Shown here one piece after another: positions 1 through 64,000 of a stretch of 64,000 nt of DNA. The number at the start of each line of letters is the position of its first letter. Position 1 is the stretch's first letter. The notes under the pieces were generated by a model. The model made no database searches. It was not told the origin of the DNA and saw nothing but the letters and a program-made list of their open reading frames with translations. The translations under genes and the position numbers were made by a program. The stretch is from Actinomycetota bacterium (GTDB taxonomy: Bacteria; Actinomycetota; Actinomycetes; Nanopelagicales; Nanopelagicaceae). The stretch is from assembly GCA_026392935.1 (NCBI GenBank), contig JAPLBE010000011.1, forward strand, positions 124,001-188,000, in the 5' to 3' direction.

Positions 1-528
1 CTTACTCCAAATGCAGTAACTCTCATCGGAGCCACTGGCGTTGTTCTATCTGCGGCTTATTTCTACTCGACAGAACGCTATTTCGTAGGAACCTTGGTCA
101 TCACCCTTTTCATTTTCAGCGATTTATTTGATGGTGCAATGGCTCGTATCTCACAAAAGGGTGCAAGTGCATGGGGCGGATTCTTAGATTCCACTATCGA
201 TCGCATTACTGATTCTGCAATCGTCATCAGCGTTCTCATCTCGCTGGTGCGTAACGACGACTCACTGAGCTATGTAGTAATCGTAACTCTGGTCTCTGGA
301 ATTTTGATTCCATATATCCGCGCTAAAGCTGAAAGTTTTAACATTGCGTGCAGCGTTGGCATTGCCGAACGCACAGAACGATTAATAGTCTCGTTAACAG
401 CGATTGGATTTCACGGACTCGGTGTGCCATACGCCTTGGCAATTGGATTTTGGATCCTCGCAGTTTTAGGAGTTGTTACCGTGATCCAGAGAATGCTTGT
501 CGTTCGTAAAGGTCTGCAAATTCGATGA
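1..528 (+). CDS. pgsA: CDP-alcohol phosphatidyltransferase (phosphatidylinositol phosphate synthase-like), 5' truncated by window edge
   Basis: Frame 1 open from base 1; DLFDGAMARISQKGASAWGGFLDSTIDRITD matches the CDP-alcohol phosphatidyltransferase motif; followed by acyltransferase and pimA. Confidence 0.85.
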   Translation, partial: LTPNAVTLIGATGVVLSAAYFYSTERYFVGTLVITLFIFSDLFDGAMARISQKGASAWGGFLDSTIDRITDSAIVISVLISLVRNDDSLSYVVIVTLVSGILIPYIRAKAESFNIACSVGIAERTERLIVSLTAIGFHGLGVPYALAIGFWILAVLGVVTVIQRMLVVRKGLQIR

Positions 529-1409
529 AGGAACGATTATCCGCTTTAGCGTATTTTGCTGGCTGGAGAATTGTGAGATCACTGCCGGAAAAAACTGCCT
601 ATAAGCTTTTCTCTCGAATCAGTTCAATCATGTTCGCACGCGGTGGTTCAAGTGTTGAGCGCCTACGATTTAATTTATCGCGAGTTTCACCTCATTTGAA
701 GTCCACTGAATTAGATGAGCTCGTTCGAAAATCATTAGATTCATACCTTCGATATTGGTGCGACACTTTTCGAATTCAAGATTGGTCAAAGGATCGAATC
801 CATAAGTCGGTCTCCCTGCGCAATGAACATCTTCTTCTTGACCCAATGAAAGACGGACGTGGAGTAGTCATAATCCTTCCTCATTCCGGTAACTGGGATC
901 ACGCTGGCGCTTATTTCTGTTCGTTGGGAATTCAACTCGTCACAGTCGCAGAACGCTTAAAGCCTGAAGCTCTCTTCGTTAAATTCCTTGAGTACCGGCA
1001 ATCAATGGGGTTCGAAGTTCTGGGTCTAGATGCTCGTTCTTTTGGAACGCTTATGAACCGAGCCCGTGAGAAAAGATTGATTGCTCTCGTTGCAGATCGC
1101 GATTTATCTCGCTCTGGTATCGACGTGAATTTTTTTGGCTTTACAGCGCGGATGCCAGCTGGACCAGCGTTGCTAGCTATTCGTACAGGAATTCCGTTGG
1201 TAGTTGCACACGTGAGTTACACAGCGAATGGAATTCATATCGATTTCAACGAGGTGGATGTTCCATCTCTAGGCGATGAAACAGAGCGTATAAAAACTAT
1301 TGTGCAAAGGTCAGCAGATCTCTTTGCTCAAGGAATTTCAGAACATCCAGAAGACTGGCATATGCTTCAGAGAATCTGGATTGATGGCGATTTCAAGGAG
1401 CGTGAATAA
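525..1409 (+). CDS. Phosphatidylinositol mannoside acyltransferase (lauroyl acyltransferase family)
   Basis: LPHSGNWDHAG (HxxxxD-type acyltransferase motif); position between pgsA and pimA. Confidence 0.85.
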   Translation: MKERLSALAYFAGWRIVRSLPEKTAYKLFSRISSIMFARGGSSVERLRFNLSRVSPHLKSTELDELVRKSLDSYLRYWCDTFRIQDWSKDRIHKSVSLRNEHLLLDPMKDGRGVVIILPHSGNWDHAGAYFCSLGIQLVTVAERLKPEALFVKFLEYRQSMGFEVLGLDARSFGTLMNRAREKRLIALVADRDLSRSGIDVNFFGFTARMPAGPALLAIRTGIPLVVAHVSYTANGIHIDFNEVDVPSLGDETERIKTIVQRSADLFAQGISEHPEDWHMLQRIWIDGDFKERE

Positions 1410-2584
1410 TGCCACTTGGAAAGAAAAGAATCGGAATTGTGTGTCCGTACGGTTGGGATACACCCGGTGGAGTTCAAAGTCATGTCCGAGATTTGGCCGA
1501 ATATCTGATTGCACAAGGACACACGGTTTCAGTTCTCGCACCAGCAATTAATGAGGATGCACTGCCTGAATACGTCACAAGTGCAGGTCGTCCAATTTCG
1601 ATTCCCTATAACGGCGCTGTAGCCCGAATTCTTTTTGGTCCAGTCGTCTTTGCTCGGGTGAAATCCTGGATAAGTAATGGAAACTTTGATCTCTTGCATT
1701 TGCATGAACCAGCAATTCCGTCGATTTCGTTACTGGCATGCTGGGCAGCAGAAGGTCCGCTGGTAGGTACTTTCCATGCGGCATCAACTAGACAGAAGAT
1801 TGCCTTTGCTATTACACCGTTTATTGAACCTGTAATTGAAAAACTCACAGCTCGAATTGCAGTCAGTGAGGCGGCGCGGGAAACTCTGCAAATACATCTT
1901 GATACCGATGCCGTAGTAGTTCCAAATGGAATTTACGCAAAACGTTATGCGAACGCCCAAGTTGATGAGCGCTGGAGTGGCAACACTATCGGCTTTATTG
2001 GAAGATTCGAGGAACCTCGTAAGGGACTTTCAATTTTGATAGATGCATTACCAAGAATTATCACCGCCATTCCTGATGTAAGAGTTATTGTTGCTGGTCC
2101 AGGAAATCCTGCAGATGTACTTGAAGAGATGCAACCAGAGCTCCGAAATCGGTTTACATTTCTAGGTCGAATTTCAGAGCAAGAAAAGGCGAATTTCATG
2201 TCTTCGGTAGCTATTTATGTCGCTCCCAATACTGGCGGAGAATCGTTTGGAATCATTCTTGCAGAGGCACTCGCTGGTGGTGCGTCGGTATTAGCAAGTG
2301 ACATTCCTGCTTTTGATTCATTGCTTGGGCATGGGAAATACGGAACACTTTTTCAATCAGAGAGTTCGGCAGATTTATCTTCAAAAGCGATTGAGCTTTT
2401 CGGCAACCCTTCAAAGCGAAAAGAGTTGGCTCTCAAGGGCAGTGAATATGCGAAGAGCTTTGATTGGGATGTTGTAGCAGAAAGCATTTACGATATCTAT
2501 GAAATGGCCATGGTTGGCTCGACCGGAGTAACTCTCTCATCAGATAATAGAGCGTGGAATAAATTGCTTGGGAGAAATTCATGA
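1409..2584 (+). CDS. pimA: GT4 glycosyltransferase, phosphatidyl-myo-inositol mannosyltransferase
   Basis: GIVCPYGWDTPGGVQSHVRDLAEYL N-terminus, GRFEEPRKGL, ESFGIILAEALAGG; gene order. Confidence 0.88.
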   Translation: MPLGKKRIGIVCPYGWDTPGGVQSHVRDLAEYLIAQGHTVSVLAPAINEDALPEYVTSAGRPISIPYNGAVARILFGPVVFARVKSWISNGNFDLLHLHEPAIPSISLLACWAAEGPLVGTFHAASTRQKIAFAITPFIEPVIEKLTARIAVSEAARETLQIHLDTDAVVVPNGIYAKRYANAQVDERWSGNTIGFIGRFEEPRKGLSILIDALPRIITAIPDVRVIVAGPGNPADVLEEMQPELRNRFTFLGRISEQEKANFMSSVAIYVAPNTGGESFGIILAEALAGGASVLASDIPAFDSLLGHGKYGTLFQSESSADLSSKAIELFGNPSKRKELALKGSEYAKSFDWDVVAESIYDIYEMAMVGSTGVTLSSDNRAWNKLLGRNS

Positions 2585-3084
2585 ATAAGTATTTTGTTGG
2601 TTTTTCTGCGATAGCAATCCTTGGTTGGTATCTCTCATTTCTGGCAACTCGTCTTGATCGGTTGCATGGAAGAGTTGAAACTAGTTGGGCTAATCTTGAT
2701 GGGCTGCTCCAGCGAAGAGCGGCAATAGCAATTGAAATTGCTCGTTCTGAAATTGCAGATCCAGCTTCGGCCCTACTTCTGACATTTACTGCTCATCAAG
2801 CTCGTGAGGCGAGTGTTCGCGATCGCTCCCAAGCTGAATCCGGTCTCACCGGAGCGCTCGGAATCTTGCTTGAGAACGCAGAGAGTATTTCCTCGCCGAT
2901 CGAACTTAGTCTTGTGCAAGAACTTGATGAGTTAACGGCCAAGATTAAAGTTGCTATCGCAATGCATATTGAAGCGGTAACGCGAACACAGATGGTCCGA
3001 AAGAAATTTCTCATAAGAGTCTTCAGATTAGCGGGCCACGCACCGGAGCCCATGATTTACGAATTTGAAGGCGATGTTTTCTAA
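2581..3084 (+). CDS. LemA-like membrane protein
   Basis: N-terminal TM segment then RVETSWANLDGLLQRRAAIAIEIARS, LemA-like; overlaps pimA stop. Confidence 0.55.
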   Translation: MNKYFVGFSAIAILGWYLSFLATRLDRLHGRVETSWANLDGLLQRRAAIAIEIARSEIADPASALLLTFTAHQAREASVRDRSQAESGLTGALGILLENAESISSPIELSLVQELDELTAKIKVAIAMHIEAVTRTQMVRKKFLIRVFRLAGHAPEPMIYEFEGDVF

Positions 3085-4108
3085 GAAAATTGCAACGGTT
3101 ACTGTTGCGCTCATTTCAATCGCAGTCATTGCAGTGGCTGTCCTTAATCCGAACACTTTTTCTTCCGTGGAAAATCCTTTTTTAAAATCCGAACCGACTA
3201 ATTCGATAAGCGGTCGCGAAGGGGGAGACGGACCTGTATTGGTGGTCAAGATTGATGACACCAAAGCATCTCATCCACAGATTGGTATTGAAGATGCAGA
3301 TTTGGTTTACATCGAGCAAGTTGAAGGTGGACTCACTCGATTGGCAGCAGTGTTCTCTTCAAAAATCCCAACGCGAATTGGTTCGGTGCGCTCTTCTCGG
3401 GTTTCAGATATCGAATTACTTGCTCAATTTGGTCGAGTTGGCTTCGCTTACAGTGGAGCGCAGAGCAAGTTCAGACCAGTACTGGCAGCAGCGAATCTAG
3501 AAAATTTGAGTGCCGAAAGAAATTCCGCACAGATTTATACAACCGATCCCTCCAGAATTCAGCCGTATGCAATGGTTCTTCGTGCTGATTTATTGCTGCA
3601 GTCGATCGCAGAGAAAGGAATTACTTTGGCACAGTCCAAAGCTATGGGTTGGACATTCGGTAGCGCGCCAGAAACTGGCCGAAGGGTTTCGAATATCAAA
3701 CTGTTATGGCCTGCGAGTTCCTACGATGCTGCATGGTCAGCGCAAGAGAATCGATGGTTACTCAGCCATCAAAATCAACCAAACCTTTCTGATTCTGGGA
3801 TTCAACTTGGAGCCTCAACTCTCGTCATTCAAAAAGTTTTGATTACGCCTTCAATTTACAAAGATAAAGTGGGTGGTGTCACTCCATTTTCAGCAACCGT
3901 TGGCACCGGCACTGGATACATTGCACGAAATGGAAAAGTCTTTCCTGCGAGATGGAATCGTGCGACTGCAGATTCCGGAACTACCTGGACCGATTTGGCG
4001 GGTGAGGAAATTACCTTCGAAAAAGGTCAGATTTGGGTTGCTCTTGTAGATAAAGAGCCTGTTTTCACTGATGTAATCGCGGATGCAACAAAGCCCGGTT
4101 CAAAGTAG
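3065..4108 (+). CDS. DUF3048 domain-containing (YerB-like) exported protein
   Basis: VKIDDTKASHPQIGIEDADLVYIEQVEGGLTRLAAVFSSKIPTRIGSVRSSR is typical of DUF3048. Confidence 0.8.
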   Translation: MKAMFSKKIATVTVALISIAVIAVAVLNPNTFSSVENPFLKSEPTNSISGREGGDGPVLVVKIDDTKASHPQIGIEDADLVYIEQVEGGLTRLAAVFSSKIPTRIGSVRSSRVSDIELLAQFGRVGFAYSGAQSKFRPVLAAANLENLSAERNSAQIYTTDPSRIQPYAMVLRADLLLQSIAEKGITLAQSKAMGWTFGSAPETGRRVSNIKLLWPASSYDAAWSAQENRWLLSHQNQPNLSDSGIQLGASTLVIQKVLITPSIYKDKVGGVTPFSATVGTGTGYIARNGKVFPARWNRATADSGTTWTDLAGEEITFEKGQIWVALVDKEPVFTDVIADATKPGSK

Positions 4109-4144
4109 ACTTGCCAGCCTGACTATCACCTAGGAGTTTTTATT

Positions 4145-5032
4145 ATGTCTGAAGCAACTGGCACTGCACGCGTAAAGCGCGGAATGGCAGAGATGCTCAA
4201 AGGCGGCGTCATCATGGACGTTGTCAACGTTGAGCAAGCAAAGATTGCAGAAGATGCTGGCGCATGTGCGGTGATGGCCCTGGAACGCGTGCCTGCTGAT
4301 ATTCGCGCCCAAGGTGGAGTAGCGCGTATGTCAGATCCTGACATGATCCAAAAGATTCAAGCTGCTGTTTCTATTCCCGTAATGGCAAAGGTACGTATTG
4401 GCCACTTTGTGGAAGCACAAATTATTGAAAGTCTCGGCGTTGATTACATCGATGAATCCGAAGTACTTACTCCGGCTGACTACACCAACCATATTGAGAA
4501 GTGGAACTTCAAGGTTCCGTTTGTATGCGGCGCTACCAATCTTGGCGAAGCGTTACGTCGCATTAATGAAGGCGCAGCAATGATTCGCTCAAAGGGCGAA
4601 GCCGGTACAGGTGATGTTTCTAATGCGATGACACATATGCGCACAATTGGTGGCGAGATAAGACGTCTTACATCAATGCGTGAAGACGAGCTCTACGTTG
4701 CAGCGAAGGAATTGCAAGCTCCGTACGCTCTCGTAAAGGAAGTTGCCGAGACTGGAAAACTTCCAGTGGTACTTTTCACGGCTGGTGGAATTGCGACTCC
4801 CGCAGATGCTGCTCTGATGATGCAGATGGGCGCCGACGGAGTTTTCATTGGCTCAGGAATTTTCAAATCAGGAAATCCAGCACACCGTGCGGCAGCATGC
4901 GTCAAGGCAACTACTTTCTATCAGGATGCAAAAGTACTTGCTGATGTCTCTCGCGGTTTGGGTGAAGCAATGGTTGGAATAAATGTCGCAGATATTCCTG
5001 TTCCTCACAGACTCGCTGATCGCGGCTGGTAA
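4145..5032 (+). CDS. pdxS: Pyridoxal 5'-phosphate synthase lyase subunit PdxS
   Basis: [48 protein letters not shown] taggag upstream. Confidence 0.98.
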
Positions 5033-5051
5033 TTAAGTACCGTTGAAGTAA

Positions 5052-5624
5052 ATGCGTGTTGGTGTCCTTGCCCTGCAAGGTGATTTCAGAGAACACATTG
5101 CTGCCGCTCAGGCATGCGGTCATGATGCAATAGAGGTTCGGACCGAAGCCGAACTTAACTCGATTGACGCATTGATTTTGCCCGGGGGAGAATCAACAAC
5201 AATTATTCACCTTGCCCAAACATTCAATCTTTTTCAACCAATTAAAGACCGCATCCGAGATGGAATTGCTGTTTACGGTTCGTGCGCTGGAATGATTCTT
5301 TTGGCAGATCGAATTATTGATGGAGCAAAGAATCAAAAGACTTTTGGCGGACTTGATATTACTGTCCGACGAAATGCCTTCGGTAGACAAGTTGATTCCT
5401 TTGAATCGGATATTGATTTCAACGGCGCCACACTCAAGGCCGTTTTCATCCGCGCACCCTGGGTCGAAGAGAACGGAAAAGGCGTCGAAGTCCTATCAAC
5501 AGCAGCGGGCCATCCCGTGGCGGTCCGTCAGGGAAAAATACTCGCAACTAGTTTCCACCCCGAGTTAACCGCAGATTTAGCAGTGCATAGGTACTTTTTT
5601 GATGAGATCTGCAAAAGCGGATAA
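5052..5624 (+). CDS. pdxT: Pyridoxal 5'-phosphate synthase glutaminase subunit PdxT
   Basis: GVLALQGDFREH, LPGGESTT, GSCAGMI, FHPEL. Confidence 0.97.
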   Translation: MRVGVLALQGDFREHIAAAQACGHDAIEVRTEAELNSIDALILPGGESTTIIHLAQTFNLFQPIKDRIRDGIAVYGSCAGMILLADRIIDGAKNQKTFGGLDITVRRNAFGRQVDSFESDIDFNGATLKAVFIRAPWVEENGKGVEVLSTAAGHPVAVRQGKILATSFHPELTADLAVHRYFFDEICKSG

Positions 5625-5680
5625 AGTTCAGCTTCTAAGGCGCGAAGGCGAATCTTCCGCACTGTAATCGAGGTGATCTG

Positions 5681-6433
5681 ATGTCAGGCCATTCCAAGTG
5701 GGCTACCACTAAACATAAGAAGGCAGTCATCGATAGCCGTCGCGCAAAGAATTTTGCAAAGCTCATCAAGGCAATTGAAGTTGCATCACGTAATGGTGGT
5801 CCGGAAGTTGATGGCAACCCAACGCTCTTTGATGCAATCGCTAAAGCGAAGAAGAACTCAATGCCTGCCGACAATATCGAACGGGCAGTAAAGCGCGGAG
5901 CGGGGCTTGAATCCGGCGGCGCTGATTGGCAAACGATTATGTATGAAGGTTATGGACCCAACGGCGTAGCGATCATGATTGAGTGTTTATCCGATAATCG
6001 AAACCGCGCCGCGTCAGAAGTTCGCGTTGCCGTAACTCGCAACGGCGGAACGATGGCAGATCCAGGTTCTGTTTCATATTTGTTTAATCGCAAGGGCGTC
6101 ATAATCGTCAATAAAGCTATTGGTGCAACGGAAGATTCAATTCTGGAAGCTGCTTTAGATGCTGGTGTCGAAGAAGTGAATGACCTTGGAGAGTCCTTTG
6201 AAGTTGTGTGCGAAGCAAGTGACTTAGTCGCTGCTAGAACTGCGCTGCAGGCTTCGGGGATAGATTACGAATCTGCTGACTCATCATTCTTGCCATCGAT
6301 GCAGATTCCCTTGGATGCCGACGGGGCGCAAAAAGTATTTGAACTCATCGATGCGATTGAAGAGTTAGACGATGTGCAGAATGTGTATTCAAATTTTGAT
6401 GTATCAGATGAGGTCATGGCGAGCCTTTCTTAA
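5681..6433 (+). CDS. YebC/PmpR family regulatory protein
   Basis: [28 protein letters not shown] signature. Confidence 0.96.
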
Positions 6434-6466
6434 GGTACAGGGCACTTAGGCCTAGGCTTGGAAGTT

Positions 6467-7021
6467 ATGAGCCACACTGTTCGTCGAGTTCTCGGGGTTG
6501 ACCCTGGTCTTACTCGCTGCGGAATCGGTGTTGTGCAGGGTGCTATCGGCAAGGATCTTTCTTTGCTTGGAGTTGGCGTTATTTTGACACCGCCTGATGC
6601 ACCTCTTGAAAAACGTCTTCTGCAACTTGAAAAAGAACTAGAAGAGTGGATTGAACTTCACAAGCCAGATGTTATTGCAGTAGAAAGAGTTTTCTCGCAA
6701 CACAATGTACGCACAGTGATGGGTACCGGTCAGGCCGCCGGTGTTGCACTACTTGTTGCAGCGAGGCGAGATATTCCAGTGATGATGCATACTCCGTCAG
6801 AAGTTAAAGCTGCCGTTACTGGTTCTGGTCGAGCCAATAAAGCTCAAGTTGCTGAGATGGTGAAGCGATTGCTTCATCTTGAAGTTATTCCGAAACCGGT
6901 CGACAGCACAGATGCTCTTGCGCTAGCAATCTGCCATATTTGGCGAGGTGGAGGAAATTTACGAATTGAAGAAGCGCTAACAAAAGAGAAATCGCGCATA
7001 TCTAAATTGGTGAAGAAATGA
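6467..7021 (+). CDS. ruvC: Holliday junction resolvase RuvC (ORF track begins at TTG 6458)
   Basis: [17 protein letters not shown]; followed by ruvA and ruvB. Confidence 0.95.
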
Positions 7022-7626
7022 TTTCAACACTTACTGGGGTAGTACGTTTTATTGGACTGGATAAGGCAGTGATTGAAGTTGGTGGAGTAGGACTTTCAGT
7101 CTCCATTACGGGACCAACAAGCACAGCGCTGAATTTAGGCGCTCAAGCCCATCTCTTTACCTCACTCGTAGTGAGAGAAGACTCCCTCACGCTTTTCGGT
7201 TTCTTAGATGAAGAGAGTCGAGCTACTTTTGAATTGCTACAAACAGTCTCCGGAATAGGTCCAAAAGTTGCTCTTGCAATTTTAGGAGCCCACACACCGG
7301 ATTCATTAGCTCGAGCAATCGCGCAAGAAGATATTAAGTCGATTGAGAAAGTGCCTGGCATTGGAAAGAAAGGTGCACAGCGATTAGTGCTGGAACTGAA
7401 AGGAAAGATCTCAGATTTTGGTGGAGGTGGACGCGCGCAAACACATCAACCTGTGTGGCGAGAACAACTTACTTCGGCACTCATTTCCTTGGGTTTTACA
7501 GCAAAGGATTCAGATACATCAATTAATGAAATGATCTCCTCACTTGCTGAAGATGGTTTAGATGCCTCAAAAATTGAACTCTCCGAACTTCTTAAGAAGA
7601 CATTACAGAGAGGACGGCGGTCATAA
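7018..7626 (+). CDS. ruvA: Holliday junction DNA helicase subunit RuvA
   Basis: [25 protein letters not shown]; HhH motifs [12 protein letters not shown] and [16 protein letters not shown]. Confidence 0.96.
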
Positions 7627-8667
7627 ATGAGCGAGGATCGCTTGGTAGCGTCAGAATCGCACTCCGAAGAGAGCTCTGTTGAGCATGCACTTCGCCCTAA
7701 AACACTGAAGGACTTTATTGGCCAACATCGCGTACGCGAACAGATTGATGTTCTGCTGAGTGCAGCAAGAAAACGTGGATCAGCGGCAGATCATATTTTG
7801 CTTTCTGGTCCACCAGGATTGGGTAAGACAACGTTAGCCATGATTTTGGCGAGTGAGATGAATACTCCTATTCGCATCACAAGTGGTCCAGCAATTACCC
7901 ACGCAGGGGATTTAGCAGCGATTCTCTCCTCTTTGGTTGAGGGCGAGATTCTCTTCCTCGATGAAATTCATCGCTTGCCTCGACCTGCCGAAGAGTTGCT
8001 GTACTTGGCGATGGAAGATTTCCGAGTTGATATCGTCGTAGGAAAAGGACCAGGAGCCACTGCGATACCACTCCAACTTCCGCATTTCACATTAGTAGGT
8101 GCAACGACACGAGCAGGATTATTGCCTTCACCGTTACGTGATCGTTTCGGTTTTACCGCGCATTTAGATTTTTACGATGCTTCAGAACTTGAGGAAGTGA
8201 TTTCTCGCAGTGCGGCACTTCTCACTTTAGAGATTGATAAAAAGGCTATCGCTGAGATTGCCGGCAGATCTCGAGGAACACCGCGAATCGCAAATCGCTT
8301 GCTTCGACGTGTTCGAGATTTCGCGCAAGTGCGCGGTTCAAATATTCTTACCCATGCCGATGCAATTAAAGCGCTGGAAATGTATGAAGTTGATGAGAAG
8401 GGACTCGATCGACTTGATCGATCAGTACTACTTGCACTCATAGAAAGATTTAATGGGGGACCAGTAGGGCTTTCAACTCTTGCAATAGCAGTGGGAGAAG
8501 AGACCGAAACTGTAGAATCGGTAGCTGAGCCGTTCTTGGTCCGAAATGGATTTATGGCACGAACTCCACGAGGCAGAATCGCAACAACATTGGGGTGGGA
8601 ACATGTGGGACGAACACCACCCGCTGGGATTGCCTCTCTTTTCGACACGCCAGCGCTTGACGCCTAG
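7627..8667 (+). CDS. ruvB: Holliday junction DNA helicase RuvB
   Basis: [41 protein letters not shown]. Confidence 0.98.
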
Positions 8668-8678
8668 ACTCTGCTCTT

Positions 8679-10208
8679 ATGTCCACACCTAATAAAACAG
8701 TGAAGACCTCTAGCCGACCAGTTCGCGCCTTAGCTATCTTGGCCGTGATCCTCGTCGGACTCCTCGGCACCGCCCTTATTCAAGGTGCGACATCGGTCAA
8801 ACTTGGTCTCGATTTACGAGGTGGCACGAGTGTCACTCTTCAACCGCGAGCTTCTAATGATGCAAACAAGATCACGTCTGAAGCGATTGATCAAGCGGTT
8901 TCAATCATTCGTCAGCGCGTGAATTCACTCGGTGTTGCTGAATCTGAAGTAACAGCACAAGGAAGTGGAACAAATCGTCAGATTGTTATTTCAGTGCCCG
9001 GAGATTCTGGTCGTCGCGTAGTTGACCTGGTTGGCCAAACTGCCGAACTCCGTTTCCGTCAGGTGCTTGCAGAATCTGGTGCACTCGGTGGAACCGCATC
9101 CGATACCGCAACTCCTGCTGCCGGAGTATCACCAGCTATTAATGCAAAGTTTGCGGCACTTGATTGCTCCAATCCTGCGAACCAGCAAGGCACTGGTGCG
9201 GATTCACCAACTGACACCATTGTTGCTTGTGCACAAAAAGGCACGAGCAAATACATACTTGCACCGGCAGAAGTTTTGGGACGTCAAGTTTCAAAAGCTG
9301 CAGCCGGACTAGATGCACAGGGAGCAAGTGCATGGTACGTAACACTTACATTTAATGGTGAAGGTACAAAGGCATTTGGTGCTCTCACTTCACGAGTTAC
9401 ATCATTGCCATCACCGTCGAATCAAGTAGCAATTGTTCTAGATGGTCTTGTTGTATCAGCTCCAGTAATTAACGAAGCGATCCCGTCAGGAAACGCGCAG
9501 ATTACTGGTTCGTTCTCCCAAGTAGAGGCGCAAGATTTAGCAAACGTTCTTAAATACGGTGCTCTTCCATTGGCATTTGACCGCGGTGAAGTGCAACAAG
9601 TGTCTCCAACTCTAGGTTCAGAGCAGTTGCGTGCAGGATTACTCGCCGGTGCACTAGGCCTCTTTCTTGTAGTGGTGTTCTCAGTGATTTATTACCGCGC
9701 TCTTGGGTTCGTGACAGTCGGCTCTCTCTTAATTGCAGCGGCACTGGCGTACTTACTCTTCTTAGTTCTCGGTGAAGCGATTGGATTTACGCTGACACTG
9801 GCAGGTATTGCAGGAGCAATTGTTGCGATCGGTATTACAGCAGACTCGTTTATTGTCTTCTTCGAACGTGTTCGAGATGAGGCACGTGAAGGTCGTTCTC
9901 TGCGTACCGCTGTAGAGACGGGTTGGGCACGAGCGCGTCACACAATTATCGTGGCGGACATGATCTCCATCTTGGCCGCTGTTCTTCTCTATTTCTTCGC
10001 AGTCGGTGGGGTTCGTGGATTCGCATTTACTTTGGGATTAACCACCCTGGTCGATCTTTTGGTTGTGTTCCTATTCAGCAAGCCAATCGTCACGATTATT
10101 GCTCGCGTCAATTTCTTTGCATCAGGCCATCCGCTCTCAGGATTCTCAAATAAGAGCATTGGTCTGAAGAATTCAACAGCTCAAGTGACACCAACAGTGG
10201 AGGCATAA
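8679..10208 (+). CDS. secD: Protein translocase subunit SecD
   Basis: LGLDLRGGTSVTLQP; SecD/SecF TM architecture; followed by secF. Confidence 0.96.
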   Translation: MSTPNKTVKTSSRPVRALAILAVILVGLLGTALIQGATSVKLGLDLRGGTSVTLQPRASNDANKITSEAIDQAVSIIRQRVNSLGVAESEVTAQGSGTNRQIVISVPGDSGRRVVDLVGQTAELRFRQVLAESGALGGTASDTATPAAGVSPAINAKFAALDCSNPANQQGTGADSPTDTIVACAQKGTSKYILAPAEVLGRQVSKAAAGLDAQGASAWYVTLTFNGEGTKAFGALTSRVTSLPSPSNQVAIVLDGLVVSAPVINEAIPSGNAQITGSFSQVEAQDLANVLKYGALPLAFDRGEVQQVSPTLGSEQLRAGLLAGALGLFLVVVFSVIYYRALGFVTVGSLLIAAALAYLLFLVLGEAIGFTLTLAGIAGAIVAIGITADSFIVFFERVRDEAREGRSLRTAVETGWARARHTIIVADMISILAAVLLYFFAVGGVRGFAFTLGLTTLVDLLVVFLFSKPIVTIIARVNFFASGHPLSGFSNKSIGLKNSTAQVTPTVEA

Positions 10209-10212
10209 GACA

Positions 10213-11262
10213 ATGGCTAAGTTTTCAGGTCTCGGTGGACGTCTCTACTCTGGTGAGACATCATTTAATATTATTGAAAATCGTAAGCGCTGGTACTCCA
10301 TCTCCGCTTTATTCCTCCTTCTCTCATTAGGTGCACTTGTCTTTCAAGGTTTGCATCTAGGGCTCGAGTTCAAGGGTGGCGCTTCATACACACTTAACAA
10401 GACGAACGTTTCTGTAGAACAAGCTCGTGCATCAGTTGAGAACATTGGAATTCCTGGCGAAATCATCGTTCAGAAAATCGGCGATAGTAAAGTTCGGATT
10501 CAAACTGGCGCTGTCACCTCGGCTCAATCCCAGGCAATAGAAACAGCTCTCACATCTACTTTTGATGTCGCCTTAGAATCAATTGATACGCAATTAGTCG
10601 GACCTTCATGGGGTCAGGAGATCACTAAGAAAGCGCTCTATGGACTTTTTGCTTTTCTTTTAGCCGTAATGCTCTTCCTTGCTATGGCTTTCGAACCGAA
10701 AATGGCGATAGCAGCGATTGTTGCAGTTGTTCACGACGTATTCATTACAGTTGGAATTTATGCTGTCGTTGGCTTTGATGTAACACCAGCCACGGTAATT
10801 GGCTTTTTAACTATTCTTGGATATTCCCTCTATGACACTGTTGTTGTGTTCGATAAGGTTCGCGAAAATACCAAGTCGGTCGCCGCAAATTCAAAGCAGA
10901 CATATTCCCAAGCGGCAAACCTTGCAGTGAATCAGACTCTCGTGCGATCAGCAAACACATCGATTATTGCACTGCTACCAGTGGCAGCAATTCTCTTTGT
11001 GGGGGCCGGATTACTTGGTGCCGGCACGCTTAAAGATCTTTCACTAGCACTCTTTATCGGTCTTGCAGTTGGAACATATTCTTCTATCTTTATCGCACCG
11101 CCGTTCCTAGCTCAACTTCGCGAGAAAGAGCCTGCGATGCAAGCTCTTGCAAAGAGAGTTGCTGCACGTGGGGGAGCAGTTCCTGTAGCCGAAGTTAAGG
11201 CAACGAAACCATCCCTTGGAAGTGGTCCTCGCAATCAACCAAAGCGTAAGGGTCGCAAATAA
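10213..11262 (+). CDS. secF: Protein translocase subunit SecF
   Basis: LGLEFKGGASYTL; ILGYSLYDTVVVFDKVREN. Confidence 0.96.
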   Translation: MAKFSGLGGRLYSGETSFNIIENRKRWYSISALFLLLSLGALVFQGLHLGLEFKGGASYTLNKTNVSVEQARASVENIGIPGEIIVQKIGDSKVRIQTGAVTSAQSQAIETALTSTFDVALESIDTQLVGPSWGQEITKKALYGLFAFLLAVMLFLAMAFEPKMAIAAIVAVVHDVFITVGIYAVVGFDVTPATVIGFLTILGYSLYDTVVVFDKVRENTKSVAANSKQTYSQAANLAVNQTLVRSANTSIIALLPVAAILFVGAGLLGAGTLKDLSLALFIGLAVGTYSSIFIAPPFLAQLREKEPAMQALAKRVAARGGAVPVAEVKATKPSLGSGPRNQPKRKGRK

Positions 11263-11275
11263 CTTTTAGGTTTCT

Positions 11276-13435
11276 ATGAGTACTAACTCCCTGCTGGCGC
11301 CGTTGGTCGATGAATTAAAAGAACATCACCCAACGGCTCATACTGCAGAGATTGAACGTGCTTTCCAGATTGCTCGGACCGCTCACCAGGGTCAATTGCG
11401 AAAATCAGGTGAAGAATACATAACGCACCCTGTTGCCGTTTCACAAATCTTGGCCGAACTTGGCCTTAATGAAACGACCATTATTGCCTCGCTCTTGCAT
11501 GACACGGTTGAAGATACTCCCTACTCTCTAGACCAACTGCGCATTGATTTCGGTGATGAGATTGCAAATCTTGTTGATGGTGTGACTAAGTTAGACAAAC
11601 TCACATACGGGCCAACTGCTGAGGCAGAGACAGTACGCAAGATGGTGATTGCGATGTCGCGGGATATTCGAGTTTTAGTGATCAAATTAGCTGACAGATT
11701 GCATAATGCTAGAACGTGGAACTTTGTCTCAACTGAGAGTGCTCTTCGTAAAGCGAGAGAGACGCTCGACATTTACGCCCCTCTTGCACACCGCCTGGGT
11801 ATGAATGCGATTAAGTGGGAGTTAGAAGATCTCTCATTCGCAGTCTTGGAACCAAAGAAATTTGAAGAGATATCTCGACTGGTGGCCGAGAGATCGCCAT
11901 CGCGTGATGCCCTTACAGCTGAGGTCATAACAGATGTGGAAGCGGACTTACTGAAAGACAATATCTCGGCAACAGTGACAGGTCGCAAGAAACATTTCTT
12001 TAGCGTTTACCAAAAGATGGTTGTCAGAGGAAGAGAATTCAATGACATTTATGATTTAGTGGGAATCAGAGTTCTCGTAAATGATGTCAAGGATTGTTAT
12101 GCCGTTCTAGGGTCGATTCATGCTCGTTGGAGTCCGGTTCCTGGGCGATTCAAAGATTACATCGCAATGCCTAAATTCAATCTGTATCAATCGCTGCACA
12201 CAACAGTAATTGGTCCAACTGGCAAAGCTATCGAGATTCAAATTCGAACATACGAGATGCACTCTCGTGCCGAGTTTGGTATCGCAGCACATTGGAAATA
12301 TAAGCAAGGGGGAGACCCTCAAGAGAGTTCTCCCGAAATGCTCTGGCTACGACAGTTGCACGAATGGCAGAAAGAGACTGAAGATCCATCTGAATTCCTT
12401 GAAGCCTTGAGATTTGATCTTGGAAGTCCCGAAGTATTTGTTTTTACTCCAAAAGGTTCTGTCGTTGCCCTTCCGGGAGGTTCGACTCCAGTCGATTTCG
12501 CATTCTCTGTGCATACAGATGTTGGTCTTCGCTGCGCAGGAGCAAAAGTGAATGGTCGTTTGGTTCCGCTTGAGTCAAAGTTGAATAACGGTGATGTCAT
12601 TGAAATTGTTACCAATAAGGGTGAGCATGCCGGCCCGAGTCGCGATTGGTTGAACTTTGTTAAAAGTCCGCGTGCTCGTTCAAAGATTAAGGCGTGGTTT
12701 AGCAAGGAGCGTCGCGAAGAAGCAATCGATGCGGGTCGTGAATCCATTGCACGCCAAATGCGTAAAGCAGGACTCCCACTACAGAAGATTTTTGCGGGTC
12801 AATCGCTGTTAGAGCTGGCGCACGATATGCATTATGCAGATATAGATGCTTTGTATAACGCGGTTGGAGATGGTCACGTTTCCGCTGCTTCGATTATTGA
12901 AAAGTTAGTTGCAAGTATGGGCGGCGAGGATTCGCATCCGGAACCTACTCTCGAACATATTCCTACCGGCAATCAGGCGACGAAAAGAACCTCGAGTGCG
13001 GTTGAAGTGGAGGGAGTAGACGACGTATTGGTTAAGTTGGCTAGATGCTGCACTCCGGTTCCGGGAGATGCGATTATGGGATTCATTACAAAAGGTTCAG
13101 GAATCTCAGTGCACCGGGAAGATTGTATAAATGCTTCAGATTTGCGAAATAATCAAAACGAGAGAGTAGTTGGAGTGAAATGGCTTGCTGGAGCGGCAAG
13201 TATTTTTCTGGTAAATATTCAAGTAGAGGCACTTGATAGAGCCAGATTACTTGCCGATGTAACTCGGACACTTTCTGAGCAACACGTCAATATTCTGAGC
13301 GCGGCGGTGAGTACATCCAAAGATCGTGTTGCAATCTCACGCTTTACCTTTGAAATGGCAGATGCAAAGCACTTAGATTCAGTTCTTGCGGCGGTACGTT
13401 CTATTGAAGGCGTATACGACGTCTACAGAACGTAA
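11276..13435 (+). CDS. relA: Bifunctional (p)ppGpp synthetase/hydrolase, RelA/SpoT (HD-RelA-TGS-ACT)
   Basis: HDTVEDT hydrolase motif; KFNLYQSLHTTVIGP synthetase motif; TGS and C-terminal ACT regions. Confidence 0.96.
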   Translation: MSTNSLLAPLVDELKEHHPTAHTAEIERAFQIARTAHQGQLRKSGEEYITHPVAVSQILAELGLNETTIIASLLHDTVEDTPYSLDQLRIDFGDEIANLVDGVTKLDKLTYGPTAEAETVRKMVIAMSRDIRVLVIKLADRLHNARTWNFVSTESALRKARETLDIYAPLAHRLGMNAIKWELEDLSFAVLEPKKFEEISRLVAERSPSRDALTAEVITDVEADLLKDNISATVTGRKKHFFSVYQKMVVRGREFNDIYDLVGIRVLVNDVKDCYAVLGSIHARWSPVPGRFKDYIAMPKFNLYQSLHTTVIGPTGKAIEIQIRTYEMHSRAEFGIAAHWKYKQGGDPQESSPEMLWLRQLHEWQKETEDPSEFLEALRFDLGSPEVFVFTPKGSVVALPGGSTPVDFAFSVHTDVGLRCAGAKVNGRLVPLESKLNNGDVIEIVTNKGEHAGPSRDWLNFVKSPRARSKIKAWFSKERREEAIDAGRESIARQMRKAGLPLQKIFAGQSLLELAHDMHYADIDALYNAVGDGHVSAASIIEKLVASMGGEDSHPEPTLEHIPTGNQATKRTSSAVEVEGVDDVLVKLARCCTPVPGDAIMGFITKGSGISVHREDCINASDLRNNQNERVVGVKWLAGAASIFLVNIQVEALDRARLLADVTRTLSEQHVNILSAAVSTSKDRVAISRFTFEMADAKHLDSVLAAVRSIEGVYDVYRT

Positions 13436-13445
13436 ATAAATCGAG

Positions 13446-14762
13446 TTAGTTGAATTCCGCGAGATGCTTTTGTGCTTCAGCTAGCCACACCTTGCGTGCT
13501 TCAGCTGATTCGAGAGCTTCTTTAGCTTTCTTCTCATTTCCTGCACTCTGTGCTTTTGCGGCAATTTTTGTGTAATTCTCAACTGATTCAGTCAACTGAG
13601 CAACAACTTCTGCAGCACGAGCTTTCGCCGCAGGATCAGTCTTGCGCCACACATCAGCCTCAGCAGCTTTGATCTCTGCCTCAATTTTCTCGACGCGAGC
13701 ATCAAAACTCGCGCGCTTATCTCGATGCGTAATACCAATCTTTTCCCATGAACGCATGAGTTCACGGAATGAATTCTTGGCTGCCTTCACATCAGTAAAT
13801 GGAATGAGCGCCTCGATTTGAACAATTAGTTCTTCTCGCTTAGCCAAGTTAGCAGTCATCGAAACTTCACGTTTTTCTAAGTCGGCATTCTTGGCTGCAA
13901 AGAATTGATCTTGTGCTGCCTTAAAGCGAGCCCAGTTCTTGGCATCATCATTTTTCTTGCCACGACCTGCAGCTTTCCAAGAGTCCATAAGAACTTTGAA
14001 ACGGCGAGCTGTTGCAACCCAGTCAGTAGATGTAGCTAGCTTCTCAGCTTCGGCGATGATTGCATTTTTTGCCTCAGTCACCTTGCTTGTCGTAGCTTCA
14101 AGCTGCGCGAAATGAGTGCGACGACGCTTATCAAACTTGTTACGTGATGCTGAAAAGCGCTTCCAAAAATCAGCGTCTGATTTCTTATCCAGACGAGGAG
14201 CTGCCTTCCACTCGTCCAAGAGAGATTTAAGGCGATCGCCAGTAACTTTCCAATTTTCAGAGAGAGCGAGAGATTCTGCCTCAGCGAGAATCTTCTCCTT
14301 CTCAACAAGTATTTGCTCGCGACGTGCTGCCTTGACCGCAGACTCTGCTGCTTTCTTCGCTTCATACGCTTCGCGGTGACCTTCTATAAGAGGCTCAATC
14401 TGTTCGACAGATTGCGCAAGTGCATCGAGATCACCAACACCGTTAAGTTCGCGGACTTGTTGGCGTAATTTCTTAACCGCTTCATAAGCATCTTGTGGAA
14501 CCATCGCGCCGCTCGTGATTCGTGCAGCCGTGAGTGCTACTTCAGAGGCAAGTGCTTCAAATTTTCTAACGAAGTATGCGAGAGCTTCTTCCGCGCTCTT
14601 TCCTGGATATGAGCCGACAGGTTTTTCGCCTTCGCTAGTTCGCACAAATACTGTGCCATCTTCACCTACACGACCAAACTGAGAGGGATCTCCGATTAGT
14701 GCAGATGCTGCACTTGGAGTGGAGTGGGTATGAGCCAATGTTGTTGGATTAATGTCGGTCAT
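13446..14762 (-). CDS. DUF349 domain-containing protein
   Basis: Repeated W-K/R-rich ~70-aa units (WKVTGDRLKSLLDEWKAAPRLDKKSDADFWKRFSASRNKFD) typical of DUF349. Confidence 0.85.
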   Translation of the reverse strand: MTDINPTTLAHTHSTPSAASALIGDPSQFGRVGEDGTVFVRTSEGEKPVGSYPGKSAEEALAYFVRKFEALASEVALTAARITSGAMVPQDAYEAVKKLRQQVRELNGVGDLDALAQSVEQIEPLIEGHREAYEAKKAAESAVKAARREQILVEKEKILAEAESLALSENWKVTGDRLKSLLDEWKAAPRLDKKSDADFWKRFSASRNKFDKRRRTHFAQLEATTSKVTEAKNAIIAEAEKLATSTDWVATARRFKVLMDSWKAAGRGKKNDDAKNWARFKAAQDQFFAAKNADLEKREVSMTANLAKREELIVQIEALIPFTDVKAAKNSFRELMRSWEKIGITHRDKRASFDARVEKIEAEIKAAEADVWRKTDPAAKARAAEVVAQLTESVENYTKIAAKAQSAGNEKKAKEALESAEARKVWLAEAQKHLAEFN

Positions 14763-14880
14763 GAGTATTCCCTTCAGCGCGTCGGCCGTGGCCTTCGTTG
14801 ATAACAGCGATTGTTTAAGAGGTCAAAGGTACCCTGTGCACTCGGTCCGAGTAAATTCACGCGAGAAATAGGGGCTTTCG

Positions 14881-15537
14881 ATGCTTGTTCTCTCTCATCC
14901 AGCCCCTATGTTTGCCACAAATTGCTGGGTAATTGCTCCTAGCGAAGGTTCTGAATGCATCATCGTGGACCCTGGAATGCCTGACATATCAGCAGACATT
15001 CAATCTCTTGTGAGTCAATACCGATTAAAGCCTGTTGCATCTTTCTTGACGCACGCACATCTTGATCATACTTTTTCGATAAAACCTCTTGCTGATGGCT
15101 ATGGAATTCCCGCCTATATTCATAGCGAAGATAGAAGATTCATCGCCGAACCTGCCGGCCTACATGGCACGGAGTTTCAAGAAGCACTTGCGGGTATGAG
15201 TTTTGACGAACCCGTTGATGTGCGTGAGTTAAAGAATGACGAGCGATTGCAGGTATTAGGTATGAATCTCCGTGCCATACATGCTCCAGGACACACCAAA
15301 GGTTCATTGATGTACCTGTTCAACGAAGAGATTCTCATCAGCGGTGATGTTCTATTTGCTGGATCTATTGGACGCACCGATCTCCCTACTGGCAGCGCGA
15401 CGGAAATGGCCAATACTTTGAGAAAGAAAGTTCTTCCTCTTGATGACTCATTGCGAGTGCTGACCGGACATGGCCCTGAGACCACCATTAAATACGAGAG
15501 AAAAAACAACCCATATCTGAAAGAATTGCGACTATGA
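14881..15537 (+). CDS. MBL-fold metallohydrolase (glyoxalase II-like)
   Basis: THAHLDHTFS, HAPGHTKGS, SGDVLF metal-binding motifs. Confidence 0.9.
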   Translation: MLVLSHPAPMFATNCWVIAPSEGSECIIVDPGMPDISADIQSLVSQYRLKPVASFLTHAHLDHTFSIKPLADGYGIPAYIHSEDRRFIAEPAGLHGTEFQEALAGMSFDEPVDVRELKNDERLQVLGMNLRAIHAPGHTKGSLMYLFNEEILISGDVLFAGSIGRTDLPTGSATEMANTLRKKVLPLDDSLRVLTGHGPETTIKYERKNNPYLKELRL

Positions 15538-16802
15538 AGTTCGAAAAGATTCAGGCGCCTAAGGGCGTACGTGAATACCTGCCGCCCGAATCAAGCGCTT
15601 TTGATTGGGTGCGTACTCAACTGATTGCACCGGCTGCGGCTTCTGGGTATCAACTCATGGAACTTCCAGTATTCGAAGATACAAATGTCTTCACTCGTGG
15701 CGTTGGTGAATCAACAGATGTTGTTTCAAAAGAGATGTACACATTTGAAGACCGTGGAGGTCGTTCAATAACTTTACGTCCTGAAGGAACTGCCGGAGTT
15801 ATGCGAGCGGTGATCGAGAATAATCTTGATCGCGGACAACTCCCAGTAAAGGTTTGGTACTCCGGTCAATTCTTTAGAGCCGAGCGTCCGCAAGCTGGTC
15901 GCTATCGACAGTTCTATCAGGTCGGAATAGAAGCGATAGGTGTTGAAGATCCAGCTATAGACGCAGAAGTTATCGCTATAGCCGATCGCGGTTTTAAGAA
16001 TCTAGGACTTAAGAATTATCGTCTAGATATAACATCGTTAGGAGACGCTGCCTCGCGTGCGGCTCATCGGGTAGATCTGATGAAATTTATTGGAACTCTT
16101 GATCTTGATGAAGCAACCGCGGCCAGAGCTGCGTTAAATCCGCTGCGTCTATTTGATGACAAGCGTCCTGAAATGCAAGAGGCCATGAAAGCTGCGCCAT
16201 TGTTGATGGATTATCTCTCCGCAGAATCTTCTGCCAATTTCACACAAGTTCTGAAATATTTGGATGCACTGAAAATCTCTTATGTACTAAATCCACGAAT
16301 GGTCAGGGGATTGGATTACTACACAGGGACTACATTTGAGTTCGTTCATTCGGATCTTGGCGCACAAGCTGGTATCGGTGGTGGCGGACGTTATGACGGT
16401 TTGATGGAAACTCTCGGCGGACAATCCTTATCTGGTATTGGTTTTGGTCTTGGAGTAGACCGTGCGCTTCTAGCAGCAGTCGCTGAGAAAAGCTTGCCCC
16501 AGGATCAATTCACCTCAGATCTACTCATCATTCCACTCGGTGATGATGCGATGACAACGGCTTTAATAACCGCGCAAGAGTTACGGGCTAGTGGCATTAA
16601 GACAGAGATTGCTTTTGGTGATCGTTCACTTAAAGGTGCCATGAAAGGCGCAGATAAGTCAGGGACTCAATATGTGGTCGTGTTTGGTGAGAGTGAGCTC
16701 TCTTCAGGCGTAGTGAATCTCAAGCGCATGCGAGATGGGGATACTTCCTCGGTTAAGATTGCGCAGTTGAAGGATGTCTTGAGAGAAACACTCTCTCGGT
16801 AA
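15534..16802 (+). CDS. hisS: Histidine--tRNA ligase
   Basis: APKGVREYLPPES, LRPEGTAGVMRA, VRGLDYYTGTTFE. Confidence 0.97.
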   Translation: MKFEKIQAPKGVREYLPPESSAFDWVRTQLIAPAAASGYQLMELPVFEDTNVFTRGVGESTDVVSKEMYTFEDRGGRSITLRPEGTAGVMRAVIENNLDRGQLPVKVWYSGQFFRAERPQAGRYRQFYQVGIEAIGVEDPAIDAEVIAIADRGFKNLGLKNYRLDITSLGDAASRAAHRVDLMKFIGTLDLDEATAARAALNPLRLFDDKRPEMQEAMKAAPLLMDYLSAESSANFTQVLKYLDALKISYVLNPRMVRGLDYYTGTTFEFVHSDLGAQAGIGGGGRYDGLMETLGGQSLSGIGFGLGVDRALLAAVAEKSLPQDQFTSDLLIIPLGDDAMTTALITAQELRASGIKTEIAFGDRSLKGAMKGADKSGTQYVVVFGESELSSGVVNLKRMRDGDTSSVKIAQLKDVLRETLSR

Positions 16803-16828
16803 TTGATTCTTAAAGGCGGCGCTTTTTA

Positions 16829-18568
16829 ATGTTACGTAATCATGACGCAGGGGCACTTCGTGCTTCCCACGCAGGCACAACAGTTACTTTAGCTGGATGG
16901 GTTGCCCGCCGCCGCGATCATGGTGGCGTTGCGTTTATTGATCTGCGCGACGGAACTGGTTCAGTTCAAGTAGTAATACGTGACGAGAAGTTAGCTGGAC
17001 AACTTCGCGCCGAATGGTGCCTTCAAATAACTGGTGCAGTTGCGCTACGCCCTGCAGGAAATGACAACTCTAATATTCCGACGGGTGAGATTGAAGTCAT
17101 GGGCGACTCCGTCGTTGTCTTAAGTGAATCAGCGCCATTGCCATTTCCTGTTGACACTGGAAGCGAAGCTGAGATTTCAGAAGAAGTACGGCTTCGGTAC
17201 CGCTATCTAGATTTGCGACGCGAAGGACCGGCGGCAAATCTACGACTTCGTTCGAAAGTGACATCATCAATTCGACGCGTAATGGAAGGTTTAGATTTTC
17301 ACGAAATTGAAACGCCATATTTGACGCGTTCAACACCTGAAGGTGCTAGAGATTTCTTAGTCCCAGTACGACTTCAGCCTGGAAGTTGGTATGCACTTCC
17401 TCAATCGCCACAATTGTTTAAGCAGTTGCTGATGGTTGCGGGCATGGAACGGTACTACCAGATAGCGCGCTGTTTCCGTGATGAAGATTTCCGTGCTGAT
17501 CGCCAACCAGAATTCACTCAGTTGGACATCGAAATGTCCTTCATTGATCAAGCAGACATTATTTCTGTTGCAGAAAAGATTCTCGTGAAGGTTTGGAAAG
17601 AATCTATTAACTACGATATTCCAACACCTATTCCACACATGACATATGCAGATGCCATGAATAATTATGGTTCTGATAAACCAGATCTTCGCTTCGGACT
17701 TCAGATTACCGAGGTTACAGATTTCTTTAAAGAAACTCCCTTTAGAGTGTTTCAAGCGCCGTATGTTGGTGCAGTTGTTATGCCTGGGGGAGCGGATTCT
17801 CCACGTAGAGAACTTGATGCGTGGCAGGATTGGGCAAAAGCACGTGGAGCTAAAGGAATTGCATACATCCTCGTAAATACCGATGGAACTTTAGGCGGAC
17901 CTGTCTCAAAGAATATTTCTGATTCCGAGCAAGCTGGAATCGCAGCGTTGGTTGGAGCAAAGTCTGGAGATGCAATCTTCTTCGCAGCTGGAGATAGAGC
18001 CTCATCACAGCAGTTACTTGGCGCAGCTCGACTGGAAATTGGTAAACGTTGCAATTTAATTGACGAGAATGAATGGAAGTTCGTTTGGGTTGTCGATGCG
18101 CCAATGTTCGAGCCAACCGATAATGGCGGTTGGACTGCAGTACATCACCCATTTACTGGCCCGAAGCCTGAATATGTGAGAACGTTCAAGAGCGATCCTG
18201 CATCAGCGCTTGCCTACGCCTATGACATTGTTCTTAATGGAACAGAGCTAGGCGGAGGGTCAATTCGTATTCACGATAAGAACATTCAAAAAGATGTGTT
18301 CACAGTAATCGGCCTTAGCGATGAGGAAGCACAAAGCAAATTTGGTTTCTTACTTGAAGCTTTCAATTATGGACCGCCACCGCACGGTGGAATCGCATTG
18401 GGACTATATCGAGTATGCGCACTACTTACGCACTCTGATTCCATTCGTGAGGTTATTGCTTTTCCAAAGACCGCTAGTGGAGGAGACCCGCTTACTGGCG
18501 CGCCAACCCCAATTACTCCAGCGCAACGCAAAGAGGCTGCAATCGATTGGACTCCTCCCAAGGAGTAA
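16829..18568 (+). CDS. aspS: Aspartate--tRNA ligase (AspS family)
   Basis: [54 protein letters not shown]. Confidence 0.97.
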
Positions 18569-18628
18569 TTCCGGTAGGCTTGCACAATAATATTGTTCAA
18601 TCATTACGAGATTTAAAGGAGAACGCTG

Positions 18629-18991
18629 GTGGGTCCCGGAGGCATTGCAACGATTATCGCGGCAGCATCCCTTTTTGTGATTGCCGTGGCAGTTGCCTAT
18701 ACAGTCTTCCGAGTCAGTAAGTTCATTGATGAAGCGAAGAAGTCGCTTCAGGTTTTTACTGAAGATACTTCTCCATTAATCACGGAGTCCACGCGCACCC
18801 TAGAACTCATCAATAGCCCATTAGAGAGTTTTGCGAAAATTACTAAGAATGTTGAAGAAGTGAGCACCAAAGTCACAGACGTTACGACAGGATTTATCGA
18901 CAAGAATGGGTCGGCCGTAAAGGTTGCGGGCGCTCTTTTAAGTGCTGCACAACTAAGTAAGGGTCGCAAATCTAAGAAGAAGTCTGACTAG
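18629..18991 (+). CDS. DUF948-like small membrane protein (GTG start)
   Basis: N-terminal TM helix plus coiled-coil segment; SD aaaggag; usual actinobacterial position upstream of alaS. Confidence 0.6.
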   Translation: MGPGGIATIIAAASLFVIAVAVAYTVFRVSKFIDEAKKSLQVFTEDTSPLITESTRTLELINSPLESFAKITKNVEEVSTKVTDVTTGFIDKNGSAVKVAGALLSAAQLSKGRKSKKKSD

Positions 18992-19013
18992 TTCACGAAG
19001 GCGAATGTAACTA

Positions 19014-21689
19014 GTGGAATCTGCTGAAATACGTTCGCGCTGGTTGCGCTTTTTCGAATCGGAAAATTCACAAGGATTAGCACACACGGTCGTCCCTTCA
19101 GCTTCGTTGATTGCAGATGATCCAAATCTTCTTCTCGTTAATGCCGGTATGGTTCCATTCAAGCCATATTTTCTCGGCGAGGCAACTCCGCCATTTAAGA
19201 GAGCAACATCGGTGCAAAAGTGTGTTCGCACACTTGATATTGACGAGGTCGGAAAGACAACCCGCCACGCTTCATTTTTCCAAATGTGTGGAAATTTTTC
19301 ATTCGGTGATTACTTCAAAGAGGGTGCGATTGCACTTGCGTGGGAGTTATTGACTCGTCCAATCAACGATGGTGGTTATGGTTTTCCTGAAGATAAATTG
19401 TGGGTTACGGTTTATTTGGATGATGACGAGGCTGCAGATATATGGCATAAGAAGATTGGTGTTCCACGTGAACGCATTCAGCGCCGTGACATGGCGGATA
19501 ATTTCTGGTCGATGGGGGTTCCAGGACCATGCGGACCATGTTCGGAAATCTATTTCGATCGAGGTCCGGCATACGGAGTTGATGGTGGCCCGATAGCTGA
19601 TGAGAATCGTTATTTGGAAATTTGGAATCTAGTCTTTATGCAGAACGAACGTGGAGCTGGTGGTGGCAAAGATGGGTATCCAATTTTGGGTGAACTACCA
19701 GCAAAGAGTATTGATACTGGACTCGGTTTAGAGCGAACAGCTGCTCTACTTCAAGGCGTCGAAAACATTTATGAAATTGACACAACCATGCGCATTCTTT
19801 CGCGAGCATCTGAATTATCAGGCGTTACATACGGAAAATCACAGAAATCAGATGTGGCACTACGAGTGGTGGCAGACCACGCGCGCACTTCTGCAATGCT
19901 TATTGGCGATGGAGTAACGCCCGGGAATGAAGGTCGTGGATATGTGCTTCGTCGCATGATGCGCAGAACAATTAGAAATATGCGTTTGCTCGGTGTAAAT
20001 GACCCAATCATGTCAGAACTCACAATTGCTGCAATTGGTGCAATGGGTCCTCAGTATCCCGAATTAGTTACAGACCAGAAGCGAATTCTCTCGGTTTCGA
20101 CTTCAGAGGAAGAGTCATTCCTTCAAACGCTCAAGAGCGGAACTCAGATTTTTGATGTTGCATCGGCCCAATTGAAGAAGAGTTCTAAGAAAATTCTTCC
20201 TGGGGATGAAGTCTTCAAATTGCACGACACCTACGGTTTCCCATTCGACCTCACTCTCGAGATGGCACGCGAAGAAGGCCTTGAAGTAGACGAAGATGGT
20301 TTCCGTCGCCTGATGAATGAGCAGCGCGATCGAGCTAAGGCAGATGCAAAGGCGAAAAAGAGTGGGCACACGGATCTATCTGAATACAAGAAGATAGCTG
20401 ATTCGTTCGGCGCTACTTCATTTGTAGGTTATGCACATACAGAAACTGAATCGAAAGTAAACGGAATTCTAGTTGATGGCGCTAGCGTGGCATCTGCTAA
20501 TCCAGGTGATGATGTTGAAATTGTTTTGGATAGAACGCCTTTCTATGCAGAAGGTGGTGGCCAGCTAGCAGATGGTGGACGGATCACTCTTGCAAACGGC
20601 GCAATCGTCGAGATTGAAGATGTGCAGACCCCAGTAAATGGCTTATCAGTTCATCGCGGTCGAGTGATATCGGGTGCAATTGAAGTTGGCTCACAAGCGC
20701 TAGCGGCAATTGATGTAGAGCGTAGAAATGCGATATCCCGCGCGCATACTGCAACACATATGGTTCATAAAGCCTTTAGAGAATTACTGGGAGAAACTGC
20801 CACGCAAGCGGGCTCAGAGAATTCACCTGGTCGTTTTCGATTTGATTTCCCCTCCACTGGAGCTGTCCCCGTATCGGTTCTCAATGACGTTGAAGCGCGC
20901 GTTAACTCACTCTTGCTAGATAATCTCGCCGTTACAGCTGAGGTAATGACACAAGATGCTGCAAAGAAAATCGGCGCCATGGCACTTTTTGGGGAAAAGT
21001 ATGGAGATCAAGTACGTGTCGTCAGCGTTGGTGATTGGGCGAAAGAGCTTTGCGGTGGAACTCACGTCGAGCGATCTGGGCAATTGGGAGTTGTTAAATT
21101 GCTTAGCGAATCTTCTATTGGTGCCGGGGTGCGCAGAGTCGAAGCTCTTGTCGGAGCAGATGCGTATAAGTTTTTAGCTCGTGAACATATTTTGCTCAAC
21201 TCACTCACAGAACTCATTAAGGGTTCCCGTGTTGAAGAGCTACCAGAGAAGATTTCTGAACTACTCAATAAGGTAAAAGAGATTGAAAAAGAACTCGCAG
21301 TAGTGAGGTCATCGCAAGCGATGGGTCAAGTAAACGATCTTGCCAATAAGTTTATAGAAGTTAATGGAATGCAGGTACTTTCGGTTGTTCTCGCTGATGG
21401 AGTCTCCTCTGATGACTTACGTAAGATTGCAACTGATCTCAAGTCAAAGAAGAGTGACTCGGTCGTGGTTTTAATAAGCAGTACAGATGCTCGTCCAGTC
21501 TTGGTAGTTGCCGTGAGTGACGGAGCGAAGGCAAAAGGTTTTAAAGCGGGAGCTCTAGTGAAGATTGGATCGACTGTTCTAGGTGGCGGCGGTGGCGGTA
21601 AAGATGATTTTGCGCAGGGTGGCGGTACCGAGGCCGCTCGTTCGCAAGAAGCTTTGGATGCGATAAATCTTTCGCTCAGCGGAAAGTAG
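19014..21689 (+). CDS. alaS: Alanine--tRNA ligase (GTG start)
   Basis: [28 protein letters not shown]-terminal [15 protein letters not shown]. Confidence 0.98.
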
Positions 21690-21696
21690 TTATGCG

Positions 21697-22137
21697 ATGA
21701 GAGGTCGCCGATTAGCATTTGATTATGGTGATTCTCGAATAGGTGTCGCAGTCTGTGATGCTGATGGAATCCTGGCGACTCCACTACCAGTGTTAGAAAA
21801 TCGGGAACAGAGTCTTTCGACATCACTCAAACAACTGCTCTCTGAGTACGAACCAGTTCATGTATTTATTGGTCTTCCGATTAACATGTCAGGAACCTCC
21901 GGCCAAGCGGCAGAGAAGGTAGAGAAATTTGCGGAGAAAATTCGGGAACAATATGCAATCCCAGTTATTTACGTAGATGAACGTCTATCAACAGTCTCAG
22001 CTCAAAGAAAACTCAAAGAGGCAGGAGTATCCAGTAAGGATTCCAAGAGCCTTATTGATTCCATGGCTGCAGTAGCCATCTTAGAACAAGGATTATTGCA
22101 AGAAACGGCGAAGAATCCCGATAATGATCGTAATTAG
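21697..22137 (+). CDS. ruvX: Holliday junction resolvase-like protein RuvX/YqgF
   Basis: RRLAFDYGDSRIGVAVCD; VYVDERLSTVSA. Confidence 0.9.
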   Translation: MRGRRLAFDYGDSRIGVAVCDADGILATPLPVLENREQSLSTSLKQLLSEYEPVHVFIGLPINMSGTSGQAAEKVEKFAEKIREQYAIPVIYVDERLSTVSAQRKLKEAGVSSKDSKSLIDSMAAVAILEQGLLQETAKNPDNDRN

Positions 22138-23161
22138 TAGATCACCTATAGCGAGAATCATCGCAGGTTTATTTGTCGCAATATTAGTAACAGGAGTATT
22201 GAGAGAAGTTCGAAGCCTTTCCTCTTCAGCGCCGGATTTTCCTTGCAACGAGCAGAGTGGAGGCGAAGTTGAGATTGCAATCTCTCAAGGACAGACTGGT
22301 TCAGCGATAGCGAAAGCACTCGCGGCAAAGAAGGTAGTGAAGTCATCCGAGAGTTTCTTTAGACAAGCTGTAGCTGATTTCCGAGCTACAAGAATTTCTC
22401 CAGGGATCCATAGGGTGAACGTTGGTTTATGCGCACGACAGGCGCTTGATCAGTTACTAGACCCCAAACGAATTGTTGGTTTGATTTCCATTTCAGAAGG
22501 AATGTGGGTTTCTGAAGTTCTGCCACAGATGCATGCCGCTGGTTTTCTAAAGGCGGATATTCAAGAGGCGATTGCTAACTCAAAGAAACCACGTGGATTT
22601 AAAGAGATAGAAGGACTTCTCTTCCCTGCGCAGTACAGCTTTGCTCAAGGTACAAGTGCGCAATCTGCGATTGGGAGCATGTTAAGCCGAGCAGAAAAGG
22701 CTATGAAGGATTCGGGCTTTTACGCAACAAAAGAGAAGTTCACTCCTCAGCAATTATTGGTGATCGCATCACTTATCCAAGCTGAGGGGAAAGAGAAGGA
22801 TTTCGCCCAAATTTCTCAGGTTATTAGAAATAGATTAAAGATAGGCATGCCACTGCAGTTTGATTCGACAGTTCACTTCGTGAAAAAAAGCAGAGGCACT
22901 ATCTTCCTGAGCACACAATCAACCTTGATTTCATCACCATATAACACCTACCGTCGGTATGGTCTTCCTCCAGGACCAATAAATAATCCTGGCCAAGCCG
23001 CGATGCGTGCGGCAGTCACACCACAGGCAGGTGATTGGCTATATTTCATCACGGTAGCACCATCAGATACGCGCTTTACTTCAGATGTAAATCAATTTAG
23101 TAAGTGGAAAATTGAGTACAAGAAGAATCTTCGCGCGGGGAAGTTCAGGAGTTCAGAGTGA
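22124..23161 (+). CDS. mltG: Endolytic transglycosylase MltG
   Basis: LLVIASLIQAEGKEKDFAQISQVIRNRLKIGMPLQFDSTV; YNTYRRYGLPPGPINNPG. Confidence 0.93.
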   Translation: MIVISRSPIARIIAGLFVAILVTGVLREVRSLSSSAPDFPCNEQSGGEVEIAISQGQTGSAIAKALAAKKVVKSSESFFRQAVADFRATRISPGIHRVNVGLCARQALDQLLDPKRIVGLISISEGMWVSEVLPQMHAAGFLKADIQEAIANSKKPRGFKEIEGLLFPAQYSFAQGTSAQSAIGSMLSRAEKAMKDSGFYATKEKFTPQQLLVIASLIQAEGKEKDFAQISQVIRNRLKIGMPLQFDSTVHFVKKSRGTIFLSTQSTLISSPYNTYRRYGLPPGPINNPGQAAMRAAVTPQAGDWLYFITVAPSDTRFTSDVNQFSKWKIEYKKNLRAGKFRSSE

Positions 23162-23958
23162 TGCAAGCGGCAGTTTTAGGTTCTCCTATAAAGCATTCGC
23201 TTTCACCTCGATTGCACAAGGCTGCCTACGAATATCTCGGAATCGCGGGCGAATATACAGCGATAGACGTCGATTCGGGTCAATTGTTAGATTTTTTTAC
23301 AAACAATGAAAGCAACTTTGATTATTTCTCATTAACAATGCCTTTGAAAGAAGTTGCGTGCACACTACCTGTTGTTTACGATGATTTACCGATACTGATT
23401 AATTCTGCGAATACCCTTATCAAGAAGGGTGAATCATGGAGTCTGCACAGTACCGATGGTTCTGGTTTTCAATCCGCTATTGAACACGCTGGATTATCCT
23501 CACTCGGCTCAACGCTTATTCTTGGCGCGGGAGGAACTGCAAGAGCCATTGCCCAGTCACTAGACAATCGCTCAGAGAGAATTCATGTGATTGCCCGTTC
23601 GGCTAATCGGAGGGCATCTATTGAGTCCACTTTAGAATCTGCTCAGTTCAATTTTCTATCATGGAATGATTCGGTTGACTTCAACAACTATGACTTGATA
23701 GTAAATACAACACCAGCAGGAGCTGCTGACCTCATGGCGGAGAGAGTTCCGGCTAGGACTGATCGGATGCTTTTCGATGTCTTGTATAAACCTTGGCCGA
23801 CTGTTCTGGCGCGGAAGTGGAGCGATTGCGGAGGAAGAGTTATAAACGGTCTGGAGCTTCTTATCTATCAAGGAATAGATCAGATATCCCTCGCACTTGA
23901 GCGCAACCTAGATAAGGAAGCGTTGGCTACTCACTTAAGAGATGTACTAAAAAGTTAA
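23158..23958 (+). CDS. aroE: Shikimate dehydrogenase
   Basis: AAVLGSPIKHSLSPRLHKAAY; LGAGGTARAIA. Confidence 0.93.
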   Translation: MMQAAVLGSPIKHSLSPRLHKAAYEYLGIAGEYTAIDVDSGQLLDFFTNNESNFDYFSLTMPLKEVACTLPVVYDDLPILINSANTLIKKGESWSLHSTDGSGFQSAIEHAGLSSLGSTLILGAGGTARAIAQSLDNRSERIHVIARSANRRASIESTLESAQFNFLSWNDSVDFNNYDLIVNTTPAGAADLMAERVPARTDRMLFDVLYKPWPTVLARKWSDCGGRVINGLELLIYQGIDQISLALERNLDKEALATHLRDVLKS

Positions 23959-23971
23959 GTCTTGATATTTC

Positions 23972-23987
23972 TCATCCCATGGGATGA
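23972..23987. repeat. 16-bp perfect palindrome TCATCCCATGGGATGA upstream of A24 peptidase gene
   Basis: Exact self-complementarity; about 22 bp upstream of predicted -10 TAGAAT (24010-24015). Confidence 0.6.
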
Positions 23988-24021
23988 CTTTGCAATTGGG
24001 GAAGTTCTTTAGAATTTTTCA

Positions 24022-24405
24022 ATGTTTTATGTCGCAATTGTGTTGGTTGTAATTTCGATTGTAGATTTGCGCACCCATATTATTCCGAATGTCTCAGTAC
24101 TAGTGTTATCGCTTCTGCTTTACATCTTTCAGCCGACAGGAGTTCGAATCTTTGCGTCAATCACATTCCTTCTCATTTCATTGTCATTGGTGAAACTGGT
24201 GGATATTGGGGGAGGAGATATTAAACTGATTACTGCGCTGATCGCTTTCGCGCACCCTGGAATCACTGTGTCGACTTACCTCTGGGAAAGTCTTTGGTGT
24301 GCGCTTGTTCTGATTCTGCTCCATCGTTTTTTCAGCAGGAATTGGTCGGGAAACATCGCTCTTGGACCTGCAATCTGTGTGCCATTTCTCATTACTCTTC
24401 TGTAA
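24022..24405 (+). CDS. Short A24-family prepilin peptidase-like protein
   Basis: Two catalytic-Asp contexts: D-LRTHIIPN and GGGDIKLITA; polytopic; no N-terminal methylase domain. Confidence 0.75.
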   Translation: MFYVAIVLVVISIVDLRTHIIPNVSVLVLSLLLYIFQPTGVRIFASITFLLISLSLVKLVDIGGGDIKLITALIAFAHPGITVSTYLWESLWCALVLILLHRFFSRNWSGNIALGPAICVPFLITLL

Positions 24406-24452
24406 CGCGTTATTGAGCACGAGAATGGCCGAGTATCTGCAAGAATACGTCC

Positions 24453-25634
24453 ATGCGTTGGATTACAGCCGGAGAGTCACACGGACAGGCACTTTCTGCA
24501 ATCATCGAGGGCTTACCTGCTCATATCGAGATAACAACAGAAGATATTGACTTTCACCTAGCAAGACGGCGACTGGGAGTTGGCAGAGGCGCACGACAAA
24601 ACTTTGAAGCAGATAAAATTACAATTTTGGGTGGGGTCCGTTTAGGTATAACCCAAGGTGGTCCCATTTCAATTCAAGTGGGAAATAGCGAATGGCCTAA
24701 GTGGGAAAAAGTAATGTCTGCCGACCCTGTTCATATAGAAGAGATAGAAAAATTGGCGCGTAACGCTCCTTTGACTAGACCTAGACCGGGGCACGCTGAT
24801 TTAGTGGGAATGCAAAAATACGATTTCGATGACGCTCGACCAATTCTGGAACGAGCTAGTGCTCGCGAGACAGCAGCGCGTGTTGCACTCGGTGCTATCG
24901 CGAGGAATTTTCTCAAACAATCAGTAGGGATAACAATTCTTAGCCATGTTGTTTCTATCGGCACCATACGGTTACCAGACGATTACGAACTTCCAGAAGC
25001 AACTGACATGAATCGTATTGATGCCGATCCGGTGCGCTGCGCAGATCCAGCCACGAGCGCCCGAATGATTACTGAAATTGAAGGCGCACATTCTGATGGA
25101 GACACCCTCGGTGGGGTGTGTGAAGTATTGGCATACGACTTACCGCCAGGACTTGGTTCTCATGTTCATTGGGATCGCCGTCTTGATGCCAGATTAGCGG
25201 GCGCCCTCATGGGAATCCAGGCAATTAAGGGAGTTGAAATCGGAGATGGATTTAGAACGGCAACTCGTCGCGGATCTGTTGCACATGATGAAATAGAGAA
25301 GAATTCGACAGGCAAAATCGTACGGAGAACAGATCGCGCAGGAGGAACCGAAGGCGGGATGTCTAACGGTGAAGTTCTCCGTGTTTCTATTGCTATGAAA
25401 CCAATTTCCACAGTGCCGAAAGCGTTAGACACTATTGATGTAAAGACCGGTGAAGCGGCTAAAGCAATCAATCAGCGTTCAGATGTATGCGCTGTTCCTG
25501 CAGCAGGTGTGGTCGCAGAAGCTATGGCAGCACTTGTATTAGCTGAAGCAGTCTTAGAAAAATTCGGGGGAGACTCGGTCCAGGAAGTTCGCAGGAATTA
25601 CTTGGCATACATGCAAAATCTTTCAATTAAGTAG
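24453..25634 (+). CDS. aroC: Chorismate synthase
   Basis: [40 protein letters not shown]. Confidence 0.98.
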
Positions 25635-25640
25635 GACCTC

Positions 25641-26147
25641 ATGGCACCTCGAGCAATCTTTATTGGCCCTATGGGTTCCGGAAAATCCACAATCGGTAAA
25701 GCGGTTGCAAAGTCACTTAAACTGACTTTTAGGGATACAGATACCGAAATTGAGAAATTAGAGAATATGTCGGTTTCTCAGATATTCCTAGATAAAGGCG
25801 AAGAGTATTTTCGTTCAGTAGAGAAAACAGTTTTGCGCCAAGAGTTGCTCTCTGACGAAACCGTACTTGCATTGGGTGGTGGCGCTCCGATGTCGGTGGA
25901 TGCACAATCCGCACTGCGTGCTATCTCGTCCAAGGTTTTCTACCTAGATATTTCATTGGCAAACGTTGCTCCGCGAATCGGCTTCAATCGAGATCGCCCA
26001 TTGTTACTCACCAATCCACGAGGACAATGGCAAACGTTAATGGAGCAGAGACGTCCGATTTATGAGTCAATCGCCGATGTGGTGATTGATGTAAACAACA
26101 GATCCGAGAGAGATGTTGTGAAACAAGTTCTCGAGGTCCTCGTATGA
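25641..26147 (+). CDS. aroK: Shikimate kinase
   Basis: IFIGPMGSGKSTIGKAVA; FRDTDTEIE; LGGGAPM. Confidence 0.95.
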   Translation: MAPRAIFIGPMGSGKSTIGKAVAKSLKLTFRDTDTEIEKLENMSVSQIFLDKGEEYFRSVEKTVLRQELLSDETVLALGGGAPMSVDAQSALRAISSKVFYLDISLANVAPRIGFNRDRPLLLTNPRGQWQTLMEQRRPIYESIADVVIDVNNRSERDVVKQVLEVLV

Positions 26148-27199
26148 ATGTTATAGAGGTCGGATCTGATAACACCTATCCAGTTCGCATTGATGTTAAC
26201 TACCAAAAAGAGCTCGCTCGTCTCTTTCAAGGACGGCAACGAGTTGCAGTCTTTTTCTCTGAATCGATGAAACAGTCGATACCTCAATTTGAAAGCAGTG
26301 ACGCCGAGATTTTTCTCTTTCCATTACCTGATTCAGAAGAAGCGAAGAGTGCCAAGATACTGGCCAAGGTATGGGATTGGTTAGGAGCTGGTGGTTTTAC
26401 CCGTTCGGATCTTGTAGTTGCAATTGGTGGTGGCGCGGTAACTGATTTTGCGGGTTTCGCTGCAGCTTCGTGGTTACGTGGAATCGATTGGATAGCGGTA
26501 CCAACCACCGTAGCTGGAATGGTTGACGCTGCTATTGGCGGAAAGACTGGCATCAATAGTGATTACGGCAAGAACTTGATTGGGGCTTTCCACTCTCCGA
26601 AGGAAGTTCTTATTGATACACGATGGTTAAGCACTCTTAGCGATAGAGATTTTGCGGCAGGACTTGCTGAAGTTGTTAAGGCTGGCTTCATCTACGACGC
26701 CGGGATAATCTCTGCAATTGAAGGAAAGAACCTCAAGGAGATCAGGGAATCATCTGCGCTCACTCTCGAACTCATTGAAAGAGCTGTCCGTGTCAAGGCA
26801 GAGGTTGTTTCTTCAGACTTCAAGGAATCATTTGGACGTGAAGTCCTTAACTACGGTCACACATTCGGTCATGCGATTGAATTAGATTGCAAATATTCCT
26901 TGCGACATGGTGAGTGCGTAGCGATTGGAATGATCTTCGTAGCTGAATTGGCATTCTCTCTTGGTCTAATGAAAAAGGAACTTCTGGAGAGCCATCGTCA
27001 AATCATGAGCAGCCTCTCCTTACCGGTTTCTTATTCTGGGAAGTCCTGGGAACCACTTTTCGCGCACATGAAGATTGATAAGAAAACCCGAGGAGATCTG
27101 TTGCGCTTTGTCATTGTCACAGAAATTGGAAAGACACAGCGCTTAGAGGGTCCAACTGAAACGTCATTGCGCACAGCGTATGAGAAGGTATGTTCATGA
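26144..27199 (+). CDS. aroB: 3-dehydroquinate synthase
   Basis: VAIGGGAVTDFAGFAAASWLRGIDWIAVPTT; GGKTGINSDYGKNLIGAFH. Confidence 0.97.
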   Translation: MNVIEVGSDNTYPVRIDVNYQKELARLFQGRQRVAVFFSESMKQSIPQFESSDAEIFLFPLPDSEEAKSAKILAKVWDWLGAGGFTRSDLVVAIGGGAVTDFAGFAAASWLRGIDWIAVPTTVAGMVDAAIGGKTGINSDYGKNLIGAFHSPKEVLIDTRWLSTLSDRDFAAGLAEVVKAGFIYDAGIISAIEGKNLKEIRESSALTLELIERAVRVKAEVVSSDFKESFGREVLNYGHTFGHAIELDCKYSLRHGECVAIGMIFVAELAFSLGLMKKELLESHRQIMSSLSLPVSYSGKSWEPLFAHMKIDKKTRGDLLRFVIVTEIGKTQRLEGPTETSLRTAYEKVCS

Positions 27200-27627
27200 A
27201 AGTTTTAGTTCTCAATGGACCGAATCTCGATAGATTAGATATTCGCGACTCATCAATCTACGGTGATATGTCATATCCGGCCCTGGTCAGTCATATCGAG
27301 TCAGCGGCCGAGTCACACGGTTTTGAAGCCGATGTCAGACAGAGTAATGATGAATCAGAGATTATCGGATGGCTTCATGAAGCTGCCCAAACTAATACTC
27401 CTGTGATTATCAATCCAGCTGCGTTCACTCATTACTCGTATGCGATACGTGATGCTGCAGATTTAGTGAAAGCTCCTCTCATTGAGGTGCATTTATCAAA
27501 TCCGTTATCTCGCGAGGAATTTCGTCATACCTCTGTAATTTCCGGCGTCGCTAATGGAACTATCGGGGGATTCGGACCAAATTCTTACGTACTCGCGCTG
27601 ATAGCCCTAAAGGCACTTCTCGCTTAA
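27190..27627 (+). CDS. aroQ: Type II 3-dehydroquinate dehydratase
   Basis: VLVLNGPNLDRLDIRDSSIYG; INPAAFTHYSYAIRDA; EVHLSNP. Confidence 0.96.
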   Translation: MFMKVLVLNGPNLDRLDIRDSSIYGDMSYPALVSHIESAAESHGFEADVRQSNDESEIIGWLHEAAQTNTPVIINPAAFTHYSYAIRDAADLVKAPLIEVHLSNPLSREEFRHTSVISGVANGTIGGFGPNSYVLALIALKALLA

Positions 27628-27691
27628 TTTCATGCGGTAAAGTTCGCTCCGTATTGTTCTTCGATCGACGAAGACATGAACTGGAGTTATC

Positions 27692-28252
27692 GTGGCAACA
27701 ACTAATGATCTAAAAAATGGAATGACCCTGGATATCGAAGGTCAGCTTTGGACTGTTGTTGAGTTCCAGCACGTCAAGCCAGGAAAAGGTCCAGCATTTG
27801 TTCGCACAAAGTTGAAGCAAGTCATGACCGGTAAAGTTGTTGATAAGACATTTAACGCAGGAGTAAAGATCGAAATTGCAATCTTAGAAAAGCGTGAGAT
27901 GAACTTCCTTTACAAAGAGGGCGATGACTTCGTCTTCATGGACAACGTAAATTTTGACCAGATGACAATTTCTGCAGCAACTGTCGGAGATGCGGCAAAC
28001 TATATGTTAGAGAATACAGAAGCTATCGTGGCGATTCACGAAGGTAATCCTTTATATCTTGAACTCGCAGCGTCAGTACCTCTGAAAATTACTTACACCG
28101 AGCCAGGACTTCAGGGCGATCGATCATCTGGTGGAACTAAGCCTGCGACGGTAGAAACAGGAATTCAAATTCAAGTCCCACTCTTCATCAAACAAGATGA
28201 AGTTGTTTTGGTAGATACTCGAGATGGTTCGTATCAGGGTCGCGCCAACTAG
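27692..28252 (+). CDS. efp: Elongation factor P (GTG start)
   Basis: [38 protein letters not shown]. Confidence 0.98.
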
Positions 28253-28674
28253 TGTCCAGTCGTAGCAAAGCTCGGAAACAAACTCTGGATTTGTTGTATG
28301 AGGCAGATATCAGAGGTTCATCAGCTGCAGATTTGCTTGTAATCAGAGATGTCGCCGATGATGGTCCAGATGCGAGACCTATTCGCGAGTACACAAAACT
28401 TCTTATCGACGGTGTGGTGCTCAATAAACGTAAAATCGATGAGCTGATAACTACCTATGCCCAAGGATGGGATATGGATCGCCTTCCTGCAGTGGATAGA
28501 AATATTCTTAGGCTCGGTATATACGAGATTGTTTGGGCTTCGGATTTAGACGATGGAATCGCGATAGATGAGGCGCTCACATTAGCTAAAGATTTATCAA
28601 CGGATGAGTCTGCTGCATATATTCATGGAGTTCTTGGGAAAATCTCGATGATCAAAGAGAGCATTTCACTCTAG
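28252..28674 (+). CDS. nusB: Transcription antitermination factor NusB
   Basis: ARKQTLDLLYEADIRG; MDRLPAVDRNILRLGIYEI. Confidence 0.93.
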   Translation: MSSRSKARKQTLDLLYEADIRGSSAADLLVIRDVADDGPDARPIREYTKLLIDGVVLNKRKIDELITTYAQGWDMDRLPAVDRNILRLGIYEIVWASDLDDGIAIDEALTLAKDLSTDESAAYIHGVLGKISMIKESISL

Positions 28675-28677
28675 TCT

Positions 28678-29175
28678 TTAGATCTTGCGCTGTAACAAAA
28701 TGGATTCATCGGTAATCCATGCTAACGCCTGTTGATTACTCATCTTCAATAACAGAGCAATTACGGGCAAGTCAGACTCTCTCAGAGAGATGACTTCTCC
28801 ATTCCAGTCCTGTCTAGAATGAACAATTTTCTCCAAGAGTGGCAAGAGATCGCTATACGAAGCGTTGAAGTGGTGCTCGATATTTCCAGCACGCAATCTC
28901 ACTAACCTTAAATCAAGGAGAAGTTTGGGGAAAGCACGAGGGGCGCTCTGTGACACTGCTCCGAAAAGTTCGGATACAGGCACCTCATAGAGGTTCGCTA
29001 AGGCAATAACTCTCTTGACGCTCAGTGTTCTAGAGCCGCGTTCGTATGAACCTAGTACGACTGCCTTAATCGCAGAGTTACTGAGAATCTCAACATCCCG
29101 AAGAGAGAGGGATTTGGACCTTCTAATCTCACGCAGTTTCTGATTTACCGAGCTAGCTGTAATGGGAGTTTTCAT
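28678..29175 (-). CDS. bldD: BldD-like HTH transcriptional regulator (ORF track extends upstream to 29232)
   Basis: HTH LREIRRSKSLSLRDVEILS...YERGSRTLSVKRVIALANLYEVPVSEL; C-terminal RQDWNGEVISLRESD matches RxD-x8-RxxD; MKTP start preceded by TACCGT -10 at 6 nt. Confidence 0.88.
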   Translation of the reverse strand: MKTPITASSVNQKLREIRRSKSLSLRDVEILSNSAIKAVVLGSYERGSRTLSVKRVIALANLYEVPVSELFGAVSQSAPRAFPKLLLDLRLVRLRAGNIEHHFNASYSDLLPLLEKIVHSRQDWNGEVISLRESDLPVIALLLKMSNQQALAWITDESILLQRKI

Positions 29176-29181
29176 CGTGGC

Positions 29182-29187
29182 ACGGTA
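29182..29187 (-). promoter_or_regulatory. Predicted -10 (TACCGT) for leaderless bldD
   Basis: TACCGT-6 nt-ATG on minus strand. Confidence 0.5.
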
Positions 29188-29242
29188 GGGGACTTTGCAT
29201 GCACAGGGGAGTTTCAATCCACAGGCACTCATCTACCGGTGG

Positions 29243-29300
29243 TAGTATTCCGCCAACATCCTTTAACGACCCGTCCTGTGAGGCGGGGAAGGAGAACTAC
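29243..29300 (+). promoter_or_regulatory. pyr operon promoter and leader with PyrR-binding-loop-like hairpin
   Basis: -10 TAGTAT 29243-29248; hairpin CCCG(29270-29273)-TCCTGTGAGG-CGGG(29284-29287) matches UCCNGNGAGG; TCCTT 29259-29263 complementary to RBS AAGGA 29289-29293. Confidence 0.75.
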
Positions 29301-29837
29301 ATGAGCCTTGCTCTGTCTGCGCCAGATATGTCGCGTGCTATTACGCGAATTGCGCATGAAATCATTGAAAAGAATTCGGGTTCTGACTCTCTTACTATTT
29401 TGGGAATCCCTACACGTGGTGCTCATTTAGCTCAACGGATTTCACTAGCAATTTCAGAGATCGGAGGTAAAGCGGTCCAATCGGGAACCCTTGATATCAC
29501 CTTGCACCGGGATGACCTTCGACTTCGTCCTCCGCGTGCTCTGATGCCCACGGTGATTCCACCGTTAGGTGTCGAAGGCCGCGACGTTGTACTCGTCGAT
29601 GATGTTCTTTACTCAGGACGCACCATCCGCGCCGCACTCGATGCTCTGGGAGAAATCGGAAGACCCCGAACGGTTCAATTAGCTGTTCTGATTGATAGAG
29701 GTCATCGACAACTTCCTATTCGTGCTGATTATGTCGGCAAGAATCTTCCTACCTCTCCTACGCAAGTGATCAAAGTTCACTTCGCAGAGTTTGATGCCAT
29801 TGATGAAGTCTTGCTCGAAGATGGCGGTGAAGCATGA
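29301..29837 (+). CDS. pyrR: Bifunctional pyr regulatory protein/uracil phosphoribosyltransferase PyrR
   Basis: [25 protein letters not shown] motif; heads pyr operon; ATG 29301 preceded by aaggag. Confidence 0.95.
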
Positions 29838-30775
29838 AGCACCTTCTGTCTATCGAAGACCTTTCAAAAGCTGATGCGATTAACATTCTCGACACAGCCG
29901 AATCTCTGTCAGCTGCATCTGATGGCGTTGTGAAGAAGTTGCCTACATTGCGCGGTCGTACAGTCGTCAACCTATTTGCAGAGGATTCAACAAGAACCAG
30001 AATTTCTTTCGAAGCGGCAGCCAAGCGCTTGTCTGCTGATGTTATTAACTTCTCAGCAAAAGGTTCTAGTGTTAGTAAAGGTGAATCCCTGAAAGATACT
30101 GCGCAAACTTTACAGTCCATGGGCGCCGATGCAGTGATTATTAGACACAGTGCATCAGGAGCAGCGCATACTCTTGCCGAAAACAAATGGATGTCTGGCG
30201 CCGTTATCAACGCAGGGGATGGGACACATGAACACCCAAGTCAGGCGCTGCTAGATGCATTTACTATTCGGCAAAATTTATCTCATGGCAATAGTGACTT
30301 AGCGGGTCTACATGTCGCGATTGTGGGAGATATCTTGCATTCACGTGTTGCTCGCTCGAATGTTCTGCTTCTGACGAAACTTGGCGCGCAAGTAACTTTG
30401 GTCGCACCGCCGACATTGTTGCCAGTCGGAGTCGATCAATGGCCAGTTAATATCTCATACGACTTCGATTCAATTATCAGCGAAGTAGATGTCGTGATGA
30501 TGTTAAGGATTCAGATGGAGAGAATGTCAGAGATGTTCTTCCCGAACGCCAGAGAGTATTCACATTATTTTGCACTCAATACTGATCGACTCGCCCGTAT
30601 GAAGAAGACCGCAATTGTTATGCACCCGGGTCCGATGAATAGAGGATTTGAAATTACTGCGGAGTCAGCCGATAGCGCACGGTCTGTGATTTTAGAACAA
30701 GTGAAGAATGGCGTCAGTATACGTATGGCCATTCTGTACTTATTACTAGCCGGATCTTCAGAAGGGCAAACATAA
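29834..30775 (+). CDS. pyrB: Aspartate carbamoyltransferase catalytic subunit
   Basis: [35 protein letters not shown]. Confidence 0.97.
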
Positions 30776-30776
30776 A

Positions 30777-32063
30777 ATGTCTCAGACTTATCTCATCAAA
30801 GATGGAACTCTAGCCAACGGGCTACAAGCAGATGTTTTGATTTCAGATGGCGTTGTCTCGCAAATAGGAAATAACTTGCAGAGTCAATCTGCGGAAATCA
30901 TTTCAGCTAAAAACTCAATCGTTCTTCCTGGACTTGTTGATCTGCATACTCACTTACGTGAACCAGGAAAAGAAGATTCTGAGACTGTACTGTCAGGCTC
31001 AAAAGCGGCAGCCAAAGGTGGATTCGTCGCAGTAAGTGCGATGGCAAATACCTCTCCGGTTGCCGATACTGCGGGTGTTGTTGAGCAAGTGTTTAGACTC
31101 GGTAAAAGCGCTGGCTTGGTGGATGTGTTTCCTATTGGCGCAGTGACAAAAGGATTGGCCGGAGAGTCACTCGCGGACATCGGTGCAATGGCGAACTCTG
31201 AGGCCAATGTCCGAGTATTTAGCGATGATGGACATTGCGTTTCGGATCCGCTCATAATGCGTCGAGCACTTGAATATGTAAAACAATTCGGTGGAGTAAT
31301 TGCGCAGCATGCACAAGATCCGCGATTAACTCAAGGATCACAAATGAATGAAGGTTACGTTTCATCCCAATTAGGACTTAAAGGTTGGCCCGCGATTGCA
31401 GAAGAAGCCATCATCGCTAGAGATATTCTTCTGGCCGACCATGTGCAATCTCGCCTTCATATTTGTCATGTGACTACAGCAGGCGGTGTTGAGATTATTC
31501 GCTGGGCAAAAACTCGAGGAATGAAAGTCACCGCAGAGGTGACTCCGCACCATTTAATTCTCACGGATGAGTTAGCTCGTACTTTTGATCCCGTATACAA
31601 AGTTAACCCACCTCTACGTTCAGAAAAAGATGTGATGGCGTTACGTGAAGCATTGGCCGATGGAACGATAGATATCGTGGCAACAGACCACGCACCACAT
31701 CCGCAAGAAAGTAAAGAATGCGAATGGCAAGAAGCAGCATTTGGAATGCTGGGATTAGAAACTGCGCTATCAATAGTTAACCAAACCATGGTGGTGAGCG
31801 GTCTACTCTCATGGGATGGAGTCGTCGAGAGAATGAGCACCGCTCCTGCGCGAATTGGGGGATATGTTCAACACGGTCTGGGAATTGAAGTGGGAAGCCC
31901 TGCACATCTAACTGTGATAAATCCGACCGCGCCTCACCGTGTTGATCGCGACCGGGTTGCATCCAGAAGTCGGAATACTCCCTTCCATGGCATGGAACTA
32001 CTTGGAGTGGTCACAGCGACTTTGTTTAACGGTGTGCTTACACATAAGGCGGAACTCGCATGA
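30777..32063 (+). CDS. pyrC: Dihydroorotase
   Basis: GLVDLHTHLREPGKEDSET; VATDHAPH. Confidence 0.97.
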   Translation: MSQTYLIKDGTLANGLQADVLISDGVVSQIGNNLQSQSAEIISAKNSIVLPGLVDLHTHLREPGKEDSETVLSGSKAAAKGGFVAVSAMANTSPVADTAGVVEQVFRLGKSAGLVDVFPIGAVTKGLAGESLADIGAMANSEANVRVFSDDGHCVSDPLIMRRALEYVKQFGGVIAQHAQDPRLTQGSQMNEGYVSSQLGLKGWPAIAEEAIIARDILLADHVQSRLHICHVTTAGGVEIIRWAKTRGMKVTAEVTPHHLILTDELARTFDPVYKVNPPLRSEKDVMALREALADGTIDIVATDHAPHPQESKECEWQEAAFGMLGLETALSIVNQTMVVSGLLSWDGVVERMSTAPARIGGYVQHGLGIEVGSPAHLTVINPTAPHRVDRDRVASRSRNTPFHGMELLGVVTATLFNGVLTHKAELA

Positions 32064-33187
32064 TTAAAGCATTCTTTGTCTTGGATGATGGTCGAATTTT
32101 TGAAGGAAAGTCGTGGGCTGCATCAGGTAAGACTTTTGGCGAAGCGGTTTTTCAAACGGGAATGACTGGTTACCAAGAGACGCTTACCGATCCTTCTTAT
32201 CACAAGCAAGTTGTTGTAATGACTGCTCCGCATATTGGCAACACTGGTGTGAATCATTTTGATAACGAATCTCAGAAGTATTGGGTTGCAGGTTTCGTTG
32301 TTCGTAATCCATCTACTATTACGAGTAATTGGCGTAGTGAAGACGATCTTGAAGCATCACTCATTGCTCAGGGAATCGTAGGCATCCAGGGTGTCGACAC
32401 TCGAGCTATTACAAGACATCTACGTGATCGAGGTGCGATGCGCGTCGGAATTTTCTCAGGTGAAGATTTGAGCCGAGAAGAAATGGTGATTGAGGTACGA
32501 AAGCAACCACCAATGTCTGGCGCGTATTTGGCAGCAGATGTATCTACTCCTCAGACGTACATAGTCCCTGCACAGGGAGATAAGAAATTCACAGTTGCTG
32601 CTATCGATTTAGGAATTAAAGCTGCCACTCCGCGAATGATGGCTGAGCGAGGAATTGAAGTTCACGTAATGCCATTTAATTCCTCGCTGCAAGACATCCT
32701 GGCTATTTCGCCGGATGGGGTATTCCTCTCAAATGGTCCAGGTGATCCAGCGGCGATGAACGACACAATCGAACTGGTTCGGGAGGTTTTAGGTGAAGAG
32801 ATTCCAGTATTCGGAATCTGTTTCGGTCACCAGATTTTGGGTCGTGCCTTAGGTTTTGAAACATACAAATTGCAGTTTGGCCATCGCGGTATCAACCAAC
32901 CAGTTATCGATAAACGTAATGGAAAAGTTGAGATTACTGCCCATAACCATGGTTTCGCTTTGAAGGCGCCTACTGATCAAGGATTCTCAACTGTATTTGG
33001 ACCGGGTCAAGTAACACACATTTGTCTTAATGATGGAGTTGTTGAAGGTATTGAATTGCTAGAACGAGGAGCTTTCAGTGTTCAGTACCACCCTGAAGCG
33101 GCTGCAGGACCACATGATGCCGCGTATCTGTTCGATCAATTCGTTGACATGATGGTTAAGTATCCAAGAACGGTTGGGCAGAAATAA
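32060..33187 (+). CDS. carA: Carbamoyl phosphate synthase small subunit
   Basis: [35 protein letters not shown]. Confidence 0.98.
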
Positions 33188-44403: not shown

Positions 44404-44961
44404 ATGTCAGTCCAACGTATACGTCATTTTGGTGACCCAGTACTGACCACACCTGCATCCGAGGTTGTTGATTTTGATAAAGAGTTAAGAAAATTGGTTA
44501 AGGACCTCACTGAAACAATGCTTGAGGCACCAGGAGCGGGTTTAGCGGCGCCTCAAATTGGGGTTCCATTGCGAGTTTTTGTGTGGGATGTCGATGAAAC
44601 CATTGGCCACCTGATTAATCCAACGTTAGATTTAAGTTCAGAGATGCAAGAAGGCGATGAAGGTTGCCTCAGTTTTCCTGAACTGTTATACCCAACTCCG
44701 CGTGCGATGCGTGCTGTTGCAAAAGGATTCACAATACACGGAGAACCGATTGTGGTCGAAGGTACCGAGTTGTTGGCAAGAGCACTTCAACATGAAACAG
44801 ATCATTTGGATGGGATTCTTTTTATAGATCGTTTATCCGAAGCAGATAGAAAACTCGCTATGAAAGAGATTAGAGAATCAGAATGGTTCGGACTCGCCAC
44901 TGAAATTGGCACTGCTCCGGAGATCAAGATTTCTCCGCATTCACCTTTTGGACAGTTTTAA
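44404..44961 (+). CDS. def: Peptide deformylase
   Basis: GAGLAAPQIGVPLRVFV; EGCLSFPE; LQHETDHLDGILFIDR. Confidence 0.97.
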   Translation: MSVQRIRHFGDPVLTTPASEVVDFDKELRKLVKDLTETMLEAPGAGLAAPQIGVPLRVFVWDVDETIGHLINPTLDLSSEMQEGDEGCLSFPELLYPTPRAMRAVAKGFTIHGEPIVVEGTELLARALQHETDHLDGILFIDRLSEADRKLAMKEIRESEWFGLATEIGTAPEIKISPHSPFGQF

Positions 44962-44963
44962 TT

Positions 44964-45869
44964 GTGCGTATAGCGGTCGCAGCAACACCAGATGTTGCAA
45001 TCCCCTCGCTGGAGGCGCTACTCAGTTCTTCTCATGAGATTGTTTCGATTGTTACGCAACCAGATAAGCCTTCAGGCCGCGGTCTAGATTTAGCAGCGAG
45101 CCCCGTCGCACGTTGGGCCGAGAGTAAAGAACTTGCTCTGTTTAAGCCAACGACTGACCCTGAAATCATTGAAGCACTTGCACAAGTAGAAGTTCTAATC
45201 ACTATTGGTTATGGAAAAATTCTCTCGCAGCAGATTCTAGATATTCCATCCCGCTGCTCACTAAATTTACATTTCTCACTTTTACCGCGATGGAGAGGTG
45301 CGGCGCCAGTTCAGCGTGCAATCGAGGCGGGGGATTCACTTACTGGTGTCACAGTATTTGAGCTAGATCAAGGAATGGATACGGGTCCTATCTACACGAT
45401 GAAGAAGTTTGCACTAGATTCCGATATTTCTAGTGATGAATTGTTTTCAGAACTTGCACTGATTGGACCTGAAGCTTTGCTTGAATCTTTGGACTTTATT
45501 GAGAGAGGTATCAAACCGTCTCCACAGGGCAATTCTGAGATAACAAGAGCAATGAAATTGACTTCAGAACAAGGACGAGTCGACTGGACTTTGCCCGCGG
45601 AGAAAGTGTCTGCGCATATAAGAGCTTTCACTTCTAATCCCGGTGCATGGACTGAGTTTCGAGGACAGAAGTTACGTGTGCAATCTCCAACGATTTCAAG
45701 TCACGAACTAGTTCCAGGGGAATTGCAGGTAATTGATAAAGATCTTTTTGTGGGCACGGGTTCGCAATCAATACATCTTGGTTTCATAACATCACCAGGG
45801 AAAGCTCGTATGGAGTCGAAGTCATGGCTCAATGGGGCTCGAATCCTTGACGGTGAATTCTTTGGTTAA
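44964..45869 (+). CDS. fmt: Methionyl-tRNA formyltransferase (GTG start)
   Basis: TQPDKPSGRGLDLAASPVARWA; NLHFSLLPRWRGAAPVQRAI. Confidence 0.97.
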   Translation: MRIAVAATPDVAIPSLEALLSSSHEIVSIVTQPDKPSGRGLDLAASPVARWAESKELALFKPTTDPEIIEALAQVEVLITIGYGKILSQQILDIPSRCSLNLHFSLLPRWRGAAPVQRAIEAGDSLTGVTVFELDQGMDTGPIYTMKKFALDSDISSDELFSELALIGPEALLESLDFIERGIKPSPQGNSEITRAMKLTSEQGRVDWTLPAEKVSAHIRAFTSNPGAWTEFRGQKLRVQSPTISSHELVPGELQVIDKDLFVGTGSQSIHLGFITSPGKARMESKSWLNGARILDGEFFG

Positions 45870-47217
45870 GCCTCGCAGAGATACTTTTCGTTCTCCCAAA
45901 CCAGATGCCCCTCGGGTACTCGCTTACGACATTGTGTCGGAGGTTAATCGACGAGGTGGATATTCGAATCTACTTCTCCCTCAAGCCCTCACAGCCTCTG
46001 GTTTCGAGGAGAGAGATAAGGGGTTTGCAACAGAGTTGGTATATGGGACTTTGCGCATGCAAGGAAGACACGACTACATCTTGTCTCAAGTTTCAGATCG
46101 TCCTTGGAGCGAAGTCGATGAAGGAATCGTCGATGTTTGCAGACTCGGTGTTCATCAACTCTTTGAGATGAGAGTAGCAACTCACGCTGCTGTGTCAGCA
46201 ACAGTAGAGCTTGCGCGAAAAGTTTTGGGAGAATCTAAAGCTTCATTCGTCAATGCACTTTTGCGTAAAGTCAGTGCCCAGTCTTTAGAAGAGTGGCTCG
46301 TACCAGTTGAGTTACTGGGTGACCCTGTTTCCCGTTTAGCAATTAAGTATTCACACCCCGAGTGGATTGTGTCTGCGTATTTTGATTTGCTGAAAGATCT
46401 TGAAATAGTAGAACGTGAACTTGCAGCAAATAATATTCCAGCGCGTCCGACGCTTGTTTCTTGGCCCGGTAGTTCAACACAAGATGATCTTGTCGCTTTA
46501 GGTGCTCACGCAACAGATTTTTCACCATTTGGTGCAGCGTTCGAGGGCTCTCCAGGTACGCTCGAATTGATTCGTCACCGAAAAGCTGGTGTACAAGATG
46601 AAGGTTCTCAATTAGTCGCCTATATCTTTTCGGAGTTCGCCTCAGGAGCGAAGTCGATTCTAGACTTATGCGCTGGACCAGGCGGTAAGGCCGCCCTACT
46701 TGCGCATATTGCGCGACGCGATAACCAAATTTTCACAGCAAACGAAGTTTCCGAAGCCCGCGCGAAATTAGTAAAGAATGTTGTGGGAAGTTTTGAGGTG
46801 CTCACTGGTGATGCTCGAAAGATTTCAGATATAGGTCGAACTTTCGATGCAATTTTGGCCGATGTTCCTTGTACGGGACTGGGAGCGCTGAGAAGACGGC
46901 CAGAGGTAAGGTGGCGAAGAAGTTTGCAAGATTTACGTGAACTCACAGCTTTGCAACGTCAGATTTCTGATGCCGCAATCTCAGTACTCAATCCTGGCGG
47001 AATTTATGGATATGCAACGTGCAGCCCACATTTTGCCGAAACGACAACTGAAACATTAATGATCTTAAAAACTCATCCTGAACTTGAGCAAATGGATGTT
47101 TCACTGAAGTTTCCATCTAATTTGACCAATGCGAGTCGCGGAAAATCCATGTCATTATGGACCGGAGTACATGGCACGGACTCTATGTTCTTATCCATTT
47201 TTAGAAAGAAGGAGTAA
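45832..47217 (+). CDS. rsmB: 16S rRNA (cytosine967-C5)-methyltransferase RsmB (NusB+MTase domains)
   Basis: NusB-like N-terminus; LDLCAGPGGKAALLA; DVPCTGLGALRRRPEVRWRR; start codon uncertain. Confidence 0.93.
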   Translation: MGLESLTVNSLVKPRRDTFRSPKPDAPRVLAYDIVSEVNRRGGYSNLLLPQALTASGFEERDKGFATELVYGTLRMQGRHDYILSQVSDRPWSEVDEGIVDVCRLGVHQLFEMRVATHAAVSATVELARKVLGESKASFVNALLRKVSAQSLEEWLVPVELLGDPVSRLAIKYSHPEWIVSAYFDLLKDLEIVERELAANNIPARPTLVSWPGSSTQDDLVALGAHATDFSPFGAAFEGSPGTLELIRHRKAGVQDEGSQLVAYIFSEFASGAKSILDLCAGPGGKAALLAHIARRDNQIFTANEVSEARAKLVKNVVGSFEVLTGDARKISDIGRTFDAILADVPCTGLGALRRRPEVRWRRSLQDLRELTALQRQISDAAISVLNPGGIYGYATCSPHFAETTTETLMILKTHPELEQMDVSLKFPSNLTNASRGKSMSLWTGVHGTDSMFLSIFRKKE

Positions 47218-47227
47218 CCTTTTCGAC

Positions 47228-47887
47228 ATGACTTCAGAGATCCGGATAACGCCAAGTATCTTAAATGCAGATTTCTCAAAATTACAGTCAGAGATACAGA
47301 AAATCGCTTCTGTGAGCGATTTATTGCACTTGGATATCATGGACAATATATTCGTCCCGAACTTCACCTTTGATTTCGACAAGGCTTCCGAGATTATTTC
47401 TCAGAGTTCACTACCGGTTGATTCGCATTTGATGGTTGCAGATGCTGATGCGATTGCGGTTCAGTACGCCGAAGCCGGGTCAGCCAGCGTCACGTTTCAT
47501 GTTGAAGCAGCACGGGATATTCGAGCGACGATTTCTTCGATTAAACGACATGGTGCAAGAGCAAGCATTGCGCTTAAGCCAGCAACGAAGATTGATGACT
47601 ATTTAGAGTTTCTAGATGCGGTAGATATGGTTTTAATCATGACGGTAGAGCCTGGATTTGGTGGCCAGAAGTTCATGGCGCACATGATGGAGAAAGTTAC
47701 TAAAACCCGGAAACTGATTGGGGATCGACCAATTTGGATTCAAGTAGATGGTGGTATCTCGCTCGAAACGATTGAGATAGCTAGAGAGGCTGGAGCGGAC
47801 ACATTCGTTGCCGGAAGTGCTGTCTTTAATTCGCCAGAGCCAGCAGAGATGGTTAATAAACTGCGCCAGCTCGCCTCATCTATCTAA
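47228..47887 (+). CDS. rpe: Ribulose-phosphate 3-epimerase
   Basis: ITPSILNADFSKLQSEI; LHLDIMDNIFVPNFTF; VDGGIS; ATG at 47228. Confidence 0.95.
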   Translation: MTSEIRITPSILNADFSKLQSEIQKIASVSDLLHLDIMDNIFVPNFTFDFDKASEIISQSSLPVDSHLMVADADAIAVQYAEAGSASVTFHVEAARDIRATISSIKRHGARASIALKPATKIDDYLEFLDAVDMVLIMTVEPGFGGQKFMAHMMEKVTKTRKLIGDRPIWIQVDGGISLETIEIAREAGADTFVAGSAVFNSPEPAEMVNKLRQLASSI

Positions 47888-47928
47888 TACCGTCCCTTAA
47901 TTTGCACTCGTTCTAGTAAACTTCAGCT

Positions 47929-48192
47929 ATGAAATCTTTTGATGCGCTGTGGGAAGAACTCTCAGCCAAGGTGTCAAGTAATGATCCTCAGTCTGCAACT
48001 GTTGAAGCGGTTGCATCAGGGGTGCATCAAATAGGCAAAAAGATTCTCGAAGAAGCTGGTGAGGTATGGCTAGCAGCGGAGCACGAATCAGATGAGGCTT
48101 TATCTGAAGAGATTAGTCAACTTATTTACCACGTACAGACAATGATGTTAGCGCGCGGTCTGACGCCGAATGATATTTACAAGTACCTTTAG
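47929..48192 (+). CDS. hisE: Phosphoribosyl-ATP pyrophosphatase
   Basis: [42 protein letters not shown]; followed by hisG. Confidence 0.94.
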
Positions 48193-48201
48193 GGAGATTT
48201 G

Positions 48202-49047
48202 ATGTTACGTATAGCTGTTCCGAATAAGGGTTCTCTAGCTGATGCCTCAATAGAAATATTGAAAGAGGCTGGCTATAGGCAGCGTTCCGATTCCCGAGAT
48301 TTAGTTCTCATTGATCCCACTAATGGTGTGGAGTTCTACTATTTGCGTCCACGAGATATTGCTATTTATGTTGGTTCAGGAGAGTTAGAGGCAGGAATTA
48401 CCGGACGAGATTTGCTTATCGATTCAGGGGCAGTGGCAGAAGAGGTATTGGCTTTAGATTTTGGTTCCTCGACTTTTCGTTTCGCCGGCCCTGTCGGCAG
48501 TGGACTTACTGTTTCAAAAATGGCAGGAAAGAGAATTGCGACCGCGTATCCAGGTTTGGTGCAGTCGTATTTATCAAAAGCGAGTATCTCAGCTGAGGTC
48601 GTGAGACTTGATGGAGCGGTCGAGAGCAGCGTTCGTCTCGGCGTTGCTGATCTGATAGCCGACGTTGTCAGTACAGGAAATACTCTTCGCCAAGCAGGAT
48701 TAGAAGTTTTTGGTGACCCGATACTTAATTCTGAAGCCGTTCTCATCAAGGGATCACGGACAGGTACCGTGAATGAACTTGAGATTCTCGTTCGACGTTT
48801 ACAAGGAGTTGTTACAGCTCGTCAATATGTGTTACTTGATTACGATATTCCGAAGGTGAGCGTTGAACTAGCATGCGCAATCACTCCAGGTCTTGAATCA
48901 CCAACAATTTCTCCGTTGCAGAAGCAGGACTGGGTTGCTGTCCGTGCGATGGTCCTTAGGAAAGATACAAATCGTTTGATGGATGAGCTATGGGCACTAG
49001 GAGCACGTGGAATTCTTGTGACCGACATTCACGCTTGTCGCTTGTAA
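48202..49047 (+). CDS. hisG: ATP phosphoribosyltransferase (long form)
   Basis: [42 protein letters not shown]. Confidence 0.96.
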
Positions 49048-49048
49048 T

Positions 49049-50251
49049 CTACTTTCTCGGAGCTCCAGCACCTTCTACATCTTCACGAGAAATTCCAAGC
49101 AAGTACAACACTGAGTCGAGATAAGGTGCCGACACTGAACTATCGGCAGCCGCTTTAACCGCAGGTTTTGCATTAAATGCGATCCCCATACCCGCGATGG
49201 CAATCATGTCCAAGTCATTTGCGCCATCACCGATAGCAATAGTTTGCGCCAGTTCTATGCCTTCAGCCATCGCAAAATCTCTTAAGGCTTGAGCTTTGCC
49301 GGCTCTATCGATGACATTACCGGAGACTCGACCTGTGAGCTTACCGTCGAGAATTTCTAACGAATTTGCTCGGTAGTGTGTGATTCCCAACGCCTGTACT
49401 AAGGGTTCGATCACTTCGATAAAACCACCAGAGACAATCGCTACGATATCGCCCAACTTATGTAGTGTATCAACAAGGGTTTTCGCACCGGGTGTGAGTG
49501 AAATTTCTTTACGCACATCATCAATGACTGAACTCGGAAGCCCTTCGAGTAACGCGACTCGGGCATGCAAACTTTGAGCGAAATCCAGATCGCCCTTCAT
49601 GGCTCGTTCAGTAATTTCTTTTACTTCTGTCTGGACTCCGGCATGTGCAGCCAGTAATTCAATAACTTCTTGTTGAATGAGCGTTGAATCAACATCCAAA
49701 ATAACTAGTTTCTTCGCCCACCGCATCAAACCACCAGGGGAGACCACTATATCTATTGCATGTTCAATGGATACCTGTGCCAATTTATGACGCAAGACCA
49801 TGGATTCGACTCCAGAGACTGTAAATTCAATAGCAGTAATTGGGTAACTAGCAGTTCTATGAATTCGTTCAATATTGCCACCTTGAGATGAAATTCCGTC
49901 GGCTATTGCAGCGATAGCAGAGGGCATCAGAGGACTACCCAAGGCAACAACGTGTACAAGGCCACTCTTGGCCGCGATAGATGATGATCCTTGTTCGGAA
50001 AATGATGTAGCGATATCAACCTTTAGATTCGCAGCGCAAAGATTTAAATCGTCATCAAGAGCTTGTGCATGGTCTGGATTCAATGCGATCAGAACAGTAA
50101 GGATCAATCGCTCGCGAATAACAACCTGTTCGATATCCAAGATCGTGAGTGAAAAGGGAGCCAGCGCGTCGAAGAGTGCCTTAGTGATTCCAGGAGTATC
50201 GATTCCGGATACGAGAATTAGTCCGGTGAACTGACTCTTCTCTTCGCTCAT
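49049..50251 (-). CDS. serB: Phosphoserine phosphatase SerB with N-terminal ACT region
   Basis: VILDVDSTLIQQEVIELLAAHAG; AIGDGANDLDMI. Confidence 0.95.
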   Translation of the reverse strand: MSEEKSQFTGLILVSGIDTPGITKALFDALAPFSLTILDIEQVVIRERLILTVLIALNPDHAQALDDDLNLCAANLKVDIATSFSEQGSSSIAAKSGLVHVVALGSPLMPSAIAAIADGISSQGGNIERIHRTASYPITAIEFTVSGVESMVLRHKLAQVSIEHAIDIVVSPGGLMRWAKKLVILDVDSTLIQQEVIELLAAHAGVQTEVKEITERAMKGDLDFAQSLHARVALLEGLPSSVIDDVRKEISLTPGAKTLVDTLHKLGDIVAIVSGGFIEVIEPLVQALGITHYRANSLEILDGKLTGRVSGNVIDRAGKAQALRDFAMAEGIELAQTIAIGDGANDLDMIAIAGMGIAFNAKPAVKAAADSSVSAPYLDSVLYLLGISREDVEGAGAPRK

Positions 50252-50335
50252 ATGGGGCAGATTATCGCGAATCACGCCGAGTTAGGCGACCATTTTCGAG
50301 TGATTCCTCAATAAAGGCTATATCTTTTGTCACCT

Positions 50336-51124
50336 ATGAGTACCGGTCGTGTTTTAGAACTGCGCGATGTCACCGTTCGACGTGGACAGAGAAATATTCT
50401 CGGACCTATCAATCTCGCGATTTCCGCTGGTGAACGTTGGGTTGTTCTAGGCCCTAATGGCGCTGGCAAATCGACTCTTTTACAAATTCTTTCAACTCGC
50501 CTTTTTCCGACCGGCGGAAAAGTTTTTCTTCTCGATGAAGAGATGGGCAAAGTTGATGTGTGGGAACTTCGCACTCGAATAGGTATATGCGGTGCTCTTG
50601 TCTCAGAAGAAATTCCTTATGAGGAGAAAGTTCGTGATGTCGTACTCACGGCTGCATATGCAATATTGGGGAGATGGAATGAAGCATACGATTTATGGGA
50701 TGAGTCTCGAGCGGTAGCTCTCCTTACTACCTTTGGTGTCAGAAACCTAGCTGATCGTGAGTACGGGACTCTGTCTGAGGGTGAGAGAAAGCGGGTGCAA
50801 ATCTCACGAGCACTTATGGCAGATCCTGAACTATTACTTCTCGATGAACCTGCTGCAGGTTTAGATCTTGGAGGTCGCGAAGATTTGTTGAAGAGATTCT
50901 CTGTTTTCGCAGCAGACCCACATGCACCAGCGTCAATTCTGGTGACACATCACATTGAAGAGATCCCTGCTGGAACAACGCATGCATTGATTCTAAAAGA
51001 TGGACTAGCTGCGGTTTCTGGACCAATCAGAGAAGTCATAACTAGTGAGCATATGTCTAATATCTTTGAGCTTCCAATGGAGGTTTCACATGACGGCTCG
51101 AGATTCTTTGCCCGTGCACTCTAG
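50336..51124 (+). CDS. ABC transporter ATP-binding protein (ModF/YlmA-like, stand-alone)
   Basis: LGPNGAGKSTLL Walker A; LSEGERKRVQISRALMADPELLLLDEPAAGLD; ORF track begins TTG 50327. Confidence 0.9.
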   Translation: MSTGRVLELRDVTVRRGQRNILGPINLAISAGERWVVLGPNGAGKSTLLQILSTRLFPTGGKVFLLDEEMGKVDVWELRTRIGICGALVSEEIPYEEKVRDVVLTAAYAILGRWNEAYDLWDESRAVALLTTFGVRNLADREYGTLSEGERKRVQISRALMADPELLLLDEPAAGLDLGGREDLLKRFSVFAADPHAPASILVTHHIEEIPAGTTHALILKDGLAAVSGPIREVITSEHMSNIFELPMEVSHDGSRFFARAL

Positions 51125-51737
51125 TTGGGGTCCAGTACTTGCACCGCACAGGAGTCTGATTGACTCCATACTTGCCACAATTGAAGATCAGGAAATAACA
51201 CCGGGAGTAGACCAGATTTTTTCCAGCCTCGAATTAGATGTAGCACAAGTAAAGTGCATCATCATTGGTCAAGATCCCTATCCAACAAGAGGAACTGCGC
51301 ATGGTCTTGCCTTCTCGGTACCTAAGGAAGTGCAGAAAATTCCCGCTTCGCTTGCGAATATATTTTCAGAACTAGAAAGTGATATTGGATTAGAGAGACC
51401 GACGCATGGAGATTTAAGTTCGTGGATGTCAGAAGGAGTTCTCTTGTTGAATCGAGTGCTCACGACGCGCATTGGTGAAAGTGATGCGCATAAAGGCCTG
51501 GGCTGGCAGACTGTTACGGAAGCAATAGCTGAAGAAGCTGCCAAACGAGATGCAATTGCAATTCTTTGGGGGAGACAGGCTCAAGGGCTGCGAGATCTAT
51601 TCCCGTTAAGGGTTGAATCTGCACACCCCAGCCCCCTCAGTGCATACCGAGGATTTTTTGGGAGCAAACCTTTTAGTCAAGTTAATTCGATGCTCAGAGC
51701 CACCAACCGATCAGAAATCAATTGGTCATTGAAGTAA
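51090..51737 (+). CDS. ung: Uracil-DNA glycosylase
   Basis: CIIIGQDPYPTRGTAHGLAFSV; VESAHPSPLSAYRGFFGSKPFSQVN; ATG 51090. Confidence 0.96.
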   Translation: MTARDSLPVHSSWGPVLAPHRSLIDSILATIEDQEITPGVDQIFSSLELDVAQVKCIIIGQDPYPTRGTAHGLAFSVPKEVQKIPASLANIFSELESDIGLERPTHGDLSSWMSEGVLLLNRVLTTRIGESDAHKGLGWQTVTEAIAEEAAKRDAIAILWGRQAQGLRDLFPLRVESAHPSPLSAYRGFFGSKPFSQVNSMLRATNRSEINWSLK

Positions 51738-51741
51738 AGAA

Positions 51742-51792
51742 GAAGCGGGTCCTCGCCTGTTTGGCAAGGACCCGCTTCCTATATTTCTAGTT
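51742..51792. terminator. Intrinsic, probably bidirectional terminator between ung and NCS2 permease
   Basis: 12-bp perfect stem GAAGCGGGTCCT (51742-51753)/AGGACCCGCTTC (51767-51778) followed by T-rich tract in + orientation. Confidence 0.85.
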
Positions 51793-51798
51793 TCTTTT

Positions 51799-53235
51799 TT
51801 AACCAACCCAGTTATTAATTGGTGATGACAAGAAGTAGATCATGAAAAGACCGGATACAAGTAGAAGCAGAGGATGTACTTCCTTGCGACGACCTTGCAT
51901 CACTCGAATTACTACATGTGAGACAAATCCGGCGCCGATACCTACTGAGATGTTGTAAGTAAATGGCATCAAAATGATTGTCAAGAAGGCGGGAATCGCA
52001 ATTCCGTAATCTTCCCAATCAATTGCCTTGATTTGAGTCATCATGAGGAATCCAACAATTACCAGCGCTGGAGTTGCTGCTTCGTAGGGAATGATTGCAA
52101 CAAGCGGCGCAAGGAACGTTGTCAACAAGAAACAAACTCCCGTTACTACGGACGCAAGACCCGTACGTGCGCCTTCACCAACTCCTGCCGCTGATTCAAT
52201 GTAGCTGGTGTTAGAAGAGATGCTTCCAGCACCGCCTGCAGCAGCTGCGATTGAGTCGACAAGAAGAATTCGATCGTTGTTTGGAATGTTTCCATCTTTA
52301 TCAATCAAACCTGCTTCGTGACCAATTGCGGTGACTGTACCCACGGTGTCAAAGAAGTCAGATAAGAGCAAAGTGAAAACAAGCAGAATCACTGTGATGA
52401 GAGGAATGCGATCAAGTGAACCAAAGAGATTGAACTGACCAAACAATCCAAAATCAGGAGTTGCTACAACGGCATCAGGCATCGCAGGGACGTTAAGTCC
52501 CCAACCTTTCGGATTTACCTTCCCTGTTGCTCCATCAAAATTTGGTCCAATCTTGAAAGATGTTTCGATGACTACTGCGACAACCGTAGCTGCGACTATT
52601 CCTATAAGAATCGCACCTTTAACCTTCTTAACCATTAGTCCGATAGTTAGGAAGAGACCAAGCGCGAAGACGATGATTGGCCAGCCTACGAGAGTTCCGC
52701 CATCACCAAGAGTTACAGGTACTGGACCAGAACCAGTGCGGCGCACAAAGCCGGCATCAACTAGGCCGATAAGTGCAATGAAAAGACCAATACCAACAGA
52801 GATCGCAACTTTAAGTTGGGCAGGTACAGCCTTAAACACAGCGGTTCGGAAACCAGTAAGGACCAGAACTGTGATGATCAAACCTTCTAGAACGACAAGT
52901 CCCATAGCATCGGCCCATGTCATCTGCGATGCGATGCCTACGGCTACGAATGTATTTAGTCCCAGACCTGTAGCAAGTGCCATCGGATACTTACCGATAA
53001 CACCCATAAGGATTGTCAGTACACCGGCCATGAGAGCGGTCATTGCGGCAACTAGAGCGAGATTAGGTGCGTCTCCGCCTCCGATGTACTTGCCGTCTGC
53101 ATCTTTAGCCAGACCAATAATTAGCGGATTGAGTGCGACGATATAAGCCATGGTGAAAAATGTTACGAGACCACCACGAACTTCGCGGCCGACCGTGGAA
53201 CCACGTTCTGATATTTTGAAATAGCTATCTAACAT
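51799..53235 (-). CDS. NCS2 family permease (AzgA-like purine transporter)
   Basis: YFKISERGSTVGREVRGGLVTFFTMAYIVALNPLIIG; ATGLGLNTFVAVGI. Confidence 0.93.
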   Translation of the reverse strand: MLDSYFKISERGSTVGREVRGGLVTFFTMAYIVALNPLIIGLAKDADGKYIGGGDAPNLALVAAMTALMAGVLTILMGVIGKYPMALATGLGLNTFVAVGIASQMTWADAMGLVVLEGLIITVLVLTGFRTAVFKAVPAQLKVAISVGIGLFIALIGLVDAGFVRRTGSGPVPVTLGDGGTLVGWPIIVFALGLFLTIGLMVKKVKGAILIGIVAATVVAVVIETSFKIGPNFDGATGKVNPKGWGLNVPAMPDAVVATPDFGLFGQFNLFGSLDRIPLITVILLVFTLLLSDFFDTVGTVTAIGHEAGLIDKDGNIPNNDRILLVDSIAAAAGGAGSISSNTSYIESAAGVGEGARTGLASVVTGVCFLLTTFLAPLVAIIPYEAATPALVIVGFLMMTQIKAIDWEDYGIAIPAFLTIILMPFTYNISVGIGAGFVSHVVIRVMQGRRKEVHPLLLLVSGLFMIYFLSSPINNWVG

Positions 53236-53312
53236 GACGAACCTTCCTGATTTTGGTAACGGGGGTGTTTGCGACCCCGTGTGAAGTGACGGCTCACATA
53301 CCGGGGGAAGGT
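53236..53312 (-). promoter_or_regulatory. Structured 5' leader of NCS2 permease; riboswitch-like candidate
   Basis: 5' ACCTTCC (53312-53306) perfectly complementary to SD region GGAAGGT (53247-53241); internal hairpin ACGGGG/CCCCGT; predicted -10 TAGTCT at 53324-53319 puts TSS near 53312. Confidence 0.55.
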
Positions 53313-53338
53313 GTTGTAAGACTAGTTCAGCGAAATAT

Positions 53339-54007
53339 CTACTTACTGGTTAAACGCGCGAGAATTCCAAGAAAAATGGCCACAGATTGACCTATAAGCA
53401 GCGCAAAAAGGGCTGTTCCGACGCCTACTGTTCCTCCCAGAATCCAACCAGCCAGTAACACGAAAACTTCAATGCCCATTCTTACGCGGCCCACACGGAT
53501 TCCAGTCTTGAAGTGAATGCCAGTCATTGCGCCGTCTCGGGGTCCAGGACCTAACCCACACGTGATGTAGATAGCTGAACCTAAGCCCACAAGAGAGATA
53601 CCTAGAAGTGCAAAAAGAATCCCTGAGAATAGATTTTGTTGCTCCGGAAAGATATGTGTTCCAATTTCTATAAAGAGTGCAATTAAAACTATATTTGAAA
53701 GAGTTCCGAATCCGGGTCTCTCTTTAAGTGGAATCCAGATGAGAAGTACGAATACGCTGATATAAAATGTGGCCCACCCGACTGTTAAATCAGTTCGTCG
53801 CGTAACCCCTTGCGCCAAGACCGTCCATGGAGCATTGCCAGTATTGCCTTGAATGAGAAGTGAATCGCCAAGTCCAAAAATTGCGAGCCCAAAGAAAAGA
53901 ATTGTAACTCGACTAATTGAAAGATCCCAACGACCCTTAGCGGTCCATGGCGTGATAGGTACTGTTTTATGAGGCTTGAAATGACCGATGATTTCGTTGA
54001 AATTCAT
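53339..54007 (-). CDS. YczE/YyaS/YitT family membrane protein
   Basis: GLGDSLLIQGNTGNAPWTVLAQG; TCGLGPGPRDGAMTGI. Confidence 0.82.
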   Translation of the reverse strand: MNFNEIIGHFKPHKTVPITPWTAKGRWDLSISRVTILFFGLAIFGLGDSLLIQGNTGNAPWTVLAQGVTRRTDLTVGWATFYISVFVLLIWIPLKERPGFGTLSNIVLIALFIEIGTHIFPEQQNLFSGILFALLGISLVGLGSAIYITCGLGPGPRDGAMTGIHFKTGIRVGRVRMGIEVFVLLAGWILGGTVGVGTALFALLIGQSVAIFLGILARLTSK

Positions 54008-54029
54008 TAGGGGAGTCTATAGTTAAACA
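54008..54029. promoter_or_regulatory. Divergent leaderless promoters with overlapping -10 boxes
   Basis: Plus TATAGT 54018-54023 (6 nt to ATG 54030); minus TAGACT 54019-54014 (6 nt to ATG 54007). Confidence 0.6.
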
Positions 54030-54761
54030 ATGTTCGTAGGACTTGGCACGCTAATAAATGTAGTAGCAATTGCAGTTGGCTCTTTCCTTGGTATCTCTCT
54101 TGGCTCAAAACTTGCTAAGAAATCTCAAAAGATGATCACTGATGTATTGGGTCTCATCACATTGCTTGGAGCGACTTCTGCGCTCATTCCTTTATGGTCC
54201 ACAAGTTTCATCCAAGCCTTACCCAAGGGATCTTCACTTCTCCTTGTTTTGGCTTCGATGTTGTTTGGTGGATTAATTGGCTCTGCGTTGAATCTTGAGA
54301 AAAGACTTGACTCCTTCGGAGAGAAACTTCGCAAACGTTTTGGAGCATCAAGTGAGAGCTCTTTTATTGAAGGTTTTGTCTCATCATCACTTTTGTTTGT
54401 CATCGGACCTCTTGCCATTTTGGGTAGCGTAAGCGATGGTATGTCGCAAGGCATTGATCAATTGATTTTGAAATCGTCGCTTGACTTCTTTGCCTCAATG
54501 GCCTTCGCCTCATCGTTAGGCTGGGGAGTAATGGCGTCGATTATTCCAGTTGCGATCTATCAAGGAGCCTGGACTGTCGCGGGCTTCTTCCTAGGTTCGG
54601 TTCTTGAGCCGTATCAGATCGAAGCGATGACAATTTGTGGGGGGTTGATGCTGGTCGGAATTGGATTACGACTTTTGAACATCAAGAAAATTGCGGTAGG
54701 AAACCTGTTACCAGCTTTAGTTGTCGCTCCAATACTGGCAACAGTATTGCATTCCCTTTAA
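54030..54761 (+). CDS. DUF554 family membrane protein
   Basis: GLGTLINVVAIAVGSFLGISLGSKL; FVIGPLAILGSVSDG. Confidence 0.85.
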   Translation: MFVGLGTLINVVAIAVGSFLGISLGSKLAKKSQKMITDVLGLITLLGATSALIPLWSTSFIQALPKGSSLLLVLASMLFGGLIGSALNLEKRLDSFGEKLRKRFGASSESSFIEGFVSSSLLFVIGPLAILGSVSDGMSQGIDQLILKSSLDFFASMAFASSLGWGVMASIIPVAIYQGAWTVAGFFLGSVLEPYQIEAMTICGGLMLVGIGLRLLNIKKIAVGNLLPALVVAPILATVLHSL

Positions 54762-55798
54762 ATTGTAGAAGTGTCGATCACAAAGCGATACTTAACATCA
54801 CTTGCAACAGTTCGGGTGTAAGCCGTGTTGATGTAGTCAGCCTTAATCACTTCAACGTCACTGACGATATTGTGATTACCGCAGAAATCGAGCATTTCCT
54901 GCAATTCAGGAATACCACCAATCATTGAGCCACCTATCGAACGTCGTCCATTGAGGAGAGCGCCAACTTCGACTGCATATGGCTTTCCAGGGAGTCCGAT
55001 TACAACAAGAGTGCCATCTTGGCGCAGCAGTGATAGGTACTGATTGATGTCTAATTCTGCGCTTACCGTATTTAGAATTACGTCGAATTCCTTTTCGTGT
55101 TTTTTGAATACTGAGGAATCGTTAGTAGAAACAAAATGATGAGCACCCATTGCTAGTGCATCTTTCTCTTTACTAGGGGAGTGAGACAAGACAGTCACTT
55201 CTGCGCCCATGGCTACCGAGAACTTAACACCCATATGTCCGAGTCCACCAAGACCCATAACTGCGACTTTCTTACCTGGACCAACGTTCCAATGTTTGAT
55301 GGGCGAGTACAAAGTAATACCCGCACACAGCAATGGCGCAACCCCTTCAAGTGGGAGGTTTTCTGGGATATGAACTGCGTAATCTTCATTTATAACAAAG
55401 TAATTGCTGTAGCCACCCATCGCGACTGTCTTTCCATCGCGCTCCAAGCCGTTGTACGTCCCAGTCATTGACTCTGCGCAGTATTGCTGGAGGCCAGCCT
55501 TGCAGTTATCGCATGTGCGGCAAGAATCCACAAAGACACCTACGCCGATGCGATCGCCAACTTTAAACTTTGAAACGGAAGATCCAACCTTCGTAACTAC
55601 GCCGGCAATTTCGTGACCAGGAACCATGGGAAATAGCGCCGGTCCCCACTCTTCGTTCACTTGATGGATATCTGAATGGCAAATACCGGAGAAGAGAATA
55701 TCCAGAGCTACGTCATGCGCTCCGATCTCTCGTCTATCGAATTGAAAGGGAACGAGATCAGTTTTTGCTGCCATTGCTGCATATGAACGTGTATTCAT
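54758..55798 (-). CDS. Zinc-dependent NAD(P)-alcohol dehydrogenase (CAD-like)
   Basis: GICHSDIHQVNEEWGPALFPMVPGHEIAGVV; CGICHSD-like; VMGLGGLGHMGVKFSVAMGAEVTVLS. Confidence 0.93.
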   Translation of the reverse strand: MNTRSYAAMAAKTDLVPFQFDRREIGAHDVALDILFSGICHSDIHQVNEEWGPALFPMVPGHEIAGVVTKVGSSVSKFKVGDRIGVGVFVDSCRTCDNCKAGLQQYCAESMTGTYNGLERDGKTVAMGGYSNYFVINEDYAVHIPENLPLEGVAPLLCAGITLYSPIKHWNVGPGKKVAVMGLGGLGHMGVKFSVAMGAEVTVLSHSPSKEKDALAMGAHHFVSTNDSSVFKKHEKEFDVILNTVSAELDINQYLSLLRQDGTLVVIGLPGKPYAVEVGALLNGRRSIGGSMIGGIPELQEMLDFCGNHNIVSDVEVIKADYINTAYTRTVASDVKYRFVIDTSTI

Positions 55799-55800
55799 GA

Positions 55801-56469
55801 TTATCCTTTAGTCGTTGTGATTTCATTCTCGGTAAATGGAAGTGGATCTAAACTCATATGTCCTGAGCGTGATGCACGAGCAGTCACTTTTCGCATGTGG
55901 TGACGGCGACACAATACTTCATAAGCAATTTCGTCGCTCTTTCCAACATCACCCACTACCACTTGCTCGCCTTCAGTGACCATAACTCCGTTAATTGTTC
56001 GGGCATTATGGGTTGCACGTGATCCGCACCAACATAGTGCTTCAACTTGTAGAGTATTTACTCGGTCTGCGAGTTCTACCAACCGAGCAGAACCAGGAAA
56101 AAGTTTGGTGCGAAAGTCCGCCAAAATTCCAAATGCATACACGTCAATACCTAAACCATCAACGATTTTTGCCAACTGGTCTATTTGTTCCGGTTGGTAA
56201 AACTGCGCCTCATCACAGATGATGTAATCAATGCGGTCTCCGACCGAAAGATGTTCCACAACAAACTTATGTAAATCAAGTGTTTCTGCTACTTCTATCG
56301 CCTCGGATTGCAAACCTAAGCGCGAACTAATAACACCAGAACCAGCACGATCTTTATTGGTGAAAATGAGCCCAGAACGCCCACGGGATTTGTGGTTATG
56401 AGCGGTTTGAAGCGCAAGCGTAGATTTTCCGCTGTCCATAGTTCCGCAGTAGTACACAAGTTCAGCCAC
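55801..56469 (-). CDS. tdk: Thymidine kinase (GTG start)
   Basis: YCGTMDSGKSTLALQTAHNHKSRG; IICDEAQFY. Confidence 0.94.
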   Translation of the reverse strand: MAELVYYCGTMDSGKSTLALQTAHNHKSRGRSGLIFTNKDRAGSGVISSRLGLQSEAIEVAETLDLHKFVVEHLSVGDRIDYIICDEAQFYQPEQIDQLAKIVDGLGIDVYAFGILADFRTKLFPGSARLVELADRVNTLQVEALCWCGSRATHNARTINGVMVTEGEQVVVGDVGKSDEIAYEVLCRRHHMRKVTARASRSGHMSLDPLPFTENEITTTKG

Positions 56470-56520
56470 GGGGGAATCTTGCCATGTAATTTCGAAAAGC
56501 GCGCCTAGTGCGCCATGAAT

Positions 56521-57057
56521 TTAGTGTGACATGAGCGAGTGAACCGGAAGCGAAGGAGAGTGCTGCTTTATTTTCCCCCGTCCTCCGAGGCTCGAAATTT
56601 CCATGAGAACAGATACGGCGCAAACACTTGCTCCAACATCCGAGAGTAGATCTAGCGCCGCTTCGATGGTTCCGCCTGTGGCTAACACATCATCAATAAG
56701 TAGAACTCGCGAACCTGTGACAAGCGCATCTCTATGAATCTGCAACTCGTCAGTTCCGTATTCAAGTCCGTAGGTGCGAGTAAATGTTGCGTGTGGGAGT
56801 TTTCCTTTTTTACGAATAGGTACGAATCCCACGTTTTTTCGTTGTGCAATCGCACTGGCTAAAATAAACCCACGAGCTTCGATTCCCGCAACAAAATCAT
56901 AGGAATCTGATACTTGCGAGAGTTCCTCGATCACTCTCTGAAATGACTCAGCATGAGATAAGAGCGGAGTAATATCCTGAAATAGAATTCCTGGAAGCGG
57001 GTAATCAGGTATCGCACGTATCCGCGATAACGCTTCTGAGATTTCCATTGTCACCAC
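56521..57057 (-). CDS. apt: Adenine phosphoribosyltransferase
   Basis: IRAIPDYPLPGILFQDITPLL; VAGIEARGFILASAIA; VLLIDDVLATGGTIEAAL. Confidence 0.96.
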   Translation of the reverse strand: MVTMEISEALSRIRAIPDYPLPGILFQDITPLLSHAESFQRVIEELSQVSDSYDFVAGIEARGFILASAIAQRKNVGFVPIRKKGKLPHATFTRTYGLEYGTDELQIHRDALVTGSRVLLIDDVLATGGTIEAALDLLSDVGASVCAVSVLMEISSLGGRGKIKQHSPSLPVHSLMSH

Positions 57058-57065
57058 CGTACCTG

Positions 57066-57149
57066 TGTCCGAACGGGGACTTGAACCCCGAATCCCTTGC
57101 GAGAACTAGCACCTCAAGCTAGCGCGTCTGCCAATTCCGCCACCCGGAC
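57066..57149 (-). tRNA. tRNA-Leu (anticodon GAG)
   Basis: GTCCGGGTGGCGGAATTGGCAGACGCGCTAGCTTGAGGTGCTAGTTCTCGCAAGGGATTCGGGGTTCAAGTCCCCGTTCGGACA; type II variable arm; CCA not encoded. Confidence 0.95.
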
Positions 57150-57259
57150 GAGTACCCATTCACAATACGTTCATATCTGATTGGGCCGAACTAACTGGCT
57201 AAATATATCTGCAAGGCGCTATCGGTGCAAAAGCGAGAAGAAACAGGGAGAATGCAGCC

Positions 57260-58576
57260 ATGACTAGTGCGTCAAAAGTCTCGACTCTTGAATCTGAAGC
57301 AGTATCAATCTGTCAGGATTTGATTCGTATTCCTTCGGTTAATTTTGGAGAAGGTCATGGAGATGAGCGAGCTGTCGCAGAGTATGTCGTTCGCTCTCTC
57401 AAAGAAGCCGGAATCGAATCTTCTATTTACGAATCAGAGAAGAACCGCTGCAATGTAATTGCCAGAATTGAAGGAAGCGATCAATCTCGGCCTGGAATCG
57501 TTGTACATGGTCATTTAGATGTTGTTCCGGCAAATGCTGCTGACTGGTCAGTCGATCCGTTCGCTGCCGTAATCAAAGATGAAATGATATGGGGTCGCGG
57601 AGCGGTCGACATGAAAAATGTTGATGCAATGATTCTTGCGATAGTCCGCGATTGGTCACGAACTGGGTTCACTCCAACTCGCGATATCGTCCTCGCCTTT
57701 TTTGCTGATGAAGAAGCTGGAATGACTTACGGATCCCGATGGATGGCTGCACACCATCCTGAGGTATTTGCTGGATGTACTGAAGCAATTTCTGAAGTAG
57801 GTGGGTTCTCCGTCACGGTAGCTAGTGGCAAGCGTTTGTATTTTGTGGAAGCGGCGCAAAAAGGTATCCACTGGATGAGACTTACCGCCCAAGGTCGCGC
57901 CGGTCATGGATCGATGATGAATGATGAGAATGCATTGACTGCCATCGCAGATGCTGTCGCTAAGATCGGTAAACATGAGTGGCCACAGCGATATACGAAG
58001 ACCGTAAAGATTCTCTTTGAGAAGATTGCGCATGCAACGGGAAACCCGTTTAATCTCGATGATCTAAGGCCACTCTTAAAGGAGATTGGACCAACAGAGC
58101 GCATGATCGGCGCGACGTTGCAGAACACCGCAAACCCCACAATGTTGGAGGCGGGTTACAAAGCGAATGTAATTCCAGGCGCAGCATCTGCTGTTATCGA
58201 TGGTCGTTTTCTTCCGGGTTATGAGGATGAGATGAATGAGACCATACGAAATATTATTGGTCCGGATATCTCAATCGAAACTATCTCGCGAGATATCGCC
58301 CTGGAAGTTGATTTCGAAGGCGATTTAGTTGAAGCAATGTGCGCAGCAATCGTGAAATACGATCCCGAGGGCATTCCAGTTCCTTATCTCATGAGTGGTG
58401 GAACAGATAACAAGGCGCTATCAGAGCTTGGGATAGTTGGCTATGGATTTAGCCCACTCAGACTTCCTGCAGATCTCGATTTTATGGCACTTTTCCACGG
58501 AGTCGACGAACGAGTGCCTATTTCGGGATTGTATTTCGGAGTTAAAGTATTGAAGGAATTTCTCGAGAACTGTTAA
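57260..58576 (+). CDS. M20 family metallopeptidase/amidohydrolase
   Basis: VVHGHLDVVPANAADWSVDPFAAVIKDEMIWGRGAVDMKN; GRAGHGSMM. Confidence 0.93.
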   Translation: MTSASKVSTLESEAVSICQDLIRIPSVNFGEGHGDERAVAEYVVRSLKEAGIESSIYESEKNRCNVIARIEGSDQSRPGIVVHGHLDVVPANAADWSVDPFAAVIKDEMIWGRGAVDMKNVDAMILAIVRDWSRTGFTPTRDIVLAFFADEEAGMTYGSRWMAAHHPEVFAGCTEAISEVGGFSVTVASGKRLYFVEAAQKGIHWMRLTAQGRAGHGSMMNDENALTAIADAVAKIGKHEWPQRYTKTVKILFEKIAHATGNPFNLDDLRPLLKEIGPTERMIGATLQNTANPTMLEAGYKANVIPGAASAVIDGRFLPGYEDEMNETIRNIIGPDISIETISRDIALEVDFEGDLVEAMCAAIVKYDPEGIPVPYLMSGGTDNKALSELGIVGYGFSPLRLPADLDFMALFHGVDERVPISGLYFGVKVLKEFLENC

Positions 58577-59517
58577 GCAGAGATTTCGTTGAGTACATTG
58601 CGCACAATCTCAGGAAGAACTATTTCCTCAGACTTAAGAATTCCTCTGAGTTGAGCTCCTGTTCTCGCGCCAACGATCGCACTAGTTATGCCAGGTGTAT
58701 CTCGTACCCACGCTAAAGCTACTTCCAGAGGGGCGTAACCAAGCCCCTCAGCGGCTACACAGACAGCCTCCGTAATACGTGCGGCGTCCTCACGTAGGTA
58801 CGGTTCAACATGTTTAACAAAATGTGGTGCGGCGGCGCGGGAATCACTAGGAATGCCATTGCGATACTTTCCCGTCAAAATTCCGCGACCAAGCGGAGCC
58901 CAAGCAAGTAATCCAATGTTTGTCTCTCTAGCGCAATCAATCACTTCATGTTCTGCATTTCTATTGAGAAGTGAGTACTCAACTTGATGCGTTGCAATGG
59001 GTGCCTTTGCAGAATTAGATTCTTGAATCGTAATCGCGCGCGCACTTTGCCATCCAGAGAAATTTGAGAGTCCCACATAGCGCGCCTTGCCTGAAGAGTA
59101 GGCATAATCCAGAGCCGATAACGTATCTTCTAAAGGCGTTGCTGAATCCCACATATGTACTTGCCAAATATCTACGTAATCTGTTTCGAGTCGCGAGAGC
59201 GACTTATCTAGATCAGCGATCAAAGATTGACGAGAGTTATTGACTCGTCTGGCACCATCAGTAAATGACACACCGGCTTTCGTGGCGATAGCTACATCTT
59301 GGCGCTTAAAGAGAGTACCTATTAATCCGCCGATTACGCGTTCGCTATCTCCGTCACCATAGGTCGATGCTGTATCGAAGAAGTTTCCACCGGCTTCGAT
59401 ATACGCACGGCATTGATCGGCCGCTTCGTGGGTATCGGTATCTCGCCCCCAAGTCATAGTCCCGAGCCCTAGTCGAGAAAGTAGCAACCCACTTTTACCA
59501 GCTCTTCTCATCTCCAT
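58573..59517 (-). CDS. Aldo/keto reductase
   Basis: LGLGTMTWGRDTD; FDTASTYGDGDSERVIGG; catalytic K/H contexts. Confidence 0.92.
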   Translation of the reverse strand: MEMRRAGKSGLLLSRLGLGTMTWGRDTDTHEAADQCRAYIEAGGNFFDTASTYGDGDSERVIGGLIGTLFKRQDVAIATKAGVSFTDGARRVNNSRQSLIADLDKSLSRLETDYVDIWQVHMWDSATPLEDTLSALDYAYSSGKARYVGLSNFSGWQSARAITIQESNSAKAPIATHQVEYSLLNRNAEHEVIDCARETNIGLLAWAPLGRGILTGKYRNGIPSDSRAAAPHFVKHVEPYLREDAARITEAVCVAAEGLGYAPLEVALAWVRDTPGITSAIVGARTGAQLRGILKSEEIVLPEIVRNVLNEISA

Positions 59518-59584
59518 GAAGCAGACCTTAGCAACATCATTTCCGAAATCTCTTCATTGCAAAATTCAAGGTAGCCTTCGTGTT

Positions 59585-60277
59585 GTGGCACGGATAATTC
59601 TTCTCAGGCATGCGCACTCTATTGCCAATGAAAAAGGAATACTCTCTGGACAACTTCCTGGTGTCTCGCTCAGCACTCGCGGCCGTGAACAAGCACTGTC
59701 TCTCGTATCGAGACTTGGTTCATCTTCTCTTGATTCAATCCGCGTAAGTCCCATGCAGCGTTGCCAAGAAACGATTCAACCGTGGTTGGAGTCTAAGTTC
59801 TCATCCCGAATTGGAAAGTTGATTCTCGATGACCAACTCATCGAGATGGATTACGGACTATGGAGTGGACGCCAACTTAAAGGTCTAGCAAAAGAGAAGC
59901 TGTGGAAGCAAATTCAATCAACACCAAGCAAAGTTGTTTTTCCTGACGGGGAGCGCTTTACCGCCATGCAAAAAAGAGCCTTCCAATCGATTGAGGATGG
60001 GCTTCTTGAGAAAAAGAACGGTAATCATCTATTTGTTAGCCACGGAGATGTAATCAAGGCGATTGTGGCGAAGTTGATGACTATCAAACTGGATAACTTT
60101 CAATCATTGGTAGTCGATCCAGCATCAATTACGGTGATTGATTTTGACGGCGAAAAAGCGCAATTGCTGGCATTTAACGATTCGACATCTAATATTGAAC
60201 GATTTACCCAGGAAAAGAAGACGAAGAGGATTCTTCTTGGTGGTGGATCGGGAACTAGTGCGAGGCGAAGAAAGTGA
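59585..60277 (+). CDS. MSMEG_4193-family histidine phosphatase (GTG start; ORF track extends to 59516)
   Basis: IILLRHAHSIANEKGILSGQ RHG-type motif; LFVSHGDVIKAI; TAGCCT-7 nt-GTG. Confidence 0.85.
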   Translation: MARIILLRHAHSIANEKGILSGQLPGVSLSTRGREQALSLVSRLGSSSLDSIRVSPMQRCQETIQPWLESKFSSRIGKLILDDQLIEMDYGLWSGRQLKGLAKEKLWKQIQSTPSKVVFPDGERFTAMQKRAFQSIEDGLLEKKNGNHLFVSHGDVIKAIVAKLMTIKLDNFQSLVVDPASITVIDFDGEKAQLLAFNDSTSNIERFTQEKKTKRILLGGGSGTSARRRK

Positions 60278-60825
60278 GTGCACGCATCATCACTTTCGAG
60301 AGACCAGCTAGGTTTGTCGCCGGAACCGTAGGTCAACCAGGAGAGAGAACATTTTTTGTTCAAGCCGAAGATTCCGGACGTCTGATTTCGGTCTCTATGG
60401 AGAAAAGCCAAGTTCAGGCGCTAGCTGATCGCTTAATTTACATGCTTCGCGAGATAAAACAGAGTGACTCATCCATTGTAATTTCGATACTTGAGAAGGA
60501 TGACAAACCGCTTAATACGCCAATTGAAGAAGAGTTCAGAGTTGGCGTAATCGGTCTTGCCTATAACGGTGATGAATCTACGATTCAAATTGATATGCAA
60601 GCCGTCTCTGAAACCACGGAAGAGGAACCAGATTTTATTGATGTAGATGATCTCAGTAGCGATCAGGACATTCTTCGTGTAGTTATCTCGCCCTCGGAAG
60701 CTTCGCGCTTTGCAAAGAGAGCTAGTGCTGTAGTAAATGCTGGCAGATTACCGTGTCCATTCTGTGGCGGACCAATAGATGCAAAGGGTCATCTATGTCC
60801 TCGAGCGAATGGCTATCGACGTTGA
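60274..60825 (+). CDS. DUF3090 family protein with C-terminal putative zinc-binding motif (GTG start)
   Basis: FERPARFVAGTVGQPGERTFFVQAEDSGRLISVSMEKSQVQALADRL; CPFCGGPIDAKGHLC. Confidence 0.88.
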   Translation: MSARIITFERPARFVAGTVGQPGERTFFVQAEDSGRLISVSMEKSQVQALADRLIYMLREIKQSDSSIVISILEKDDKPLNTPIEEEFRVGVIGLAYNGDESTIQIDMQAVSETTEEEPDFIDVDDLSSDQDILRVVISPSEASRFAKRASAVVNAGRLPCPFCGGPIDAKGHLCPRANGYRR

Positions 60826-61523
60826 CAGATATTCTCTCCTATCTTTCGCTAGGTACCCTGACCGTTTCGGGGCGCTTAGTTGACGCTTCAAATGCAACGT
60901 TGTTTGCGCAATGCGAGTTTGAAGAATCTGTTCTGGACGTGATTTACAAACCGGTAGCAGGCGAAAGGCCTCTGTGGGATTTTCCCGATGGCAGCCTTGC
61001 GCACCGAGAGCTGGCAGCCTATTTAGTTAGCACCATTTCGCAGTGGGATGTAGTTCCTCCAACCGTGTTACGAGATGGCCCATTTGGAATAGGGATGGTT
61101 CAACAATGGGTTGAAGTCGATGATTCTGTCGATCTCTCACTTTTCTATCGTGAAGATAATCCAATTCTTCGCACGATGGCGCTCTTCGATGCGGTAATCA
61201 ATAACACGGATAGAAAAATCGGGCACCTGTTGCCCACGAAGGATGGGAAAGTTTTTGGTTGTGATCATGGAGTTACTTTTCATGAGGATGACAAGTTGCG
61301 CACAGTCCTGTGGCAATGGGCAGGCATGGAATTAACTGCTCGTGAGCTAACCCAACTTGAACATTTGAAGTCAAGTCTCAATGAAAATCCTGAAAAGATT
61401 GCTGGTTTACTGACAGAAAGTGAAATCTCAGCTTTGTACAATCGCATAAAACGACTAATGAGCGATAGAAGATTCCCAATTCCAAGTGAGGATTGGCCGG
61501 CTGTGCCATGGCCACCGTTCTAG
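60795..61523 (+). CDS. SCO1664 family protein (kinase-like fold suspected)
   Basis: VIYKPVAGERPLWDFPDGSLAHRELAAYLVS; DAVINNTDRKIGHLL; FGCDHGVTFH; ATG 60795. Confidence 0.88.
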   Translation: MSSSEWLSTLTDILSYLSLGTLTVSGRLVDASNATLFAQCEFEESVLDVIYKPVAGERPLWDFPDGSLAHRELAAYLVSTISQWDVVPPTVLRDGPFGIGMVQQWVEVDDSVDLSLFYREDNPILRTMALFDAVINNTDRKIGHLLPTKDGKVFGCDHGVTFHEDDKLRTVLWQWAGMELTARELTQLEHLKSSLNENPEKIAGLLTESEISALYNRIKRLMSDRRFPIPSEDWPAVPWPPF

Positions 61524-61534
61524 CGAGTTTAAGT

Positions 61535-61540
61535 TAAAGT
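61535..61540 (+). promoter_or_regulatory. Predicted -10 (TAAAGT) for leaderless mshC
   Basis: TAAAGT-6 nt-ATG. Confidence 0.5.
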
Positions 61541-61546
61541 TTTCCC

Positions 61547-62788
61547 ATGAATAGTTGGCCGCAGCTCTACATCCCGGAGATTCCATCTTCTTTTTCATTC
61601 CCGGCGCTGAAAATTTTCAATACCGAATTACAGGCTATAGAGACTCTCCCAAAGAGAGATACATATCGGCTTTACGTATGTGGCATCACGCCCTATGACG
61701 CGACACATTTAGGGCATGCGGCCACATATCTAACCTTTGACTTAATTCACCGCTATTTGAAGGCGACAGGCGCACGCGTGATCTTCTCGCAAAACATTAC
61801 TGATATTGATGATCCTCTTCTCGAGAGAGCAGCTCGGGACAATGTTTCTTGGGAGAGCCTGGCACGAAGCCAAATAGAACTATTCCGTGGTGATATGAGT
61901 GATTTGCATGTGCTTCCACCAGACTCTTACGTCGGTGTTGTTGAAGCTATGGATTTGATTATTAATTCAGTGCAATCACTCGTAGACCAGGGAAAGACGT
62001 ATTCGATCGATGGTGATATTTATTTCCGAGTTCACTCTGATCCAGATTTTGGAAATCGTTCTCACTTGTCTCAACCTGAGATGATCAAGATTTTTAGTGA
62101 ACGTGGGGGAGACCCACTGCGAAAAGGTAAAGAGAATCCTTTAGATGCCTTGGTGTGGATGGCGCAGAAGCCTGGCGAACCTGGATGGGAGAGTCCATTT
62201 GGCAAAGGCCGACCTGGATGGCATATCGAATGTTCGGCAATCGCTCTACATTATTTAGAGCCCGATACAAACGATGCTTATTCAATTGATATACAAGGCG
62301 GTGGAAGTGACTTGATATTTCCGCACCACGAAATGTCGGCCTCTCAATCAGCCTCACTTTCACATCAAAAGTTTTCCCGAAACTATGTGCACGCCGGAAT
62401 GATCGGTTTTGAAGGTGAAAAAATGAGTAAATCTCTCGGTAACCTTGTTTTTGTTTCTAAGTTAATTTCATCAGGAGTCGAACCGGTCGCTATCAGATGG
62501 GCGCTCATGAATCATCACTACTCGACAGATCTTATGTGGAAAGAATCTTTTATCGAATCTGCGTCAAGAGAAATTGATTCGCTAAGAGTGTCTTTATCTA
62601 AGGTGGATGTAGCGCCTACCCAACGGGTGATTGAAGACATCATTTCAAGCCTCTCAAATAATCTCGATACTCCGCGCATATTGGAAATTCTTAGACAATG
62701 GATGAGTGATACGAATTCTGGGACAACAGGTGGTCATGCTGGAGAACTTTCTCGTGCTATCGATGCCCTTTTAGGCCTAGCGCTCTAA
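61547..62788 (+). CDS. mshC: Cysteine--1-D-myo-inosityl 2-amino-2-deoxy-alpha-D-glucopyranoside ligase (mycothiol biosynthesis)
   Basis: MNSWPQLYIPEIP; YVCGITPYDATHLGHAATYLTFDLI; KMSKSLGN; CysS-like paralogue. Confidence 0.93.
   Translation: MNSWPQLYIPEIPSSFSFPALKIFNTELQAIETLPKRDTYRLYVCGITPYDATHLGHAATYLTFDLIHRYLKATGARVIFSQNITDIDDPLLERAARDNVSWESLARSQIELFRGDMSDLHVLPPDSYVGVVEAMDLIINSVQSLVDQGKTYSIDGDIYFRVHSDPDFGNRSHLSQPEMIKIFSERGGDPLRKGKENPLDALVWMAQKPGEPGWESPFGKGRPGWHIECSAIALHYLEPDTNDAYSIDIQGGGSDLIFPHHEMSASQSASLSHQKFSRNYVHAGMIGFEGEKMSKSLGNLVFVSKLISSGVEPVAIRWALMNHHYSTDLMWKESFIESASREIDSLRVSLSKVDVAPTQRVIEDIISSLSNNLDTPRILEILRQWMSDTNSGTTGGHAGELSRAIDALLGLAL

Positions 62789-64000: not shown

Follow-up and report, generated by a model that had tools for sequence, protein, structure and literature searches.

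Organisation of the locus

The window analysed here, the whole stretch of 64,000 nucleotides, comes from a genome of 1.35 Mb. Among named bacteria, its closest relatives are Candidatus Planktophila and further acI Actinobacteria, a group that ranks with the most abundant bacteria of fresh water. The ATG at 53235 of the minus strand opens a gene (51799–53235) for a 478-aa AzgA-like NCS2 permease (PF00860), as the first-pass annotation had proposed; the nearest solved structures are those of Arabidopsis AZG1 and AZG2. A strong terminator-like stem of 18 pairs (51780–51740, minus strand) directly follows the gene and suggests a single-gene transcript. This stem sits between the permease gene and a convergent gene (51045–51737), a uracil-DNA glycosylase by sequence. 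An apt-like adenine phosphoribosyltransferase gene (56521–57057) and a tRNA gene (57066–57149) are found near the permease gene and share no operon with it.

Directly 5′ of the permease gene lies a leader of 77 nt (53312–53236, minus strand; all coordinates of its parts refer to this strand). The complementarity between its ends and the promoter element had already been placed correctly: ACCUUCC (53312–53306) is the complement of GGAAGGU (53247–53241), and a −10-like box, TAGTCT (53324–53319), stands six nucleotides before 53312, a spacing that would put the 5′ end of the transcript close to the anti-Shine-Dalgarno (anti-SD) tract. This tract, CCUUCC (53311–53306), is conserved in the alignment and complements the Shine-Dalgarno sequence (SD) GGAAGG (53247–53242), with the ATG 6 nt further downstream. 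Enclosed between the two are an upstream pseudoknot, formed by helix b (CGGU 53303–53300 with GCCG 53293–53290) and helix c (UGUGA 53298–53294 with UCACA 53284–53280), a hairpin with stem P1 (C1–G5, 53279–53275, with C16–G20, 53264–53260) and loop UCGCAAACAC (53274–53265), and an A-rich tail, UUACCAAAAUCA (53259–53248). Minimum-free-energy folding gave −21.9 kcal/mol for the leader, which is unremarkable (z = −1.0); the case for it therefore rests on comparison.

Conservation and distribution of the leader

By DNA search the leader was present in 54 of 100 relatives; counted by genus this was 1 of 36, the window's own genus only. A covariance model (R1) built from an alignment of 62 distinct leaders (A1) reached further: of the family's 251 genomes it matched 213, from 12 of 17 genera, mostly at one copy per genome. 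A second model (R2), restricted to the core hairpin, matched in 39 of 396 genomes sampled across the class; all 39 belong to the acI/Planktophila-type family and none of the class genomes outside it gave a match. The azgA homologues of other actinobacterial genera, the proteins of which are 65–70% identical, do not have the leader. Among viral contigs a single distant AzgA relative turned up, with 59% identity in a match of partial length.

When pairs were counted on A1 with the pseudoknotted model, 92% of cells were paired and 62 showed changes on both sides. None of 500 shuffles equalled this pairing and covariation, and shifting the partner strand by one to three columns reduced the paired fraction to 60% or less. 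Conservation and covariation of the leader are far beyond chance, and the leader is a real element, lineage-specific to acI/Planktophila-type freshwater Actinobacteria. The first-pass annotation had staked its view of a structured, riboswitch-like leader with an SD-sequestering layout on the conservation of homologous leaders, and covariance analysis found these to be conserved and covarying.

The upstream pseudoknot

The stem UGUGA/UCACA had been recognised previously, and it is real and covaries, with both-sided changes at all five pairs in A1. It is, however, only one half of an H-type pseudoknot, the other half of which, CGGU/GCCG, had been missed. The complete pseudoknot, in which the loop pairs as UGUGA/UCACA, could be parsed in 135 of 140 distinct leaders, with 35 distinct strand pairs for b/b′ and 36 for c/c′; a parser score of at least 20 was obtained for 96% of the real and 9% of the shuffled leaders. 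Three of the five parser failures (L088, L196 and L199, from genera g44 and g40 and a relative) have the pyrimidine tract right against the hairpin, which indicates that some relatives can do without the upstream knot. The pseudoknot lies between the anti-SD tract and P1, directly stacked on the latter. None of its unpaired bases is conserved and not all relatives possess it, so its role is probably to stiffen the fold or to position the anti-SD strand.

It had also been proposed that the G-rich strand ACGGGG (53280–53275) alternates between an upstream CCCCG and the downstream CCCCGU (53264–53259) as a bistable switch. Both complements are present in the window's sequence and the downstream pairing is conserved. 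The upstream complement, in contrast, occurs in just 25 of the 140 leaders and in 2 of the 21 in which the G-rich strand has changed, while the downstream partner always compensates. We regard a switch between two C-rich strands as very improbable.

Similarity of the downstream hairpin to preQ1-I riboswitches

No Rfam family reached its gathering threshold in the leader. A permissive scan ranked preQ1 (RF00522) first, at 53284–53241 with 18.4 bits (E 0.094 for 161 bases), and matches to RF00522 were obtained at the corresponding position of 9 out of 15 other loci and of 7 out of 10 further ones, the best of the latter with 33.6 bits (E 0.0022). These scores, from 18.4 to 33.6 bits, all fall below the gathering score of 39 bits, which is a curated recall threshold and not a mechanistic feature. 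Rfam scans gave no match to a purine riboswitch, in keeping with the earlier remark that a classical purine aptamer was not recognisable; this three-way junction fold shares with the leader the regulation of purine permeases.

The preQ1-I type II aptamer of Thermoanaerobacter tengcongensis (Tte; sequence from PMC10639078) aligns without gaps over 34 nt of the leader, with 26 of 34 positions identical. The next-best Tte match on either strand of the 64-kb window has 21 identities, and shuffled windows gave 21 at most. P1 is 100% paired with 21 compensatory cells, a count reached in none of 500 shuffles. In a broader set of leaders (A2), the closing pair G5–C16 is G–C in 57 of 57 and the other four P1 pairs vary with compensation. 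U6 is invariant in the aligned leaders, as is the AC that precedes the 3′ strand of P1 (A14 and C15, each in 56 of 56). According to a review of the family, an AC at this place, a G5–C16 floor and C as specificity base are the signature of type II (PMC11625349). The A-rich tail corresponds to L3 of the preQ1-I aptamer; in A2 its A23, A26, A27 and A28 are invariant in sequence, and A29 is found in 49 of 56.

The loop reads GUCGCA...CACC over 10 nt, its 5′ part resembling Tte and its ACACC part the Bacillus subtilis (Bsu) aptamer, in which C13 is likewise followed by ACC. Position 9 is C in 44 leaders, A in 9 and U in 3 (12 of 56 with A or U). Relative to Tte, compensatory pair changes were found in P1 (U2–A19 to G2–C19) and in P2 (G11–C30 to A11–U30). 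The Tte P2 pairs are not kept as such: A11 is invariant and position 30 is U in 44, C in 9 and A in 3, giving mostly A11–U30 and sometimes A11 opposite C30. Since P2 thus differs from that of Tte, membership in preQ1-I is probable and not certain. In two leaders before azgA (L197 and L076) a variant aptamer, GAGUUUGCAGACACUCUC, was found, in which a U–U replaces the G5–C16 floor and U7 stands for C7; either it has decayed or its ligand has changed.

With the type II aptamers of RF00522 (Tte, Bsu) the leader shares the 5-bp P1, the G5–C16 floor, the A before C15, the 10-nt loop, the A-rich tail with the SD at its end and a transporter gene downstream. It differs from them in scoring below the cut-off, in having A11–U30 or A11/C30 for G11–C30, in the added upstream H-type pseudoknot and anti-SD tract, in the absence of detected preQ1 synthesis from its family and in controlling NCS2/NCS1 permeases rather than queT, QPTR or queCDEF. 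Types I (Carnobacterium) and III (E. coli) have in common with it an H-type aptamer with full or partial SD occlusion, and A–U pairs in the ceiling as in A11–U30 (PMC11625349); their loop sequences and their UC (type I) or UU (types I and III) signatures are not found in the leader. PreQ1-II and preQ1-III riboswitches have the same ligand group and more than one knot but a different pocket and an HLout architecture, and neither gave a sequence match in the Rfam scans.

The first-pass annotation had suggested a different class of riboswitch, and a small hairpin followed by an A-rich tail might have come to resemble preQ1-I by convergence. Such a class would agree with the sub-threshold scores wherever Rfam was tested, with the different P2 and with the restriction to one family. 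It is nevertheless unlikely in view of the gapless match that includes all pocket residues and of the repeated RF00522 matches at the same place in independent loci, the best with an E of 0.002. Even less probable is a structured translational leader that is bound by a protein or responds to translation and has no small ligand: the upstream pseudoknot does resemble a plain structural one, yet the loop is invariant and aptamer-like, the homology is to preQ1-I, and neither coding potential nor a binding protein was identified for the leader. Judged by sequence comparison, the 3′ half of the leader (53279–53242) is likely a divergent preQ1-I type II aptamer, and the leader that contains it a riboswitch that turns off translation of a nucleobase-type importer. 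It would be a divergent preQ1-I variant that Rfam does not call, with an added pseudoknot.

Proposed mode of action

In about three quarters of the 140 distinct leaders a TAnnnT −10-like box starts 12–16 nt 5′ of the pyrimidine tract (108 box counts at these offsets), and transcription is expected to start near 53312. A ligand presenting a guanine face would pair with C15, the pocket being made up of the G5–C16 floor, U6 and A14–C15. Upon binding, the A-rich tail would dock on P1 and the first SD bases would be pulled into P2, after which the 5′ CUUCC tract could cover the remaining GGAAGG. Helix c ends on P1 and may hold the anti-SD tract in place. The SD would be free when no ligand is bound, and as the ligand would hide the SD, the importer would be made only when the base is scarce.

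The weakest step is the pairing of the anti-SD tract, for which partner-specific covariation with the SD was not significant (140 distinct leaders, 200 permutations). The duplex energy of tract and SD was −5.19 for real and −5.00 for permuted partners, and 17 of 200 permutations were as good. This step is therefore only inferred. An aptamer-stacked pseudoknot combined with a 5′ anti-SD strand is an architecture not described in the reviewed preQ1 family.

The permeases encoded behind the leader

At about 90 loci the gene behind the leader could be read. At nearly all of them it is azgA, and at the remainder it encodes an NCS1 permease (PF02133), which is unrelated to NCS2. The NCS1 arrangement was found at 13 loci in 12 genomes of genera g43 and g39 (L184, L201–L203, L205, L209, L211–L213, L217, L220, L222 and L223), at 11 of which the permease gene is divergent from a yeast-type cytosine deaminase gene. 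At a further locus (L218) the leader and azgA occupy the same deaminase-flanking site. azgA was absent from the three NCS1 genomes checked (G132, G252 and G142), so that the leader was kept while the importer behind it was exchanged for the other. Such an exchange suggests that the NCS2 AzgA and NCS1 importers carry the same or a similar substrate. The motif-less genera checked (g41, g42, g47 and g50) are also without azgA.

AzgA proteins encoded behind the leader differ from other actinobacterial AzgA at three near-fixed internal residues. Thr95 (window positions 52953–52951), next to the conserved Asn94, is near-fixed in the proteins behind the leader, where 23 other actinobacterial AzgA mostly have Ala. 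The difference at Thr95 may reflect lineage history or an altered substrate.

No paper linking preQ1 riboswitches to NCS2 or purine permeases was found in the literature searched. A review of queuosine-precursor transport finds the transporters missing in many Actinomycetota (PMC11130926). The leader now points to NCS2-AzgA and NCS1 permeases as candidate queuosine-precursor transporters, for which E. coli complementation assays are already available.

Queuosine genes and the likely ligand

QueA, QueC and QPTR were each absent from 37 of 37 genomes of the window's genus, QueC giving only weak matches to frames of about 520 aa that resemble GMP synthase. It is therefore probable that cells of this genus are unable to make preQ1 and would have to obtain a 7-deazaguanine by salvage, as has been predicted for most Actinomycetota (PMC11130926). 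The leader represents a natural case of a preQ1-I pocket in such cells. Given the apparent lack of preQ1 synthesis, the base that it detects is probably an imported one (queuine, preQ1 or guanine), in response to which the importer would be turned off. The best reading is that of a candidate translational riboswitch controlling nucleobase permeases in cells without detected preQ1 synthesis. A purine-related ligand had been the natural guess from the start, and it still is, the candidates being a 7-deazaguanine or guanine.

The conserved pocket residues argue for a 7-deazaguanine. Queuine is considered alongside preQ1 because the cells cannot modify preQ1 further, and it is sterically conceivable, since the Tte pocket was considered able to take bulky substituents on the preQ1 aminomethyl group (PMC12122380). 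With less than even confidence, we suggest that a preQ1-I descendant became a sensor of queuine (or guanine). Such a sensor would be either the first riboswitch found in nature to respond to queuine or a guanine switch derived from preQ1-I, and would control NCS2/NCS1 permeases as new queuosine-precursor importers through a novel stacked-pseudoknot expression platform.

It is also quite conceivable that the same fold binds plain guanine (or hypoxanthine or xanthine), the preQ1-I aptamer having been re-used to control the uptake of nucleobases in general. Purines and cytosine are substrates common to NCS2 AzgA and NCS1 permeases, and both permeases would be throttled when guanine is plentiful. 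The controlled genes are general nucleobase permeases and not queuosine genes, the NCS1 copy usually adjoins the cytosine deaminase gene, and AzgA is nearly unchanged relative to its unregulated homologues; permeases of such ordinary purine/cytosine type, with so little change, favour guanine over a queuosine precursor. In genera that keep QPTR and tgt adjacent, neither gene carries the motif, which points the same way, and preQ1-I pockets do bind guanine, though most weakly (PMC11625349). Against guanine, all residues that contact preQ1 in type II are invariant, including G5, whose O6 holds the 7-aminomethyl group, while the remaining P1 positions drift. In other riboswitch classes a change of ligand usually alters the contact residues, and here these are unaltered. 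In addition, the bacteria possess Tgt and depend on salvage of a 7-deazaguanine, and the same-genus genomes are without QPTR. As far as can be judged from sequence, a 7-deazaguanine (preQ1 or queuine) is slightly favoured over plain guanine, the two being nearly equal.

Tgt is present in the window's genome and in 231 of the 251 family genomes; being nearly universal, it is uninformative as a discriminator. There are genera with tgt in which both azgA and the motif are missing, which counts against the reading given here. The pocket motif of Tgt was likewise rejected as a predictor. The Tgt at L141 (1435–2691) has GGALDKD and not GGLAVGE, and this acI motif fits neither GGLAVG nor GG[LS][AS]G; because it is unlike the published motifs, the Tgt substrate (preQ1 or queuine) cannot be predicted from it. 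QPTR as a mutually exclusive alternative to azgA was also discarded, as QPTR and the motif occur together in five genera and are both missing from g41 and g42. The window's genus has either lost QPTR or never had it. In five acI-family genera (L284–L303; g44–g48, g52) QPTR (PF02592) lies convergent to tgt, a few dozen bases apart.
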